Assembly: GCF_023078495.1 (NCBI RefSeq) | Contig: NZ_CP095742.1 | Span: 4,426,501-4,490,500, forward strand | Direction: 5' to 3' | DNA length: 64,000 nt | From: Luteibacter aegosomatissinici | GTDB lineage: Bacteria; Pseudomonadota; Gammaproteobacteria; Xanthomonadales; Rhodanobacteraceae | Part shown: positions 1 through 64,000 of the stretch, piece by piece | How positions within the stretch are numbered: the first letter of the stretch is position 1 | How the letters are laid out: the number at the start of each line of letters is the position of its first letter | The notes under the pieces: model-generated | What the model saw: the letters and a program-made list of their open reading frames with translations, nothing else | What the model was told of the DNA's origin: nothing | Databases searched by the model: none | Made by a program: the position numbers and the translations under genes

Positions 1-2441
1 CACTCGCCCGTACGCACCGCCACCTGCAAGCTGGCGATCACATCGGGGTTGTACATGTGGTACTCGCCGCCATGCACGTACTTGTACAGGCCGCCGGCAC
101 GCAGGGCCTGCGCTTCATCCCACGCTTCCGCGGCAAGCAGGCGCTGTTCCTGTTCCAGATCGGCGAACGTGCTGCCGCCAACGCGCGAAGGCGTACCCGG
201 GAAGCACAGCGAGACCACTTCCTGCGACAGGCCGACGATCTCGAAGAGCTGGGCGCCACGATAACCGGCGACCGTGGAGATGCCCATCTTCGAGAGGATC
301 TTCAGCAGGCCCTTGCGAATGCCGCGGCGGTAGTTCCGGCCGATTTCACGCGGGGCGCCTTCGCCCTTGCGGAGGTGGCCGCTACGGCCCATGTCGAACA
401 GGCTCTGGTAGGCGAGCCACGGGTAGATGGCGGTGGCGCCGAAGCCGAGCAGGCAGGCGAACTGGTGCGGATCGCGCGGCGTCGCGGTCTCGACCATGAT
501 GTTGCACTGACATCGCAGGCCCGTTTCCACCAGGCGCGCATGCACGGCGCCGGTGGCCAGCAGCGAATGGATGGGCAGCAGGTCGCGACGTGGGTAACGG
601 TCGCTGAGGAACACCACTTCGACACCGCCGCGCACGGCCGCTTCCACGTCATCACAGATGCGGTTGATCGCCTGCTCGAGCGTTTCATCCGCGCCGTACA
701 TAAGATCGAAGCGCGGCGTACTGGCGTACGAAGGGTTCGCCAGGATCTGGCGCAGCTTGCGCTGCGAGAGGATCGGCGAATTCAGCAGGATCTGCTTTGC
801 GTTCTCCGGACCGAGATCGAAGATGTTCCGCTCCTGGCCGATCTGGGTCACCAGCGACATGACCAGCCGCTCGCGCAGCGGATCGATGGGCGGGTTGGTG
901 ACCTGGGCAAAGGCCTGGCGGAAGCGATCGAACAGCGGGCGTACCTGGCGCGATAGCACGGCCATGGGCGTGTCGTCGCCCATCGAACCCGTGGCTTCGG
1001 CCTCGGTTTCCGCGATGATCTTGAGAACCGATTCGCTCTCCTCGCGGGAAAGCCCATACAGCTTCTGGTAGCGGCGCAGTTCCTCCGCTGGCAGTGGTTC
1101 AGCGGCCAGGCTCGGGTCGATCAGGTCGGATTCGAGGTACGTCACACCCTCGCGCAGCCATTCGCGGAACGGCGCGCGCGCACGGTTGATCGCATCGATA
1201 TCGGCATCGCGCAGCAAGCGGTGCGCACGGAAATCCACGGCGATCATTTCGCCCGGTGCAAGGCGACCCTTCGCGACGATGCGCGAGGAAGGCACATCCC
1301 AGAGGCCGGCTTCGGAAGCGACGATCAGGTGGTTGTCATCCGACAGCGCCCAGCGCGCCGGGCGCAGGCCATTGCGATCGAGCGTGCACGCCGCATACCG
1401 GCCATCGCACATCACCAGGCCGGCCGGGCCATCCCACGGTTCGCTGTGCAGCGCGTAGTACTCGTAGAACGCCGCCAGGTCTTCATCGATATCCTCGCGC
1501 GCGGTGTACGCCGGCGGTACGAGCACGCGCATGGCGGTCAGCAGGTCCATGCCGCCCATCAGCAGCACTTCCAGCGCGTTATCCAGGCTTTCCGAATCCG
1601 AGCCGTCCTGGGTCACCAGCGGGCCGATATCGGAAAGATCGACCTTGTCCGAACGCATGACCGTGCCGCGCGCCTGCATCCAGCGACGGTTCGCGCGGAT
1701 GGTGTTGATCTCGCCGTTATGGGCGAGGAAGCGGAACGGCTGCGCCAGGCGCCACTTCGGTGAAGTGTTGGTGGAAAAGCGCTGGTGGAACACCACGGCG
1801 TCGGCGACCAGTGCCGGGTGCTTCAGATCAGGATACACATCACGCAGATGCCCGGGCGCCGCCATGGCCTTGTAGCCGATAACTTCGCCCGACAGCGAGA
1901 CAACATAGAACTGCTTATCGCCCTTGAGCGCCTGCTCGGCGCGGCGACGCGCGCGGAACAACGCCGCTTCGAACACCGCCGGCGGCATATCGCCCGGCGC
2001 ATCGACGAACACCTGGCGCACGAGCGGCATGGACGATGCGGCCAGCGGGCCACACGCATCCTTGTTCACGGCGACATCGCGCCAGCCGGCCACGCGCAGA
2101 CCGGCGGCAGCAAGTTCGGTTTCAAGTGTAACTACCGCGGCAGCGTGCGTTTCGGTATCGAAGAAGACGACACCAGCTGCGAACTGCGTGGAAACGGTGA
2201 TGCCCGCATCGGTAGCCAGTGCACGCAGCCACTCGACCGGGCGACGGATAAGTACGCCGCAACCATCGCCGCTGATGCCGTCAGCGTTCACGCCGCCGCG
2301 GTGGGAAAGCTTCGCGAGTGCATCAAACGCGGTGTTTACGAGCTTCGCGCTCGCGTGCCCATCAATCTGCGCGACGATACCGAAGCCGCAGCTGTCGTGT
2401 TCAAACGCCTCGTCGTATAGGCGCGGTGTGCCTTGCTTCAC
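1..2441 (-). CDS. gltB: Glutamate synthase (NADPH) large subunit, 5' part (runs off the window)
   Basis: This is the first ~813 codons of the ~1480-residue large subunit that hydrolyses glutamine and transfers ammonia to 2-oxoglutarate, making glutamate with GltD. I translated the reverse complement directly. It starts at GTG 2441 with a strong AGGAGG at 2453-2448, 6 nt upstream. The nucleophile is Cys18 in EHDSCGFG, so the mature enzyme needs removal of a 17-residue propeptide. A class II glutamine amidotransferase domain follows (HRGGVNADG, FHQRFSTNTSPKW, FLAHNGEINT). At the window edge it reads EYHMYNPDVIASLQ, the segment just before the FMN-binding synthase domain, so the FMN and beta-helix domains lie outside. 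Family assignment is secure; the partner gltD would be beyond the left edge. Confidence 0.96.
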   Translation of the reverse strand, partial: MKQGTPRLYDEAFEHDSCGFGIVAQIDGHASAKLVNTAFDALAKLSHRGGVNADGISGDGCGVLIRRPVEWLRALATDAGITVSTQFAAGVVFFDTETHAAAVVTLETELAAAGLRVAGWRDVAVNKDACGPLAASSMPLVRQVFVDAPGDMPPAVFEAALFRARRRAEQALKGDKQFYVVSLSGEVIGYKAMAAPGHLRDVYPDLKHPALVADAVVFHQRFSTNTSPKWRLAQPFRFLAHNGEINTIRANRRWMQARGTVMRSDKVDLSDIGPLVTQDGSDSESLDNALEVLLMGGMDLLTAMRVLVPPAYTAREDIDEDLAAFYEYYALHSEPWDGPAGLVMCDGRYAACTLDRNGLRPARWALSDDNHLIVASEAGLWDVPSSRIVAKGRLAPGEMIAVDFRAHRLLRDADIDAINRARAPFREWLREGVTYLESDLIDPSLAAEPLPAEELRRYQKLYGLSREESESVLKIIAETEAEATGSMGDDTPMAVLSRQVRPLFDRFRQAFAQVTNPPIDPLRERLVMSLVTQIGQERNIFDLGPENAKQILLNSPILSQRKLRQILANPSYASTPRFDLMYGADETLEQAINRICDDVEAAVRGGVEVVFLSDRYPRRDLLPIHSLLATGAVHARLVETGLRCQCNIMVETATPRDPHQFACLLGFGATAIYPWLAYQSLFDMGRSGHLRKGEGAPREIGRNYRRGIRKGLLKILSKMGISTVAGYRGAQLFEIVGLSQEVVSLCFPGTPSRVGGSTFADLEQEQRLLAAEAWDEAQALRAGGLYKYVHGGEYHMYNPDVIASLQVAVRTGE

Positions 2442-2550
2442 CTAACGCCTCCTGTGGCATACGGTTGTGCTGGGATAGTCAGAAGCGTGCACGTGGCCCC
2501 GTGGCCGAGAACCGGCCGACCATCACATGCACGCATAGGGCATACCCCCG

Positions 2551-2580
2551 AAGGTACACACATTTGCCGCGCTGCGTCAA
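2551..2580 (-). promoter_or_regulatory. Possible sigma70 promoter for gltB
   Basis: On the minus strand TTGACG (2580-2575) is followed after 18 bp by TACCTT (2556-2551), about 110 nt upstream of the gltB GTG. The -35 is good and the -10 weak, so this is tentative. Apart from this and a REP pair, I see nothing else in the 339-bp gap 2442-2780. Confidence 0.3.
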
Positions 2581-2633
2581 AGCGTTTGGACGTCCGAACG
2601 AAAACCTTACGTCTCACGCACGGACCGGACCTC

Positions 2634-2731
2634 TGTAGGAGCGCGCTTGCGCGCGATTGGCGGCCATACGGTCCCGCATCGACACCCTGTCCCGAAACAC
2701 CCGGCCGGTCGCGCGCAAGCGCGCTCCTACA
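2634..2731. repeat. Inverted pair of REP elements
   Basis: A REP unit starting TGTAGGAGCGCGCTTGCG lies at 2634-2656 (plus) and an identical unit at 2709-2731 (minus), separated by 52 bp. Each is itself a small hairpin (GCGCGC-TT-GCGCGC). The head-to-head arrangement is that of a bacterial BIME. It sits between the divergent genes gltB and envC. Confidence 0.85.
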
Positions 2732-2780
2732 GGGGCGCGGGTCACGGCGAGGCGGCGGGCGGATAGGTCATAATCGGGCG

Positions 2781-3956
2781 ATGCGCCCATACCTCCGCCT
2801 GCCCGCCCTCTGCCTTGCCTTAGCCACCGCCAGCCTAGCCGCCATCCCCCCGGCCCACGCCGCGCAGGATGCCAAGGCGCGCGCGGAGCAGGATGAAGCC
2901 CGGCAGAAGCTGCAGGGGGTGCGCCAGCAGATCGAAAGCCTCACGAAAGACCAGCGCGAGACCGCGAACGCCCGCGACACCGCCAATGCCGGCCTGGCAA
3001 AGAAAGCCGAAGAAGTGTCGGCGGCCGCCAAGGCCGTCCGTGAAACCGACGGCGAGCTGGCCCAGCGCCAGCAGGACCTGGCCCAGCTGAACGAGCAGCG
3101 CGCCAGCATGCAGGCGGAACTGGAGAAACATAAGGGCGCCCTGGGCGACCTGCTCCGCGCCACCTACACGCTGGGCCGGGGGTCAGACCTGCAGCTGCTC
3201 CTGGGCGATGAAGATATCGACCGGATTTCCCGTGCCCTGGCGTACTCACGCTATTTCCAGGAGAACCGGGTCGAACGGATCAAGGGCCTGCTCGCGGATC
3301 TTTCCCGGCTACAGGATGTCGAAAACGCGATCAGTGCCGAGCAGCAGAAACTGGAGGCGACCAAGGCCGAGCGTGAAAAGCGCGCGGGCGACCTGGAGCG
3401 GCAGCGCGCCGACCAGCAAAAGCTGGTCGCGGCGGCGGATGCCCAATACAAGGACCAGGGCCAGCGCATGGCCGCCCTGAAGCAGAACGAGCAGGACATG
3501 AACGCCCTGGTGGGCAAGCTGCAGAAGGTGATCGACGATGCTGCCAAGGCCGCCGAACCCGCCCCCGCGCCGAAGGGCGTCCCGGCCGGCCCGGCGCTGG
3601 GCAACCTGCGCGGCAACCTGCCCTGGCCAGCCAATGGGCCCGTGCACGCGTTCGGCAATGGCGTGATCATCGTGGCGCCGCGCGGCAGCGAAGTGAAGGC
3701 AGTGGCGCGCGGCCGCGTGGTGTTCGCCAACTTCCTGCGCGGCTACGGCATGATGATCATCGTGAACCACGGCAACGGCTTCATGAGCATGTACGGCAAC
3801 AACGAAACGCTGCTGCACGGCGTGGGCGACATGGTGGAGGCCGGCGAAGCCGTCGGCACCGCCGCGGCGCCTGCCGGCGACAACGGCGCGTATTTTGAGC
3901 TGCGCCAGGGTGGCAAACCCATCGATGCGCGCGGCTGGTTAGCGAAAAAGCATTGA
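2781..3956 (+). CDS. envC: Murein hydrolase activator EnvC (M23/LytM-like, degenerate)
   Basis: A 391-residue periplasmic protein that in the EnvC family activates amidases AmiA/AmiB at the division septum. The ATG at 2781 is chosen because it begins a clear signal peptide (MRPYLRLPALCLALATASLA, cleavage after AHA). Residues ~25-260 are Gln/Glu/Lys/Ala-rich coiled coil, followed by a Pro-rich hinge and a C-terminal LytM domain (~290-390). The zinc ligands of active M23 enzymes are missing: the usual YxH is YGN and the HxH/HLHFE motif is AYFELR, which fits an activator and not a hydrolase. ctpA follows 14 bp downstream, probably as an operon. Confidence 0.9.
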   Translation: MRPYLRLPALCLALATASLAAIPPAHAAQDAKARAEQDEARQKLQGVRQQIESLTKDQRETANARDTANAGLAKKAEEVSAAAKAVRETDGELAQRQQDLAQLNEQRASMQAELEKHKGALGDLLRATYTLGRGSDLQLLLGDEDIDRISRALAYSRYFQENRVERIKGLLADLSRLQDVENAISAEQQKLEATKAEREKRAGDLERQRADQQKLVAAADAQYKDQGQRMAALKQNEQDMNALVGKLQKVIDDAAKAAEPAPAPKGVPAGPALGNLRGNLPWPANGPVHAFGNGVIIVAPRGSEVKAVARGRVVFANFLRGYGMMIIVNHGNGFMSMYGNNETLLHGVGDMVEAGEAVGTAAAPAGDNGAYFELRQGGKPIDARGWLAKKH

Positions 3957-3970
3957 CCACGGAGAAAGGC

Positions 3971-5320
3971 ATGCGCCAGCACCCCCTTCGCATCGCCCTC
4001 GCACTGGCACTTGCCGGTGTGCTGGCGCTCCCTGCCCAGGCCCAGCAGCAGAAGAAGGCACCGCTAAAGCAACCCGATGCACCTGCGGCCTCCAGCAGCT
4101 CCGCCGCAGCTGTTGCCGCCAAAGCGGACGATAGCGTCGACCTGGATGACATCCGCAACTTCACCCGGGTGTACCACATCATCCAGCAGGCCTACGTGGA
4201 AAAGCTGGACAACAAGACGATCATGAAAGCCGCGATCAGCGGCATGCTGCAGAACCTGGACCCGCACAGCGAGTACCTGGACAAGGAGGGCCTGGACGAG
4301 CTGGATGAGGACACCACCGGCCAGTACGGCGGGCTCGGTATCGAAGTGCTGCAGGTCGATGGCCTGCTGAAGATCGTCTCGCCCATCGACGATACGCCCG
4401 CTTCGCGCGCCGGCATCAAGCCAGGCGACACGATCCTGAAAGTCGATGGCATGGTCGTGGACCAGCAGAACATCGATGATGCCTTCAAGAAGCTTCGTGG
4501 CGATCCGGGTTCGAAGGTGGTGCTCACCATCCTCCACGAAAAATCCGACAAGCCGATCGATATGCCGCTGGTGCGCGAGCGCATCAATGTCACCTCGGTG
4601 AAGGTGCGCCAGCTCGAACCGGGCTACGTGTACATCCGCCTGAGCCAGTTCCAGGAGGATACGGCGACGGATCTGGAGAAGAAGCTCGGCGATTACATCA
4701 AGAAGAACGGCGCGCCGCGCGGCGCGGTGCTCGACCTGCGCTCGAACCCGGGCGGCCTGCTGACCACCGCCGTTGGCGTGGCCGATGCGTTCCTGGATTC
4801 CGGCACGATCGTCACCACGAAGGGCCGCCTGCCCGATGCGAACCTGCATTTCGATGCGCACCCCGGCGACATGCTCAACGGCGCACCGATGGTGATTTTG
4901 GCCGATAACGGCACGGCCTCGGCGGCGGAAATCGTCTCGGGCGCCCTGAAGGACAACCACCGCGCGCTCATCATGGGACGCCGCACGTTCGGCAAGGGCG
5001 TGGTGCAGACCGTGCTGCCGCTGGACCAGGATAGCGCGGTGAAAATCACCACGGCGCGCTATTACACGCCTAATGGCACGTCGATCCAGGCCGAAGGCAT
5101 CAAGCCGGATATCGCACTGGCCGACCTGGCGGTGAACAAGAGTGACACGGCACCGTCGCTGATCGGTTCCGAAGCCGACCTGCCGAATCACCTGGCGAAC
5201 GAGAAAGCATCGACGGACGACAAGTCATCCAGCGACGATGACGGGAAGCTGGCGCTGGAGGATTACGCGCTGTCGCAGGCGTTGAATGTGCTGAAGGGTC
5301 TCTCGCTCAATCGGCGGTGA
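3971..5320 (+). CDS. ctpA: C-terminal processing peptidase, S41 family
   Basis: A 449-residue periplasmic serine protease of the CtpA/Prc family, which trims or degrades envelope proteins. The ATG at 3971 has GGAG at 3961-3964 and opens a signal peptide ending in PAQA. A PDZ domain (YGGLGIEV to KVVLTIL, ~105-185) precedes the S41 core. The catalytic dyad is visible: Ser317 in NGTASAAEI and Lys342 in TFGKGVVQT, 25 residues apart as in Prc. The tail after ~400 is Asp/Ser-rich and low complexity. Linkage to envC is conserved in many proteobacteria. Confidence 0.95.
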   Translation: MRQHPLRIALALALAGVLALPAQAQQQKKAPLKQPDAPAASSSSAAAVAAKADDSVDLDDIRNFTRVYHIIQQAYVEKLDNKTIMKAAISGMLQNLDPHSEYLDKEGLDELDEDTTGQYGGLGIEVLQVDGLLKIVSPIDDTPASRAGIKPGDTILKVDGMVVDQQNIDDAFKKLRGDPGSKVVLTILHEKSDKPIDMPLVRERINVTSVKVRQLEPGYVYIRLSQFQEDTATDLEKKLGDYIKKNGAPRGAVLDLRSNPGGLLTTAVGVADAFLDSGTIVTTKGRLPDANLHFDAHPGDMLNGAPMVILADNGTASAAEIVSGALKDNHRALIMGRRTFGKGVVQTVLPLDQDSAVKITTARYYTPNGTSIQAEGIKPDIALADLAVNKSDTAPSLIGSEADLPNHLANEKASTDDKSSSDDDGKLALEDYALSQALNVLKGLSLNRR

Positions 5321-5339
5321 CGGATTCCGCGCATGACTC

Positions 5340-5445
5340 ACCCCGTAGGAGCCCACCCTGTGGGCGACATCTTCTCGCGAGGCGCGACAGGACCTGCAAC
5401 TCGTTCGCGAAAACCTGTCGCCCACAGGGTGGGCTCCTACGGGGT
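5340..5445. repeat. 30-bp perfect inverted repeat (long REP-like hairpin) between convergent genes
   Basis: Arms 5340-5369 and 5416-5445 are perfect reverse complements over 30 bp, with a 46-bp centre. Each arm carries GTAGGAGCCCACCCTGTGGG, a variant of the REP unit seen elsewhere here with a different inner palindrome (CCCAC-CCTG-TGGGC). It fills the gap between ctpA and the minus-strand gene at 5448-6059, so it could also act as a bidirectional transcription barrier. Confidence 0.9.
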
Positions 5446-5447
5446 TG

Positions 5448-6059
5448 TTACCAGAACTTCCACCAGGGCCGGGCGGAGCGGGCCATGCGCCGGCGCAGCC
5501 GGCGTGAGGTGGCGCGGGGAACGGGCTCCTGGCCGATCTTCCAGCCTTCGAATGCAGGTACGCCGTAGGCGCCGGCGCCCAGCTCGTATTCGAATCCGGT
5601 GACGGTTTCGGCGAGCTCGACCGGTAATGCGTGGAAACAGTCGACGTCTTCGCCTGCCGCATCGGCGGCATCCTGTTCCGCTTCGAACCGGGCATGCAGC
5701 ACATCGAAGGGTGGCGGCAGCTCGCCGCTGGTCACCAGCACGCGAACCGTGCTTTCGGCGTTGTGCTCGACATGCCACGCCGACTTGCCGTTTTCGTACG
5801 CGGTGGCCACGCTGACCGAGGCCTCGTCCCACTGCACGCCGATCACCTTGCACCCTGCGGAAAGCGGCAGCAGTGAATCCTCGGTAAGCAAGGGCGAAGC
5901 AAAGCGGGTGATAACCACGAACCAGCCGTTGGGTAGCGCGATAGACATGCCGCGCTGGGCGTGGGAGGCCGTTTCCTCGGTGCGCACGAGGTCCAGCTCG
6001 GCGAGTACCGCCGGGCCGTCCTTACCTTTCACCGCCAGCCAGCCGCGGCTCCCGGCCAT
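5448..6059 (-). CDS. Hypothetical protein in the tat operon
   Basis: A 203-residue soluble protein I do not recognise. It has no signal peptide or membrane segment. The N-terminal ~110 residues are beta-rich and contain an IALPNGWFVVITRF segment; an acidic stretch (EAEQDAADAAGEDVD) follows. The C-terminus is basic and then aromatic (RPWWKFW). The start is 5 nt from the tatC stop, so it is probably the last gene of the tatABC transcript. Confidence 0.75.
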   Translation of the reverse strand: MAGSRGWLAVKGKDGPAVLAELDLVRTEETASHAQRGMSIALPNGWFVVITRFASPLLTEDSLLPLSAGCKVIGVQWDEASVSVATAYENGKSAWHVEHNAESTVRVLVTSGELPPPFDVLHARFEAEQDAADAAGEDVDCFHALPVELAETVTGFEYELGAGAYGVPAFEGWKIGQEPVPRATSRRLRRRMARSARPWWKFW

Positions 6060-6064
6060 CGCGC

Positions 6065-6817
6065 TTACTCCCGTGTGGGGGGCTTCAGCAGGAATCGTAC
6101 GGAAAGAAGACCCACTTCATAGAGCAGGCACATGGGGACTGCAAGCATCACCATGGAGAGCAGGTCGGGCGGGGTGATGAACGCGGCGATAGCAAACGCG
6201 CCTACGATCGCGTAACCACGGCCCTTGCTGAGCTTCTCGGCATCGACCACGCCAATGGCCGCGAGGATCACCACGGCCACGGGCACCTCGAAGCACAACC
6301 CGAACGCGAAGAACATCAGCGTCACGAAATCGAGGTAATGCGTGATGTCCGTCATCATGGCCACGCCTTCCGGCGTCACCGCGTTGAGGAACTTGAACGC
6401 AGCGGGCATCACGACGAAGTAGGCAAACGCGCAACCCGCGTAGAACAACACCAGCGAGGCGACCAGAAGCGGCCGCGCCAGGCGCTTTTCGTGCTTGTAC
6501 AGGCCCGGGCTGACGAACGACCACAGCTGGTACAGGATCATCGGCATGCTGATGAACAGCGCGACGTAAAAGGCCAACTTCAGCGGTGTCACGAACGGGC
6601 TGGCCACCTCGGTGGCGATCAGATGCGCGCCATTGGGCATCTTCTCGACCAGCGGCTTGGCCAGCTCGGCGTACAGGTGGTTGGCCAAGGGTACCAGGGC
6701 CAGCAGCACGATGAGCAGCACCACGATCGCGCGCATGAGGCGGGCGCGCAGTTCAATCAGGTGGGAAAACAGGCCTTGCTCGAGTTCGTCTTCGGCCGAC
6801 GGATCACGTGCGGTCAT
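6065..6817 (-). CDS. tatC: Sec-independent protein translocase TatC
   Basis: A 250-residue inner-membrane protein with six hydrophobic segments. With TatB it forms the receptor for twin-arginine signal peptides. The N-terminal HLIELRARLMRAI and the SFVSPGLYKHEKR loop are family hallmarks. The start overlaps the end of tatB by 14 nt, indicating translational coupling. Confidence 0.96.
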   Translation of the reverse strand: MTARDPSAEDELEQGLFSHLIELRARLMRAIVVLLIVLLALVPLANHLYAELAKPLVEKMPNGAHLIATEVASPFVTPLKLAFYVALFISMPMILYQLWSFVSPGLYKHEKRLARPLLVASLVLFYAGCAFAYFVVMPAAFKFLNAVTPEGVAMMTDITHYLDFVTLMFFAFGLCFEVPVAVVILAAIGVVDAEKLSKGRGYAIVGAFAIAAFITPPDLLSMVMLAVPMCLLYEVGLLSVRFLLKPPTRE

Positions 6818-7226
6818 TCGGTTCGTTCCGGGCGGGCGCTTCGCCCTGGTTCAACGGGAGCATGTCGCGCTCCGGGTCGGGCTCGCGCCGGCCCGCGTGG
6901 GCGGACTGGGCCTCGGTGTAGGCATCGCGTACCTGGGCGCTGGTGTCCTTGAAAGGATCGGATACCGTGTTACTGGCATCGCGAAAGCCCTTCTGGACAT
7001 TTTCCTGGGCCGTACGAGCGCTGTCGGCGGTCTCCCGCAGCGTGCGCTTGATTTCCTCGGCCTGGATCTCGCGCTCCACCTCGGAGCGGACGCTATCCCA
7101 GCCGTTACGCACGCGGCGCAACAGGGCACCCGCCGTACGCGCGGCGTGCGGCAGGCGCTCGGGGCCAAGGACAATCAGCGCCACCAGCGCGAGCAGCAGC
7201 AGCTTGCCGAAGCTGATCTCGATCAT
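6804..7226 (-). CDS. tatB: Sec-independent protein translocase TatB
   Basis: A 140-residue protein with one N-terminal membrane segment (MIEISFGKLLLLALVALIVL), the GPERLP motif, an amphipathic helix and a long charged helical tail. It has the Glu in the membrane segment typical of TatB. It lies between tatA (15-nt gap) and tatC (14-nt overlap). Confidence 0.94.
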   Translation of the reverse strand: MIEISFGKLLLLALVALIVLGPERLPHAARTAGALLRRVRNGWDSVRSEVEREIQAEEIKRTLRETADSARTAQENVQKGFRDASNTVSDPFKDTSAQVRDAYTEAQSAHAGRREPDPERDMLPLNQGEAPARNEPNDRT

Positions 7227-7241
7227 GGGGCGAGCCGGGGC

Positions 7242-7481
7242 TTACGGATTGCGGTCGTGGGTCTCGGTGCTGTCGCGCCGGACGCTTTCCTGCGAGGCGG
7301 TGCTTTCGGCGCGAAGCTTTTCGGCGTCGCGGCGGCGCTGCTCTTCCTCGTCGCCGCCATCCATGCCCTTCTTGAAGTCGCGCATGGCACCGCCCAGGTC
7401 CGAGCCGATGTTACGCAGCTTCTTGGTGCCAAAGATCAGCACGACGACAAGCAGCAGGAGGACGATATGGGTAATGCTCAT
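7242..7481 (-). CDS. tatA: Sec-independent protein translocase TatA
   Basis: A 79-residue pore-forming Tat component. It has a short N-terminal hydrophobic helix, the [14 protein letters not shown] hinge/amphipathic helix and a very polar tail (acidic DGGDEEEQ, then charged). It is the first gene of the minus-strand tatABC-(unknown) operon. Confidence 0.94.
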
Positions 7482-7555
7482 GGGAACCTCGGGGCACCCC
7501 CTGGGGCACCGGTGGGACGGAGGCGGGGCCCTTCAGGGACCCGCCGGGAGGGGAC

Positions 7556-8245
7556 TCACTTCTGAGTGTACTCCTCGAGTTTATCCCGGAATGCGTTCAC
7601 CTCGCTTGGAACATTCGTGACGCCGCCTTCAAAAATACGGCGGGGGGTGATACCCGAGCCGTAGATCTCCTCGTTAGAGTCGTCATCGATGCTGATCCGC
7701 GAGCCATCCAGCGAAATGCCGGCGAACAGGCCCTTGGCGCGGGAATAGGTGTAGATCTCGGCGTTCATCTTGCCGTTGGTGGCCGCCATGGCCGAGCGGC
7801 CGACCGGGCCAGCGGCCGCGGAGGCGCTGGCGCCCATGGTGAACTGGCCATCGATGATCTGGTCCACGCCCTTGTGCGTACGGAAGACGAGGATGACGTC
7901 GATCGACTGGATACCGGCCTGGAAGCCCACGCCGGCAGCGGCCGTGGAGATGAAATTGGGGTTGGACCAGGTGCCCGTGCAGTCCTTGCGCTCGGCGATG
8001 AGGCCTTCGCCCTTGGCGCCAGAGAATACGAAGCCGCCCTTGACCATGCCCGGGATGATGGCCACGGCGCAGGCGTTCTTGAGCAGATCGGTCGGCAACG
8101 ACTTATCGGGGGCGTCGTTGATCATTTCATCCAGCACGCGCACGGCTTCGGTGGCCTGCTTGCGCGGCGGATCGGCGGCCTGGGCGGCCATGGAGGGCAG
8201 CAGCGCGGCGAGGCCAAGGGCAAGCAGGGAAACGCGTGAGGTCAT
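7556..8245 (-). CDS. YSC84/SYLF-domain lipid-binding protein
   Basis: A 229-residue exported protein (signal peptide MTSRVSLLALGLAALLPSMA, cleavage near AQA). The rest matches the SYLF/Ysc84 actin-binding fold known from bacterial 'lipid-binding SYLF' proteins: LLKNACAVAIIPGMVKGGFV, AGVGFQAGIQSIDVILVF, GRSAMAATNG and AGISLDGSRI. Its bacterial role is not established; a periplasmic lipid-related function is inferred. It reads divergently from hemH. Confidence 0.85.
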   Translation of the reverse strand: MTSRVSLLALGLAALLPSMAAQAADPPRKQATEAVRVLDEMINDAPDKSLPTDLLKNACAVAIIPGMVKGGFVFSGAKGEGLIAERKDCTGTWSNPNFISTAAAGVGFQAGIQSIDVILVFRTHKGVDQIIDGQFTMGASASAAAGPVGRSAMAATNGKMNAEIYTYSRAKGLFAGISLDGSRISIDDDSNEEIYGSGITPRRIFEGGVTNVPSEVNAFRDKLEEYTQK

Positions 8246-8353
8246 GGGTGGCTCCTTTTGAACGCTTTAGGCAGGATCCGGGACATGCTGCCGCAGGAGC
8301 CGCACGCCTGCGTATGGCAGACTTCACGGGTCCCCAGCGAAATACCGAATCCG

Positions 8354-9475
8354 ATGCCAGGTACCCCGAACTATACCGGCCTGAACGAGCATTCCCATGA
8401 CCTTCCCGCGAAGGCAGCGGTGCTCCTGGTTAACCTTGGTACACCTGACGCGCCCACGGCGGCCGCGGTGCGGCCATACCTTGCTGAATTCCTTGGCGAT
8501 CCGCGGGTCATCGAATACCCACGCCTGCTCTGGAAGCTGATTCTCCACGGGATCATCCTGAGGATTCGCCCAAAACGCTCCGCGCATGCGTATGAGCGGA
8601 TCTGGACCGCCGAAGGCTCGCCACTGCGCGTGGGCAGCGAAGCTCTCGCAGCCTCTCTCGGCGCCGAACTGGCACGCCGACGGCCCGGTCCGGTATCCGT
8701 TGCGCTGGCTATGCGCTACGGCAAGCCCTCCGTGGCCGCGACCATCGCCAGGCTGCAACGCGAAAGGGTTCGCCGCCTGCTCGTGCTCCCGCTGTACCCG
8801 CAGTACTCCGCCACCAGCACGGGCAGCGTGTTCGATGCCGTCGCCGACACGATGAAGGGCCTGCGCTGGCCGCCCGAGCTGCGCCAGGTCAACGATTACC
8901 ACGACAACCCGGCGTACATCGCCGCGCTGGCCGCCAGCGTGCGCGCCCATTGGGAAACCCACGGCCGCGGCGAGAAGCTGCTGATGAGCTTCCATGGCAT
9001 TCCCGAGCGTTATACCCGCGCGGGCGATCCGTACTACTGCCAGTGCCATGCCACGGCGCGGCTGCTGCGCGAGGCGCTGGGGCTGTCGGAGGACGAAGCC
9101 ATTTTCAGCTTCCAGTCGCGCGTGGGGCGGGAGCGCTGGCTGCACCCCTATACGGATGAAACGGTGAGAGCACTGGGCGCGAAGGGCATCAAGCGGCTGG
9201 ACGTGATCAGCCCGGGCTTCGCCGTCGATTGCCTTGAGACCCTGGAAGAGATCGCCATGCAGAACGCGGAATTCTTCCGCGAAGCGGGTGGCGAAACGTT
9301 GAGCTACATCCCCTGCCTTAACTCGGAACCGGCCCACGTCGATGCCCTGGCCGATCTGGTCCTCAAGCACACCCAGGGCTGGCCGGAGTTCGACCCCGCT
9401 TACGACGCGGCCGCCGAGGCCGTAAAGCTGGCCGCCGCCCGTGAGCGCGCGCGAAAGGCAGGCGCCGGTGCGTGA
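8354..9475 (+). CDS. hemH: Ferrochelatase
   Basis: The last step of protoheme synthesis, inserting Fe2+ into protoporphyrin IX. About 373 residues from ATG 8354; upstream in-frame TTG/GTG codons exist, but family homology begins only around KAAVLLVNLGTPDAP, and no start has a clear ribosome-binding site. Hallmarks: LLMSFHGIPERY (catalytic His), FQSRVGRERWLHPYT, and PGFAVDCLETLEEI with the conserved Glu. The product feeds the CtaB/CtaA heme pathway encoded just downstream on the other strand. Translation is probably coupled to the following hydrolase gene. Confidence 0.93.
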   Translation: MPGTPNYTGLNEHSHDLPAKAAVLLVNLGTPDAPTAAAVRPYLAEFLGDPRVIEYPRLLWKLILHGIILRIRPKRSAHAYERIWTAEGSPLRVGSEALAASLGAELARRRPGPVSVALAMRYGKPSVAATIARLQRERVRRLLVLPLYPQYSATSTGSVFDAVADTMKGLRWPPELRQVNDYHDNPAYIAALAASVRAHWETHGRGEKLLMSFHGIPERYTRAGDPYYCQCHATARLLREALGLSEDEAIFSFQSRVGRERWLHPYTDETVRALGAKGIKRLDVISPGFAVDCLETLEEIAMQNAEFFREAGGETLSYIPCLNSEPAHVDALADLVLKHTQGWPEFDPAYDAAAEAVKLAAARERARKAGAGA

Positions 9476-10304
9476 GCTGAAAGTATCTATCCCGGGGCTC
9501 GAGCTCGGCGGCCTTGCGTGGGGTGAACCCGATGCGCAGCCTTTGCTCATGGTCCACGGCTGGCTGGACAACGCCGCGAGCTTCGCGCTGCTCGCACCGA
9601 AGCTTGCCGACCGCTTCCACGTCATTGCACTGGACCTCCCGGGGCATGGGCATTCCTCGCACCTTCCCGAATCCACCATCTATCAGCACGTGGATTACGT
9701 GCGCGCCATGCTCGCCGCAGCCGATGCGCTCGCCCTGCCCCGTTTCCACCTGCTCGGCCATTCGCTGGGTGCCGGTGTGGCGACGATGCTGGCCATCGCG
9801 GCTCCGGAACGGGTGCGCGGGCTGGCGTTGATCGAAGGCCTCGGCCCGCTCGGTGATGACGGTTCACGCACGCTCGATCGCTTCCGTGAGGCGATGGCGT
9901 TGAAGGCCACGGGCAACCGGCCGCTGCGGGTGTTCCCGACCATCGAATCCGCTGCCGAAGCGCGTGCCCTGGCCAGCGGCCTGGCGCCCGAACTCGGCCG
10001 CTATATCGTCGAGCGCGGGCTGGATGCTGTTGACGGCGGCTACAGCTGGCGCAGCGATGCGCGGCTGTCGCGGCCTACGGCGGTGCGGCTGGCGGAAACG
10101 CAGGTGATGGCGCTGTTGCTCGGCCTTGCCGCGCCGACGTCGCTACTGCTCGCGAACCCGCACCCGCCCTACCTCGAACCGGACTCGCTACAGGTTCGCA
10201 TCGATTGCGTGGAGAACATCCGCGTGACGCATATGGACGGAGGGCACCACCTCCATCTGGAACACCCTGACGCCGTCGCCAACTGGGTACACGCGGCGTT
10301 TTGA
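9468..10304 (+). CDS. Alpha/beta hydrolase
   Basis: A ~278-residue hydrolase of the alpha/beta fold. The oxyanion motif is MVHGWLDNAASF and the nucleophile elbow is LLGHSLGAGVA (Ser). A C-terminal catalytic His is likely in MDGGHHLHLEHP. The substrate is unknown; close family members are annotated as serine esterases. I chose GTG 9468, which overlaps the hemH stop and has AAAGG 9 nt upstream; GTG 9441 is the alternative. Confidence 0.85.
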   Translation: MRELKVSIPGLELGGLAWGEPDAQPLLMVHGWLDNAASFALLAPKLADRFHVIALDLPGHGHSSHLPESTIYQHVDYVRAMLAAADALALPRFHLLGHSLGAGVATMLAIAAPERVRGLALIEGLGPLGDDGSRTLDRFREAMALKATGNRPLRVFPTIESAAEARALASGLAPELGRYIVERGLDAVDGGYSWRSDARLSRPTAVRLAETQVMALLLGLAAPTSLLLANPHPPYLEPDSLQVRIDCVENIRVTHMDGGHHLHLEHPDAVANWVHAAF

Positions 10305-10319
10305 TCGGCTAACTTGCCG

Positions 10320-11237
10320 TCAGACGATCGGCTCGAACCGCACTGGCAGATGCACCATCGGCTCGACCAGCCAGTGATCGGCCAGCAGGAAGGCGAACAA
10401 CACCATCAGGTAAATGATGGAGTAGTTGAACATCTTCATCGGGAAGAATTCGTCGGTGGACGAGAAAAGCCGCACCGCGTACCAGAGGAACCCGATGCCG
10501 AGCACCACGGCGCCGAACAGATAGATGAGACCATTCATGCCGGTGAGGAACGGCAGCAGCGTCACCAGGAACAGCAGCACGGTGTAGAAGAAGATGTGCC
10601 AGCGGGTGAACTTCACGCCGTGGGTCACCGGCAGCATGGGTACTTGCGCGCGCGAATAATCATCTACACGGAAGATGGCCAGCGCCCAGAAATGCGGCGG
10701 GGTCCAGACGAAGATGATCAACAGCAGCTGCAAGGCATACGGGTGCAGCGAACCGGTCACCGCCGTCCAGCCGAGTACGGGCGGCGCGGCACCGGCGAGG
10801 CCGCCGATCACGATGTTCTGCGGGGTCGCACGCTTCAGGTACGCGGTATAGATCACCGCATAGCCGATGAGCGAGAAGAACGTGAGCACCGCGGTGAGCG
10901 TGTTCACAAGGAACACGAGGATCAGCATCGAAACGATGCCCAGCGTCATCGCGAATACGAACACCTTCATCGGCGTGAGTTCGCCGGTGGCCAGCGGCCG
11001 GTGCGAAGTGCGCGCCATGATCTTGTCGATGCGCTGGTCAATCAGGTGATTGAACGCCGCAGCCGACGCCGAGGCCAGCCAGATGCCCAGCGTGCCGAAG
11101 ATGCCCGACTGCCACGTGGGCAGCACGCGGTTCCCATCGGAATCCACCGCCAGGAACATGCCGATGACCGCGCAGAACACCAGCAGCGCGACGACGCGCG
11201 GCTTGGTCAGTTCCAGGTATTGCTTGAACTTGGTCAC
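10320..11237 (-). CDS. ctaB: Protoheme IX farnesyltransferase (heme O synthase)
   Basis: A 305-residue polytopic UbiA-family prenyltransferase that adds a farnesyl group to heme B to give heme O. The first Asp-rich motif is [19 protein letters not shown], and the second region contains [13 protein letters not shown]. Nine hydrophobic segments are expected. Its start overlaps the ctaA stop by 4 nt, so ctaA-ctaB are translationally coupled and supply heme A to the adjacent aa3 oxidase. Confidence 0.95.
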
Positions 11238-12379
11238 GGGGACTCCGACGGCAGACGTTGCGTGCTGGCGAGGGCCGCGAGCAGGGTGAAAAGGAGCAGC
11301 GCGGCCACGCCATTGTGCGCCGTGGCCATGGGCAGCGGCAGGCCCAGGTGAACATTGCCGACGCCCAACAGCACCTGCGCGACGAGGACCACCGCCACGG
11401 CGATGCCCACCTTACGCAGGCCAGCGCGAGCCAGCTTGTGCGAAAGCCACGCGAGGTAGAGGAAGGTGATGCCGGCGCCGATGCGGTGCGCCATCTGGAT
11501 GGCGCTGCGCGCGGCCATGTCGAGCACGCCACCTTCGTAGTTCACCCCGATACCGCGCCACAGGATGAAGGCTTCATGGAAGTCGGTGTCGGGCCACCAC
11601 TGGCCCAGGCACTTCGGGAAATCCGTGCCGCAGGCGAGCGCCGCGTAGTTGGTGCTCGTCCATCCGCCCAGGGTGATCTGGCAGACGAGGACCACGATGC
11701 CGAGGGTGACGGGGAGCCGTAGCGCGGCAAAGCGTTCATCGCGCGTACCGACGCCCCACCAGCGCAACGCCGCCCAGGCGAGCAGCCCGAATGTCGCGAG
11801 CCCACCGAGCAAATGCCCGGTCACCACAATGGGCTTCACCAGCAGGGTCACCGTCCACATGCCGAGCATGGCCTGGAAGATGATGACTGCGAGCGCCGCC
11901 ACACCGACACGCCACGCGCCCGGCCGGTCGAGCGTTGCTGCCGCGATAAGCGGCAGGGCAATCGCCAGCGCGGAGAGAATAGACGAGACCAGATACGCGC
12001 CGCGCATGTAGAGCACGACGCCGACTGCCGCGAACACGGCGGCAGCAAGTACAGCGCCCACGGCCATCCGGCGGCGCCATGCGGCGATCAGCGCGATGGC
12101 CAGCACCATGAAACCGAGGCTACCTGCGAGGAAACGATGCACCTGCTCGCGCCAGGCCTTGTGGTCCTCATACGGGCGATCAGGGAAAGCTTCGTTGGCC
12201 TGCGCAATGTCATGCGCATGGCCAGGCCACGTGACCTTGCCATAACAGGTGGGCCAATCCGGGCACGACAGGCCGGCATTGGAAAGGCGCACGAACGCAC
12301 CGAACATCACCACGCAGAACGCGAAGATCGCGGCCAGCAGGGCCAGGGTGCGCAGGGCTTTCAAAGCGCGGGGGGACAT
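11234..12379 (-). CDS. ctaA: Heme A synthase (COX15/CtaA)
   Basis: A 381-residue eight-helix membrane monooxygenase that converts heme O to heme A. The N-terminal helix carries [22 protein letters not shown], the signature of proteobacterial CtaA/Cox15. Later His residues ([24 protein letters not shown]) fit the heme ligands. Its start abuts the preceding Sco-like gene (shared base 12379). Confidence 0.95.
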
Positions 12380-12939
12380 CAGCGGATCACCTTCTGCAGA
12401 TCCTTGCGCAGGCCGTTCGGGTCAAAGCCCGCCGGGTACCAGGCGAGCGCGGTGGCATTGGATTCCACCAGCACGACCGCGACGGTATCGGGCGTCGTGG
12501 GGCGAAACGGGGCAAACGTGTCGGCGGGCTCGGTGCCCAGCGTGTAGTCGGACATCACCGCCTGCGCATCCGTGGTGGTCGGCGCTTGGCCGACGTAAAG
12601 CAAGCGCAGCCGATCGGCGTTACGGTTGAGCACGATGCGCGCGTTGCGCACGAGCGCGAGCGTTTTGACGCATTCCGCGGCGCATGCCGGCCCCGGGAGG
12701 ACCACGAGGGTCAGGCGAGGCTCGCTGTCACGCCATGCCCACGGTTTTCCGCCCGCATCCACACGCACGCCTTCGAATGACCGTTGCGGCAGGATCGGCT
12801 GGCCATTGCCCTTGCCCGTGGGCTGCCAGCCCGTCAGCGTCAGGATGCCCGCCGCCACGATGGGCGCAAGGAACACCAGCATGATCAGCACCAGCTTCAG
12901 GCGGCCCGAGCGGGCGGATGGGGCTTGCGGTTGGCTCAT
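12379..12939 (-). CDS. Sco-like thioredoxin-fold protein of the oxidase assembly locus
   Basis: A 186-residue protein with one N-terminal membrane helix (~14-37) and a periplasmic domain. It carries a CxxxC pair (Cys86, Cys90 in PGPACAAEC) at the place where Sco1/SenC copper chaperones have CPxxC. The end (ALAWYPAGFDPNGLRKDLQKVI) resembles the Sco C-terminus. I cannot find the distal Sco copper-binding His; that region reads DTVAVVLVES. It may be a thiol reductant or degenerate Sco for the CuA centre. ATG 12939 overlaps the surf1 stop (ATGA). Confidence 0.7.
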   Translation of the reverse strand: MSQPQAPSARSGRLKLVLIMLVFLAPIVAAGILTLTGWQPTGKGNGQPILPQRSFEGVRVDAGGKPWAWRDSEPRLTLVVLPGPACAAECVKTLALVRNARIVLNRNADRLRLLYVGQAPTTTDAQAVMSDYTLGTEPADTFAPFRPTTPDTVAVVLVESNATALAWYPAGFDPNGLRKDLQKVIR

Positions 12940-13670
12940 GGGTTCTCGTTGCGCGGGCGGGGCCGCCGGTTGCGGTGGAGAAGGATGAAGATCACGACCG
13001 CGGCAAGCGCGAAAGTGAACCACTGGAACGCGTAAGCACGGTGGCGCGCCGGCGGCATGACCGCGGGCGTCCATTCGCGCGCATAGATCGTGGCCGGATC
13101 GGCATCGAGCAGCAGCACGCGAGGATACAGGGAGCGGTGCAGGTCGGCGGCGATCTCGGACAGGTCGACGTAGACCACCGACTTATCTGGGCCCTTCTGA
13201 TCGGGAAGGCGATCGCCACCAAGGCGAATACCCACCCCCGGCGGTGGCACGTACAGGCCACGCAGCGTGAGCTGCGCTTCGGGAACGGGAGGCAGGCGTG
13301 GCGAAGCGCCCGCTTCCCGCGGAAGGAAGCCCAGATCGACCAGAACGGCGTGGTTGTCGCCGTGTGGCAGGAACGCGGCATACACGTGCACGCCAACCTG
13401 GCCGGCGCGGGTCTGGTCATCCAGCACGTAGCGATGGCCCGGGATGAACACGCCCGAGACATCCACGCGAGGGTACCGATCCGCTGGCGGGTTGGCGGCC
13501 ACCCGGCCGAAGGCCTCGGCAGGCGCCTCGCTGGCTGCGGCGTAGCGCCGCAGCAGTTCATCTTTCTCGGCCGCCCGGTCCAGCTGCCAGATGCCCAGGC
13601 GCACGAAAACCAGCACTCCCGCCACGGTAAGTGCGACAGCGAACCACGTCGGGCGGCGCAGGAAGCTCAT
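12936..13670 (-). CDS. SURF1 family cytochrome oxidase assembly protein
   Basis: About 244 residues from ATG 13670 (an upstream ATG at 13712 is less likely because the family starts at this point). It has the SURF1 layout: an N-terminal membrane helix with LGIWQLDRAAEK, a periplasmic domain (VDLGFLPRE, LRGLYVPP) and a C-terminal membrane helix with HRAYAFQWFTFALA. SURF1 helps insert heme A into oxidase subunit I. First gene of the run surf1, Sco-like, ctaA, ctaB. Confidence 0.92.
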   Translation of the reverse strand: MSFLRRPTWFAVALTVAGVLVFVRLGIWQLDRAAEKDELLRRYAAASEAPAEAFGRVAANPPADRYPRVDVSGVFIPGHRYVLDDQTRAGQVGVHVYAAFLPHGDNHAVLVDLGFLPREAGASPRLPPVPEAQLTLRGLYVPPPGVGIRLGGDRLPDQKGPDKSVVYVDLSEIAADLHRSLYPRVLLLDADPATIYAREWTPAVMPPARHRAYAFQWFTFALAAVVIFILLHRNRRPRPRNENP

Positions 13671-13711
13671 GCAAAGCCCCGCGTGCCCACCGCTATACTC
13701 GGATTGTCGCA

Positions 13712-13948
13712 ATGAAGCGGAACGGTCACGTGGAAACCATCTACAAATACGCGCTGGTGGTCCTGCTCCTGGTGGTGCTGTTCAACCTGGGCCAGGCGCT
13801 GTTCTTCATGATGACCGACAAGGGCCAGAGCAAGCGCACCGTATGGGCCCTTACCCGCCGAATCGGCCTTTCCCTGCTGCTCATCGCCATGGTGGCGCTG
13901 GGCATCTTCATGGGGTGGCTGCACCCGCACGACGTGGGCCAATTCTAA
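13712..13948 (+). CDS. DUF2909 twin-transmembrane protein
   Basis: A 78-residue protein with two membrane helices (~10-30 and ~50-70) joined by a polar loop with KGQSKRTVWALTRRIGLS, matching the DUF2909 family often found beside cytochrome oxidase genes. It reads divergently from surf1 with a 41-bp gap; TATACT at 13694-13699 could be its -10. GTG 13730 is an alternative start. Function unknown. Confidence 0.8.
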   Translation: MKRNGHVETIYKYALVVLLLVVLFNLGQALFFMMTDKGQSKRTVWALTRRIGLSLLLIAMVALGIFMGWLHPHDVGQF

Positions 13949-14032
13949 CCCGCCCCCTCCGCCCACCAAGGCGCGCTGCGGCAAACTGCGGCAATCGGCC
14001 CCATGCCGGCTCTATGGTCGTTGCCCGCCCCC

Positions 14033-14055
14033 TGTAGGAGCGCGCTTGCGCGCGA
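14033..14055 (+). repeat. REP element
   Basis: A single full unit beginning TGTAGGAGCGCGCTTGCG, identical to the pair at 2.6-2.7 kb. It lies in the gap between two convergent genes (13948 and 14064). Confidence 0.85.
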
Positions 14056-14063
14056 TCCCGCGC

Positions 14064-14351
14064 CTACCCAACCAACGCAGCCATCACATGCTGCGGATCG
14101 TTCCGAATAGCCCTTAGCAACGCCCGCGCCGGCCCGGTCGGCTCGCGCCGCCCCTGTTCCCAGTTGCGCAGGGTGCCAACATCGACATCGAGCACCTTGG
14201 CGAAGTTCGGCTGGGAAAGCCCTGTGCTCTCGCGAATCGCCTTAACGGCGGCCGGGTCGACATGGAATTCGCGCGACGGCGCGCGCTTTCCGCGGTGAAT
14301 CTCGTCCATTTGCTGGACGCTTTCGAGAAGCTCATCGAAGAAAGTGTTCAT
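14064..14351 (-). CDS. HTH (XRE/NadS-like) antitoxin-type regulator without a visible toxin
   Basis: A 95-residue protein with an N-terminal segment MNTFFDELLESVQQM and a C-terminal XRE helix-turn-helix (TGLSQPNFAKVLDVDVGTLRNWEQG). This is the layout of NadS/HigA-2 antitoxins, whose RelE-type toxin normally lies just upstream. The upstream 164 bp to the oxidase subunit III gene contains no such reading frame, so it is an orphan. A 15-bp palindrome 49 bp upstream could be its own operator. Confidence 0.85.
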   Translation of the reverse strand: MNTFFDELLESVQQMDEIHRGKRAPSREFHVDPAAVKAIRESTGLSQPNFAKVLDVDVGTLRNWEQGRREPTGPARALLRAIRNDPQHVMAALVG

Positions 14352-14399
14352 AGAAACTGCCTCGGCACGTCAGTCGTGGTTCGTCATAACGACACGAAA

Positions 14400-14414
14400 G
14401 GCGCATAGTGCGCC
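14400..14414. promoter_or_regulatory. Candidate operator of the orphan HTH gene
   Basis: A perfect inverted repeat, GGCGCA-TAG-TGCGCC, upstream of the XRE gene. XRE antitoxins usually bind palindromes in their own promoter; the assignment is inference. Confidence 0.45.
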
Positions 14415-14467
14415 AATGACTTACGTGCGTCAATGACTCACTAAGGAGTGCCCGTGCCTAGAAAAGA

Positions 14468-14489
14468 AAACCCGCCAGGCGGCGGGTTT
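14468..14489 (-). terminator. Rho-independent terminator after oxidase subunit III
   Basis: A perfect 9-bp stem (AAACCCGCC / GGCGGGTTT) with an AGGC loop, followed on the minus strand by TCTTTTC. It lies 26 bp past the ctaE stop and ends the minus-strand oxidase operon. Confidence 0.85.
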
Positions 14490-14515
14490 CTCTGGTAACG
14501 AATACCAACGCTCGA

Positions 14516-15406
14516 TCAGAGCACGTAGACAAACAAGAACAAGGCCAGCCACACCACGTCGACGAAGTGCCAGTACCACGCCACGGCTTCGAAGCCGAAG
14601 TGGTCATCCTTCGTGAAGTGGCCCTTGGCGCAGCGCAGCCAGATGATCGCCAGCATGATCGTGCCCAGCGTCACGTGCATGCCGTGGAAGCCGGTGAGCA
14701 TGAAGAACGTGGCGCCGTACACGCCGCTGCCCAGCGTGAGATTGAAGTGCTCGTACGCCTCGGCGTACTCATGCGCCTGGCAGAACAGGAAGGTGGCGCC
14801 CAACAGCACGGTGGCGCCCAGGCCGATGAGCAACGCCTTGCGGTGCCCGGCCTTCAGCGCGTGGTGCGCGATGGTGATGGTGACGCCCGACGACAGCAGG
14901 ATCAGCGTGTTCAGCAGGGGCAGGCCCCACGCCGCGATGGTATGGAACGAGCCGCCGATCTTGTCGGGGCCGCCGCCACCGGAAGCACCCCACGCCGCGC
15001 TGTAGTTCTCCCACACGAACTGGTGGGTGAGCACGCCGTGGCCTTCACCGCCCAGCCAGGGCACCGAGAAGATGCGGGCGTAGAACAGTGCGCCGAAGAA
15101 CGCCCCGAAGAACATCACCTCGGAGAAGATGAACCACATCATGCCCATGCGGAACGAGCGGTCCACCTGGCCGTTGTAGTTGCCGGCCATCGATTCGTTG
15201 ATGACCGAGCGGAACCAGCCGAAGAACATGCCCAGGATCATGACCAGGCCGACCCAGAACACGGTCTTGCCGAAGCCGGATTCACCGGGTTCTGCATTGA
15301 GCCAGTGCGCGGCACCGAACACGGTGACGAACATGGACACGGCGGCCACGATGGGCCACTGGCTCTTGCTCGGTACGTAATAAGCGTCGTGTTGCTGGTG
15401 ACCCAT
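14516..15406 (-). CDS. ctaE: Cytochrome c oxidase subunit III
   Basis: A 296-residue, seven-helix subunit of the aa3-type oxidase. ATG 15406 begins MGHQQHDAYYVPSKSQWP, the usual start in the family. Hallmarks: FSEVMFFGAFFGALFYAR, LTGFHGMHVTLG and a C-terminal WYWHFVDVVWLALFLFVYVL. The subunit stabilises subunit I and proton uptake. It follows the 41-aa gene in the ctaC-ctaD operon and is followed by a terminator. Confidence 0.96.
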   Translation of the reverse strand: MGHQQHDAYYVPSKSQWPIVAAVSMFVTVFGAAHWLNAEPGESGFGKTVFWVGLVMILGMFFGWFRSVINESMAGNYNGQVDRSFRMGMMWFIFSEVMFFGAFFGALFYARIFSVPWLGGEGHGVLTHQFVWENYSAAWGASGGGGPDKIGGSFHTIAAWGLPLLNTLILLSSGVTITIAHHALKAGHRKALLIGLGATVLLGATFLFCQAHEYAEAYEHFNLTLGSGVYGATFFMLTGFHGMHVTLGTIMLAIIWLRCAKGHFTKDDHFGFEAVAWYWHFVDVVWLALFLFVYVL

Positions 15407-15438
15407 GCTGGTTTCCCGTGGAAGTCGCTTGTTGGCCG

Positions 15439-15564
15439 TTACAGCTTCAACATCTGCACGATCGACAGGACGAAGATGCCCAGCGCCACGCAGCCCGCGA
15501 TCCACGCGGTGCGGCGGGCGCGTTTGCGCCGTTCATCCATTGCACTGTCGACCATGGCGTTCAT
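15439..15564 (-). CDS. Small single-helix protein of the oxidase operon (cytochrome oxidase small assembly protein-like)
   Basis: A 41-residue reading frame found by direct translation: a basic N-terminus (MDERRKRARRTA) and one membrane helix (WIAGCVALGIFVLSIVQMLKL). It starts 3 nt after the ctaD stop and precedes ctaE, where related bacteria encode a similar tiny membrane protein. Many relatives also have ctaG/cox11 here; this locus does not. Confidence 0.7.
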   Translation of the reverse strand: MNAMVDSAMDERRKRARRTAWIAGCVALGIFVLSIVQMLKL

Positions 15565-15567
15565 CGA

Positions 15568-17181
15568 TCAATGATCCGTGTGGCCGTGCGCCAGCTCATC
15601 GTCATGGATGACCGGCGGCACATCGAAGGTGTGGTGCGGGGCGGGCGACGGCACCGTCCACTCCAGGCCCTTCGCACCTTCCCACGAGCGGTCGGCAGCC
15701 TTCTTCTTCGAGAAGTAGACGCAGTGCACGATCACGCCCAGGAAGATCAGCTGGGAGGCGCCGAACCAGAAGCCGCCGATCGAGCTGATCATGTTGAAGT
15801 TGGCGAAGGCCACGTTGTAATCCGGGATACGGCGCGGCATGCCGGCCAGGCCCAGGAAGTGCTGCGGGAAGAACAACACGTTGACCGAGATGACGCTGGA
15901 CCAGAAGTGGATCTTGCCCCAGGTCTCGCTGTACATGTTGCCCGACCACTTCGGCAGCCAGTAGTACGCGGCAGCCATGATCGAGAACGCGGCGCCGGTG
16001 ACCAGCACGTAGTGGAAGTGCGCGACCACGAAGTACGTATCGTGGTACTGGAAGTCGGCCGGGGCCAGCGCCAGCATCAGGCCGGAGAAGCCGCCGATGG
16101 TGAACAGGATGACGAACGCGATGGAGAACAGCATCGGCGTTTCAAACGTCATCGAGCCGCCCCACATGGTGCTGACCCAGTTGAACACCTTCACGCCAGT
16201 CGGCACGGCGATGAGCATGGTGGCGTACATGAAGAAGATTTCCGCGCCCATCGGCAGGCCCACGGCGAACATGTGGTGGGCCCAGACGATGAACGAGAGG
16301 AAGGCGATCGACGCGATGGCGAACACCATGGCCTTGTAGCCAAAGATCGGCTTGCGGGCGAAGGTGGGGATGATCTCCGAAATGATCCCGAACGCCGGCA
16401 GGATCATGATGTACACCTCGGGGTGCCCGAAGAACCAGAAGATGTGCTGGTAAAGCACCGGATCACCGCCGCCGGCGGCATTGAAGAAGTTCGTGTGGAA
16501 ATACTTGTCGGTGAGCAGCATGGTCACCGCGCCCGCCAGCACCGGCATCACCGCGATAAGCAGGAACGCAGTAATCAGCCAGCTCCACACGAACACCGGC
16601 ATCTTCAGCAGATCCATGCCCGGTGCACGCATGTTGAGGATGGTGGCGATGATGTTGATCGCGCCCATGATCGAGCTGATACCCATCAGGTGGACCGCGA
16701 ACACCACGTAGGCGATCGACTCACCCTGCAGCGACAGCGGCGGATACATGGTCCAGCCACCGGCGGGGCCACCGCCGGGCATGAACAACGTGCTCAGCAG
16801 CAGCGTGAAGGCGAACGGCATGATCCAGAACGACAGGTTGTTCATGCGCGGCAGCGCCATGTCCGGCGCGCCAACCATGAGCGGGATCATCCAGTTCGCC
16901 AGACCCACGAACGAGGGCATGATGGCGCCGAAGATCATGACCAGCGCGTGCATCGTCGTCATTTCATTAAAGAAATACGGCTGCACCAGCTGCATGCCTG
17001 GCTTGAACAGCTCCGCGCGGATCACCATCGCGAAGGCGCCGCCGATGAAGAACATCAGCAAGGCGAAAACCAGGTAAAGCGTTCCGATGTCCTTGTGGTT
17101 CGTGGACATCACCCAGCGCTGGAAGAAACCCTGCGGGGCGCCGTGGTGTTCGTGGTGGTCGTGGGTGGCATCGTGCGCCAT
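15568..17181 (-). CDS. ctaD: Cytochrome c oxidase subunit I
   Basis: The 537-residue catalytic subunit holding heme a and the heme a3-CuB centre. Visible motifs: WFFGHPEVYIMILPAFG (CuB His and cross-linked Tyr), VWAHHMFAVGLP (CuB His pair) and HDTYFVVAHFHYVL (heme ligands). The N-terminus is unusually His-rich (MAHDATHDHHEHHGAPQ). About twelve membrane helices. Second gene of the ctaC-ctaD-small-ctaE operon. Confidence 0.98.
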   Translation of the reverse strand: MAHDATHDHHEHHGAPQGFFQRWVMSTNHKDIGTLYLVFALLMFFIGGAFAMVIRAELFKPGMQLVQPYFFNEMTTMHALVMIFGAIMPSFVGLANWMIPLMVGAPDMALPRMNNLSFWIMPFAFTLLLSTLFMPGGGPAGGWTMYPPLSLQGESIAYVVFAVHLMGISSIMGAINIIATILNMRAPGMDLLKMPVFVWSWLITAFLLIAVMPVLAGAVTMLLTDKYFHTNFFNAAGGGDPVLYQHIFWFFGHPEVYIMILPAFGIISEIIPTFARKPIFGYKAMVFAIASIAFLSFIVWAHHMFAVGLPMGAEIFFMYATMLIAVPTGVKVFNWVSTMWGGSMTFETPMLFSIAFVILFTIGGFSGLMLALAPADFQYHDTYFVVAHFHYVLVTGAAFSIMAAAYYWLPKWSGNMYSETWGKIHFWSSVISVNVLFFPQHFLGLAGMPRRIPDYNVAFANFNMISSIGGFWFGASQLIFLGVIVHCVYFSKKKAADRSWEGAKGLEWTVPSPAPHHTFDVPPVIHDDELAHGHTDH

Positions 17182-17231
17182 GGGCCTTGCACCTCTACCT
17201 TGGACTTAAACGGACTGGGACGTGGGAGGAA

Positions 17232-18134
17232 TCAGCCCTGGGGGGCCGTGACGGGGGTTGCCTGGGCTGTCTGTGCGGCCTTCTGCACCTTCGCCTCGTC
17301 TTCCTGGGTGGCCAGCCACTGTTCGAATTCAGCCTTGGGCACGGCCTTGACCACGATCGGCATGAAGCCGTGGTCCTGGCCGCAAAGTTCGGCGCACTGG
17401 CCGCGATAGACGCCAGGCTCCTTCAGGTTCGTCCAGGCCGAGTTGGCGATGCCCGGGATCGCGTCCATCTTCCAGCCCAGCGCTGGCACCCACCACGAGT
17501 GGATGACGTCGCCGCCGACAATGATGAAGCGGATCTTGACGCCCACGGGCACCACGAGCGGCTTATCCACATCGAGCAGGTAGGTTTTATAGCCGTCGAC
17601 CTGGATCTTCTCCGGATCGAGGTTGGACTTGAGCTGGCGGGTGCGGTCGGAGGTTTCTTCCAGCTTGGACATGAAGCCCACGCGGTCGACCGGCTTGCCC
17701 TTGTACTCGACGTAGTCGTAGCGCCACTTCCACTGGTAGCCGGTGACCTTGATGGTCATCTCCGAGCCCGTGGTATCGGCGAAGCTGGTCAGGCCGCCGG
17801 TGGCGAGCTTGGCCAGGAAGATAAGGATGATGACGGGGATGACCGTCCAGACGATTTCCAGCTTCGTGCTGTGCGTCCACTTTTCCGCCACGGCGCCGCG
17901 TGACTTACGGAAGCGGAACATCGCCACGAACATGGCGCCGAAGACCACGATGCCAATGACGACGCAGACCCACAGCGCCACCATGTGCATGCCATAGGGG
18001 GACCACTCCGCCGCACCCTTGGTCATGTTGAGCTGGTCGGGTTCCGGGTTGGCCCTGGCCACCCCACCCGAGAGCGCTAGTACCACGCCTGCCGTCCACG
18101 CCGAAACCAATCGTCCGATGCCGCCAGATGTCAT
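17232..18134 (-). CDS. ctaC: Cytochrome c oxidase subunit II
   Basis: A 300-residue subunit that receives electrons from cytochrome c through CuA. It has a signal peptide, two membrane helices (~48-70 and ~90-112) and a periplasmic cupredoxin domain. CuA ligands are visible as HSWWVPALG and CAELCGQDHGFMP (two Cys, His, Met), with the electron-entry GYQWKWRYDY. There is no fused cytochrome c domain. First gene of the operon, 50 bp before ctaD. Confidence 0.97.
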   Translation of the reverse strand: MTSGGIGRLVSAWTAGVVLALSGGVARANPEPDQLNMTKGAAEWSPYGMHMVALWVCVVIGIVVFGAMFVAMFRFRKSRGAVAEKWTHSTKLEIVWTVIPVIILIFLAKLATGGLTSFADTTGSEMTIKVTGYQWKWRYDYVEYKGKPVDRVGFMSKLEETSDRTRQLKSNLDPEKIQVDGYKTYLLDVDKPLVVPVGVKIRFIIVGGDVIHSWWVPALGWKMDAIPGIANSAWTNLKEPGVYRGQCAELCGQDHGFMPIVVKAVPKAEFEQWLATQEDEAKVQKAAQTAQATPVTAPQG

Positions 18135-18153
18135 GTTTGCACCTTTAGTGAAC

Positions 18154-18669
18154 CTACCTGCGCGACTGATCCATCACTTCGGACAGAAGCACCATGAGTT
18201 TCCTTGACACCTCGACCCTTTCCTCTTCCCCAAGAAAAGCGCCGATTTCGAGCTCGTTGCCGTGCGATGTGATCAAGAGCCGCTGGCGACCTTCCCCCGG
18301 CGCCAGCCCGATGCGTACCCAATATGTCTGGAAACGACGCACCCGTCGACCCGGTAGCAACCGCACCTCCAGCGTATCCGGGCCAATGGCAATGCGTTCA
18401 CCCCTGTCGCCGGCCCGCCAGGCCGCGCCAAGCGCGAACCCCAGGACGAACGCTTCGAGCAGTGCGAAGAAGGGAGCAAAGACGTTCCCCTGCCACGCGC
18501 CAAACGCCGCGGTCGCCAGGGCCAACGCCGAAAGCCCGATGATCAGCCGACGCAGGCCGCGCTTGTCCAGCGCGCGGTTGGGCCGAAGCCACACTACGCG
18601 CGGGTGACCCGCGACGGTCGGTCGAAGCACGAACATGGGAATCCGGCGTGCCTGGAACATTGGGATCAT
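18154..18669 (-). CDS. DUF2244 family integral membrane protein
   Basis: About 171 residues; the start is uncertain (ATG 18669, 18660 or 18636, none with a good ribosome-binding site). Two adjacent membrane helices (LIIGLSALALATAAFGAW and FAPFFALLEAFVLGFALGAA) are followed by a basic beta-rich domain with IAIGPDTLEVR and GNELEIGAFL. This matches DUF2244, often found with oxidase subunit II genes. Function unknown. It is 19 bp upstream of ctaC on the same strand. Confidence 0.8.
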   Translation of the reverse strand: MIPMFQARRIPMFVLRPTVAGHPRVVWLRPNRALDKRGLRRLIIGLSALALATAAFGAWQGNVFAPFFALLEAFVLGFALGAAWRAGDRGERIAIGPDTLEVRLLPGRRVRRFQTYWVRIGLAPGEGRQRLLITSHGNELEIGAFLGEEERVEVSRKLMVLLSEVMDQSRR

Positions 18670-18904
18670 AGGGCGGCGGCGAAGATGCGGCAAGGACGGG
18701 TGCCGCAAGGACGGTTGTCGCCGGTAGTACGACGCACGCACGCGGTAAGTGCTTGATGGCGAAGCACGCCCGCCGTGCGGTGCCTCGGCGGGCGCCCAAC
18801 CGCCCCGCGTTACCGGGCCCCGCGGGCCCCACCCCGCAGCGCACCACACACTCGGCCCCGCGCTCCCTTACAATGGGCGGTCTCCCCGTCCCCCATAGCA
18901 CCCC

Positions 18905-21900
18905 GTGAATCCCTCCATTCTCAGTCCCGAACTCCCCACCGGTGCCGAGCCGGCGCGCGCGCGCATTACCGCCGCGTGGCTGCGCGACGAAACCGAGGCC
19001 GTCAACGACCTCCTGGCCCAGGCCACGCTGCCCCCGACCGAGCGCGAACACGTCATCGACGTGGCCGCCGGCCTGGTGACCCGCGTCCGCGCCCGCGCCA
19101 AGGACCAGAGCGCCGTCGAATCCTTCATGCGCCAGTACGACCTTTCCTCCGAGGAAGGCGTCCTGCTGATGTGCGTGGCCGAAGCGCTGCTGCGCATCCC
19201 CGACAAGGCCACCGCCGACAAGCTGATCCGCGACAAGCTGGGCGATGCCGACTGGAAGAAGCACCTGGGCCAGAGCGAGTCCGTGTTCGTCAACGCCTCC
19301 ACCTGGGGCCTGATGCTCACCGGCCACCTGGTGAACCTGGCCGAAGAAACCCGCCACGACTTCACCTCCGCCCTGCGCCGCCTTGTAGGCCGCGCGGGCG
19401 AGCCGGTGGTGCGCCTGGCTGTCCGCCAGGCCATGCGCATCATGGGCCACCAGTTCGTGATGGGACGCACGATCAAGGAAGCCCTGGACCGCTCCGAGGA
19501 GAAAGAGCACTCGGTGTACCGCTACTCGTACGACATGCTCGGCGAATCAGCGCTCACCCAGGCGACGGCCGAGCGTTACCAGCAGGATTACCGCGACGCG
19601 ATCAACGCGCTCGGTGCCCGCGGTCCGTTCAAGAGCAACGTGGAAGCCCCGTCGATCTCGGTGAAGCTTTCCGCCCTGCACCCGCGTTACGAAGTGGGCA
19701 ACCGTGCCCGCGCTCGCGCGGAGCTGGGCGCCAAGCTGCTCGAGCTCTCGCAGCTGGCGTTCAAGAACGGCATCGCGCTCTCGGTCGATGCCGAGGAAAC
19801 CGATCGCCTGGAACTGTCGCTCGACATCATCGGCGATGTATTCGCTCACCCGTCGCTGGAAGGCTGGAACGGCCTGGGCATCGTGATCCAGGGCTACCAG
19901 AAGCGTGCGCCGTTCGTGATCGACTGGGTGGTCGAGAAGGCCCGCGCCACCGGCCGCCGCTGGTTCGTGCGCCTGGTGAAGGGCGCCTACTGGGATGCCG
20001 AGATCAAGCGCGCCCAGGAAAACGGCTTGAGCGGCTACCCGGTGTACACGCGCAAGCCGAACACCGATGTGAGCTACCTGGCCTGCGCGCACCGCCTGTT
20101 CAATGCGGGCAGCGACCTGGTCTACCCGCAGTTCGCCACGCACAACGCGCACACCATCGCCGCGATCCACCATATCGCCAAGGGCCGCCCGTACGAGAAC
20201 CAGCGCCTGCACGGCATGGGCGCGGACCTGTACGCGGAAGTGATCGGCAAGGACAAGCTCAATGTCCCGTGCCGCGTGTACGCGCCGGTGGGTACGCATG
20301 AAGACCTGCTGCCGTACCTGGTACGCCGCCTGCTCGAGAACGGCGCCAACACGAGCTTCGTCAACCGCGTGGTCGACGAAAGCGTGCCGGTGCGCGACCT
20401 GGTCGCCGACCCGTGCGAAATCGTGCGCGCCTTCGCCTCCATCCCCCACCCCCGCATTCCCCTGCCGGTCAATCTGTACGGCGAACTCCGGAAGAACTCC
20501 ATGGGCATGAACTTCGCAAACGACAACGAGCTGAACGAGCTCGCCGACGCCGTCAACCGTCACTCCGGCCCGTGGACGGCCGCTCCGCTGGTCGCCGGTG
20601 GCGCCGCGGGTGGTACGAAGCAGGAAGTGACCGACCCGTCGGACCGCCGCCGCATCATCGGCACCGTCGAGAACGCCAACGAAGGCATGGTCGATGCCGC
20701 GCTGCGCGCCGGCGTCGCCGCCCAGCCGGGCTGGGACCGCCTGCCGGCCGCCAGCCGCGCCGCCATCCTTGAGCACGCGGCCGAGCAGCTCGAGCACAAC
20801 CGTGCCGAGTTCATCGCCATGTGCGTGCGCGAAGCCGGCAAGAGCCTGCCCGATGCGATCGCGGAAATCCGCGAAGCCGCTGACTTCCTGCGCTACTACG
20901 CCACCATGGCGCGCCGCCTGTTCGGCCAGCCGGAACAGCTGCCCGGCCCCACCGGCGAAAGCAACCAGCTGTTCCTCAATGGCCGCGGCGTGTTCGTCTG
21001 CATCAGCCCGTGGAACTTCCCGCTCGCCATCTTCCTGGGCCAGGTCGCTGCCGCGCTCGCCGCCGGCAACGCCGTCATCGCCAAGCCCGCCGAGCAGACT
21101 GCGCTGATCGGCTACGCCGCGGTGAAGCTGCTGCACGCTGCCGGCGTACCGACCGATGTGCTGCAGTTCCTGCCGGGCGATGGCGCCACGGTCGGCGCCG
21201 CCCTCACCCGCGACAAGCGCGTCGCCGGCGTCGCGTTCACTGGTTCCACGGATACCGCCTGGGCGATCAACCGCGCCCTCGCTGCACGCAACGCCCCCAT
21301 CGCCGCGCTGATCGCCGAGACCGGTGGCCAGAACGCGATGATCGCCGACTCTTCGGCCCTGCCCGAGCAGATCGTGAAGGACGTGATCAACTCGGCGTTC
21401 CAGTCGGCCGGCCAGCGTTGCTCGGCCGCGCGCATCCTGTTCGTGCAGGAAGATATCGCCGACAAGGTGATCGGCATGCTCGCCGGTGCCATGGCCGAGC
21501 TGAAGGTCGGTGACCCCGGCCTGCTGTCGACCGACGTCGGCCCGGTGATCGACGAAGACGCGCGCCAGATCCTGGTCGACCACGCGGCACGCATGGACCG
21601 CGAAGCAAAGAAGATTGCCGAAGTCGCGCTGCCGGAAGGCACGGCGAACGGCACGTTCTTCGCGCCGCGCGCTTACGAGATCCCGTCGCTGGAAACGCTG
21701 ACCCGCGAAATCTTCGGTCCGGTGCTGCACGTCATCCGCTGGAAGGGTTCGGACCTGGCCAAGGTCGTCGAGCAGATCAACGACACCGGCTTCGGCCTGA
21801 CGCTCGGCATCCACAGCCGCATCGACGACACCATCGAGTACATCTCGTCGCGCGCCAAGGTCGGCAACTGCTACGTCAACCGCAACCAGATCGGTGCAGT

Positions 21901-22057
21901 GGTCGGCGTGCAGCCGTTCGGCGGCGAAGGCCTCAGCGGCACTGGCCCCAAGGCCGGCGGCCCGCACTACCTGCTGCGCTTCGCCGGTGAGCGCACGCTC
22001 ACGATCAACACCACGGCGGCGGGCGGTAATGCATCGCTGCTGACGATCGGCGAATAA
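18905..22057 (+). CDS. putA: Bifunctional proline dehydrogenase / L-glutamate gamma-semialdehyde dehydrogenase
   Basis: A 1050-residue enzyme that oxidises proline to glutamate in two steps. An N-terminal helical arm is followed by the FAD-dependent PRODH barrel (~180-480; VSVDAEETDRLELSLD, VRLVKGAYWDAEIKRA) and an aldehyde dehydrogenase domain (~560-1040). Glu805 (AETGGQNAM) and Cys839 (SAGQRCSAAR) are the catalytic pair, 34 apart as usual. There is no N-terminal ribbon-helix-helix and no extra C-terminal domain, so it should not be a self-repressor. GTG 18905 is the start. A strong terminator follows. Confidence 0.97.
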   Translation: MNPSILSPELPTGAEPARARITAAWLRDETEAVNDLLAQATLPPTEREHVIDVAAGLVTRVRARAKDQSAVESFMRQYDLSSEEGVLLMCVAEALLRIPDKATADKLIRDKLGDADWKKHLGQSESVFVNASTWGLMLTGHLVNLAEETRHDFTSALRRLVGRAGEPVVRLAVRQAMRIMGHQFVMGRTIKEALDRSEEKEHSVYRYSYDMLGESALTQATAERYQQDYRDAINALGARGPFKSNVEAPSISVKLSALHPRYEVGNRARARAELGAKLLELSQLAFKNGIALSVDAEETDRLELSLDIIGDVFAHPSLEGWNGLGIVIQGYQKRAPFVIDWVVEKARATGRRWFVRLVKGAYWDAEIKRAQENGLSGYPVYTRKPNTDVSYLACAHRLFNAGSDLVYPQFATHNAHTIAAIHHIAKGRPYENQRLHGMGADLYAEVIGKDKLNVPCRVYAPVGTHEDLLPYLVRRLLENGANTSFVNRVVDESVPVRDLVADPCEIVRAFASIPHPRIPLPVNLYGELRKNSMGMNFANDNELNELADAVNRHSGPWTAAPLVAGGAAGGTKQEVTDPSDRRRIIGTVENANEGMVDAALRAGVAAQPGWDRLPAASRAAILEHAAEQLEHNRAEFIAMCVREAGKSLPDAIAEIREAADFLRYYATMARRLFGQPEQLPGPTGESNQLFLNGRGVFVCISPWNFPLAIFLGQVAAALAAGNAVIAKPAEQTALIGYAAVKLLHAAGVPTDVLQFLPGDGATVGAALTRDKRVAGVAFTGSTDTAWAINRALAARNAPIAALIAETGGQNAMIADSSALPEQIVKDVINSAFQSAGQRCSAARILFVQEDIADKVIGMLAGAMAELKVGDPGLLSTDVGPVIDEDARQILVDHAARMDREAKKIAEVALPEGTANGTFFAPRAYEIPSLETLTREIFGPVLHVIRWKGSDLAKVVEQINDTGFGLTLGIHSRIDDTIEYISSRAKVGNCYVNRNQIGAVVGVQPFGGEGLSGTGPKAGGPHYLLRFAGERTLTINTTAAGGNASLLTIGE

Positions 22058-22080
22058 GCGAAAGCGGCAACGTGAGACCT

Positions 22081-22113
22081 AAGGCCGCGCTCCGCCAGGG
22101 GCGCGGCCTTTTT
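22081..22113 (+). terminator. Rho-independent terminator of putA
   Basis: A 10-bp perfect stem (AAGGCCGCGC / GCGCGGCCTT) with a 10-nt loop, followed by T residues, 24 bp after the putA stop. Confidence 0.92.
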
Positions 22114-22226
22114 CATGCGCCTACAACAAAAGGCCTATTGCGCCGCACGCGCCTGCGATAGACGCTTTTTGCACAACCTCGCCGGCCGGTACCCGGCGTC
22201 CACCACCCTAGCTGGAGGACAGCGAC

Positions 22227-22811
22227 ATGATGTCGCCCGGTACCGCGTATGCGTCTCTCAAGGTCAATCCTGTTCCGAAAGCCAGCAAGGTCTCATCGAG
22301 GCCACGCCTGCGCCAGTTGGTGGATCGACCAGACCTCCTCGAACACATCAGCTCCCGCCTGGGGCCCCATGCCTTGACCGTGGATTTCTCGCGCGCGGGC
22401 TTCCACGCCATCCCCGGGAATACGTTCAGGGAATTCGAGGAGCTGATCATTTTTGCCGGTTTGAATGGCCTGGTCATCAGTAGCAGCATGGACGGGAATC
22501 GAACGTTTCTGACGGGCATCAAGGGGCGCCACAATGAGTGCCTGATCCTGTTTCGCCACGCCTATGGCAAGGTGACTTGCCGGTTGGGCGTGGGCAATCT
22601 CGGGGCAGACGCGCACGTGGGCTTCCTCACGCACACCACGTTCAAGGAAGCATGGCGTGCTGAATACGGCAAACAGCCGGATGCGCGCGTGCCCGACGAC
22701 CCGGCTTTCTGGACCGATCTTCCCTTTGCGGCGACTCAGCTCAACGAACTCCAGGGCATCGTGTGGCGTGGGGGTACGTTGTGCATTGAGCGAATCACGT
22801 TGGAGCCGTGA
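22227..22811 (+). CDS. Hypothetical protein
   Basis: A 194-residue protein I do not recognise. The start is well supported: GGAGG at 22214-22218, 8 nt before ATG 22227. It has no signal peptide or membrane helix. Mixed alpha/beta content with LVDRPDLLEHISSRLGPHAL, LIIFAGLNGLVISSSMDGNRTFL and RLGVGNLGADAHVGFL. It stands alone, flanked by the putA terminator and a REP pair; less GC-rich than its neighbours. Confidence 0.75.
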   Translation: MMSPGTAYASLKVNPVPKASKVSSRPRLRQLVDRPDLLEHISSRLGPHALTVDFSRAGFHAIPGNTFREFEELIIFAGLNGLVISSSMDGNRTFLTGIKGRHNECLILFRHAYGKVTCRLGVGNLGADAHVGFLTHTTFKEAWRAEYGKQPDARVPDDPAFWTDLPFAATQLNELQGIVWRGGTLCIERITLEP

Positions 22812-22817
22812 GGTTAT

Positions 22818-22897
22818 CGCGCGCAAGTGCGCTCCTACACAAGACCTGCGCAGGCTCAGTCGTTCCCGGAACGATGCAGGAGCGTGCTTGCACGCGA
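22818..22897. repeat. Divergent pair of REP elements
   Basis: A minus-oriented unit at 22818-22840 and a plus-oriented, slightly diverged unit at 22875-22897 (TGCAGGAGCGTGCTTGCACG). In the second, changes on both stem sides keep the hairpin (GCGTGC / GCACGC), which suggests selection for the fold. Confidence 0.8.
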
Positions 22898-22917
22898 TGC
22901 ACGTTCGCGACGCGCGC

Positions 22918-22945
22918 CAAAAGAAAAGGGCCCCTTGCGGGGCCC
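22918..22945 (-). terminator. Terminator of the M3 peptidase gene
   Basis: On the minus strand GGGGCCC and GGGCCCC pair around a 4-nt loop and are followed by TTTTCTTTT, starting just after the peptidase stop at 22953. Confidence 0.85.
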
Positions 22946-22952
22946 CTTCGGT

Positions 22953-25142
22953 TTACTTCAACCCACGATCCTTGAGCATCGGTTCGATGCTCGGCTCCTT
23001 GCCGCGGAAATCGCGGTAGAGCTTGCCCAGCTCCACGGTGTTGCCGCGCGAGAGAATCTTGTCGCGGAAGATCTGGCCGTTTTCGCGGGTCAGGCCGCCA
23101 TGCTCCTTGAACCACTCGAACGCATCGGAATCGAGCATCTGCGTCCACAGGTAGGCGTAGTAGCCCGCAGCGTAACCATTACCCCAGATGTGCTGGAAGT
23201 AGCTGGAGCGGTAACGCGGCGGCACCTGCGGTAGCGTGAAACCGACCTTCTTCAGTGCATCGGCTTCGAACTTGTCCACGTCCTGCTTGGGCGCATCGGC
23301 CGGCAGCATGTGCCACTTCATATCGAGCAGCGCGGCCGAGATGAGCTCGCTCATGGCGTAGCCCTGGTTGAAGCTGGAGGCCTTCTTGATCTTCGCCACC
23401 AGCTCGGCCGGCATCGGCTCACCGGTCTTGTAGTTCTTGGCGAAGTTGGCAAAGACCTTCGGATCCGAGGCCCACTGTTCGTTGAACTGCGAGGGGAATT
23501 CGACGAAGTCACGCGCGGTGTTCGCACCCGACAGCGACGGGTACTTCGCATCGGAGAACATGCCGTGCAGCGCATGGCCGAACTCGTGGAACATGGTGGT
23601 CACGTCATCCCACGACAGCAGCGCGGGCTGGCCGGCGGCGGGCTTGGTGAAGTTGGCCACGTTGAACACGACCGGCTTGGTGCCCATCAGGTGCGACTGG
23701 CCCACCAGGTTATCCATCCAGGCGCCGCCGTTCTTGTTATCGCGCTTGAAGTAATCGCAATAGAACAGCGCCATGGAGGTGCCATCCTTGTCGAACACTT
23801 CGAACACGCGGACATCCGGCTGGTACACCGGGATATCCTTGCGCTCCTTGAACGTGATGCCGTACAGCTGGTTGGCGGCGTAGAACACGCCGTTCTGCAG
23901 CACGTTATCCAGCTCGAAGTACGGGCGGACCTGCGATTCGTCGAGGTCGTACTTGGCCTTGCGCACCTTCTCGGCGTAATGGTCCCAATCCCAGGCCTGC
24001 ACCTGGAAGCCACCCTTCTCCTGGTCGATCACATCCTGGATGTCCTTCGACTCGGACTTGGCGCGCGCGACGGCGGCGGGCACCAGGCGCTCCATGAACT
24101 TCTCGGCGGCCTCCGGCGTCTTCGCCATCTGGTCGTCGAGCTTCCATGCAGCGTAGTTCTTGAAGCCCAGCAGCTTGGCGCGCTCGGCACGCAGCTGCGC
24201 AATGCGGGCAGCGGTGTCGCGCGTATCGTTGGCATCGTTGTGCTCGGCACGCTCCCACGAGGCCTTGAACAGCTTCTCGCGGGTATCGCGGTCGTTCATC
24301 GGCTGCAGCTCGGGCTGCTGCGTGGTGTTCTGCAGCGGGAATACGTATTTGCCTTCCAGGCCGCGGCCCTTCGCGGCATCGGCGGCGGCAGCGATGTCCG
24401 CATCCGACAGGCCATCGAGCGCCTTCTTGTCGTCAACAACCAGCGCCGCCGCCTTGGTCGCGGCCAGCAGCTTGTTGGTGAACTGCGTGCTGAGCGTGGA
24501 TTCTTCCTTGTTGATCTCCTTCAGGCGGGTCTTGTCCGCCTCGGAGAGCTTCGCGCCAGCGTGCACGAAGTCCTGGTACTTCACTTCGAGCAGGCGCTTC
24601 GATTCCGGATCGAGGTTCAGCGAATCGCGCTTGTTGTAGAGCGTCTCAATACGCTTGAACAGCTTGTCGTTGAGGTAGATGGCGTCGCTGTGCTCGGCGA
24701 GCTTCGGCGCTTCGTCTTCTTCCACCTTCTGCAGCGTGTCATTGGTATTGGCGCCGGTCAGCGCGCCAAAGACCATCTGTGCGCGCGTCAGCAGCACGCC
24801 GGACTTCTCGAGGGCGACGACCGTGTTATCGAAGGTCGGCTCGTCGGCCGAATTCGCGATGGCCTCGACCTCGGCCAGCTCCTGCTTCATGCCTTCTTCG
24901 ATCGCCGGCTGGAAGTCGGCATCGGTGATCTTGTCGAAGGCCGGTGCCTGGAACGGCAGCGTGCTGGCGGTGAGCAGCGGGTTCTCGTGCGCGGCAGGGG
25001 CCGCAGCGGCCGTGCCCGCAGAGGCCGGCGCCGGTGCAGTGGAGGCAGGCGCCGGGGCGGCGGCCTTGTCGGCATCGTTCGAGGACGAGCAGGCGGTGGT
25101 GAGGGCGATCGAAGTGGCGATCACGAGCGTGCGTACCTTCAT
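22953..25142 (-). CDS. M3 family zinc metallopeptidase, lipoprotein (peptidyl-dipeptidase Dcp-like)
   Basis: A 729-residue exported oligopeptidase. ATG 25142 opens a lipoprotein signal peptide with the lipobox ending LTTAC, then an Ala/Pro-rich linker (~22-55). The catalytic zinc motif is HEFGH (His519-Glu520-His523) in TTMFHEFGHALHGMF, as in M3A Dcp/OpdA enzymes. The C-terminal GYAAGYYAYLWTQMLDSDAFEWF is also typical. It probably degrades short peptides in the envelope. Single gene with its own terminator. Confidence 0.93.
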   Translation of the reverse strand: MKVRTLVIATSIALTTACSSSNDADKAAAPAPASTAPAPASAGTAAAAPAAHENPLLTASTLPFQAPAFDKITDADFQPAIEEGMKQELAEVEAIANSADEPTFDNTVVALEKSGVLLTRAQMVFGALTGANTNDTLQKVEEDEAPKLAEHSDAIYLNDKLFKRIETLYNKRDSLNLDPESKRLLEVKYQDFVHAGAKLSEADKTRLKEINKEESTLSTQFTNKLLAATKAAALVVDDKKALDGLSDADIAAAADAAKGRGLEGKYVFPLQNTTQQPELQPMNDRDTREKLFKASWERAEHNDANDTRDTAARIAQLRAERAKLLGFKNYAAWKLDDQMAKTPEAAEKFMERLVPAAVARAKSESKDIQDVIDQEKGGFQVQAWDWDHYAEKVRKAKYDLDESQVRPYFELDNVLQNGVFYAANQLYGITFKERKDIPVYQPDVRVFEVFDKDGTSMALFYCDYFKRDNKNGGAWMDNLVGQSHLMGTKPVVFNVANFTKPAAGQPALLSWDDVTTMFHEFGHALHGMFSDAKYPSLSGANTARDFVEFPSQFNEQWASDPKVFANFAKNYKTGEPMPAELVAKIKKASSFNQGYAMSELISAALLDMKWHMLPADAPKQDVDKFEADALKKVGFTLPQVPPRYRSSYFQHIWGNGYAAGYYAYLWTQMLDSDAFEWFKEHGGLTRENGQIFRDKILSRGNTVELGKLYRDFRGKEPSIEPMLKDRGLK

Positions 25143-25259
25143 GGACAGGCGGTCCCCTGGCGTGTTCGAAAGCGAGGACTCTAGCCGTGGCAGGGCACAG
25201 GGGACAACCGCCACAGGTACTGCGCTGATTGTTGCGCTGCGGCGGCGGGCATCACCGGG

Positions 25260-25598
25260 TTATTTCGTATCCCGCAATTCCCAGCTACTGCCAATCAGCA
25301 GGTTCAATCGGTGCTTCACGATCCGCATGGGCAGGCTGGTCGTCAGTGCCACATCGTTCCGATCAATCGGAGACAGCTCGCCCTTGGCACTGGCGCCGGG
25401 ATCGGTGGCACCCAGGCTGGGGTCCACCTCATCCGGGTCGGGCTGTTTGGCGCGCCAGCGCTGGAACAGGCTATCGCTGCGCATCGCGTCGGCCAGCGCC
25501 GCCGCCAGTGCATCCGGGCCGATGCCCTCGAATGAAAGCTCGGGATCGGGACCCTTCGCCTTCGCCATGTCTTTTACCGAAAGAAAGTACGTGGTCAT
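25260..25598 (-). CDS. Hypothetical protein downstream of bioD
   Basis: A 112-residue protein with no recognised domain. The start has AGAGGA 5-6 nt upstream. It contains an acidic, proline-rich middle (WRAKQPDPDEVDPSLG) and an Ala-rich helix. It lies 35 bp after bioD on the same strand, so it may be co-transcribed. Confidence 0.65.
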   Translation of the reverse strand: MTTYFLSVKDMAKAKGPDPELSFEGIGPDALAAALADAMRSDSLFQRWRAKQPDPDEVDPSLGATDPGASAKGELSPIDRNDVALTTSLPMRIVKHRLNLLIGSSWELRDTK

Positions 25599-25633
25599 GG
25601 GTTCCTCTTAAGCCGGGCGCTGTGAACGCCCCG

Positions 25634-26305
25634 TCAGGCCAGCGGGGCCAGGTCGAGCAGCAGGGCCGCGTCGGCCGGTGCGACCCGCCAGGGCAGCACG
25701 CCCAGGCACGGCGCGGGCAGGAGGCGCCGCAGGGTGTCGACGTTTTCGTCGCGAAGGAGCATGTCGGGCTCCACGAGGTTCGCGATCCAACCGGCGAGAT
25801 GGCATCCATCGGCCTGGATGGCCCGCGCGGTAAGCCGGGCGTGGCTGATGCAGCCCAGGCGAACGCCCACGACCATCACCACCGGCAGTTTCCAGCGGAT
25901 GGGCAGTGCTTCGGCGGAGATCGTGTCCGATAGCGGCACCATCCACCCACCGACGCCCTCGACGACCACCCGGTCGTAGTCCCGGCCAAGGGCCGCGAAG
26001 GCGGCATCCATCGGCTCCCAGGCCACGGTGACGCCCTCGCGCGCGGCAGCCAGATGGGGCGAAACCGCCTCCGCCAGCGCGATCGGGTTCACCAGGTCAT
26101 AGGGCGGCTGCGGGTCGCTGGCGGCCTGCAGGTCCAGGGCGTCCTGGTTGCGCAGCCCTTCGCGCAGGCGAGCGGAACCACTGGCGACCGGTTTCATCCC
26201 GGCGACGCGTTCACCGGCCTGGCGAAAGGCGTGGACCAGGGTCTGGGCGCCGTGGGTCTTGCCGATGCCGGTGTCGGTTCCGGTCACGAAGAGGTGTCGC
26301 GGCAT
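25634..26305 (-). CDS. bioD: Dethiobiotin synthetase
   Basis: A 223-residue ATP-dependent enzyme that closes the ureido ring of dethiobiotin in biotin synthesis. The P-loop is VTGTDTGIGKT, the typical BioD form, with VVVEGVGGWMVPL as the second signature. No other bio genes are next to it. It is divergent from msrC. Confidence 0.93.
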   Translation of the reverse strand: MPRHLFVTGTDTGIGKTHGAQTLVHAFRQAGERVAGMKPVASGSARLREGLRNQDALDLQAASDPQPPYDLVNPIALAEAVSPHLAAAREGVTVAWEPMDAAFAALGRDYDRVVVEGVGGWMVPLSDTISAEALPIRWKLPVVMVVGVRLGCISHARLTARAIQADGCHLAGWIANLVEPDMLLRDENVDTLRRLLPAPCLGVLPWRVAPADAALLLDLAPLA

Positions 26306-26381
26306 GGGGAAAGCAGCCTTGCGGAAGCGGGGACGTGGCACCATACACGGCTTGCCCCTCCCGATGAATGCAGGACCCGCC

Positions 26382-26870
26382 ATGTACCAAGCCCAGGCTA
26401 TCGCCACCGACAACAAGGCCACGCTTTACGCCGAACTGGTGGAGCAGGCGCAGGGCCTGATGCATGGCGAGACCAACATGATCGCCAATGCGGCCAACTT
26501 CGCGGCGCTCGTGTACGACGTGCTGCCCGACCTGAACTGGGCCGGCTTTTACCTGTTCGATGGCGATGAGCTGGTGGTGGGCCCGTTCCAGGGCAAACCC
26601 GCTTGCATCCGGATCGCGCTCGGCCGTGGCGTGTGCGGCACGGCCGCACAGACCGGCCAGACCCAGCTGGTTGAAGATGTGCACGCCTTCGAGGGCCACA
26701 TCGCCTGCGACGCCGCCTCGAACTCCGAAGTGGTCGTGCCGCTGTTCCGCGCCGATGGCAGCCTGTTCGGCGTGTGGGATGTGGATAGCCCGCTGGTCGG
26801 CCGCTTCGACGAAGAGGACGCCCGCGGCATGGAGGCGCTGTGCGCCGCCTTCATGAAGGCGATCGGCTAA
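26382..26870 (+). CDS. msrC: Free methionine-(R)-sulfoxide reductase (GAF domain)
   Basis: A 162-residue single-GAF-domain enzyme that reduces free Met-R-sulfoxide. The three family cysteines are present as Cys75 (KPACIRI), Cys85 (GRGVCG) and Cys109 (HIACDA), with the same 10 and 24 residue spacing as E. coli fRMsr. ATG 26382 is preferred; ATG 26364 would add six residues. Confidence 0.93.
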   Translation: MYQAQAIATDNKATLYAELVEQAQGLMHGETNMIANAANFAALVYDVLPDLNWAGFYLFDGDELVVGPFQGKPACIRIALGRGVCGTAAQTGQTQLVEDVHAFEGHIACDAASNSEVVVPLFRADGSLFGVWDVDSPLVGRFDEEDARGMEALCAAFMKAIG

Positions 26871-26873
26871 GCC

Positions 26874-27518
26874 TTAGAGCTCGTGCGCGCGCGGCGTATG
26901 CAGCAGCTCGATGATCCGTGCCCGCGCCTCTTCCACGCCGGTTTTCGCCAGCGATGAGAACACCTGCACCGTGCCGGGCACGTTGTTGGTGCGGAACATC
27001 TTCTTCATGGTTTCGAGCGCCTTGGATGCCTCGCCACGCGAGACCTTGTCGGCCTTGGTCATCAGCACGTGGCACGGCAGGTCCGTATCCGCGCAGAACT
27101 GGATCATCATCCGGTCGAAATCCTTCAGCTCATGGCGGATATCCACGATGAGCACGACGCCGCGCAGGCTGCGGCGCATCTTCAGGTACGCATCGATCTC
27201 ACGCCGCCAGTGGTCGCGCATGGCATCGGGCACCTTGGCGTAGCCATAGCCCGGCAGATCGACCAGGCGGGCGACCAGCGGCTCCTCGCCCTCGCGCTTC
27301 AGCGGCGGCAGGTCGAACACCACCATGAGCTGCGTGCGGCCCGGCGTCTTCGATGTCCGGGCCAGGCTGTTGTGCCCGGTCAGCGCGTTCAGCGCGCTCG
27401 ATTTGCCCGCGTTCGAGCGGCCGGCGAACGCCACTTCGGCGCCATGGTCGAACGGCAGTTGGGTGATTTCGTTGGCGGCGAGGTTGAAGCGCGCGCCATT
27501 CAGGACATTGGACGACAT
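26874..27518 (-). CDS. engB: Ribosome biogenesis GTP-binding protein YsxC/EngB
   Basis: A 214-residue small GTPase needed for 50S assembly. G1 is FAGRSNAGKSS, G3 is DLPGYGYA and G4 is LMTKADK. ATG 27518 gives the normal family length. It converges with msrC, 3 bp between stops. Confidence 0.95.
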   Translation of the reverse strand: MSSNVLNGARFNLAANEITQLPFDHGAEVAFAGRSNAGKSSALNALTGHNSLARTSKTPGRTQLMVVFDLPPLKREGEEPLVARLVDLPGYGYAKVPDAMRDHWRREIDAYLKMRRSLRGVVLIVDIRHELKDFDRMMIQFCADTDLPCHVLMTKADKVSRGEASKALETMKKMFRTNNVPGTVQVFSSLAKTGVEEARARIIELLHTPRAHEL

Positions 27519-27693
27519 GGGACCTGGGCTGCTCGCGGGCAGAAGAATCGAAGGCCCGGCAGTGTATGCGATGTGGCGCCCCGCCGCCCGCCGCGACGGT
27601 TTGACCGACCGTGAGCGGGCCAGACATAATCGTTTGAATGAGGCGCGGCAGGGAACGCGCCCGGTCCGGTAGTACCCTTTTGTGGAGAAACCC

Positions 27694-28500
27694 ATGACGT
27701 TTCGGCACGCCGCCGCTGCCATTACTGCGTTGCTCGTGATGAGCAGCGCAGCCGCTCAGACCGCCCAACCCGCCAAGCCGGCGTCCACGCCAGCCCCCGC
27801 GGCCACCGCCGCGAAACCAGGGGCCAACCCCGCCACCGATACCGCCACCCCGGGCATGCCCGCGGCGCAGGCACCGACCGTGGCCGCCAACACCTCGCCC
27901 ACGGGCGTGGCCAAGCCAGGCGATGCCACCGCCGGCCAGGGCAAGGCCGCCGTCTGCGGCGCCTGCCACGGCATGGATGGCAACTCCACCGACCCGGCCA
28001 ACCCGCGCCTTGCCGGCCAGAGCGAGCAGTACATCGCCGGCCAGCTCGCCCAGTTCAAATCGGGTAAGCGCATGAACCCGATCATGCAGGGGTTTGCCTC
28101 TGCGCTGTCCGAGCAGGACATGCACGACATCGGCGCCTACTTCGCCACCCAGAAGCCGCTGCCGGGCGTGGCCGACCAGGCCCTCGTCGCCCAGGGTGAA
28201 ACCCTGTACCGCCAGGGCGATACCGACCGCGGCATTCCCGCCTGCATGGCCTGCCATGGGCCCGATGGTGCCGGCAACCCGGGCGCGCAGTACCCGCGCC
28301 TCACCAGCCAGCACAGCAAGTACGTGGAATCGCGGCTCAAGGCCTGGAAGGAAGCCACCGCACCGTCCGACGACCCGCATACCAAGATCATGATGCCGAT
28401 CGCGCAGAAGCTCGACGACAAGGACATCGCGGCCGTGGCCAGCTACCTGGAAGGCCTGCACACGAACGATCCGTCGCAGGCCGCACCCGCGGGACCGTGA
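27694..28500 (+). CDS. Diheme cytochrome c4
   Basis: A 268-residue periplasmic electron carrier. After the signal peptide (to ~21) there is an unusually long Ala/Pro/Thr-rich linker (~22-75), then two cytochrome c domains with heme sites CGACH (Cys88-Cys91-His92) and CMACH (Cys184-Cys187-His188). Distal Met ligands are likely in KRMNPIMQG and KIMMPIAQ. Cytochrome c4 can feed terminal oxidases. It lies between engB and two DsbA-like genes; this order is common in Xanthomonadales. Confidence 0.94.
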   Translation: MTFRHAAAAITALLVMSSAAAQTAQPAKPASTPAPAATAAKPGANPATDTATPGMPAAQAPTVAANTSPTGVAKPGDATAGQGKAAVCGACHGMDGNSTDPANPRLAGQSEQYIAGQLAQFKSGKRMNPIMQGFASALSEQDMHDIGAYFATQKPLPGVADQALVAQGETLYRQGDTDRGIPACMACHGPDGAGNPGAQYPRLTSQHSKYVESRLKAWKEATAPSDDPHTKIMMPIAQKLDDKDIAAVASYLEGLHTNDPSQAAPAGP

Positions 28501-28523
28501 AGGCGTTAAAGTTGGATGGATCG

Positions 28524-28550
28524 AACGGGCCTTCGGGCCCGTTTGTCTTT
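28524..28550 (+). terminator. Terminator after cytochrome c4
   Basis: The stem AACGGGCC / GGCCCGTT with a TTCG tetraloop is followed by TGTCTTTT. The stable loop and T tract make a good intrinsic terminator, 26 bp before the next gene. Confidence 0.9.
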
Positions 28551-28576
28551 TAAAGAACGCAAGAAAAGGACCCACG

Positions 28577-29467
28577 ATGCGACTGCGCCTTCCCCTGCTT
28601 TGCGCCGCCCTGATCGGCCTTGCCGCCTGTGGCGGCGGTAACAACGACGCGGCCCCGGCCAGCACCCCGGCCCCCGCAGCCACCGCGCCCGCGGCAACGC
28701 CCGCCACTCCCGCGCCCGCCAGCACCGCACCGGCCACCAGCGCCCCGGCGGCCAGCGGCACGGCCGCCACCGCGGCCGCTCCGGCCCCGGCCCCGGCCCC
28801 GGCCGATGACGCCAACGACACCCGTCCGGCGCCCAAGCCGTTCGTGGACGACGGCAAGTGGGTGGAAGGCAAGCATTATTTCCGGATCGACCCGGCCCAG
28901 CCGACCAGCAGCCCCGGCAAGATCGAAGTGACCGAGGTGTTCTCCTACGGCTGCCCGGCGTGCTTCCAGTACCACGGCGTGGTCGATGACCTGGCCAAGA
29001 ACCTGCCCCGCGGCACGGTCATGACCTACACCCCGGCCTCGTTCCGCCCCGACGAAAACTGGCCGCTGCTGCAGCGCGCCTACCTGACGGCGCAGGCGTT
29101 CGGCGTGGACAAGCAGAGCCACGATGCGGTGTTCGATGCCGTGTTCAAGAGCGGCGAGCTGGGCATCATCGACCTGAAGACCAACAAGCCGAAGGCCCAG
29201 TCCGCGTGGCCGACCATCGACGACGTGGCCAAGTTCTACGCGAAGTACGGCGTGAAGCCGGAAGAATTCGCCGCCACGGCCAACTCCTTCACCATCAACA
29301 CGAAGATGAAGCGCGCTGATGAACTGATCCGCGCCTACGAGGTCGATAGCACGCCGACCATCGTGGTGAACGGCAAGTACCGCCTCACGCCGAACAGCGC
29401 CGGTGGCTATGCCCAGTCGGTGGAACTCGTCCAGTGGCTCATCAGCAAGGAGGCCGCGGGCAAGTAA
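28577..29467 (+). CDS. DsbA-like thiol oxidoreductase lipoprotein (CPAC active site)
   Basis: A 296-residue lipoprotein (lipobox LAAC, Cys18) with a ~60-residue Ala/Pro/Thr linker, then a DsbA domain. The active site is Cys126-Pro-Ala-Cys129 in VFSYGCPACFQY, and the cis-Pro loop is STPTIVVNGKYRL. It should introduce disulfides in envelope proteins. RBS and ATG follow the cytochrome c4 terminator; the second dsbA-like gene starts 27 bp downstream. Confidence 0.93.
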   Translation: MRLRLPLLCAALIGLAACGGGNNDAAPASTPAPAATAPAATPATPAPASTAPATSAPAASGTAATAAAPAPAPAPADDANDTRPAPKPFVDDGKWVEGKHYFRIDPAQPTSSPGKIEVTEVFSYGCPACFQYHGVVDDLAKNLPRGTVMTYTPASFRPDENWPLLQRAYLTAQAFGVDKQSHDAVFDAVFKSGELGIIDLKTNKPKAQSAWPTIDDVAKFYAKYGVKPEEFAATANSFTINTKMKRADELIRAYEVDSTPTIVVNGKYRLTPNSAGGYAQSVELVQWLISKEAAGK

Positions 29468-29494
29468 CCCGCGTCCCCTATTACGGAGATTTCG

Positions 29495-30187
29495 ATGATC
29501 AAGCGTCTTTCCTTCCTGTTCCTCGGCCTGGCCATGGCCACCGCCTGCTCGGCAGGCGGCAACGGTAACGGTAACGGGAATGGTGCGCCGGCCGCCGATC
29601 CGGCCGCCGCTGCAGCACCTGCCAGCAACCTCACCGAGGGCACGGAATACATCGCCACCACCACCCCCGGCCGCTACGCGCCCAAGGACAAGGTGGAAGT
29701 GGTGGAGGTGTTCTCGTATGGCTGCATCCATTGCGCTCATTACGAGGAGTACGTTGAGAAGCTGCAGAAGGAACTGCCCAAGGGCGTGACCTTCCATGCC
29801 GTGCCCGCCGCCTTCAACGATGCGTGGCTGCCGTATGCGCAGGCGTTCTACGCCGCCAAGAAGCTCAACGTGCTGCCGCAGACCCACGCGGCGCTGTTCA
29901 AGGCGATCCACACCGACCACTACCCGCTGGGTACGATCGACGAGCTGGCCGACTGGTACGCCAAGACCGCGGGTGTCGACAAAGCGAAGTTCCTGGCCAT
30001 TGCGAACAGCACCGAGGTCCGCGACCAGATCCTCGCTGACGTAAAGCTGTTCCAGGGCTGGGGTATCGACGGTACGCCCACCATCGTGGTGAACGGCAAG
30101 TACCGCAGCAACCGCATCCAGAACTTCGACCAGCTCAACGACGTGGCCAAGTTCCTGGTCAATCGCGAGCTCAAGGGCGCCAAGTAA
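29495..30187 (+). CDS. DsbA-like thiol oxidoreductase lipoprotein (CIHC active site)
   Basis: A 230-residue paralogue of the preceding gene. Lipobox ATAC (Cys18) and a short Gly/Asn repeat (GGNGNGNGNG, from AACGGT hexamer repeats near 29560) lead to the DsbA domain. The active site is Cys77-Ile-His-Cys80, differing from the neighbour's CPAC and from the classic CPHC; the dipeptide sets the redox potential, so the two proteins may differ in role. The cis-Pro loop is GTPTIVVNGKYRS. Confidence 0.93.
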   Translation: MIKRLSFLFLGLAMATACSAGGNGNGNGNGAPAADPAAAAAPASNLTEGTEYIATTTPGRYAPKDKVEVVEVFSYGCIHCAHYEEYVEKLQKELPKGVTFHAVPAAFNDAWLPYAQAFYAAKKLNVLPQTHAALFKAIHTDHYPLGTIDELADWYAKTAGVDKAKFLAIANSTEVRDQILADVKLFQGWGIDGTPTIVVNGKYRSNRIQNFDQLNDVAKFLVNRELKGAK

Positions 30188-30199
30188 GCGCCTGCGACG

Positions 30200-30230
30200 G
30201 ATGCCCCCCGTTCACGCGACGGGGGGCATC
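30200..30230 (+). terminator. Strong hairpin after the dsbA pair
   Basis: A perfect 12-bp inverted repeat (GATGCCCCCCGT / ACGGGGGGCATC) with a 7-nt loop. The T tract is poor (CTCTGG), so it may be a terminator helped by other factors or a 3'-end stabiliser. Confidence 0.65.
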
Positions 30231-30269
30231 CTCTGGCCCCAGTGGCCGCATGAGTAACTCCCTATTCCC

Positions 30270-31079
30270 ATGAACCGCGCCCCCAACGCCTCGCCCGCTC
30301 CCCAGCGCACCCTGCGCCTGCTGAGCTGCAACATCCTCGCCGGCGCCAGCGTGCAGCGGTACAGCGATTACTTCACCCGCAGCGTCAACGCCGTGCTGCC
30401 GGGCCCGTCGAAGCTGGCGAACCTGGATTCGCTGGCCGAATTACTGCATGAGTTCGATGTGGTGGGCCTGCAGGAGGCCGATGCCGGCAGCTTGCGCTCG
30501 GGCTTCCTCAACCAGACACGCTACATTGCCGAAGCCGCCGGCATGCCCTTCTGGAGCCACCAGCCGAACCGGCCCATGGTGCGCGTGGCGCATTCGGCCA
30601 ACGGCCTGCTTAGCCGCATCGAACCGACGGAAGTGGTGGATTACCCCCTGCCAGGGCGTATCAAGGGCCGCGGCGCGCTGTTCGTACGCTTCGGCCATGG
30701 CACCGAGGGACTGGTGGTGGTCATCGCGCACCTCTCGCTGGGCGCGGCCGCCCGCATGGGCCAGCTCGCCTTTATCGCGGAGTTGCTCGCTCCCTACCCG
30801 CACGCGGTGTTGATGGGTGACCTGAACACCGAGCCGGGCAGCCCCGAGATGCGCCACCTGTTCGACAAGACCGCGCTGCAGCCGCCAAAGATCCTCACGC
30901 CGACATTCCCCAGCTGGAAACCGCGCCGCGCGCTCGATCACATCCTGACCTCGGCCGATATCCAGCTCGATCGCACGTGGACATTACCCCGTGCCTTCTC
31001 CGATCATCTGCCGCTCGCCGCCGAGATCCGCCTGCCGCTCACCCTTGCGGCGGCAGCTGGCGCGGCGCAACCAAGGTAA
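30270..31079 (+). CDS. Endonuclease/exonuclease/phosphatase family protein
   Basis: A 269-residue EEP-fold metal-dependent hydrolase. It has LRLLSCNILAG (Asn), VVGLQEAD (metal Glu), VVVIAHLSLG, VLMGDLNTEPGS (Asp/Asn) and a C-terminal FSDHLPLAAEI (catalytic Asp-His). No signal peptide is visible. The substrate (nucleic acid, phosphoinositide or sphingolipid-like) cannot be told from sequence. Confidence 0.88.
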   Translation: MNRAPNASPAPQRTLRLLSCNILAGASVQRYSDYFTRSVNAVLPGPSKLANLDSLAELLHEFDVVGLQEADAGSLRSGFLNQTRYIAEAAGMPFWSHQPNRPMVRVAHSANGLLSRIEPTEVVDYPLPGRIKGRGALFVRFGHGTEGLVVVIAHLSLGAAARMGQLAFIAELLAPYPHAVLMGDLNTEPGSPEMRHLFDKTALQPPKILTPTFPSWKPRRALDHILTSADIQLDRTWTLPRAFSDHLPLAAEIRLPLTLAAAAGAAQPR

Positions 31080-31088
31080 AACCGCTCC

Positions 31089-31478
31089 ATGAAACCCAGC
31101 CTGCGCGCCGCCCTGCCCTGGGCCATGATCATCCTTGCCGCCGCCGCGGCCGCATGGCTGCGCTACGCATTCATCGAACCGCAGCACATGCAACACGCCT
31201 GCGAAGGCGGCACGCGGCTGTGGTGGTGCAGCACCCGCGAACTGGTGGTGCAGGGTTTCCTCTCGTATGGCTACGGTTATGCCGCCATCGTGGTGGCGCT
31301 GCTCGCTCTGGTCTGGCGCAGCATGGGTATCGCTACGCTGGCTGCATGCATCGGCGTGCTCGCCCTGCAGCTGTATTGCTACGAAGGTGGCGCACTGGCG
31401 CTGCTGATCGGCATGCTCCGCCTGGTGCGCGTGCAATACGACCGACAGCAGGCGGAACTGGTGACAGCGACCCCGTAG
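31089..31478 (+). CDS. Hypothetical inner-membrane protein
   Basis: A 129-residue protein with three or four hydrophobic segments (~8-30, ~58-80, ~82-107). Two Cys flank the first loop (HACEGGTRLWWCS), which could form a periplasmic disulfide. It follows the EEP gene by 9 bp. Its TAG stop is part of a REP element. Confidence 0.75.
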   Translation: MKPSLRAALPWAMIILAAAAAAWLRYAFIEPQHMQHACEGGTRLWWCSTRELVVQGFLSYGYGYAAIVVALLALVWRSMGIATLAACIGVLALQLYCYEGGALALLIGMLRLVRVQYDRQQAELVTATP

Positions 31479-31496
31479 AAGCGTGCTTGCACGCGA
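31475..31496 (+). repeat. REP element supplying a stop codon
   Basis: A diverged unit (GTAGAAGCGTGCTTGCACGC) whose second to fourth bases are the TAG stop of the upstream membrane-protein gene. Confidence 0.75.
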
Positions 31497-31515
31497 CCCA
31501 GGCCGCGAGCCGCAC

Positions 31516-33171
31516 TCAGGATGCCTGCCCCGACGCGCCTGCACGCGATGCCCGCCGCCACGCCGCGAGCACCGGCACCGAAAGCGCCAGGCTAAGGCCC
31601 AGCCAGCCCCACGAAACCGCGTTGGCACCCAGTTCCTGCGCGACCACGGCGATGCCGAGTACGGCGATGATGATGGCCAGCAGGCGTTCTTCCACCAGCG
31701 GCATGAGCACATCCTCGCGCGTGCGCAACAGCGCCAGCAGCAGGAAGCCGATGCACGGCAGCGCGAACAGGCCGATCGGGAAATCACGGTAGCGGCCGTT
31801 GAATACCATGAGGATGGCGTACAGGCCCAGCACGAACATCCAGAAGAAGCGCTGCGGCGTGAACGCATCCGACCAGGCGATACCCAGCCGGCGGCGCTCG
31901 ACCGGCCATGCGACCTCGGCAGCGCCCGGCATGGCAGGTGCGAGACGCGATGCGACGGCGCGTGCCAGGCATAGCGCGGTAAATAGCGCGATCGCGCCGA
32001 TGACGATGCCCGTGCTCCATTCCAGCGTATTGCGGCAAGAGAACAGCAGCAGGCGCGCGTGCGCCGCCAATGCGGTACCCGTGGCAAAGCCCGCCAGTGC
32101 GAGCGCAAGCCAGCCCTGCACGCCACGCCACTTGCGGGCAAACGCACCCACCAGCAGGAACAGCACCGTGCCCGCGCCGCCTGCAGCGATCGCCCATGTC
32201 CAGCGCGGCTCTTCCACCACCGGCCCGGTCATCGCGAACTTCGGTTGGGCATCCACGTCGAAAATGCCCCAGTAGCCCCCCACCGTGCCTTCCAGGTCGC
32301 GCTTCCACGGCTGGTCAAACGCTTCGATCACGTTGTAGGGCATATCCACCGTGGCCGCGTAATTCAGGAATTCGCGGATGTAGCGCGCCTCGTTGACCAG
32401 GCTTGCGCTGGCGTCGCGACGCGTACGACCCTGGCTGGGCCAGCCCGTCTCGCCAATCATGATCTGCTTGCCGGGGAATTCGCCCTTCATGTGCTGGTAC
32501 ACATCGGCCACATGACGCACCGCCTTTTCCGGGGCGACCGGCTCATCCTCCCAATACGGCAGGATGTGGATGGTGAGGTAATCGGTGACCTTCGCCAGGG
32601 CCGGATGCCGCTCCCAGAATTCCCACACGTCCGCGTAGGTCACGGGTACATCCGTCGCGGCATTCACCTTCGCGATGTAGGCGGCAAGCGCCTTCTCCGA
32701 AAGCTCGCCGCGCAGCATGACCTCGTTGCCGACGATGATGCCGCGCAGGTTGTCGTGGTCGCGCTTCGCCGCGGCGATGCCCAGTTCGACCTCGCGCTCG
32801 TTGGCCACGGGATCGCGACCGAGCCAGATGCCCATCAGCACCTTCATGCCATAACGCCCAGCAATATCGGGCACGGCGCCCAGCCCCTGGCTCATGGAAT
32901 ACGTACGAACGCAATCGAAGCGCTGCGAGAGCGCTTTCAGATCTGCCTCAATACGCGCCGGTGGAATAAACGCGTTCAGGTCGAACGGGGTTTCCCCCTT
33001 CAGGCGGAACGGTGCATACGAGACGCAGGCGATCTTCGCCGTGGGCGAATCCGGCAAGGCGACCGGACGGCCGAGTGCGTACCAATAGGCGGCACCAAAC
33101 ACCGCGGCAGCGATGAGGACGATCCATGCGAGCGGGCGCGCGAATCGCGCAAGGGCGGTTTGGGGCGGCAT
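31516..33171 (-). CDS. Membrane-anchored glycoside hydrolase family 17-like protein
   Basis: A 551-residue protein: one N-terminal membrane helix, a periplasmic GH17-like barrel (~45-330) and a C-terminal block of about seven or eight membrane helices (~335-540). The acid/base Glu150 (VGNEVMLRG) and nucleophile Glu241 (IGETGWPSQG) of GH17 are present. Known relatives are beta-1,3-glucanases or glucan-modifying transglycosylases (the GH17 part of NdvB-type systems). A role in periplasmic glucan or exopolysaccharide remodelling is inferred. ATG 33171 is chosen because the helix follows directly. Confidence 0.82.
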   Translation of the reverse strand: MPPQTALARFARPLAWIVLIAAAVFGAAYWYALGRPVALPDSPTAKIACVSYAPFRLKGETPFDLNAFIPPARIEADLKALSQRFDCVRTYSMSQGLGAVPDIAGRYGMKVLMGIWLGRDPVANEREVELGIAAAKRDHDNLRGIIVGNEVMLRGELSEKALAAYIAKVNAATDVPVTYADVWEFWERHPALAKVTDYLTIHILPYWEDEPVAPEKAVRHVADVYQHMKGEFPGKQIMIGETGWPSQGRTRRDASASLVNEARYIREFLNYAATVDMPYNVIEAFDQPWKRDLEGTVGGYWGIFDVDAQPKFAMTGPVVEEPRWTWAIAAGGAGTVLFLLVGAFARKWRGVQGWLALALAGFATGTALAAHARLLLFSCRNTLEWSTGIVIGAIALFTALCLARAVASRLAPAMPGAAEVAWPVERRRLGIAWSDAFTPQRFFWMFVLGLYAILMVFNGRYRDFPIGLFALPCIGFLLLALLRTREDVLMPLVEERLLAIIIAVLGIAVVAQELGANAVSWGWLGLSLALSVPVLAAWRRASRAGASGQAS

Positions 33172-33314
33172 GCCGTTCCAGGAAACGCAAGGGAAACCCC
33201 GCAAGCTTAGCGGGCCGGACGCTTCCACGCGATGCGTCGCGTATACGGCCGTTCATCCGGCTTGCGCATGTCCTTCCCTTACAATGATGCGGACGTCTTC
33301 GTGAAGGAATCCCG

Positions 33315-35393
33315 ATGGTCCCCGTGTTTCGCCGCCTGGCCAGCCTTGCCATCGCTGCCTGCGCCCTGGGCGCCAGCCTGGCCGCCCAGGCCGAGGGCAC
33401 CGATACCCAGCGCACGCGCTTCCGCCAGGCGTATGCCACGGCCTCACAGCAAGGCGGCGATGCGTGGCGCGCCCAGGCCGCTGGGCTCGAGACCTACGCG
33501 ATCTACCCCTATATCGAAGCGGCCGCGCTCACCCACGACCTGCGCACCCTCGATAGCGCCCGCGTGCAGGATTACCTGCGCCGTTACCCGGGCATGATCC
33601 CGGCCGCCGACCTGCGCCGCGATTTCCTGGGTGAACTGGCACGGCGCAAGGACTGGGCATCCTTTACTGCCATGTACCAGCCGGGCCTGGGCGATTCGCT
33701 CACCTGCTACAACCTGCAGGCCAAACTCGCGCGCGGCGAGAAGCTGGTGTTCGAAACCGACATGGCCGACCTGTGGCGCAAGGCCAGCCTGCCCAACAGC
33801 TGCGATCCGGTGATCGCCGCGGCGCATGACCAGGGCCTGCTCACGAACGATCGGCTGTGGTCCCGGATCGACGTGGCTGCCGATGCGGGCAAGGGTGGTA
33901 CGGTCGCTTCGCTGGCGCCGTGGCTATCCCCGGATGACGTATCGGCCGGCCAGCACGTGGCCCAGGCACTGAACGATCCGGCGACCGCCGCGCGCGACGC
34001 GGCCACCTGGCCCGACACCCCACGCAACCGCCAGGCCGTGACCTTTGCCTTGCAGCGCCTGGCGCGCAAGCAATCCACCGCGGCGGATGCGGCGTGGATG
34101 CAGCTGGGGTCGCGCTTCGCCCTGACCGAACAGCAGCGTGGCGCGATCGAGAACGCCATCGCCCTGTTCCACGCCACCGATTTCGACGAGACCGCGCTGG
34201 AGCGGCTGGCCGCGCTGCCCCCGCGGGCCCAGACCGACGCGACACGCGAATGGCGCGTCCGCGTCGCCCTTGCCCGACAGGACTGGACGGCGGCCCTGGC
34301 CGCGCTGGATGCGCTGGCTCCGGCACAGAAGGACGATGGTGAGTGGCGGTACTTCCGCGCCCTCGTGCTCAACCGCCTCGGCAAACAGACCGAGGCCGCA
34401 TCGATCTTCCGCTCGGTGGCGCAGGAAGCGACCTACTTTGGTTTCATGGCCGCCGACCGGGTCAACACGTCCTATGCCATCTGCCCTTCCAGCATGGCTA
34501 CGGACGAAACGCGCGAAGCCGCGTTGCTCGCCGAACCGGGCATGGATCGCGCATTTGAGCTTTATGCCGTCGGCCTTCAGAAGGTGGCCAGGCGCGAGTG
34601 GAGCGCCGTGCTGAATGGCCGTGATGCGGACACGCAGCGCCTCGCCGCGGACCTTGCCTTCCGCAAGGGCTGGTATGACCGTGCGGTGTTTACCCTTTCC
34701 TCGGGTGAAGCGCTGCGGCTTTACGAACAACGCTTCCCGCTGGCACGCCAGGATGGCGTGGTCGAGCAGGCCAGCCAGGCCGGCATCGAGGCGCCGTGGG
34801 CCTACGCCATTATTCGTGCCGAGAGTGCATGGATGAGCGATGCCCGCTCGGGTGCCGATGCACGTGGCCTGATGCAGCTCCTGCCGGGAACGGCCGCCAC
34901 CGTCGCCAAAAAGAATGGCCTGGGCTGGTCTGGCGGCGAGAGTCTGTATGAGCCCACCACCAATATCGTGCTCGGCACGCGCTACCTGTCGGAAATGGCG
35001 CAGCGCTTCAACGGCGCCCCCTGGCTGGCCAGCGCCGCGTACAACGCCGGCCCGTACAAGGTCGACCAGTGGGTGGATGCGCGCGGCACGCTCGATCCCG
35101 ACCTGTTCGTGGTCAGCATCCCGTTCAAGGAAACGCGCGAGTACGTGGCCCGGGTCATGGCCTTCGCGGTGATCTACGACTGGCGCCTCAACGGCAACGC
35201 GCTGCCGATCAGCTCGCGCATGACCCGCATCGGTTCGCCGTACACGCTGCCCTCGCCGGGTGCCGTGCGCAAGGCGGTTACCTGCCCTGCGCCCGCCGTC
35301 GCCAAACCCGCGCCGCAGACCACGCCCGCCGTGCTGGAGCCGGCGCCGGCGGCGGCCTCGTCCGCGCCAGGTACGCCCGACCCTCAACGCTGA
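33315..35393 (+). CDS. slt: Soluble lytic murein transglycosylase
   Basis: A 692-residue periplasmic enzyme cleaving the MurNAc-GlcNAc bond of peptidoglycan with anhydro-sugar formation. A signal peptide (cleaved near AQAEG) is followed by a long alpha-superhelical domain and a C-terminal SLT domain with catalytic Glu503 (IIRAESAWMSDARSGADARG) and GLMQLLPGTA. A Pro/Ala-rich tail (~665-692) is added. The ATG has GAAGGA upstream. Confidence 0.95.
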   Translation: MVPVFRRLASLAIAACALGASLAAQAEGTDTQRTRFRQAYATASQQGGDAWRAQAAGLETYAIYPYIEAAALTHDLRTLDSARVQDYLRRYPGMIPAADLRRDFLGELARRKDWASFTAMYQPGLGDSLTCYNLQAKLARGEKLVFETDMADLWRKASLPNSCDPVIAAAHDQGLLTNDRLWSRIDVAADAGKGGTVASLAPWLSPDDVSAGQHVAQALNDPATAARDAATWPDTPRNRQAVTFALQRLARKQSTAADAAWMQLGSRFALTEQQRGAIENAIALFHATDFDETALERLAALPPRAQTDATREWRVRVALARQDWTAALAALDALAPAQKDDGEWRYFRALVLNRLGKQTEAASIFRSVAQEATYFGFMAADRVNTSYAICPSSMATDETREAALLAEPGMDRAFELYAVGLQKVARREWSAVLNGRDADTQRLAADLAFRKGWYDRAVFTLSSGEALRLYEQRFPLARQDGVVEQASQAGIEAPWAYAIIRAESAWMSDARSGADARGLMQLLPGTAATVAKKNGLGWSGGESLYEPTTNIVLGTRYLSEMAQRFNGAPWLASAAYNAGPYKVDQWVDARGTLDPDLFVVSIPFKETREYVARVMAFAVIYDWRLNGNALPISSRMTRIGSPYTLPSPGAVRKAVTCPAPAVAKPAPQTTPAVLEPAPAAASSAPGTPDPQR

Positions 35394-35409
35394 TACCCCG
35401 GAGGCCGCC

Positions 35410-36351
35410 ATGAACACGCAACGCATCGTGATCCTCGGCGGCACCGGCTTCGTGGGCCAGTCACTGGTGGCGCGGCTATCGGCCGATGGCCACGCGTTGC
35501 ACCTGCTTTCACGCAACCGCCAGGCGCAGAGGCACGCGGCCGTGGGCCGCAACGTGACCCTGGTGACGGCGGATGTACATGATCCTGCTGCCTTACGGGC
35601 GCACTTCGCCGGCGCGGATGCAGTGATCAACCTGGTAGGCATCCTCAACGAGCAAGGCCGCAACACGTTCCAGCGCGTCCACGTCGAGCTGGCTCGAAAG
35701 ATCATCGATGCCTGCCGCGACACAGGTGTGCCGCGCCTGCACCAGATGAGCTCGCTGCAGGCAGGCAAGGGCGCATCCCGGTATCTCATCACGCGGGGCG
35801 AGGCCGAGGCACTGGTACGGGCATCAGCGCTGGACTGGACGATCTACGAACCGAGCACGTTGTTCGGGCCCGGCGATGGGCTGGTCTCGCGATTCGATGC
35901 CCTGCTGCGCATGGCGCCGGCCGTGCCGCTTCCGCGTCCGGGGGCGAGAATGGCACCGGTGTACGTCGGTGACGTGACCGAGGCCATCGCGCGTTGTGTG
36001 GCGAATCCGGATGTATCCATTGGGCAGACCTTCGAACTCTATGGGCCCGAGGTGTGGACGCTCGTCGACATCGTGCAGGCCATCCGCGATACGCGCGGCC
36101 GGCGCCGGCTGGTGTTGCCCCTGCCCGATGCACTCGGCAGACTGCAGGCTGCTGTCGCGCAGTTCGCCCCCGGCAAACCGTTTACGCCGGATAACTTCCT
36201 GAGCCTGTGCACTGATTCCGTCGGCACGGTTGACGGCCTCGCCCGGCTCGGTATCGTGCCCCAATCACTCTCGGCGTGGCTTCCTCGCCTGCTGAGCCAG
36301 CCGGTACGCCAGCGCCGCCTCGACCAGGCCCGCGGCCGCCGGCGTCCCTGA
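35410..36351 (+). CDS. NAD(P)-dependent reductase, NDUFA9-like atypical SDR
   Basis: A 313-residue Rossmann protein with N-terminal ILGGTGFVGQSLVARL. The later INLVGILNE, HQMSSLQAG and TIYEPSTLFGPGDGL match the 'complex I NDUFA9 subunit family' of bacterial NmrA-like proteins. In mitochondria the relative stabilises complex I; the bacterial role is unclear. It sits 16 bp after slt and 21 bp before cca. Confidence 0.88.
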   Translation: MNTQRIVILGGTGFVGQSLVARLSADGHALHLLSRNRQAQRHAAVGRNVTLVTADVHDPAALRAHFAGADAVINLVGILNEQGRNTFQRVHVELARKIIDACRDTGVPRLHQMSSLQAGKGASRYLITRGEAEALVRASALDWTIYEPSTLFGPGDGLVSRFDALLRMAPAVPLPRPGARMAPVYVGDVTEAIARCVANPDVSIGQTFELYGPEVWTLVDIVQAIRDTRGRRRLVLPLPDALGRLQAAVAQFAPGKPFTPDNFLSLCTDSVGTVDGLARLGIVPQSLSAWLPRLLSQPVRQRRLDQARGRRRP

Positions 36352-36372
36352 TCACTGCAAGCCAAGGCCTTC

Positions 36373-37599
36373 ATGCAGATTTACCTCGTCGGCGGTGCCG
36401 TCCGTGACCAGTTGCTCGGCCGCCCGGTCGTCGATCGCGACTGGGTGGTGGTCGGCGCCACGCCCGAGCAAATGCTCGCGGCGGGGTATCGCGCGGTCGG
36501 AAAGGATTTCCCGGTGTTCCTGCATGGGGACAGCAAGGAGGAGTACGCACTCGCCCGTACCGAGCGCAAGACAGGCCGCGGGTACCACGGCTTCGCCTTT
36601 CATGCCGATCCCACGGTAACCGTCGAGCAGGACCTGGAACGCCGCGACCTCACCATCAACGCCATCGCGCAGCATGAGGATGGTCGGCTGGTGGACCCGT
36701 ATGGCGGGGTCGCGGATATCGAGGCGCGCCTGCTGCGCCATGTCTCGGACGCCTTCGTGGAAGACCCGGTGCGCCTGCTGCGCGTCGCACGCTTTGCCGC
36801 GCGCTATGCCCCGTTGGGCTTCGCGGTGGCGGACGAAACCATGGAGCTCATGCGCCACATGGTCGCGAACGGCGAGGTGGATCACCTCGTGCCCGAACGC
36901 GTGTGGGCCGAAACGCGCAAGGCGCTCGCCGAACCTGCGCCGGAGGTGTTCGTACGCGTACTTCGCGAATCCGGCGCGCTGCGCGTGCTCTTTCCTGAAG
37001 TCGATGCGCTTTACGGCGTGCCGCAACGGCCGGAGTTCCATCCCGAGGTCGATACCGGCGTGCATATCGAAATGGTGCTGCAGGCAGCGGCCATGCTGGC
37101 GCCGGGTGATGCGCTGGTCGGCTACTGCGCACTCACGCACGACCTGGGCAAGGCGCTCACGCCTGCCGATGTCCTGCCACGACACATCATGCATGAGCAA
37201 CGCGGCATCGAGCCGGTGCGCGACATGTCGGCGCGGCTGAAGGTCCCTGCCGAATACGCATTCATGGCGGAGATGGTCTGCAAACATCACCTCAACGCGC
37301 ACATGGCGTTCGAGCTGAAGGCCTCGACCATCCTGCGGCTGCTGGACGCACTGGGTGCATTGCGCCGCCCGGAACGGCTGGAAACCTTCCTGCTGGCGTG
37401 CATGGCTGACAAGCGCGGGCGGCTCGGTCACGGCGATGCACCGTACCCGCAGGCCGATTACCTGCGCGCGTGCCGCGCTGCCGCCGCCGCCATCACCTCA
37501 AAACCCTTCGTCGACCAGGGCCTGCAGGGCCCGGCGATCGGCGAGGCGATGAAGAAAGCCCAGACCGCCGCCATCGCCGCGGTCGACAGGAACCCGTAG
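36373..37599 (+). CDS. cca: Multifunctional CCA tRNA nucleotidyltransferase
   Basis: A 408-residue class II enzyme that adds or repairs the tRNA 3' CCA end. It shows [13 protein letters not shown], the metal pair Asp21/Asp23 (DRDWVVVG), [10 protein letters not shown], the template region ERVWAE, and a C-terminal HD domain (LTHDLGKAL) giving phosphatase/phosphodiesterase activity, as in E. coli Cca. Its TAG stop lies in a REP-like palindrome shared with midA. Confidence 0.96.
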
Positions 37600-37613
37600 G
37601 AGCGCGCTTCTAC
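37596..37613. repeat. Compact REP-type palindrome ending two convergent genes
   Basis: GTAGGAGCGCGCTTCTAC is an 18-bp palindrome with a single G/T mismatch pair. It looks like two REP outer ends fused with the centre deleted. TAG at 37597-37599 ends cca on the plus strand; the symmetric TAG (37612-37610) ends midA on the minus strand. Confidence 0.8.
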
Positions 37614-38803
37614 AGGCGCGCGCCCTGATCGGCTGCCATCACACCCTCGGGCAAGGCCGACGGGTCGATATCCTTGGCGAACAGCATCACCTGGAAACGC
37701 TCACCCATCTGGTCGGGTAGCGTGAGCTTCTTCACTTCCTGCGCCAGCCGGTAGCGCGCGGCTTCGTCAGTGAGCGCGAGGTAATCGTCTTCGAAGAACG
37801 CCTGCATGCCGGCAGCGATCAGGAACTGCGCCTGCGGCATGTAGGCCGCTACGCCGAACCCCGCACTATTGCCCGCCTCGGCCAGTGCGGTGAAATCCAC
37901 TGACGCGGTGAGGTCCTGCAAACCCGGGAGGAAGAACGCATCGCCGTGCGCGCGGTGGCGATAGAACGCGCGAAGCGTGCCATCGCTGCGACCGGGCTGG
38001 TAATACTCGCTACGGACATAGCCGTAGTCGGCGAACAGCATGGCACCACGGCGCAGCGTGCCCGCCACCGCCTGGATCCAGTACGGGAGCTGGGGAAGCA
38101 CTTCGGTGCGGTAGCCAGCCTCGAACTCGCGGCCCAGGTCACGCTCCAGGTGGCGAACGGCACCGTTCACCAGCACGTCGGCCGGGCGGTCGGTGCGCAT
38201 GAAGCGGCCCTCGCCATCCAGCACCACGTACTCCTCGTACACCTCGCCGTCGCGGGTGGTGAAGCGCGTGGTCGGCAGCGCATCGATCACTTCGTTCGCG
38301 AAGATCACGCCATCCCAGGGTTCTTCCAACGGGGCATCCAGCCACACGGCCCGCTTCGCTACATCGGGCGGCAGGTTGGCGTGCAACCGTGCGTGCTGGC
38401 GCTCGCGCAGGTCGGCACTCGGTTCAAGGATCATGAAGCGCCGCGGCAGCTTGCCCGCGGCATCGAGCGCGCGCAAGGCAGCCTCGGCGAACGCGCCGCT
38501 GCCACCGCCTATCTCGAGGAAATCGGCGTCCGGGCCGAGCGATGCCAGCACGGGTTCAAAGGCCCGAACAACGCAGCGGGCGAACAAGGTGCCCAGCTCA
38601 GGCGCCGTGACGAAATCGCCCTCCGCGCCGAACTTGGCCTTGCCCGCGCTGTAATAGCCCAGCCCGGGCGTGTACAGGCAGCGCTCCATGAAGCGCGAGA
38701 ACGGCATGGGACCGTGCGCGGCGATCTCTTCGCGAAGGAGACCGGAAAGGTGTTCGGAGTGGGCGCGCTCGTCCGCGCCGGGTTCGGGAAGGCGATCAGT
38801 CAT
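37610..38803 (-). CDS. Class I SAM-dependent methyltransferase, MidA/NDUFAF7 family (DUF185)
   Basis: A 397-residue protein. SAM-binding motif I is FLEIGGGSGAFAEAAL; GVIFANEVIDALPTTRF and MLFADYGYVRSEYY are hallmarks of the MidA/NDUFAF7 family, whose eukaryotic member methylates an Arg of a complex I subunit. The bacterial substrate is unproven. It is downstream of the TonB receptor gene on the same strand (54-bp gap). Confidence 0.9.
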   Translation of the reverse strand: MTDRLPEPGADERAHSEHLSGLLREEIAAHGPMPFSRFMERCLYTPGLGYYSAGKAKFGAEGDFVTAPELGTLFARCVVRAFEPVLASLGPDADFLEIGGGSGAFAEAALRALDAAGKLPRRFMILEPSADLRERQHARLHANLPPDVAKRAVWLDAPLEEPWDGVIFANEVIDALPTTRFTTRDGEVYEEYVVLDGEGRFMRTDRPADVLVNGAVRHLERDLGREFEAGYRTEVLPQLPYWIQAVAGTLRRGAMLFADYGYVRSEYYQPGRSDGTLRAFYRHRAHGDAFFLPGLQDLTASVDFTALAEAGNSAGFGVAAYMPQAQFLIAAGMQAFFEDDYLALTDEAARYRLAQEVKKLTLPDQMGERFQVMLFAKDIDPSALPEGVMAADQGARL

Positions 38804-38857
38804 GCGGCCAAGGATACCAGCCCGCCCGACCGCCGCCGACCCGGCCGCGGTGGGGCT

Positions 38858-40972
38858 TTAGAAGTCCTGCTGCAGCGAAAGGAACACGCCACGGCGGGGG
38901 CCGAACTGCGGGGCACCGACGCCGATGCCGGACCCATCGCGGATTTCGTACGTGCGATCCAACGCATTGACCAGGGCCAGCTGCGCGTGCGTTGCGCCGA
39001 TCGGGGTCAGGTTGAAGTCGTGCGCCACGCTGAGGTTCAGCTGGAAATACGCCGGCAGGTGATCGCCGTTCGGCACGATGCCGTCGCTACGCAGGCCCGA
39101 GCCGAAGAGATAATCCGCACCCACGCGGGTACCTTCGCCAAAGGCATAGCTCACGCCACCGGACGAGGTGTACTTCTGGTCGTGGTCGAGATGGATGTAG
39201 TGGTCGTAGATGTAGGCCAGGTCATCGGGCGAGAAGTTGTACTGGCTGGTGATGACGCGCTTGCCCACCGCACGGTTGTACGAGAAGTTGAAGTACGCGG
39301 TGAGCGCGCCGCCGTCGTAATTGACGGTCAGCTCATCGCCCTTGATCTTGCCCTGGTCGTAGTTGAACGTGGAGTACACCACGGCCGCGCCAAACTGGCC
39401 TTCATCCTGCAGGCGCTGCACGTTACGGCGGTAGCTGTCGAGGCCTACCGTCCATGCATCACCGAACTTCTGCGAGATACCCACGTCGTAATAGCTGGAG
39501 CGCTCGGCCAGCGGCAGGTCATTGCCATTATCGGCAAGGGCATTGGTGGTGCCCACGAACTTGGCGATCGCAGTGGGCGTGATCGATTCCGTTGCCGGCG
39601 GCGTGAAGTAACGCGAGTAGCCCGCGTGGATGGTGGTGCTGTCGGTCGGCTGGTACACTACGCCAAGGCGCGGGCTCAGCTGGCTTTCCGGCTTGAACGC
39701 ATTGAACTTGTCGGCGCGCAGGCCGTAGTTCACCGTCCACTGCGAGCCGATGCTCCATTCATCCTGCAAGTACGCAGCGTACGTCCGCGCAAGGATACGG
39801 CTGGTATCGAGGATGTTCAGCGGCGTGGTCGAGGTCTGGTTGCCGTCGGCATCGGCCGGGAATACCAGCGAGTTGTTCGTGGCATTAGCGCGCTCGAACG
39901 AACCGTAGATGCCGTAGCGCAAGGTGTGGCTATCGCCCAGCGGCGTGGAGAAATCCGCCTGCAGGGTGTCGGCGCGGTTGGAGCGGCGCACATCCGAGGC
40001 GACGCCGTTGAACATCAGGTCACCGATATCATCCGGCGTGAAGTCCAGGCCGCTGTAGCGCTGGCCGGCGGAGACCTGGTACGCGGTGCTACCAAGCTTG
40101 CCCTGCAGGCTCAGGATGCCGAAGCGGGTCTTTTCCTGCTGGCGCTCGTTCAGCTGTGACGAATCGAAGTTGGTGACATCGAGGTAACCGAACTGCGCAT
40201 CCTGGCCCGGATTATTCGGAATCTCGAAGCGGTTGTTCGTCGCCCCGAACATGAAGCTCAGGCGGGTATCGTCATTGATCAGGTACGACAGGTCACCAAA
40301 CGTCTTCACCTGGTTGGTGTGATCGTGGATCGCCTTGCGGCTTGAGGTCGGGTTTTCGATACCGACATCGTTCTCAAGATAGTTGGCCGTGAGGAAGAAG
40401 CTCCACTTGCCTTCGCGGCCAAAAAGCGTGGCGTTCGGGTTCAGCGTACCGAACTGGCCACCCGTGATGCCGACGCTGCCACCGATGCCATCCTGCTTCT
40501 GCGAGCGCGTGGTGATATCCACCACGGCGGCGGTGCGGTCGCCGTACTGCGCTGGAAGCGCGCCGGTCAGGAGCTTCACGTTCTCGATCATGCGTGCATC
40601 GAGCGTCTGGCCAAAGCCGCCGATGCTCTCCGGGATCACCACCCCGTTCACGCGGTACTGCAGGTTGGCGTGGTCGCCGCGCACATGCAGCTGGCCGAAG
40701 CTGTCCTGGACCACGCCTGGCGCTTGCAGGATCACCTGGTTCAACGGGGTGGAATCGCCCAGCGGAAGCGCCTGGATCGTCTGGCGATCGATCACGTACT
40801 GGCTGCTACCCGTATCGGGGGAAAGGCTGTTGCGCGCCTCGTCCAGCTTGGCGGTGACATCCACCTCGCCAAGGTTCGTGGCTTTTTGCGGGGTCACCGC
40901 ATCATCGGCGGCGTGGGCGGCAAAGGCGGAAAGGGCAAACGCGATCGCAATCGCAAGACGCACAGGCTTCAT
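38858..40972 (-). CDS. TonB-dependent outer-membrane receptor
   Basis: A 704-residue protein with signal peptide (MKPVRLAIAIAFALSAFAAH), a plug domain (~50-160; QVILQAPGVVQDSFGQLHVRG, a TonB-box-like LGEVDVTAK before it) and a 22-strand barrel ending in aromatic VFLSLQQDF. The ligand cannot be read from sequence. A dyad element upstream resembles half of a Zur site, which would suggest zinc, but this is speculative. Confidence 0.9.
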   Translation of the reverse strand: MKPVRLAIAIAFALSAFAAHAADDAVTPQKATNLGEVDVTAKLDEARNSLSPDTGSSQYVIDRQTIQALPLGDSTPLNQVILQAPGVVQDSFGQLHVRGDHANLQYRVNGVVIPESIGGFGQTLDARMIENVKLLTGALPAQYGDRTAAVVDITTRSQKQDGIGGSVGITGGQFGTLNPNATLFGREGKWSFFLTANYLENDVGIENPTSSRKAIHDHTNQVKTFGDLSYLINDDTRLSFMFGATNNRFEIPNNPGQDAQFGYLDVTNFDSSQLNERQQEKTRFGILSLQGKLGSTAYQVSAGQRYSGLDFTPDDIGDLMFNGVASDVRRSNRADTLQADFSTPLGDSHTLRYGIYGSFERANATNNSLVFPADADGNQTSTTPLNILDTSRILARTYAAYLQDEWSIGSQWTVNYGLRADKFNAFKPESQLSPRLGVVYQPTDSTTIHAGYSRYFTPPATESITPTAIAKFVGTTNALADNGNDLPLAERSSYYDVGISQKFGDAWTVGLDSYRRNVQRLQDEGQFGAAVVYSTFNYDQGKIKGDELTVNYDGGALTAYFNFSYNRAVGKRVITSQYNFSPDDLAYIYDHYIHLDHDQKYTSSGGVSYAFGEGTRVGADYLFGSGLRSDGIVPNGDHLPAYFQLNLSVAHDFNLTPIGATHAQLALVNALDRTYEIRDGSGIGVGAPQFGPRRGVFLSLQQDF

Positions 40973-40987
40973 GGGGACGGGGCCATA

Positions 40988-41004
40988 GAATGTTATATTG
41001 TTTC
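40988..41004 (-). promoter_or_regulatory. AT-rich imperfect dyad in the TonB receptor leader
   Basis: GAATGTTATATTGTTTC lies 15 bp upstream of the receptor start in otherwise GC-rich DNA. The left half matches the enterobacterial Zur box form (GAAATGTTATA); the right half does not. It probably contains the promoter -10 region too. Confidence 0.35.
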
Positions 41005-41198
41005 AATAGTCTCGACCGCGAATCTTTCGGGAAACTTTCATCGCGGGGGACCGTGCCGTTAGTCACCCACCGGTGTTCAGGTGGCGGGCGGCACCGTGGC
41101 GGGCAGTGGCGGTCCTTATCGGGCAGCCAGAGGGGGAAGGCCACGTGCGCTTCACGATAGGGCCTTCACCCTTTCGGCCAACCTTCCGGGAGAAAACG

Positions 41199-42155
41199 AT
41201 GGCGAAACGCGACCCCGCCTCCAGTTCCAAAGAAATCGTGCCCACCGAGGGTATCGAGCGCGGCGAGAGCCCGGTGGCCAAGGCCATCCTCGAGTTCGTG
41301 AGCCGCATTCCCGAGAGCGAGGTGCCCAAAGCCGCCAGGGGTTCCGCCGAGGAGGAATGTCGGCGCCTGGCCAGTGCGGCTGCCAATAAGGCCGCCCTGA
41401 CCGCCGGCTCGCTCGCCCTGCCCCCGGGCCCGCTCGGCTGGCTCACCGTGTTGCCCGAACTGGTCGCTATCTGGCGTATCCAGGGCCAGCTGGTCAGCGA
41501 TATTGCCGCCGCCTACGGCAAGACCGCCAAGCTCGGCCGCGAGCAGATGCTGTGGTGCCTGTTCCGCCACACCGCCGCTCAGGCGTTCCGCGATATCGCC
41601 ATTCGCGTGGGTGATCGCCTGGTCTTCCGCACCACCGCTACCAGCGTGCTCCAGCGCCTGGCTGGCCGCATCGGTGTCAGTGTTACCAAGCGCGCCGTGG
41701 GCAAGGGCATTTCCCGCTGGCTGCCGGTGGTCGGCGCCCTCGGCGTGGGTGCCTACGCGTATTACGACACCGGTCAGGTCGCCAAAACGGCCATCGAACT
41801 CTTCAGCGGCGACATCCACATCGACGATGGTGGGGATGACGGCGACAAACCCGCCAGGAAGACCGCAAGAACAACGACGTCGGACGACGGGGCCGCGCCC
41901 ACGCGCAACGCAACGAAAGCGCCCAAGGCGGCGAATGGCCCTGCAGGAGCCCGCCTTGCGCACGCTCCTGCGCCCAAGGCGGCGGCCCGCAAGGCAGTGA
42001 AGAAGACCGCCTCCCGCAAGCGCGCGACAGTGAAAAAAACCTCGGCGCCTAAAACAGCCGCCGCCAAGAGTGCCACGAAGAAAGCCACCAAGAAGACCAC
42101 CGCCCGCCGCCCCGCGACAAAGAAAACCACCCGCAAATCCCCTTCCACGACGTGA
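41199..42155 (+). CDS. EcsC-like protein with a lysine/alanine-rich, histone H1-like tail
   Basis: A 318-residue protein. ATG 41199 follows GGGAG. Residues ~25-210 resemble the EcsC family (AALTAGSLALPPGPLGWLTVLPE, QGQLVSDIAAAYGK), which has no known biochemical role. From ~220 the tail is Lys/Ala/Thr/Arg-rich with KKTA/KKAT repeats, like histone H1 or AlgP tails, and could bind DNA or polyanions. A REP-like inverted repeat is embedded at residues ~248-258. A fusion of membrane-associated and DNA-binding-like parts is unusual. Confidence 0.75.
   Translation: MAKRDPASSSKEIVPTEGIERGESPVAKAILEFVSRIPESEVPKAARGSAEEECRRLASAAANKAALTAGSLALPPGPLGWLTVLPELVAIWRIQGQLVSDIAAAYGKTAKLGREQMLWCLFRHTAAQAFRDIAIRVGDRLVFRTTATSVLQRLAGRIGVSVTKRAVGKGISRWLPVVGALGVGAYAYYDTGQVAKTAIELFSGDIHIDDGGDDGDKPARKTARTTTSDDGAAPTRNATKAPKAANGPAGARLAHAPAPKAAARKAVKKTASRKRATVKKTSAPKTAAAKSATKKATKKTTARRPATKKTTRKSPSTT
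41943..41971. repeat. REP-like inverted repeat inside a coding sequence
   Basis: GCAGGAGC (41943-41950) and GCTCCTGC (41964-41971) are perfect inverted arms of the REP outer sequence, around a CCGCCTTGCGCAC centre. It is read in frame as the segment PAGARLAHAPAP, in the low-complexity tail of the EcsC-like protein. Confidence 0.6.
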
Positions 42156-42207
42156 CGCCCACCGCACTTTCCGGCAAGCTGCCCGCGCATCGCCAAGGGA
42201 ATAAGCC

Positions 42208-42945
42208 ATGAGCCAGCCACCGGTCATCCTCATCACGGGCGGCGCACGCCGCGTCGGTGCCGTCATATGCCGGCGCCTGCACGCCGCGGGGTGCAACATC
42301 GCGCTGCATTACCGCAGTTCGGCCGATGCAGCCGAAGCGTTGGCCAGCGAACTCAACGCCGCCCGTCCCGACAGCGTCGCGCTGTTTTCCGGGGCGCTGG
42401 ATAACCCCGCCACGCCTGACCACCTGATCGGCGATGTGCTGGCCGTCTTCGGCCGATTGAACGGCCTGGTGAATAACGCCTCGGCGTTCTACCCCACGCC
42501 CATCGGACACACCACGCAGGCGCAATGGGATGACCTGTTCGCGGCGAACGCACGCGCCCCTTTCTTTCTTTCGCAGGCTGCCGCGCCCGCGTTACGCGAA
42601 GCGAAGGGCGCCATCGTCAATATCGTCGATATCTACGCTGAGCGGCCGCTCGCCGGGCACACGGTGTACGTGATGGCAAAGGCAGCCCTGGCGATGCTGA
42701 CGCAATCACTGGCGAAGGAGCTGGCGCCCGAGGTGCGCGTGAACGCCGTGGCACCGGGGGCGATTCTCTGGCCTGAATCAGGCAAGCCGGAAGAAGCGGC
42801 CGAGGCGTTGATTGCCAAGACGCCGCTGGCACGCAAAGGGGAGCCGGAAGACGTTGCCGAGGCGGTGCGCTGGTTGATGCTGGATGCGCATTACACCACC
42901 GGGCAGGTGATTCACGTGGATGGTGGGCGTACGTTGACTATTTGA
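42208..42945 (+). CDS. Pteridine reductase (FolM/PTR1-type SDR)
   Basis: A 245-residue short-chain reductase. The dinucleotide motif TGGARRVG is the TGX3RXG form that marks pteridine reductases rather than ordinary SDRs (TGX3GXG). The active site YVMAK and the substrate-loop VDIYAERPL support this. It would reduce dihydrobiopterin/dihydromonapterin or dihydrofolate with NADPH. folK and folB nearby strengthen a pterin role. Confidence 0.88.
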   Translation: MSQPPVILITGGARRVGAVICRRLHAAGCNIALHYRSSADAAEALASELNAARPDSVALFSGALDNPATPDHLIGDVLAVFGRLNGLVNNASAFYPTPIGHTTQAQWDDLFAANARAPFFLSQAAAPALREAKGAIVNIVDIYAERPLAGHTVYVMAKAALAMLTQSLAKELAPEVRVNAVAPGAILWPESGKPEEAAEALIAKTPLARKGEPEDVAEAVRWLMLDAHYTTGQVIHVDGGRTLTI

Positions 42946-42980
42946 AGCGCTGGTGCGTCTTGCCGCGACGGAGGCGCGGG

Positions 42981-43003
42981 TCGCGTGCGAGCACGCTCCT
43001 GCA
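42981..43003 (-). repeat. REP element
   Basis: A minus-oriented, slightly diverged unit (TGCAGGAGCGTGCTCGCACG on the minus strand) between the pteridine reductase gene and its terminator. Confidence 0.75.
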
Positions 43004-43021
43004 GGGGATGCATTGAATGGA

Positions 43022-43054
43022 AAGGCCCGGCATTGCTGCCGGGCCTTATTTTTT
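43022..43054 (+). terminator. Bidirectional terminator between convergent genes
   Basis: A perfect 11-bp stem (AAGGCCCGGCA / TGCCGGGCCTT) with a TTGC loop and ATTTTTT on the plus strand; the minus strand reads out only CTTT-type sequence. It mainly ends the pteridine reductase gene and may also serve the convergent membrane-protein gene. Confidence 0.88.
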
Positions 43055-43907
43055 ACTTCTTCTGGCGGAATGCGCTTTCAAGCAGGGCGCGGTCGAACCC
43101 TTCACCCGGGTCGCCGTATTCGGCGTAACGGTAGAGGGCGGCGGCGTACACGCCGTGCATCGCGTTCTGGAACAGGCTCAGGGCCACCAGGGCGATGATG
43201 CCCACCGCACCGACCAGGACCATCAGCGCCACCGAACCGGTGGACACCGCGCCGACGAACAGCAGGATGCTGACCAGCATGACGCAGAAGGTGAGGATGC
43301 CACCGGCGAGGCCGATACCGGCGTTGCCGATGATGTTCTCGCCCCAGGTGCGCTTCACCAGCGAGGCGCTGTCCTTTACCGCATCGACCGGGCCGACGTT
43401 CTGCGCGGCGAGCACCGGCACGACCAGGAACGTGGCGACCGTCCAGCCCACGCCGAGCAGGCCGGCCACGATGCGGCCGATGAAGCCGGCGCGTTCCTGG
43501 ATGGCGCGCAGGATCATGCCCACCGTCGCGGAAATCAGGGCGTAGCCGACGATCGCCGGCAGCTTGCTCCACGCGGAACGAAGGCCGTCATTGAGCGTGG
43601 GGTTGCCGCCATCCAGGCGAATGAACGCGGCCGATGCCAGCGCCGTGTTGAAGAAGATCACCACGCCGTACTGCACGAAATAGAACAGGAACGACACCGC
43701 GAGGAACACCGGCGACACGTGCCGGCCGCCATCTTCCAGGCCAGTGCGGTGGCCCTGGTACAGCGAGAACACTGGCCACGCGAACGAGGCGATGACGATC
43801 AGCGATGCGATGCCCGCAAAGAGCGGAAACAGCATCAGCTCCTTGTCCTGGCGGAGGATGTTGGCGCTGGATTTCATCAGCGCCCAACTGCGTGCGAACT
43901 TGCCCAT
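43053..43907 (-). CDS. DUF6159-type integral membrane protein
   Basis: A 284-residue protein with about six hydrophobic segments. ATG 43907 begins MGKFARSWALMKSSANILRQDKELMLFPL, the usual start of this family (a short 'SWALMK-LRQDKEL' head, then paired helices). Later GPVDAVKDSASLVKRTWGENI is also conserved. Function unknown. Confidence 0.8.
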   Translation of the reverse strand: MGKFARSWALMKSSANILRQDKELMLFPLFAGIASLIVIASFAWPVFSLYQGHRTGLEDGGRHVSPVFLAVSFLFYFVQYGVVIFFNTALASAAFIRLDGGNPTLNDGLRSAWSKLPAIVGYALISATVGMILRAIQERAGFIGRIVAGLLGVGWTVATFLVVPVLAAQNVGPVDAVKDSASLVKRTWGENIIGNAGIGLAGGILTFCVMLVSILLFVGAVSTGSVALMVLVGAVGIIALVALSLFQNAMHGVYAAALYRYAEYGDPGEGFDRALLESAFRQKK

Positions 43908-43986
43908 GTCCTTACATACCCCCTGGGGTTGGCGTTTGTGGCGGTGTTTTAGCACCCGGAGCGGGGCCGGCGCCACCGTGGAAGGT

Positions 43987-44475
43987 CTACAAGGGCATCG
44001 GTGCTTCGGTGAGGGGTTCTTCGCCCGCCGGAAACGCGGCCCAAAGGGCGGCCATGGTCTGCCCGGTCACCGGGTGCCGAACCTCCGGGGCAATGTCAGC
44101 CATGGGTTTCAGGACGAACGCATGACGCAACTCACCACGCGGCAGCTGCAGGTGCCCCTTCCCACTCAGCACCAGGTCGTCGTAAAGCACGATGTCGACG
44201 TCCAGCGTGCGGCTGGCGTAGCGGTCGCCGCCGCGGACCCGGCCGTGGCGGTCTTCCAGGGCATGCAGCCAGTCGTTCAGCGCTTCCGGCCCCAGGTCAC
44301 TGTCCAGGCCGACGGCCAGGTTGAAGAAATCGGGGCCGTCGAAGCCGACGGCAGCACTGCGATATACCGGCGAAACAGCCAGTTCGCCGAAACGCGCCCG
44401 CAGCTCACCCACGGCGGCGGCGAGCCAGCGTGGCGCATCGATATTCGAACCGAGGCTGAGGTAAGCGCGACCCAT
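43987..44475 (-). CDS. folK: 6-hydroxymethyl-7,8-dihydropterin pyrophosphokinase
   Basis: A 162-residue folate-pathway kinase. YLSLGSNIDAP, the VSPVYRSAAVGF region, GRVRGGDRYASRTLDVDIVLYDDLVL and LQLPRGELRHAFVLKPM (the HPPK signature and metal Asp pair) are all present. Its start abuts the stop of the upstream MscS gene with no gap. Confidence 0.95.
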   Translation of the reverse strand: MGRAYLSLGSNIDAPRWLAAAVGELRARFGELAVSPVYRSAAVGFDGPDFFNLAVGLDSDLGPEALNDWLHALEDRHGRVRGGDRYASRTLDVDIVLYDDLVLSGKGHLQLPRGELRHAFVLKPMADIAPEVRHPVTGQTMAALWAAFPAGEEPLTEAPMPL

Positions 44476-45717
44476 TCAATCCTCCAATGCAGGGATGTCG
44501 CGCAACGCACCGAAGCCTTCGCGCACGTCGCCGCCCGAGGGTTGCTGGAACGGCCGCAGGCCGAACTCCGGCAGGATGGCGATGAGGTGATCGAAAATAT
44601 CGGCCTGGATGCGTTCGTAATCCAGCCACACCACGGTGTTGGTAAAGCAGTAGACCTCGAGCGGGATCCCTTGCGGGCCGGGATCGCGCATGCGCACCAT
44701 GCGGGTCATCGCGTCGTGCACATCCGGGTGCGCCTTGATGTACGCCTCGGCGTAGGCGCGATACGCTCCGATATTGGTCTGGCGACGGCGGTTCGCAGGC
44801 AGCTTGCCTGGCTCGCCCAGGGCGTCGTTCCAGCGCTGGATGTCTTCGCGCTTCTGCTTCAGGTACGCGGCGAGCAGGTGGATCTTCGCAAAACGCTCGA
44901 TCTCGCCTTCCTCCAGGAACCGTACGCAGGCCGCATCGACGAACAGCTCGCGCTTGATTCGGCGGCCACCGGAATCCGACATGCCGCGCCAGTTCTGGAA
45001 CGATTCGGAGATGAGCCGCCACGTTGGAACGGTGACAATGGTGCGATCGAAGTTACGCACCTTCACCGTGTGCAAGGTGATATCGATGACATCGCCATCC
45101 ACGCCGGCGGAGGTCATGGTGATCCAGTCGCCAACGCGGAGCATGTCGTTGGTACTGAGCTGGATGCCCGCGACGAAACCGAGGATGGTGTCCTTGAACA
45201 CCAGCAGCAGAACGGCCGACATGGCGCCGATGCCCGAGAGAAGCAATGCGACGTTCTGGTGGGTAAGCCGGGTGATGACGACGACCACGGCCACGATCCA
45301 CAACACCAGTTGCAACAGCTGGACCACGCCCTTGATCGATCGCTTGCCAGCCGGCGTCGCGCTGTACAGCGATTCAAACGCGATTAATGCGCGACCGATG
45401 GCAGCAATGACGCATACGATCATCCAGCACACGGCGACATCGCGGATGAAACCGGCGAGGCCGTCATCCCCCTTTACCTCGAGGAACAACACGATGCCGT
45501 AGTACACGACAATGGCGGGCAACATGCGCGCCAGCCAACGGAACGCGCCGAATTCATACAACGCGTCATCCCAGCGCCACGCGGTGTGGCGCGTCGCGAC
45601 GCGCACCACGCGGTGCAGGAACACCCGGCCGACAAGGCCAACCAGCCAGGCGACAACGAACAGGCCAGCGATCGCGCCCGCACGCTTCAACTCAATCACG
45701 GTGAACATGTCGTCCAT
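44476..45717 (-). CDS. Mechanosensitive ion channel, MscS family (YbdG-like)
   Basis: A 413-residue inner-membrane channel. Five hydrophobic segments precede the pore helix/MscS beta domain (VALLLSGIGAMSAVLLLVFKDTILGFVAGIQLSTNDMLRVGDWI). The long C-terminal cytoplasmic domain with RRQTNIGAYRAYAEAYIKAHP matches the E. coli YbdG subfamily, which protects against mild osmotic downshift. It sits between folB and folK in one minus-strand run. Confidence 0.92.
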   Translation of the reverse strand: MDDMFTVIELKRAGAIAGLFVVAWLVGLVGRVFLHRVVRVATRHTAWRWDDALYEFGAFRWLARMLPAIVVYYGIVLFLEVKGDDGLAGFIRDVAVCWMIVCVIAAIGRALIAFESLYSATPAGKRSIKGVVQLLQLVLWIVAVVVVITRLTHQNVALLLSGIGAMSAVLLLVFKDTILGFVAGIQLSTNDMLRVGDWITMTSAGVDGDVIDITLHTVKVRNFDRTIVTVPTWRLISESFQNWRGMSDSGGRRIKRELFVDAACVRFLEEGEIERFAKIHLLAAYLKQKREDIQRWNDALGEPGKLPANRRRQTNIGAYRAYAEAYIKAHPDVHDAMTRMVRMRDPGPQGIPLEVYCFTNTVVWLDYERIQADIFDHLIAILPEFGLRPFQQPSGGDVREGFGALRDIPALED

Positions 45718-45740
45718 GTCGATAACTACTCCAGGGAAAA

Positions 45741-46100
45741 TCAGGCCGGCCGCGTGCCGCGCTCGATGCGCACGCCGACTGCACGGGCGCCACGTACGGC
45801 GCCCGGCTTGGAAAGTTTCAAGCGCACCCACGCGACGCCGAACTCCTCGCGGATGATTTCGGCGCAACGCTCGGCCAGCGTTTCGACCAGGCCAAAACTG
45901 GATGATTCGACATACGCCTGCAGCCGCTTGGAGATCGACTTGTAGTTCAGGGTGTCATTGATGTCGTCGGTCGCTGCCGGGCGACGGTTATCGAACGCCA
46001 TCTCCAGGTCGAACGACAGCGTCTGCCGGATCCGGCGCTCCCAGTCGTAGATGCCGATGACCGCTTCGATGCGCAGGTCTTCGATGAAGACGATATCCAT
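45741..46100 (-). CDS. folB: Dihydroneopterin aldolase
   Basis: A 119-residue enzyme of folate synthesis that splits dihydroneopterin into 6-hydroxymethyl-dihydropterin, the FolK substrate. LRIEAVIGIYDWERRIRQ (with conserved Tyr), ALVETLAERCAEII-type helix and VRLKLSKPGAVRGARAVGV (catalytic Lys) are visible. First gene of folB-mscS-folK. Confidence 0.94.
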   Translation of the reverse strand: MDIVFIEDLRIEAVIGIYDWERRIRQTLSFDLEMAFDNRRPAATDDINDTLNYKSISKRLQAYVESSSFGLVETLAERCAEIIREEFGVAWVRLKLSKPGAVRGARAVGVRIERGTRPA

Positions 46101-46156
46101 GAGGCCCGTGGTGCGAGAAAAAGGGCCTTACAGGGTACCCGGTACCGCGTTCCTCT

Positions 46157-46179
46157 TGTAGGAGCGCGCTTGCGCGCGA
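46157..46179 (+). repeat. REP element
   Basis: A full consensus unit (TGTAGGAGCGCGCTTGCG...) in the 85-bp gap between folB and the tsaD stop. Confidence 0.85.
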
Positions 46180-46185
46180 CCTCCA

Positions 46186-47238
46186 TTACGCGGCAGGCGG
46201 GAGGGTTTCCAGGCTCCACCGGGGGAACACCTCAATGGTGTCGTCCTGGTGCTGCCCGGCAGCGAGGCGGATCGCACCGGCCAGGGCGATCATCGCGCCG
46301 TTATCGGTGCAGAACTGCAGGCGCGGGAAGTAAACGCGGAACCCGTCCTTCGCGCCCGCTTCGGCGAGCTGCTCGCGCAACCGCTTGTTGGCGCCCACGC
46401 CGCCGGCGATCACCAGGCGCTTCGCGCCGGTAGCCTCGAGGGCGCGCCGGCACTTGATCGCCAGGGTATCGACAATGGCTTCCTCGAACCCACGCGCAAT
46501 GTCAGCCCGGGTCTGCTCCGACTTATCGGAGGCCTGCCAAGCCAGCAAGACCTGGGTCTTGAGGCCCGAGAAGCTGAAATCCAGGCCGGGCCGGTCGACC
46601 ATCGGCCGTGAGAAGCGGAATTTGCCGGGCGTGCCCTGCTCGGCCAGCTTCGCCAGGGCGGGGCCGCCAGGGTATGGCAGGCCCATCAGCTTGGCCGTCT
46701 TGTCGAAGGCCTCGCCAGCGGCGTCATCCAGGGTATCGCCCAGGATCCGGTACTCACCGATCGCCTTCACCTCGACCAGCATGGAATGGCCGCCGGAAAC
46801 CAGCAGGGCCACGAACGGCGGCTCCGGCGGGTCATCCTCGAGTAGCGGCGCCAGGAGGTGGCCTTCCATGTGGTGCACGCCGATGGCCGGCACACCCAGG
46901 GCCCAGGCCATGGCTCGGGCCGCCGAGGCACCTACCAGCAGGGCACCGACCAGGCCGGGGCCGGCCGTATAGGCCACGCCGCCCAGGTCGGCCGGGGTCA
47001 GGCCAGCATCCTTGAGGGCTTGGCGCACAAGGGGTACCAGCTTGCGCACGTGGTCGCGGCTGGCCAGTTCGGGCACCACGCCGCCGTATTCCGCGTGCAG
47101 CTTGATCTGGCTGAACAGGGCATGGGAAAGCAGGCCGCGGCCCGGATTTTCCGGGTCCCAGCGCAGCAGGGCCACCCCTGTTTCATCACAGGAGGTCTCG
47201 ACGCCTAACACAGGCTTTGAAATTTGCTTTTCGATCAC
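46186..47238 (-). CDS. tsaD: tRNA N6-adenosine threonylcarbamoyltransferase
   Basis: The 350-residue catalytic subunit for t6A37 formation on ANN-decoding tRNAs. Motifs: [15 protein letters not shown], the metal site [21 protein letters not shown] and [16 protein letters not shown] 47238 is the likely start; a GTG nine codons in is an alternative. It is divergent from rpsU, a conserved arrangement, and the rpsU promoter overlaps its first codons. Confidence 0.95.
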
Positions 47239-47246
47239 GTTATAAT
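47217..47246 (+). promoter_or_regulatory. Sigma70 promoter of rpsU
   Basis: TTGAAA (47217-47222), 18-bp spacer, TATAAT (47241-47246): a near-consensus promoter, fitting a highly expressed ribosomal gene. The leader then has a short CCCGGG-TAG-CCCGGG hairpin (47257-47271) and a GGAG site 5 nt before the rpsU ATG. Confidence 0.8.
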
Positions 47247-47294
47247 CCGCGGCTCACCCGGGTAGCCCGGGCAGTTTAATCAAGTGGAGTTTCC

Positions 47295-47510
47295 ATGCCG
47301 AGCGTTAAAGTCCGCGAGAACGAGCCGTTTGAGCTTGCCCTCCGCCGCTTCAAGCGTACGTGCGAAAAGGCTGGCGTGCTGGCCGAAACGCGCAAGCGCG
47401 AATTTTACGAAAAGCCGACCCAGGAGCGTAAGCGCAAGCGCGCTGCTGCTGTGAAGCGCCACCTGCGCCGTCTGTCCCGCGACACGACGCGCCGGACCCG
47501 CATGTACTGA
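47295..47510 (+). CDS. rpsU: 30S ribosomal protein S21
   Basis: A 71-residue, very basic protein ([20 protein letters not shown]...) typical of S21, which helps mRNA base-pairing on the 30S subunit. First gene of the macromolecular synthesis operon (rpsU, yqeY, dnaG). Confidence 0.97.
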
Positions 47511-47594
47511 TTGCCTCGCCGGCCTTTTCGGGCCGGTGCTGGACCCGCGGCTGGCGCGTTCGCCCGCAGCCGCCGCAATCAGGCGGAAATCCCG

Positions 47595-47628
47595 AGCCGG
47601 CTCCCCCGAAAGGTGGAGCCGGCTTTTC
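47595..47628 (+). terminator. Terminator/attenuator between rpsU and yqeY
   Basis: A perfect 10-bp stem (AGCCGGCTCC / GGAGCCGGCT) followed by TTTCG. A weaker hairpin (CCGGCC-TTTTCG-GGCCGG, 47519-47536) precedes it. A leaky terminator here would explain high S21 and low primase output, as known for the E. coli operon. Confidence 0.75.
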
Positions 47629-47648
47629 GTCGTTCTGGAGAAAACACG

Positions 47649-48092
47649 ATGAGCCTCAAGGCCAAGATCACCGAAGACATGAAGGCCGCCATGAAGGGCG
47701 GCGAGAAGGACCGGCTGGCGGTCATCCGCCTGGTCCAGGCCCAGATCAAGCAGCGCGAGGTGGATGAACGGATCGAGCTCGACGACACGCAGGTCCTGGC
47801 CGTCCTCGAAAAGATGCAGAAGCAGCGCCGCGACTCGATCGAGCAGTACGACAAGGCCGGCCGCGACGACCTGGCCTCGGTCGAGCGCTACGAGATGACC
47901 GTGATCGACGCCTACCTGCCGACCAAGCTCAGCGACGCCGAGCTGGACGCCCTGGTCGATGCCGCCGTGGCCGAATCCGGCGCCACCTCGGCCCGCGACA
48001 TGGGCAAGGTCGTAGCCCTGGTCAAGGAAAAGGCCGCCGGCCGCGCCGACATGGGCGCCGTGGCAGGCAAGGTCAAAGCCAAGCTGACCTGA
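47649..48092 (+). CDS. yqeY: GatB/YqeY domain-containing protein
   Basis: A 147-residue protein matching the YqeY family (related to the tail of GatB): MSLKAKITEDMKAAMKGGEKDRLAVIRLV, AYLPTKLSDAELDALV and RADMGAVAGKVKAKL. It may act on tRNA or translation; unproven. It usually lies between rpsU and dnaG, as here. Confidence 0.93.
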   Translation: MSLKAKITEDMKAAMKGGEKDRLAVIRLVQAQIKQREVDERIELDDTQVLAVLEKMQKQRRDSIEQYDKAGRDDLASVERYEMTVIDAYLPTKLSDAELDALVDAAVAESGATSARDMGKVVALVKEKAAGRADMGAVAGKVKAKLT

Positions 48093-48206
48093 TAAACACC
48101 GGCCGCGGCGGCAGATTCACGGTTTCACAAACGGCCCACACGGCCCACCGCATCCTTCCCGCCGCGGCAGGGGGAGCGTCCTCCGGCTCTTTTGGAGGGA
48201 ATCCCC

Positions 48207-48380
48207 ATGCTTAAGTACGCCATCATTTTTGGCCTCATCGCCCTGGTCACGGGCGCCCTGGGCTTCAGCAAGGTCTCGGGTATTGCCGCGACCATTGCCA
48301 AGGTCTGCTTCGCCATCTTCCTGATCCTGTTCGTGATCGCCATCCTCGCCGTCATCGGCGTGTTCAAAATGGCGTTCTGA
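48207..48380 (+). CDS. DUF1328 family small membrane protein
   Basis: A 57-residue protein with two membrane helices ([34 protein letters not shown]), a DUF1328/YtjA member. It has an excellent ribosome-binding site (GGAGG, 8 nt before ATG). It sits in the yqeY-dnaG gap, where I would not expect it. Function unknown. Confidence 0.88.
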
Positions 48381-48432
48381 CGCATCCGTCAAGCTCCTCG
48401 CGGAAACGGTTGCGTGGCATCCTAGGCGACTG

Positions 48433-50178
48433 ATGCGCGGCCGTATCCCAGACAACTTCATTGACGACCTCCTGACCCGCGTCGACATCGTCGACGTGAT
48501 CGAGAAGCGCGTGCCCCTGAAGAAGGCGGGACGGGAGTGGACGGCCTGCTGCCCGTTCCACAACGAGCGCTCGCCCTCGTTCTATGTGAGCCCCACCAAG
48601 CAGTTCTACCACTGCTTTGGCTGTGGGGCCCACGGCAGCGCTGTCCGCTTCCTGATGGATTACGACCGGCTGGAGTTCCCCGACGCCATCGAGGAGCTGG
48701 CCCAGTCGGTCGGCATGAAGGTGCCTTACGAGGGCGGCCGGGACGACAAGCCCCGTGAAGACCGCACCGACCTCTACACCCTGCTGGACGAGGCGGCGAG
48801 CTTCTACCAAAAGGAGCTGGGCACGAGCGACGAGGCCAGGGCCTACGTCGAAAAGCGTGGCCTGGATGAGGAAACTCTCAAGCGCTTCCGCATCGGCTGG
48901 GCGCCAGCCGGCTTCGATGGCGTGCTGAAGGCCCTCGGGACCAGCGATGCCCGCCGCAAGCTGCTGAACGATGCCGGCATGGTCGCCAGCAACGAGCGCG
49001 GCAACCGCTACGACCGGTTTCGCGAGCGGGTCATGTTCCCGATCCTGGACCGCCGTGGCCGCGTCATCGCCTTTGGCGGGCGCGTGCTGTCGTCCGACCA
49101 GGGCCCGAAGTACCTCAACTCGCCCGAGACCCCCCTGTTCCACAAGGGCCGCGAGCTGTTCGCCCTGTGGCAGGTGAAGCAGGCCCACCAGACGGTCACC
49201 CGGATCATGGTGGTCGAGGGCTATATGGACGTGATCGCCCTGCACCAGGCCGGCCTGCCGATCGCGGTGGCCACCCTGGGTACCGCGACCACCCCGGATC
49301 ACGCGGAAGTGCTGTTCCGCGCCGCCCCCGACGTCTTCTTCTGCTTCGACGGCGACCGGGCCGGCCGCCAGGCCGCCTGGCGCGCCGTGGAATCGATCCT
49401 GCCGCGCATGCGCGATGGTCGCCAGGCCCACTTCCTTTTCCTGCCTGATGGCGAGGATCCGGACACCCTGGTGCGCAAGGAAGGCAAGGACGGCTTCGAG
49501 AAACGCATGAAGGAAGCCATGCCGCTCTCCGAATACTTCTTCGAAGAACTCGGGCGCGATGTGGATACCACCCGCCTGGATGGCCGCGCACGACTGGCGG
49601 AGCGGGCACGCCCACTGATCGCCAAGCTGCCCGATGGCGCCTTCCGCGACCTGATGGCCGATGAGCTGAAGCGCCGGACGGGCGCCGGGGCCACGTTTGA
49701 GCCCGAAGCGGCCCCACAGCGCGCCACGTCGGCCAACCGACCCGCCAACGTCCAGCGCAGCCTGGTCCGCAGCGCGATCACGCTCCTGCTGGCCCAGCCC
49801 GGGTTGGCCCTGGAGGTTGAGCCACCCTACCCTTTCCTGCGCCTGGACCGCCCCGGCGTGGATCTGCTGGCCGAACTGATCGATGTGGTCCGATCGCGCC
49901 CCGATATCCGGCCGGCGGTACTCGTCGAGCACTTCATGGAGCGCGCCGAATACGCCTCCCTGCAGAAGCTGATGCAGGCCGAGGTGGTCGGCGAGGCCGA
50001 CATGCAGCGGGTGGAATTCCTCGATGCCCTGGCCCAGATGCAGCGCCAGGCCACGACACAACGCCGCGAGTACCTGATCGCCCGCGCCCGGGACGGGGTG
50101 CTGGACGACACGGAGAAAGCCGAACTGCGCGTACTGCTGGCCGCGCGCGTGATTTCCGGCGAGCAGGCGGCCGAATGA
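48433..50178 (+). CDS. dnaG: DNA primase
   Basis: A 581-residue primase that makes RNA primers at the replication fork. The N-terminal zinc finger uses Cys40, His43, Cys61 and Cys64 (CCPFH, HCFGCG). The TOPRIM core has VVEGYMDVIALHQAGLP and CFDGDRAGRQAAWRA. The C-terminal helicase-binding part follows ~430. It is 52 bp after the DUF1328 gene. Confidence 0.97.
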   Translation: MRGRIPDNFIDDLLTRVDIVDVIEKRVPLKKAGREWTACCPFHNERSPSFYVSPTKQFYHCFGCGAHGSAVRFLMDYDRLEFPDAIEELAQSVGMKVPYEGGRDDKPREDRTDLYTLLDEAASFYQKELGTSDEARAYVEKRGLDEETLKRFRIGWAPAGFDGVLKALGTSDARRKLLNDAGMVASNERGNRYDRFRERVMFPILDRRGRVIAFGGRVLSSDQGPKYLNSPETPLFHKGRELFALWQVKQAHQTVTRIMVVEGYMDVIALHQAGLPIAVATLGTATTPDHAEVLFRAAPDVFFCFDGDRAGRQAAWRAVESILPRMRDGRQAHFLFLPDGEDPDTLVRKEGKDGFEKRMKEAMPLSEYFFEELGRDVDTTRLDGRARLAERARPLIAKLPDGAFRDLMADELKRRTGAGATFEPEAAPQRATSANRPANVQRSLVRSAITLLLAQPGLALEVEPPYPFLRLDRPGVDLLAELIDVVRSRPDIRPAVLVEHFMERAEYASLQKLMQAEVVGEADMQRVEFLDALAQMQRQATTQRREYLIARARDGVLDDTEKAELRVLLAARVISGEQAAE

Positions 50179-50269
50179 TGCGCTGCACCTGCGATGTCAT
50201 GCGATCCATGGGATCATCCGGTTTTCGTACCCCGAAGGACCCGGCCGTGGCCGGACGTGCCAAAGCCTG

Positions 50270-50944
50270 ATGGAACTGCTCAATAGCCTCGTCGACGTCT
50301 TCGGGCGGAACGGCTACATCGCCGTCTTCCTCGCCCTGATGCTCTGCGGCGCAGGATTGCCCCTGCCCGAAGACATCACCCTGGTCGCCGGCGGCATCAT
50401 CACCGGGCTTGGCTATGGCGATGTGCACACCATGGTGGGCGTGGGCATGGCCGGCGTACTGGTGGGCGATTCCACCATGTTCCTGCTGGGCCGCCACTTC
50501 GGCGGGCGGATCATGCGCTGGCGCTTCGTCGCCCGCCTGCTCACCCCCGAGCGCTACGCCAAGGTCCAGGAAAAGTTCGAACGCTACGGCAACCGGCTCA
50601 TGTTCGTGGCCCGGTTCCTGCCCGGCATGCGCACCGCGGTGTTCATAACCGCCGGCGCCACCCACCGCGTCGGCTTCCTCCGCTTCCTTCTGCTCGATGG
50701 CATGGCCGCCGCCATCAGCGTGCCGATCTGGGTGTACCTGGGTTACCTGGGCGCGCATAACCACGAATGGCTGGCCATGTGGATCCACCGCGGCCAGGCC
50801 GGGCTCTGGCTGGCCATCGCCGGTGCCGTGATCGTGGTGGGCGTCCTGTGGTGGCGCCGCCACAAAGCGGCGGAGCGCGAGTGCGAGGCCCAGCACAAGC
50901 AGAAATCGATCCCGCCGCGCCTACGCAACGACGAGCGCAGCTAG
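50270..50944 (+). CDS. DedA family membrane protein
   Basis: A 224-residue SNARE-associated/DedA protein, a family linked to lipid flipping and envelope homeostasis. Hallmarks: LCGAGLPLPEDITLVAGGIITG, GRHFGGRIMRWRFVARLLTPER and FVARFLPGMRTAVFITAG. About five hydrophobic segments. It follows dnaG, where relatives such as Xanthomonas often have rpoD. Confidence 0.92.
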   Translation: MELLNSLVDVFGRNGYIAVFLALMLCGAGLPLPEDITLVAGGIITGLGYGDVHTMVGVGMAGVLVGDSTMFLLGRHFGGRIMRWRFVARLLTPERYAKVQEKFERYGNRLMFVARFLPGMRTAVFITAGATHRVGFLRFLLLDGMAAAISVPIWVYLGYLGAHNHEWLAMWIHRGQAGLWLAIAGAVIVVGVLWWRRHKAAERECEAQHKQKSIPPRLRNDERS

Positions 50945-51019
50945 ATTTTTCCGCGCACCGTCGCGCCTACACGAAAATCGTCAAAGACCTACGCAACGCC
51001 GAGAAAGTCCCTGCGTCCC

Positions 51020-51505
51020 ATGGACAAGGTAATCGGCGACGATCGGGGCCACGTTCAATCGAACCCGGATACCGATAAGCAAATGGTCGCCAATCTTTCC
51101 GAAGGACTCTATGTCGACGAAGTATTGCCCGACATTCGCACATCTGCGGACGTCGACGGCGTGGTCACAAGACTCGTCGTATGCGATGAAATCACACACC
51201 TCTACCTACGCGACTATCGTGACCGGGAGCTCAAACTTCTCGTAAGCGACTCCACGCTTGCCTGTGACATCGCACCGCATATTCAGGATGGACTCGTGCG
51301 CGTGGTAGCCGATGGATATTGGCAGCGCCTGAAACCGTATGGCTGGCTTCCGAAGCAAGGGGCTTGTTACGCGCGATCGTTCGTCGTTCTCAAAACCACT
51401 CCCCTCGCTCAGATCCTCGACGAATTCACAGCGATAGCAGCGGACGGCTGGAATGCGCTCGATGATCCGATGGCAGCGTGGAAAAAATTGAGGGGATGCA
51501 AATGA
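51020..51505 (+). CDS. Unknown protein paired with a PIN nuclease
   Basis: Up to 161 residues; ATG 51020 or ATG 51083 (neither has a strong ribosome-binding site). I do not recognise the family. The middle is beta-rich (VVTRLVVCDEITHLYLRDYRDRE; LVRVVADGYWQRLKPYGWLP), the end helical (TTPLAQILDEFTAIAADGW). Codon use is AT-richer than neighbours. Its TGA overlaps the ATG of the PIN gene, so the two are translationally coupled, as antitoxin-toxin or effector-partner pairs often are. Confidence 0.72.
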   Translation: MDKVIGDDRGHVQSNPDTDKQMVANLSEGLYVDEVLPDIRTSADVDGVVTRLVVCDEITHLYLRDYRDRELKLLVSDSTLACDIAPHIQDGLVRVVADGYWQRLKPYGWLPKQGACYARSFVVLKTTPLAQILDEFTAIAADGWNALDDPMAAWKKLRGCK

Positions 51506-52101
51506 GCAACCAAGCATACCGCGTCCTCGTCGACACCAATTTTCTCATCGCGTGGAAAGGCAGCGTGGTGGATGCGAGCATTCACGTTGCCGCTGCTCGC
51601 TTCATAGCGCGTATCACATCCAACCCACGCAGCCAGCTCGTGATTCCAGCTCCAGTCGTCGCCGAGTTCCTGGTCGGAGCAGACGCCAACGCCTTATCCA
51701 CGATGAACGCATTGGTCGATCAGTCATGGATCGCTGTCGGTGTTTTCGACTACAGCGCCGCGCTGGAACTACACCTGATCGAGCGAGCGGCCGCCTTTCT
51801 TGGCGACAAGAAGGATGGCATCGACGCACCTTGGCAAAAGATAAAGTTTGACCGCCAAATCGTAGCCATTTCGCGTTCGTACGAGTGCCAACTTATCGTC
51901 ACCAATGATCGTGGGGTCGCGGCTACCGCCCTAAGATCTGGCATTCCTGTGTGCCCCATCGCTGCCCTCGACAAAGCCGAGGCGATGATGCAACGAAAGC
52001 GTTCTGTCCGAGAACCCGACTCCTTTTGGTACGACGCGTCTCACCCCTGGCTGCCGAGCTCGGCCACGAGCCAATCTCGGAACACAGCCGTCTCTTCCTG
52101 A
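51502..52101 (+). CDS. PIN-domain ribonuclease-like protein
   Basis: A 199-residue PIN-fold protein. The acidic set is visible: Asp11 (VLVDTNFLIAW), Glu55 (VVAEFLVGA), Asp118 (KFDRQIVAIS) and Asp136 (IVTNDRGVAA). Such proteins are Mg-dependent RNases, often VapC-type toxins. ATG 51502 overlaps the preceding TGA. The last ~20 residues are encoded antisense to the 3' end of the LysR gene, so its C-terminus may have been acquired on insertion. Contains ATA, TTA and AGA codons rare in neighbours. Partner and target are unknown. Confidence 0.82.
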   Translation: MSNQAYRVLVDTNFLIAWKGSVVDASIHVAAARFIARITSNPRSQLVIPAPVVAEFLVGADANALSTMNALVDQSWIAVGVFDYSAALELHLIERAAAFLGDKKDGIDAPWQKIKFDRQIVAISRSYECQLIVTNDRGVAATALRSGIPVCPIAALDKAEAMMQRKRSVREPDSFWYDASHPWLPSSATSQSRNTAVSS

Positions 52102-52907
52102 GAGGCCGCCTCCCGCGAGACGGCAAGGTAGTAGCTGTGGCGCAGGGGAACATCGCGGGACACGGGCGCTGCCAGCCGCCCAGCCGCCAGGTCATACGCC
52201 ACGAGCAGGTCCTGCGCCAACGCCACGCCCTGCCCTTCGATCGCGGCCTGCAGCATCATCGTGCCGTCGCCAAAACCCATCTCGCGCGAGATGGCGCCGG
52301 GCTCCACGCCCGCCTCTTCGAACCACTGGTCCCAGCTGGCGATGGCCACGGCACGGCGGCCTGGGCGCTCATGCAGCAGTAAGTGCTGGAACAAGTCAGC
52401 CGGTTCGCTGATGCCCTCGGCCACGCGGGGTGCGCACACCGGCGTGTAGCCGGTGGTCACCAAAAGGTCCATGCCCTCGCCAATCCGATCGTCGATCGAC
52501 AGGTCCCAGCCCGCGTCACCGCCATCGGTCACCACCTCGACGGCGATATCCGGGTGCCTGGTGAAGAAGCGAAACAGCCTCGGCACCAGCCATTTCGTAC
52601 CAAAGGTGGCGGGCACAGCGACCCTGAGCGAGGCACTCCGCTGGCCCATTACCTGGTCCGTCGCGTGCTGCAATGCACGAAAGACGTCCCGAATGCGTGG
52701 GAAATAGTTCTCCCCAGCCGCCGTCAGCGTGAGCTTATTGTTGCTTCGCACAAACAGCGGTATACCGAGGTAAGACTCCAATAATTTGACTTGGGCACTG
52801 ACCGCAGCAGCCGTTAGCGAAAGTTCTTCGCCGGCCTTGGTAAAGCTTAAATGCTGCGCCGCAAGCTCGAACACACGCACGGCGTTGAGGGGGAGCGAAC
52901 GCTTCAT
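52041..52907 (-). CDS. LysR-family regulator (GcvA-like), likely of the galactose operon
   Basis: A 288-residue regulator: N-terminal winged HTH (LPLNAVRVFELAAQHLSFTKAGEELSLTAAAVS, split here: helix to ~Ser42) and a periplasmic-binding-like effector domain (~90-288; LRVAVPATFGTKWLVPRL). It is divergent from dgoK with a 104-bp gap, the usual layout for LysR control of a neighbouring operon. Effector perhaps galactonate or KDGal (inference). Its 3' end overlaps the PIN gene by 61 bp. Confidence 0.9.
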   Translation of the reverse strand: MKRSLPLNAVRVFELAAQHLSFTKAGEELSLTAAAVSAQVKLLESYLGIPLFVRSNNKLTLTAAGENYFPRIRDVFRALQHATDQVMGQRSASLRVAVPATFGTKWLVPRLFRFFTRHPDIAVEVVTDGGDAGWDLSIDDRIGEGMDLLVTTGYTPVCAPRVAEGISEPADLFQHLLLHERPGRRAVAIASWDQWFEEAGVEPGAISREMGFGDGTMMLQAAIEGQGVALAQDLLVAYDLAAGRLAAPVSRDVPLRHSYYLAVSREAASQEETAVFRDWLVAELGSQG

Positions 52908-52958
52908 CGCGAGGTCATCAAGAAAAATTTGGGGAAAGCCCGAAGAAATTCTAGTTTG

Positions 52959-52972
52959 CCTGTCCCGACAGG
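52959..52972. promoter_or_regulatory. Palindrome in the LysR-dgoK intergenic region
   Basis: A perfect dyad, CCTGTC-CC-GACAGG, in the divergent control region. It is a candidate operator for the LysR protein, though it lacks the classic T-N11-A form. Confidence 0.4.
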
Positions 52973-53011
52973 TGACGCCAAGAATCCGGTGGCCTTGAGA
53001 ACGGATCTTCG

Positions 53012-54010
53012 ATGAACACCCTCACCATCGACACCGGTACCACCAACACCCGCGTCACTGCGTGGCGCGATGGCCAGGCCATTGGACAGGCCGCGACCCA
53101 GGTGGGCGTACGTGATACCGCGATCACGGGTAATACGAAAAAGCTGGAAGAAGGCCTGCGCGATACGATCACCGCGGCCCTGGCCGACGCAAAGCTCGAG
53201 AAGAGCGATATTGGCCGTGTCCTCGCCTCCGGGATGATCACGTCGAATGTCGGCCTCTGCGAAATTCCGCACGTAACCGCCGCCGCGGGCATTGATGACC
53301 TGGCCAGGGCCATGCGCGAATCCCTCGTCGAGACGGTGTGGCACCAGCCCATCTGGTTCGTACCTGGCGTGCGCAATGCCGTGGATCACATTGGCCTGCA
53401 TAACTGCGAGGCCATGGACATGATGCGCGGCGAGGAAACCGAATCCTTCGCGCTGGTCGAACGGCTGAACCTGCATGAGCCCACTGTCATCGTGTTGCCG
53501 GGCTCGCACTCCAAGTTCGTCAGTATCGATGCGAAACAGCGTATCGAAGGCTGCGTGACCACGCTGGCCGGCGAACTGCTCCATGTGATTTCGCACGACA
53601 CCATCCTCGCCGGCTCGCTGAAGGATGGGTTCGCCAAGCGCATCGATCCGGAGATGCTGCTCGCCGGCGCCGCCTCGGCCAAGCGCATTGGCCTGGGCCG
53701 CGCGTGCTTCAGCGTGCGCATCCTCGATCAGTTCGCCGTGTATGACGCGAACGCGCGTGCCAACTTCCTGCTCGGCGCCGTGCTCGGTTCCGATCTGCTC
53801 ACCCTGAAGAATTCCAGCGCGATCCGGATGAGCCCGGGCACGCGCTTTGTGATCAGTGGCAAGCCGATCCTGCGCGAGGCCATTGCCCGCCTTGTGGAAG
53901 GCGACGATTTCTTTTCCGGCACCGTCACGGTGCTTGGCGACGACGAGCAGAGCGACCTGGCCGGACACGGCGCCATCGCCATCGCCCGCCGGCGCGGCCT
54001 GCTCGACTAA
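53012..54010 (+). CDS. dgoK: 2-dehydro-3-deoxygalactonokinase
   Basis: A 332-residue DgoK-family sugar-acid kinase: IDTGTTNTRVTAWRDG at the N-terminus (phosphate-binding), VLASGMITSNVGLCEIPH, and LPGSHSKFV. It phosphorylates 2-keto-3-deoxygalactonate at C6, the substrate of the DgoA aldolase six genes downstream. First gene of the operon. Confidence 0.94.
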   Translation: MNTLTIDTGTTNTRVTAWRDGQAIGQAATQVGVRDTAITGNTKKLEEGLRDTITAALADAKLEKSDIGRVLASGMITSNVGLCEIPHVTAAAGIDDLARAMRESLVETVWHQPIWFVPGVRNAVDHIGLHNCEAMDMMRGEETESFALVERLNLHEPTVIVLPGSHSKFVSIDAKQRIEGCVTTLAGELLHVISHDTILAGSLKDGFAKRIDPEMLLAGAASAKRIGLGRACFSVRILDQFAVYDANARANFLLGAVLGSDLLTLKNSSAIRMSPGTRFVISGKPILREAIARLVEGDDFFSGTVTVLGDDEQSDLAGHGAIAIARRRGLLD

Positions 54011-54034
54011 CCTGCGACATTTAGGAGGGAACGC

Positions 54035-55030
54035 ATGAAGATCAAGTTTGCCCTGGGCGTGAAAGCCCTCGCACTGGCCCTGGCCATGGCGGCTGGCTCG
54101 TCGGCCTTTGCCGCCGATGAACCGGTCAAGATCGGCTTCGTCGTGAAGCAGCCGGAAGAGCCCTGGTTCCAGGACGAATGGAAATACGCCGAGCAAGCGG
54201 CCAAGGAGAAGGGCTTCACGCTCGTGAAGATCGGCGCGCCCGATGGCGGCCAGGTGCTGACGGCCATCGACAACCTGAAGGCGCAGCATGCCCAGGGCTT
54301 CGTCATCTGTACGCCTGATGTGAAGCTCGGCCCGTCCATCGTCGCCAAGGCGAAGATGAACCACCTGAAGCTCATGACCGTCGACGATCGCCTGATCGAT
54401 GGTTCTGGCAAGCCGATCGAATCCGTGCCGCACATGGGCATCTCGGCCAGCAAGATTGGTGAGCAGGTCGGCCAGGCCATCGCCGACGAAATGAAGAAGC
54501 GTGGCTGGAAGCCGGAAGAAACCGGCGCCCTGCGCATCTCGTACGACCAGTTGCCGACGGCGAAGGATCGTACCGATGGTGCCGTCGCCGCACTGACGGC
54601 CGCCGGCTTTCCGAAGGCTAACGTCGTGAATGCGCCCGAGGCCAAGACCGATACCGAGAACGCGTTCAACGCCGCGAACATCGCGATCACGCAGAACCCC
54701 AAGTACAAGCACTGGATCGCGTTCGGCCTGAATGATGAAGCCGTGCTGGGCGCCGTGCGCGCCGCCGAAGGCCGCGGCTTCCGCGCCGACAACATGATTG
54801 GCGTCGGTATCGGCGGCAGCAAGTCGGCGCTCAACGAGTTCGCCAAGGCGGAAGCCACGGGCTTCTTCGGCAGCGTGCTGATCAGCCCGAAGCGCCATGG
54901 CTATGAAACGTCGATCGATATGTACGAGTGGATCAAGAACGACAAGGCCCCGCCGCCCCTCACCCTGACCACCGGCCGCCTGATCACCAAGGCCAACGCC
55001 GCCGAAGTGCGCAAGGAAATGGGCCTCTGA
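54035..55030 (+). CDS. araF: Periplasmic sugar-binding protein, AraF type (L-arabinose/D-galactose)
   Basis: A 331-residue solute-binding protein with signal peptide (cleaved near SAFA-ADEP) and a strong GGAGG site. It is strikingly AraF-like: [22 protein letters not shown] (shown up to 20 residues as [17 protein letters not shown]), [40 protein letters not shown]. coli AraF binds both L-arabinose and D-galactose; the operon context suggests galactose here. Confidence 0.92.
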
Positions 55031-56565
55031 TGAGCACGACGACGAACGCGCCGCGCCTGGAATTCCGCCATATCGGGAAAACCTTCCCCGGCGTGCGCGC
55101 GCTCGGCGACGTGGGCTTCAGCGTACGTGCGGGAAGCGTGCACGGCCTTCTCGGCGAGAACGGTGCAGGCAAGTCCACCATGATGAAGATCCTCGGCGGG
55201 GAGTACATCCCCGACGAGGGTGAGGTCGCGATCGACGGCGAGGTCATGCAGTTTCGCAAGGCCGCCGACGCGATCGCCGCCGGCGTCGCGGTGATCCACC
55301 AGGAGCTGCAGTACGTTCCTGAGCTCTCGGTGATGGAAAACCTGCTGCTGGGTCGCCTTCCCACTCGCTTCGGCATGGTGGACCGGCGCAAGGCACTGGC
55401 ATGGACACGCGAACAACTCAATGCGTTGGGCGTCGATCTCGATCCGCGCGCGAAACTGAAGTCACTGTCGATCGGCCAGCGGCAGATGGTCGAGATCGTC
55501 AAGGCGATTCTGCGCGACGCCAAGATCCTTGCGCTGGACGAGCCCACGAGCTCGCTCTCGCACCGCGAAACCGAAGTGCTATTTCGCCTGGTGAACGACC
55601 TGCGCGCGCAGGGCAAGGCAATGATCTACATTTCGCACCGCCTCGACGAGATCTTCGAGCTGTGCGACGCCGCCACGATCTTCCGCGATGGCCGCAAGGT
55701 GGCCGATTACGACACGCTCGAAGGCGTGACCCGCGACGCACTGGTGCAGCGCATGGTGGGCCGCGACATCGGCGACATCTTCGGCTACAAGCCGCGTGAG
55801 CAGGGCGCGGTGCGCCTCGCCGTGAGCGGCGTGAGCAGCCGTGCCGTCCCGCAGCCGGTGAGCTTCGAGGTGAAGGCAGGCGAAATCGTCGGCTTCTTCG
55901 GCCTGGTCGGCGCCGGCCGCTCCGAAATCATGCGCGCGGTGTACGGTGCGGATCGCCGCCTCTCTGGCGAGGTCAGCGTCGACGGCCGTGCGGTCAAGGC
56001 CTCGCACATCCGCGACAGCATCCGCAACGGCCTGGTGTTCTGCCCCGAAGACCGCAAGGAAGAGGGCATCATCGGTGTTCGCTCGGTCTCCGAGAACATC
56101 AACATCAGCGCCCGGCGCAACCACCTTACCGCCGGCCTTTTCGTCAACGATCGCAACGAGGCGCGCACCGCCGATACCTTCATTGAGCGCCTGCGTATCC
56201 GTACCCCGCACCGCCGCCAGGAGATCCGTCTTCTCTCGGGCGGCAACCAGCAGAAGGCTGTGCTTTCGCGCTGGCTGGCCGAGAAGGACCTGCGCGTGTT
56301 GATCGTTGACGAACCCACTCGCGGTATCGACGTGGGTGCCAAGAATGAAATCTATAACGTGCTCTACGAGCTGGCCGGACGCGGCGTGGCGGTGGTGATG
56401 ATCTCGAGCGAACTGCCTGAAGTGCTCGGCGTGTCGGACCGCGTGATCGCCATGTGCCGTGGGCGCATCACCGCCCAGTTCAACCGTGGCGAAGCGAACG
56501 AGGAGAACGTCCTCGCCGCCGCGCTACCCGAAGGCGCCAGCGCCACCCCCATGAGGAATGCTTGA
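55030..56565 (+). CDS. araG: Sugar ABC transporter ATP-binding protein, AraG type
   Basis: A 511-residue tandem ATPase that powers import. The first cassette has [20 protein letters not shown] (residues ~40-59) and [11 protein letters not shown]; the second has [26 protein letters not shown] and [16 protein letters not shown], all matching AraG. ATG 55030 overlaps the araF stop (TGATG). Confidence 0.94.
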
Positions 56566-56569
56566 AGCC

Positions 56570-57571
56570 ATGACCGAGACCAACGCCGCCGCCATCGGGG
56601 CTGCCCGCGAGACGCAGGCTGACCGCCGCCGCGCCCTGCTCTGGCAGATCGTGGACGATTACAGCCTGATCCTGATCTTCATCGCCTTGTTCGCGGTGCT
56701 CAGCCTCACGGTGCAGTACTTCTTCAGCTGGGACAACGTGGTGGGCCTGGCCCTCTCCGTCTCGCAGATCGGCATGGTGGCCTGCACCATGATGTTCTGC
56801 CTGGCCTCGCGCGATTTCGATCTTTCGGTGGGCTCCACGGTCGCCTTCGCCGGCGTCATGTGCGCCATCGTTTCCAATGCCACGGGCAGCGTGGTCCTCG
56901 GCATCGGCGCCAGCCTGGTCGCCGGCGCGCTGATCGGCGCCGTGAACGGCGTGGTCATCGCCAAGCTCAAGATCAACGCGCTGATCACGACCCTGGCCAC
57001 CATGGAGATCGTGCGCGGCCTGGCTTTCATCACCTCGCAGGGCCAGGCAGTCGGCGTGACCAGTGAAGCATTCTTCACCCTGGGTGCGCTGGAGCTCTTC
57101 GGGCTGCCGGTACCGGTGTGGATTACGCTGGCCTGCTTCGTGGTGTTCGGCGTGCTGCTGAACAAGACGATTTACGGCCGAAACACCCTGGCCATCGGCG
57201 GCAACCCGGATGCGGCGCGCCTGGCCGGCGTGGCCGTGGATCGCGTCCGCATCGCCATCTTCCTCATCCAGGGTGTCGTCGCGGCACTGGCCGGAATTAT
57301 CCTGGCCAGCCGCATGACCAGCGGCCAGCCCAATGCGGGCGAGGGCTTCGAGCTCAACGTGATCTCGGCCTGCGTGCTGGGCGGGGTCTCCCTCATGGGC
57401 GGCCGTGCAACGATCAGCGGGGTGCTCGTTGGCGTTCTCATCATGGGCACTGTGCAAAATGCCATGAGCCTCATGAATATCGATGCTTTCTACCAATACC
57501 TCGTGCGTGGCGCGATCCTGCTTATCGCCGTGCTCGTGGACCAGCTCAAGAACCGCAGGCAATCGCGCTGA
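56570..57571 (+). CDS. araH: Sugar ABC transporter permease, AraH type
   Basis: A 333-residue membrane permease with about ten helices. The conserved stretches MMFCLASRDFDLSVGSTVAF, VIAKLKINALITTLATMEIV, GRNTLAIGGNPDAARLAGV and ILASRMTSGQPNAG closely follow E. coli AraH. ATG 56570 is preferred; ATG 56558 would add four residues and overlap araG. Confidence 0.94.
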   Translation: MTETNAAAIGAARETQADRRRALLWQIVDDYSLILIFIALFAVLSLTVQYFFSWDNVVGLALSVSQIGMVACTMMFCLASRDFDLSVGSTVAFAGVMCAIVSNATGSVVLGIGASLVAGALIGAVNGVVIAKLKINALITTLATMEIVRGLAFITSQGQAVGVTSEAFFTLGALELFGLPVPVWITLACFVVFGVLLNKTIYGRNTLAIGGNPDAARLAGVAVDRVRIAIFLIQGVVAALAGIILASRMTSGQPNAGEGFELNVISACVLGGVSLMGGRATISGVLVGVLIMGTVQNAMSLMNIDAFYQYLVRGAILLIAVLVDQLKNRRQSR

Positions 57572-58464
57572 TGACCGATGCGTTCAAACCGCTTTCCGAA
57601 CACCGCCAGGCCCATGCCGAGGGCGTGATCTGGGATGACCTGGCCAATGTCGTTCGCTGGACCGATATCGCGACCTCGCAATTATTCGCCTACGACCCGG
57701 CCACGGGCCGGGTGACCGACGAGAAGCTGCCAGCACGTGTGTGCTGCTTTGCCCTTACCCACCAGAAAGGTGTGTTGCTGCTGGCGATGGAGAAGCAGGT
57801 GGCGCGCTACGACACGCGCGACGGCACGCTGACCGTGCTTGAGGATATCGAGCCCGAGATCCTGGGTACGCGGGCCAACGACGGGCGCTGCGATCGCGCG
57901 GGCAACCTCGTGTTCGGCACCCTGAACGAGCGCGGGCCCGAAAAGGTCGCCTCGTTCTGGCGTTACACGCGCGAGGGCAAACTGCACCGGCTGGCGCTGC
58001 CCAAGGCCGCCATCACCAACAGCATCTGCTTCAGCCCCGACGGCGAGACGATGTACTTCACCGATTCCCCCACGGCGCAGATCATGGCCTGCGACTACGA
58101 TGCCGCCAGCGGTGAGGTCGACCGCATCCGCGTGTTCACCGAACTGCGCAAGGGCATGGAACCGGATGGCTCGACGATCGATGCCGACGGCTTCCTCTGG
58201 AATGCCGAATGGGGCGCCTCCCGCGTCGTGCGCTACGCGCCGGATGGCCGCATCGACAGCACGATCGAGCTCCCCGCGCGCCAGCCGAGCTGCGTCACCT
58301 TCGCCGGCCCTGCCCTGGACCGCATGGTGATCACCTCCGCGTTCAAATACCTGGATGAGGCCGTGGTGAAGCAGGAGCCCCGCAACGGCGCCATCTTCAT
58401 CGGCACGCCACCGCGTGGCCACGGCCTCCCCGAAGCACGTTATGGCGATGAGGTAGCTGCATGA
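57571..58464 (+). CDS. SMP-30/gluconolactonase-family sugar lactonase
   Basis: A 297-residue six-bladed propeller lactonase. It has AEGVIWDD (metal Glu), GTRANDGRCDRAGNLVFG (metal Asn/Asp), AITNSICFSPDGETMYFTD and EPDGSTIDADGFLWNAEWG. In this operon it would open D-galactono-1,4-lactone to galactonate. It overlaps araH by 1 nt and the SDR gene by 4 nt. Confidence 0.92.
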   Translation: MTDAFKPLSEHRQAHAEGVIWDDLANVVRWTDIATSQLFAYDPATGRVTDEKLPARVCCFALTHQKGVLLLAMEKQVARYDTRDGTLTVLEDIEPEILGTRANDGRCDRAGNLVFGTLNERGPEKVASFWRYTREGKLHRLALPKAAITNSICFSPDGETMYFTDSPTAQIMACDYDAASGEVDRIRVFTELRKGMEPDGSTIDADGFLWNAEWGASRVVRYAPDGRIDSTIELPARQPSCVTFAGPALDRMVITSAFKYLDEAVVKQEPRNGAIFIGTPPRGHGLPEARYGDEVAA

Positions 58465-59270
58465 GCACTCCCGTGACACCCGATCCGCGCACTACCCCGC
58501 TTCCCCGCCTGGCCGGCAAGGTCGCCATCGTCACCGGTGCCACGCAGGGCATCGGCGCCGCCACCGCAAAGCTGTTTGCGGCGCATGGCGCTTCGATCGT
58601 GCTGAATGTGTTGGAAGACAACGCACAGGCTCGCAAGACCCTCGACGAACTCCATACCGACAAGGCCATGCTGTTCCAGGCCGACGTGACGGACGCCGGT
58701 GCGATCCAGCGCATGGTCGATGCCGCCAACGAGCGCTTTGGTGCTGCCGACGTGCTGGTGAACAACGCGGGCATCAACGTGTTCAACGATCCGCTCTCGC
58801 TGAGCGATGAGGAGTGGACACGTTGCTTCGAGGTAGACCTGAAAGGCGCGTGGAACTGCGCCAAGGCTGTGCTGCCGGGCATGCTTTCGCTAGGCCGGGG
58901 CAGCATCATCAATATTGCCTCGGTGCACGGCCACAAGATCATCCCGCACTGCTTCCCCTACCCGGTCGCCAAGCACGGCCTGATCGGCCTGACCAAGGCA
59001 CTGGGCATCGAATATGCGGCGAAGAACATCCGGGTGAATTCGATTTCGCCGGGCCTGGTCCTCACGGCGATCGCCGAGGCTGGCTTCGCCGCTGCAGCGG
59101 ACCCAGAGGCCGAGCGCCGCAAGCAGACCGAGATCCTGCCAAACAAGCGCATTGGTACACCGGAGGAGATCGCCTATACGGCACTATTCCTCGCCTCCGA
59201 TGAAGCCCGCTACATCAACGCCGCCGACATCCGCATCGATGGCGGCCGTTCGCAGCTCTACCACGAGTAA
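58461..59270 (+). CDS. SDR family dehydrogenase, probable D-galactose 1-dehydrogenase
   Basis: A 269-residue classical SDR: VTGATQGIG cofactor motif, NNAGIN, catalytic Ser (NIASVHG) and YPVAK. Position between a lactonase and the DgoA/DgoD pair makes it the best candidate for the first oxidation, galactose to galactonolactone. L-arabinose or D-fucose oxidation is possible too. ATGA overlap with the lactonase gene. Confidence 0.88.
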   Translation: MSTPVTPDPRTTPLPRLAGKVAIVTGATQGIGAATAKLFAAHGASIVLNVLEDNAQARKTLDELHTDKAMLFQADVTDAGAIQRMVDAANERFGAADVLVNNAGINVFNDPLSLSDEEWTRCFEVDLKGAWNCAKAVLPGMLSLGRGSIINIASVHGHKIIPHCFPYPVAKHGLIGLTKALGIEYAAKNIRVNSISPGLVLTAIAEAGFAAAADPEAERRKQTEILPNKRIGTPEEIAYTALFLASDEARYINAADIRIDGGRSQLYHE

Positions 59271-59274
59271 TTCC

Positions 59275-59886
59275 ATGGTCTGGCCTACCGCGTTACCGCT
59301 CATCGCCATCCTCCGCGGCATCACGCCGGACGATATCGTCGCGCACGTCGAGGCGCTGATCGAATCCGGCTTCGACGCCATCGAGGTACCCCTCAACTCC
59401 CCCGACTGGCACCGCAGCATCCCTATGGCCGCCCAGACGGCCGGAGACCGGGCCCTGGTCGGCGCCGGCACGGTGCTCACGCCGGAGGACGTGGACCGGG
59501 TCGCGGACCTGGGTGGCCACCTGCTGGTGACGCCGAACACCTACCCGGAGGTGATCCGCCGCGGCCGCGAGCGTGATATGTACACCTCGATCGGCTTCAC
59601 CACACCCAGCGAGGCCTTTGAAGCCCTGCGGGCGGGCGCACAGTCGCTGAAGCTGTTCCCTGCCAACGTGTATGGGCCGGCCTACGTCAAGGCGATCCGG
59701 GCGGTGCTGCCGCCCGACGTTCCGCTACTGGCGGTGGGCGGCGTAACCCCTGACAATCTGGCTCAGTTCCTTGATGCGGGCTGCATCGGCGCCGGGCTCG
59801 GCAGCGACCTGTACAAGCCAGGCCAGCCGGTGTCGCGGACGCGCGAGCGCGCCGAAGCCTTTGTAAAAGCCTACCGTTCGGTCTAA
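59275..59886 (+). CDS. dgoA: 2-dehydro-3-deoxy-6-phosphogalactonate aldolase
   Basis: A 203-residue class I aldolase that splits KDPGal to pyruvate and glyceraldehyde 3-phosphate. Schiff-base Lys126 lies in [20 protein letters not shown], the same number as in E. coli Dgo[13 protein letters not shown] and [11 protein letters not shown] support it. ATG 59275, 4 nt after the SDR stop. Confidence 0.95.
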
Positions 59887-59888
59887 GC

Positions 59889-61040
59889 ATGAAAGTAACC
59901 AAGATCACCACGTACCGCGTTCCACCCCGATGGATGTTCCTGAAAATGGAAACCGACGAGGGCGTCATCGGCTGGGGCGAACCGGTCGTGGAAGGGCGCG
60001 CACGCACGGTCGAGGCGGCGGTGCATGAACTTTCCGAGTTCATCATCGGCAAGGATCCGGCGCACATCAACGATCTCTGGCAGGCCATGTACCGCGGCGG
60101 CTTCTACCGCGGCGGCGCCGTGTTCATGAGCGCCATGGCCGGCATCGACCAGGCGCTTTGGGATATCAAGGGCAAGGTGCTTAACGCGCCGGTCTACGAA
60201 CTCCTCGGCGGCCGTGTGCGTGATCGCATGAAGACCTACTGCTGGGTCGGTGGCGATCGCCCGGCGGACATCATCGCGCAGATGAAGGAGCGCCTCGCCC
60301 ACGGCTTCGATACGTTCAAGATGAACGGCTGCGAGGAGATGTCGATCATCGCCTCCAGCAAGCAGGTGGATGCCGCGGTGGCCAAGGTGGCGGAGATTCG
60401 CGAAGCCTTCGGCAACACCATCGAGTTCGGCCTGGATTTCCACGGCCGCGTGTCCGCACCGATGGCCAAGGTACTGGTGAAGGAACTGGAGCCGTTCCGC
60501 CCGCTCTTCATCGAAGAACCCGTGCTGGCCGAACAGGCCGAGTATTACCCGCGAATCGCTGCGCAGACGTCCATCCCCATCGCCGCCGGCGAGCGCATGT
60601 ATTCGCGCTACGAGTTCAAAGGCGTGCTGGAGCGTGGTGGCATCTCCATCATCCAGCCGGATCTGTCGCATGCCGGTGGCATCACGGAGTGCTTCAAGAT
60701 CGCGGCCATGGCCGAGGCCTACGATGTGGCGCTCGCACCGCACTGCCCGCTCGGCCCCATCGCCCTGGCCGCGTGCCTGCATGTGGATTTCGTTAGCTGG
60801 AACGCCACGCTGCAGGAACAGAGCATGGGTATCCACTACAACAAGGGTGGCGAGGTGCTCGATTACGTGCGCAACAAGGAGGCGCTGAAGCTCGATGATG
60901 GCGGCTACGCCCTGCCGTTTACCGGCCCGGGCCTGGGTATCGATGTGAACGAAGAGCTGGTGATCGAGCGCAGCCGCGACGTGCAGGACTGGCGCAACCC
61001 GTTGTGGCGGCACCCGGATGGGTCGGTCGCGGAGTGGTAA
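59889..61040 (+). CDS. dgoD: D-galactonate dehydratase
   Basis: A 383-residue enolase-superfamily enzyme making KDGal from galactonate. It is nearly colinear with E. coli DgoD: Asp183/His185 ([11 protein letters not shown]), [39 protein letters not shown] (catalytic His) and [17 protein letters not shown]. Last gene of the operon, 2 nt after dgoA. Confidence 0.97.
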
Positions 61041-61067
61041 ACAACTGAATCGCTTGCATTTATATAT

Positions 61068-61107
61068 ATTATCCACAATTATTCATATCTGGATAATTGT
61101 GGATAAT
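61068..61107. promoter_or_regulatory. Perfect 15-bp inverted repeat containing two DnaA-box consensus sites
   Basis: ATTATCCACAATTAT (61068-61082) and its exact reverse complement (61093-61107) flank a 10-bp centre. Each arm holds TTATCCACA, the perfect DnaA-box consensus (61069-61077 plus; 61098-61106 minus). An AT run, TTTATATATATTA, lies to the left. The second arm ends 5 nt before the ATPase GTG start. It may be a promoter operator, a DnaA-controlled site or a leader hairpin. Confidence 0.8.
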
Positions 61108-61112
61108 CTTTC

Positions 61113-62228
61113 GTGACCCAGTCCTTCGACCTCCCCTACTTCCCGCGCGGGCCCTTGGTCGAAGAAGTGCTTCAAATCCTCACCAGCGGGCTGAAGCAAG
61201 GTGTCACGCTATTCGCCCCTCGCCGTCAGGGCAAGACATCATTCGTTCGCCACGAACTCATCCCCGCGGCGAATGATCGCGGATGGCAGACCCTGTACAT
61301 CGACTTGTGGCGACGACGTGGCGAGCCCGAACTCGCATTAGTGGAAGCACTTGAGGGTTTTCTGGAATCACGCCAAAGCGGTTGGCGACGGAAGCTTCGC
61401 TTCAAAGAATTCAAGGCGAAGGCAAGCGCGGGCGCCGCTACGATCGAGTCGACGCTTGAACCCGTCGGCTTCGCCGCGGATCCCGTGCTCGAGAACAGGC
61501 TCGATGTCGCGCTGACCGCCTTGGCCGACAAAGGAGTGACCTTACTCATTCTCGATGAGGTTCAGGCACTTGCCGGCGCGAAGCGCGAGGACTTCGTGGC
61601 GGCACTGCGAACGGTCATCCAAAAGCTTCAGGGAAAGCTTCTTGTGTTCTATACCGGCTCGTCGCGTGACGGCCTGAACAGCATGTTCCGCCAGCAAAAA
61701 GCTCCTCTTTTTGCCTCTGCCATGGCGGTTCAATTACCGGATCTTGGCGATGCATTTATCGAAGATCGGCTTTCGTTCCTTCGTCTGCGCACGCAAGCGG
61801 TCGTGAGCAAGCAAGCGCTGGATGCCGCCTTCGAGACACTTGGCCGGACGCCGGAGTTCTTGAATGAAGTGATATTGCACCTGCTCATTGCAGGCAATGG
61901 TGATATCGATGCAGCCATGGGCCGCTGGGTGCATGCACAAAACGACACCGGGCTTGGATCCGTCCTGGACGAACTCAAGCCCCTCGAACTCGGCGTCATG
62001 AATCTGCTTGCGCAGCCCGCCCACCCCTCGGTGTATAGCTCCGAAGCGCTCGAATGGCTCTCCGCTCGTATCAACACAAGCGAGAAGTTGACCCCCGCAC
62101 GAGTGCAAGCTGCGCTAAAGAAGCTAATGCGCATGGAACTTGTCGGGCCAACGGGACGTCACGGAGAGTATGAAATCGAAGATCGCGCGACACTACTTCA
62201 GTTGCGGGCTATCGACGCGAATCAATAA
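61113..62228 (+). CDS. Orphan P-loop ATPase with C-terminal winged helix (ATPase_2/STAND-Orc-like)
   Basis: A 371-residue ATPase of the archaeal-type AAA+/STAND group. Walker A is APRRQGKTS (35-43), Walker B LLILDE (144-149) and a sensor-like FYTGSSRDG follows (179-187). The end (~291-358) reads as a winged helix: [39 protein letters not shown], then a GRHGEYEIE wing. GTG 61113 has no Shine-Dalgarno. Codon use is AT-richer than in the operon upstream. It overlaps the 3' end of rluE by 20 nt. Partners are unknown; similar proteins occur on mobile and defence loci. Confidence 0.82.
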
Positions 62229-62751
62229 TTCGAGTCTGGCCAACCTCGAGCCCGTCAAGTCGATAGTCACCAATTGCCTCCCGAATCAGGCGAAGCGTCG
62301 GCAAGCCCACAGCGGCCGTCATGCGGCGCACCTGTCGGTTCCGCCCTTCACGCAGCGTGATCCGCAACCATGCGTCAGGGACCGTCTTGCGAAAGCGCAC
62401 GGGCGGGTCACGTGGCCACAGCCATTCGGGCGCATCGATGAGCTCCGCACCCGCCGGCAGTGTCGGCCCGTCATTCAATACGACACCGCGGCGGAGCCTA
62501 TCGAGCGCTTCCTCCGTGGGCGTGCCTTCCACCATCACCACGTACGTCTTCGGCTGCTTGTGCTTCGGATCGGCCAGGCGGTGCTGCAGCTTTCCGTCAT
62601 CGGTCAGCAACAGCAGCCCCTCGCTGTCGTGGTCCAGCCGCCCGGCGGCGTAGACACCTTTCTGCGTCACGAAGTCGGCCAGCGTACGCCGGCCGGCTTC
62701 GTCGGTGAACTGGCACAGCACCCCGAAAGGTTTGTTCAGGGCGACCAGCAC
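62209..62751 (-). CDS. 23S rRNA pseudouridine synthase, RsuA/RluE type
   Basis: A 180-residue enzyme without the N-terminal S4 domain, like RluE (pseudouridine 2457 in 23S rRNA). Catalytic Asp40 is in [28 protein letters not shown] and [16 protein letters not shown] are conserved. It converges with the ATPase gene, overlapping by 20 nt. Confidence 0.92.
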
Positions 62752-62752
62752 G

Positions 62753-63589
62753 TTACTGCGCAGGCTTCACGAAACGCAGCGTCATGCGATCGGATTCACC
62801 GATGGCCTGCCACTTGGCCTTGTCGGTTGCGCCCATGTCGTACGTCGGCGGCAGGGTCCACACCCCCTTGGGGTGGTCGTGATTGTCCTTCGGGTTCGCA
62901 TTCACTTCGCTCTGGCCATCCAGCTTGAAGCCGGCATCGGTGGCGAGCTTGATCACGTAATCGGTGGGCAGGTAGCCGCTGTTGACCACCTGATCCAGGG
63001 TCTTGCCCTTGTCCGCGCGGTGATCTTCCACGCCCAGCACGCCACCCGGCTTCAGTACCTTGAAGAACGACTTGAACATGGCCTCGGCGCTGCCATCAGC
63101 CGCCCAGTTATGCACGTTGCGGAAGGTAAGCACCATGTCGGCCGAGCCATCCGGGCCGAGGGTGGGCTGCTTGTTGTCGAACTCAACGAACTTGGCGTTG
63201 GAGTACTGCTGCGGACCGAACTTGAACTTGTTCTCGAGCGCCGTGCGGCTCTTCGAACCCGGCGGCACGGCGGCGATGTAGTGGCCATGCGCGTTGAGGT
63301 AAGGCGCCAGGATCTCGGTGAACCAGCCACCCGACGGCCAGATCTCGATCACGGTCATGTCCGGGCGGATGCCGAAGAAGGTCAGCGTTTCCTTGGGATG
63401 GCGGTACACGTCGCGAGCGGTGTTCTTCGGATCGCGCCACTTGCCTGCGATCGCCTGGTCGAGCTGGGCGGCAGAGGCCTGGCTGGCACTGGCCGGCGGT
63501 GTTGCCTGGGCCGGCTGGTCGGCTTCGAGCGCCATGGCGGCAGCCGGGAGGGAGAAACCGACGAGGCCTGCGAGGATGAGCTTCTTCAT
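62753..63589 (-). CDS. Exported class I methyltransferase-like protein
   Basis: A 278-residue protein with a signal peptide ([20 protein letters not shown]) and a Rossmann methyltransferase fold. Motif I is altered: [19 protein letters not shown] replaces the usual acidic-GxGxG. Other motifs ([24 protein letters not shown]) remain. This is a known family of secreted methyltransferase homologues; SAM is not expected in the periplasm, so it may bind another ligand. 1 nt from rluE, on the same strand. Confidence 0.82.
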
Positions 63590-63715
63590 GGCGACTACCA
63601 CCGTTGGGGGACAGGGCCGGAAGGCTAGCACGGGCCTGCCTGCGACGACGCGTGCCTTGCGGTACCCCTCACGAATGAACGAGCATCATCCGGTTTCCCC
63701 ACAGGGAAGATCCCC

Positions 63716-64000
63716 ATGCCCCTCCCCCCGCCCCGTCGCCTCGTGGGTGCCATCCTTCTTGCGCTGACCGTTTCGGCCCATGCGCAGGATGCCCAGCCAC
63801 TGGCCCCCGTGGTTGTAACCGCCACGCGCACCGCGCAGTCGCCGTATGACATCCCGGCGGCCATCGATTCGGTTCGAACGCCGCCCGATGGCACGCTCGA
63901 TGTGAATCTTTCCGAACGCCTGCAATCGATTCCTGGCGTCACCGCACGCGATCGACAGAACTACGCGCAGGACACGCAGATCTCGATCCGCGGCTTCGGC
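63716..64000 (+). CDS. TonB-dependent receptor, N-terminal fragment (runs off the window)
   Basis: The first 95 codons of an outer-membrane receptor. A signal peptide (to AHAQ) is followed by the TonB box region APVVVTATRTAQSPYDIPAA and the start of the plug (LSERLQSIPGVTARDRQ, ISIRGFG). AGGGAAG precedes ATG 63716. The ligand cannot be told. Confidence 0.9.
   Translation, partial: MPLPPPRRLVGAILLALTVSAHAQDAQPLAPVVVTATRTAQSPYDIPAAIDSVRTPPDGTLDVNLSERLQSIPGVTARDRQNYAQDTQISIRGFG

Follow-up and report, generated by a model that had tools for sequence, protein, structure and literature searches.

We propose that a palindrome lying directly upstream of an orphan AAA+ ATPase gene in Luteibacter aegosomatissinici is the autoregulatory operator of that gene, and on the strength of sequence comparisons we assign this reading a probability of about 70%. 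The window, by which we mean the whole 64,000 nt stretch of DNA that was analysed, carries the ATPase gene on the forward strand at 61113–62228 (371 aa, GTG start, predicted C-terminal winged helix) and the palindrome at 61068–61107. The two arms, ATTATCCACAATTAT (61068–61082) and ATAATTGTGGATAAT (61093–61107), are exact reverse complements of 15 bp around a 10 nt centre, and can be extended to 18 bp around a 4 nt centre if one mismatch is allowed. The original prediction had described two such arms with head-to-head consensus DnaA boxes, an A/T-only run beside the repeat and a gap of 5 nt between the end of the repeat and the GTG, and the coordinates confirm each of these; the A/T-only run occupies 61058–61072 and we read it as part of an AT-rich upstream region. 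Within the palindrome there are four 6 bp half-sites. Two lie on the forward strand, TTATCC at 61069–61074 (outer left) and, 10 bp further on, TTATTC at 61079–61084 (inner left), and two face them as GGATAA, that is TTATCC on the reverse strand, at 61091–61096 (inner right) and, again 10 bp further on, at 61101–61106 (outer right). A −10-like GATAAT, found by eye, overlaps the inner right half-site (61092–61097), and no sigma-70-like promoter passed a consensus scan of 60900–61250.

The palindrome is not a product of chance, as had been anticipated. No second perfect inverted repeat with arms of at least 15 bp and a centre of at most 12 nt is present in the window, and none appears by the same criterion in 20 shuffles of it. 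When the local 63 nt were shuffled, arms of 15 were obtained in 0 of 20,000 trials and arms of 12 in 11 of 20,000.

The ATPase itself matches Pfam PF01637 (ATPase_2) with 28.0 bits, below the curated cut-off of 33.2, and a sequence search of the PDB gave 0 matches at E up to 1. A structure model (mean pLDDT 70.9, from a six-sequence alignment) has an AAA+-like core followed by a C-terminal helix-helix-helix-wing arrangement that we read as a winged helix, with the predicted recognition helix at residues 328–340 and the wing at 344–355, as taken from the secondary structure of the model (together residues 328–355, 62094–62177 on the forward strand). For the winged helix of the original prediction the predicted model is the sole support. 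The closest Foldseek matches are two structures of the ATPase_2 family, 2qen (Pyrococcus abyssi PABY2304, E 2.8e-12) and 2fna (Sulfolobus SSO1545, E 1.9e-10), with TM-scores of 0.45–0.48 and identities of 20% and 15% respectively in the structural alignment. Orc1/Cdc6 proteins and ORC subunits are the next neighbours, archaeal Orc1/Cdc6 chains making up five of the top 12 (E 7.4e-9 to 3.2e-8, TM 0.39–0.50); as these TM-scores are all 0.50 or less, the resemblance is only at the level of the fold. Walker A, Walker B and sensor-like stretches are seen in the 12 homologues displayed. The case for a defence system was limited to PADLOC PDC-S27, matched weakly and in part (E 7.1e-4, residues 109–203), and we set that identity aside.

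Comparison of the same chromosomal site across the genus provides further insights. In the genome of the window (G000, one contig of 4.99 Mb), the ATPase gene is situated between a mandelate-racemase-type enzyme gene (59889–61040) and a convergent pseudouridine synthase gene (62209–62751, reverse strand). Matches to the enzyme gene with at least 61% identity are present in 22 of the 23 genus genomes, G000 included, while G114 has distant matches only, and the pseudouridine synthase gene falls within the 1.5 kb flank in 20 of these 22 loci. The ATPase gene lies between both flanking genes in two of the 20, G000 and G109, and the two proteins are 75% identical. The G109 site, TTATCCATAATTATTCAA-ct-TTGAATAATTATGGATAA, is a longer perfect palindrome that lacks an exact DnaA box, since, relative to the window, T replaces the C of the box in the left arm and A replaces the partner G in the right arm. 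Because this palindrome is perfect without the box, we tie it to the ATPase rather than to DnaA, and the preservation of perfect symmetry through matched changes in both arms favours the operator reading. By its enzyme gene the closest relative is G110 (96%), which has no ATPase gene and carries TTATGCACAATTATGCATCGATGAATAGTTGTGCATAA at the same place (L078:2671–2708); its outer sites show a matched change, and its inner right half-site has decayed to GAATAG. This looks like a clean loss of the ATPase in which the palindrome was left as a relic, and the decay is as expected of one, although persistence of the palindrome without the gene does weaken the case for an operator.

A search of 233 family genomes with the four-half-site pattern TTATNC-N4-TTATNC-N(3-9)-GNATAR-N4-GNATAA found G000, G109 and G110 only, with one site each, and the reversed-pattern control gave 0 in every genome. 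The pattern thus occurs once per genome and at this locus only, which again supports the operator reading, and since it is confined to these three genomes, the palindrome is missing from 17 of the 18 loci that have both flanking genes but no ATPase gene. Between G000 and G109 the ATPase genes differ at pS 0.768, which is saturated, and pN 0.178, compared with pS 0.474 and pN 0.047 for the adjacent enzyme gene. Saturated synonymous change together with this pN indicates that the ATPase looks to be under purifying selection. In view of the lower values for the enzyme gene, the ATPase alleles look older than the split of their hosts, which from this one pair would fit horizontal exchange and suggests that the allele was replaced horizontally at a fixed intergenic site. 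Several of the ATPase-free gaps 3' of the enzyme gene (L079–L096) hold, by eye, GC-rich REP-like repeats (GTAGGAGCGCGC.., GGGAGCCGCTTCAGCGGCGAT..).

To describe the regions upstream of more distant homologues we used a discovery set of 47 regions, of which 34 were nonredundant after 13 had been dropped at 70% identity or more, and a fresh set for which the outcome was predicted in advance, where 5 of 20 regions were dropped at the same threshold (L134, L136, L137 and L138 were unused). Start codons were placed by eye or annotation in the discovery set and mechanically or by annotation in the fresh set; exact 6-mer direct repeats were scored, and expected counts came from dinucleotide shuffles. 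The nonredundant homologues have a G+C content of 31–36% at −60 to −1 as against 52% at −120 to −90. An exact direct repeat at 9–11 bp is found in 17 of the 34 regions where 2.8 are expected, and the exact spacings are 10 bp in 15 regions, 19 bp in 11, 20 bp in 6 and 29 bp in 8, with 0.7–1.0 expected for each. In the fresh set the 9–11 bp repeat is found in 6 of 15 nonredundant regions (1.2 expected), all six at exactly 10 bp, with repeats at 19 bp in 5 and at 29 bp in 4 (0.3–0.4 expected); L145 and possibly L144, whose annotated starts are doubtful, were kept in this set as misses. This excess over expectation supports the operator reading.

As controls we took 114 other long ORFs of the same loci, chosen mechanically, neither curated nor matched for A+T. 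Their upstream regions have the 9–11 bp repeat in 16 of 114 cases compared with 9.3 expected; by exact spacing there is a mild excess at 9, 10 and 12 bp (9, 7 and 10 observed against 3.4, 3.0 and 3.1), with 5 against 2.7 at 19 bp and 0 against 2.6 at 29 bp. The exact 9–11 bp repeat is missing from 17 of the 34 discovery regions, from 9 of the 15 fresh regions and from 10 of 14 loci that were initially excluded as distant members, partial matches or uncertain starts, or in the case of L057, a close homologue that has no array; the other 4 of these 14 have it. Left outside all counts were L020, L038, L045, L049, L051, L052, L068 and L069, class-level profile matches without an assigned locus, and the G092 homologue, which lies in three pieces (L006, L013 and L014, with repeats L058, L070 and L072) and is probably a broken copy. 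Loci representing the same place were counted once only (L015, L019, L031, L054, L055, L060, L063, L064, L067 and L071, for example). A repeated site just before the gene thus recurs with the ATPase in unrelated contexts in both sets, and the phased array appears to be a trait of the family, though not a universal one. The idea that a palindrome precedes orthologous ATPases holds for G109, which keeps one at the same site, but not for distant homologues, which carry phased arrays of other sequence or in some cases none. The many homologues lacking an exact 9–11 bp repeat, the mild excess in control ORFs and the absence of a consensus promoter all weaken the operator reading.

The repeated words have a common form. 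In the discovery set TTA ranks first of the 64 cores (z 14.1), followed by ATT (10.8) and AAT (10.6), and 18 of the 34 regions have at least three copies of one word. In the fresh set TTA came second (z 6.1) behind AAT (z 7.6), so that its predicted top rank was not obtained, and this too counts against the operator reading. The best word of a region is frequently TTA followed by a variable triplet, which is TTATCC in the window, TTATGC in L003, L022, L023 and L027, TTATAC in L004 and L034, TTAGCG or TTAGCA in Stenotrophomonas (L016–L018), TTACAC in five copies in L030, TTAGAT in L112, TTAGTA in L114 and L115, and TTACGC in L121. The most regular array is that of L026, with seven TTAGAC/GTCTAA in about 70 bp, mostly alternating between 13 and 6 bp. 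Half-sites can differ between fairly close proteins, for instance L027 and L121 (TTATGC and TTACGC; 71% identical) or L036 and L037 (TTAAGA and TTAATA; 76% identical). Sites facing the gene lie upstream of those facing away (mean −51.6 and −32.1; Mann-Whitney p 1.8e-4, from 18 regions with 68 sites in all, those of one region not being independent of each other). The pair GCATA-N5-GCATA, which was picked from the arrays themselves, occurs seven times in three complete plasmids, and six of these copies are no more than 60 bp upstream of the ATPase gene; among three chromosomes, G112 has it 3 times (control 3), G474 has it 4 times, two of these within the array (control 1), and G179 has it 0 times. 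Glutamine 332 of the recognition helix is kept in 38 of 47 homologues, and one may speculate that it is a constant contact to TTA. By eye, over 35 rows with manually assigned motif labels, no simple code relating recognition-helix residues to the triplet is visible, a further point that weakens the operator reading.

The ATPase gene is sporadic. It is present in 12 of 233 family genomes, and profile searches found it in 17 of 398 genomes of the order and, distant members included, in 30 of 369 genomes of the class. It occurs in 139 of 72,556 plasmid records and in 0 of 50,697 phage records; PHROGs gave no family match at E up to 0.1 and a pattern-based scan of viral contigs gave no relative, and we rejected a phage or viral origin on these grounds. 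A nucleotide search of E. coli genomes gave no match. In annotated plasmid stretches the neighbours vary (traT with mobH, umuD, ssb with a topoisomerase, trfA, toxin-antitoxin genes), and there was no recurring partner gene in those read; some further stretches carried no annotated genes. These differing contexts support the operator reading, and the gene and its operator appear to form a small, horizontally moving unit of a single gene.

An alternative is that DnaA, acting on the head-to-head boxes, couples the ATPase gene to replication through a responsive promoter or titration site, which we regard as improbable. The palindrome does contain two exact copies of TTATCCACA in opposite orientation, at 61069–61077 (+) and 61098–61106 (−), and a third lies at 17563–17571, where 0.08 are expected per window. 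Exact boxes are enriched in the genome as a whole, the count of 39 against 5 for the reversed pattern answering the suggestion that they be counted and indicating that such boxes are not rare here. However, the exact box is found in one of the three palindrome-bearing genomes and is unconserved at the orthologous locus, which has TTATCCATA in G109 and TTATGCACA in G110. The latter still fits TTWTNCACA, which we take to be the relaxed DnaA-box consensus. Within 120 nt upstream of the start, one of 47 discovery homologues, namely that of the window itself, and none of 15 fresh ones have the exact box; for the relaxed box the counts are three of 47 and none of 15. The box can be explained as the half-site TTATCC followed by a spacer ACAA. 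L121 (TTACGCACAATTACC) combines that spacer with a different half-site, and a Cupriavidus homologue (L142) has TTATCC half-sites upstream without CACA. The match to a DnaA box is probably a coincidence, although DnaA might still bind both perfect boxes incidentally. The window's site also differs from known DnaA-box clusters, with which it shares two exact inverted boxes, in that its four-site pattern is single copy and tied to the ATPase gene, and box-like clusters elsewhere in the genus have a different form. We therefore rejected DnaA as the main explanation, on the orthologous sites, the single-copy search, the box counts and the form of the genus clusters; among the three readings originally offered the ATPase's own operator is the one supported, whereas the emphasis on DnaA is not, the box being rarely kept before homologues. 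The short genus elements in question, TTATNCACA..TTATGCA..ATNCACA, often clustered and by eye with a further TGTGGATA, occur in 15 of the 23 genomes at 1–7 matches each (52 in total, 0 in the reversed control). G000 examples lie outside the window at 4042.6–4043.2 kb (L076) and 809.1–809.3 kb (L075), one cluster adjoining a SucD-like gene recognised by eye, and in seven genomes the coordinates place a cluster about 5 kb or less from a mandelate-racemase-like paralogue. The element is a candidate DnaA-titration locus.

Archaeal initiators assemble on sites beside their own genes, and the Orc1/Cdc6-like fold, the helically phased arrays in cis adjoining the gene and the plasmid records would be compatible with an ATPase that assembles on the array to replicate, partition or maintain a mobile element. 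We nevertheless consider this unlikely, as two plasmid stretches carry replication genes of their own (L122 has trfA, and L023 one for a replication initiation protein), a partner gene does not recur and phage records have no match. Moreover, the copy in the window is at 4.49 Mb on the 4.99 Mb contig, and a DnaA-like gene, recognised by eye at the contig start (L073), would be some 0.5 Mb away if the contig ends are joined; there is no clear skew switch in 52–64 kb of the window. It is very unlikely that the palindrome acts instead as a 5'-leader RNA hairpin that hides the start codon and controls translation. A hairpin is predicted (−23.3 kcal/mol, z −4.79), and the matched changes of both G109 arms and of the G110 outer sites would suit it, but several homologues have direct repeats phased at 10 bp or alternating sites instead of one hairpin, and spacings of 10, 19–20 and 29 bp point to recognition of the DNA helix. 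Equally hard to sustain is the view that the palindrome belongs to a mobile element, as its insertion site or a transposon end, with that of G110 an empty target. It would account for the sporadic gene and for a palindrome without a gene, but all other ATPase-free relatives with both flanking genes together lack the palindrome, the search of the window found no copy behind the gene, and the decayed half-site of G110 is that of a relic.

Returning to the operator, we envisage that the C-terminal winged helix of the ATPase would recognise a 6 bp half-site of the form TTA+NNN, here TTATCC with TTATTC tolerated. The four half-sites, two per arm and 10 bp apart within each arm, with the arms facing each other in AT-rich DNA before the start codon, would be occupied by several subunits, probably as an ATP-controlled oligomer, on successive turns of the helix. 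The bound ATPase would then set the transcription of its own gene, most simply by repression. The comparisons show how the sites are built, their symmetry and phasing, their association with the gene and the occurrence of the four-site pattern once per genome; the presence of a promoter here, the binding and oligomerisation of the ATPase and the direction of regulation are what we infer. A wider and distinctly tentative proposal is that Pseudomonadota have widespread one-gene modules, each an Orc1/Cdc6-fold ATPase with a private TTA+NNN array (about 9.7–10 bp) on which an ATP-controlled helical oligomer would form, with conserved residues of the winged helix responsible for the constant TTA and variable residues for the triplet; this last feature would allow co-resident copies to avoid cross-talk. 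In that case the complex may have functions beyond the repression of its gene; it could be a bistable switch, for instance, or serve the element in the manner of an initiator or partition complex.

Autoregulated AAA+ winged-helix ATPases are already a known class. Orc1-2 of Saccharolobus islandicus, a non-initiator Orc1 homologue with AAA+ and winged-helix domains, is reported to bind a hexanucleotide on its own promoter and to be switched by ATP binding and hydrolysis (PMC9738581), which offers a precedent for such autoregulation. As described there, Orc1-2 acts globally as a DNA-damage regulator, on several target promoters and with an ANTTTC motif (PMC9738581), in contrast to the bacterial ATPase studied here with one four-site pattern per genome, TTA+NNN half-sites and a phased multi-site array. 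IniR of mycobacteria has an AAA+ domain predicted to be similar to SSO1545 and is said to bind a promoter; it differs in its 818 aa, its MalT-like and LuxR-like domains and its control of iniBAC (PMC5760070). In the literature searched, of which coverage was incomplete, the matches listed include no report of phased arrays before ATPases of this kind or upstream of PF01637 members, nor did we find homologue-specific phased TTA+NNN arrays in a horizontally moving bacterial family.

The original match to DnaA boxes carries a caution for motif annotation, as a perfect box can arise by matched change in an unrelated operator. Naturally diverged pairs of protein and operator, such as L027 and L121, are available for the study of how winged helices change their targets. 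For this uncharacterised ATPase family, the arrays provide a concrete candidate DNA target that can be read from the genome for many of its members.
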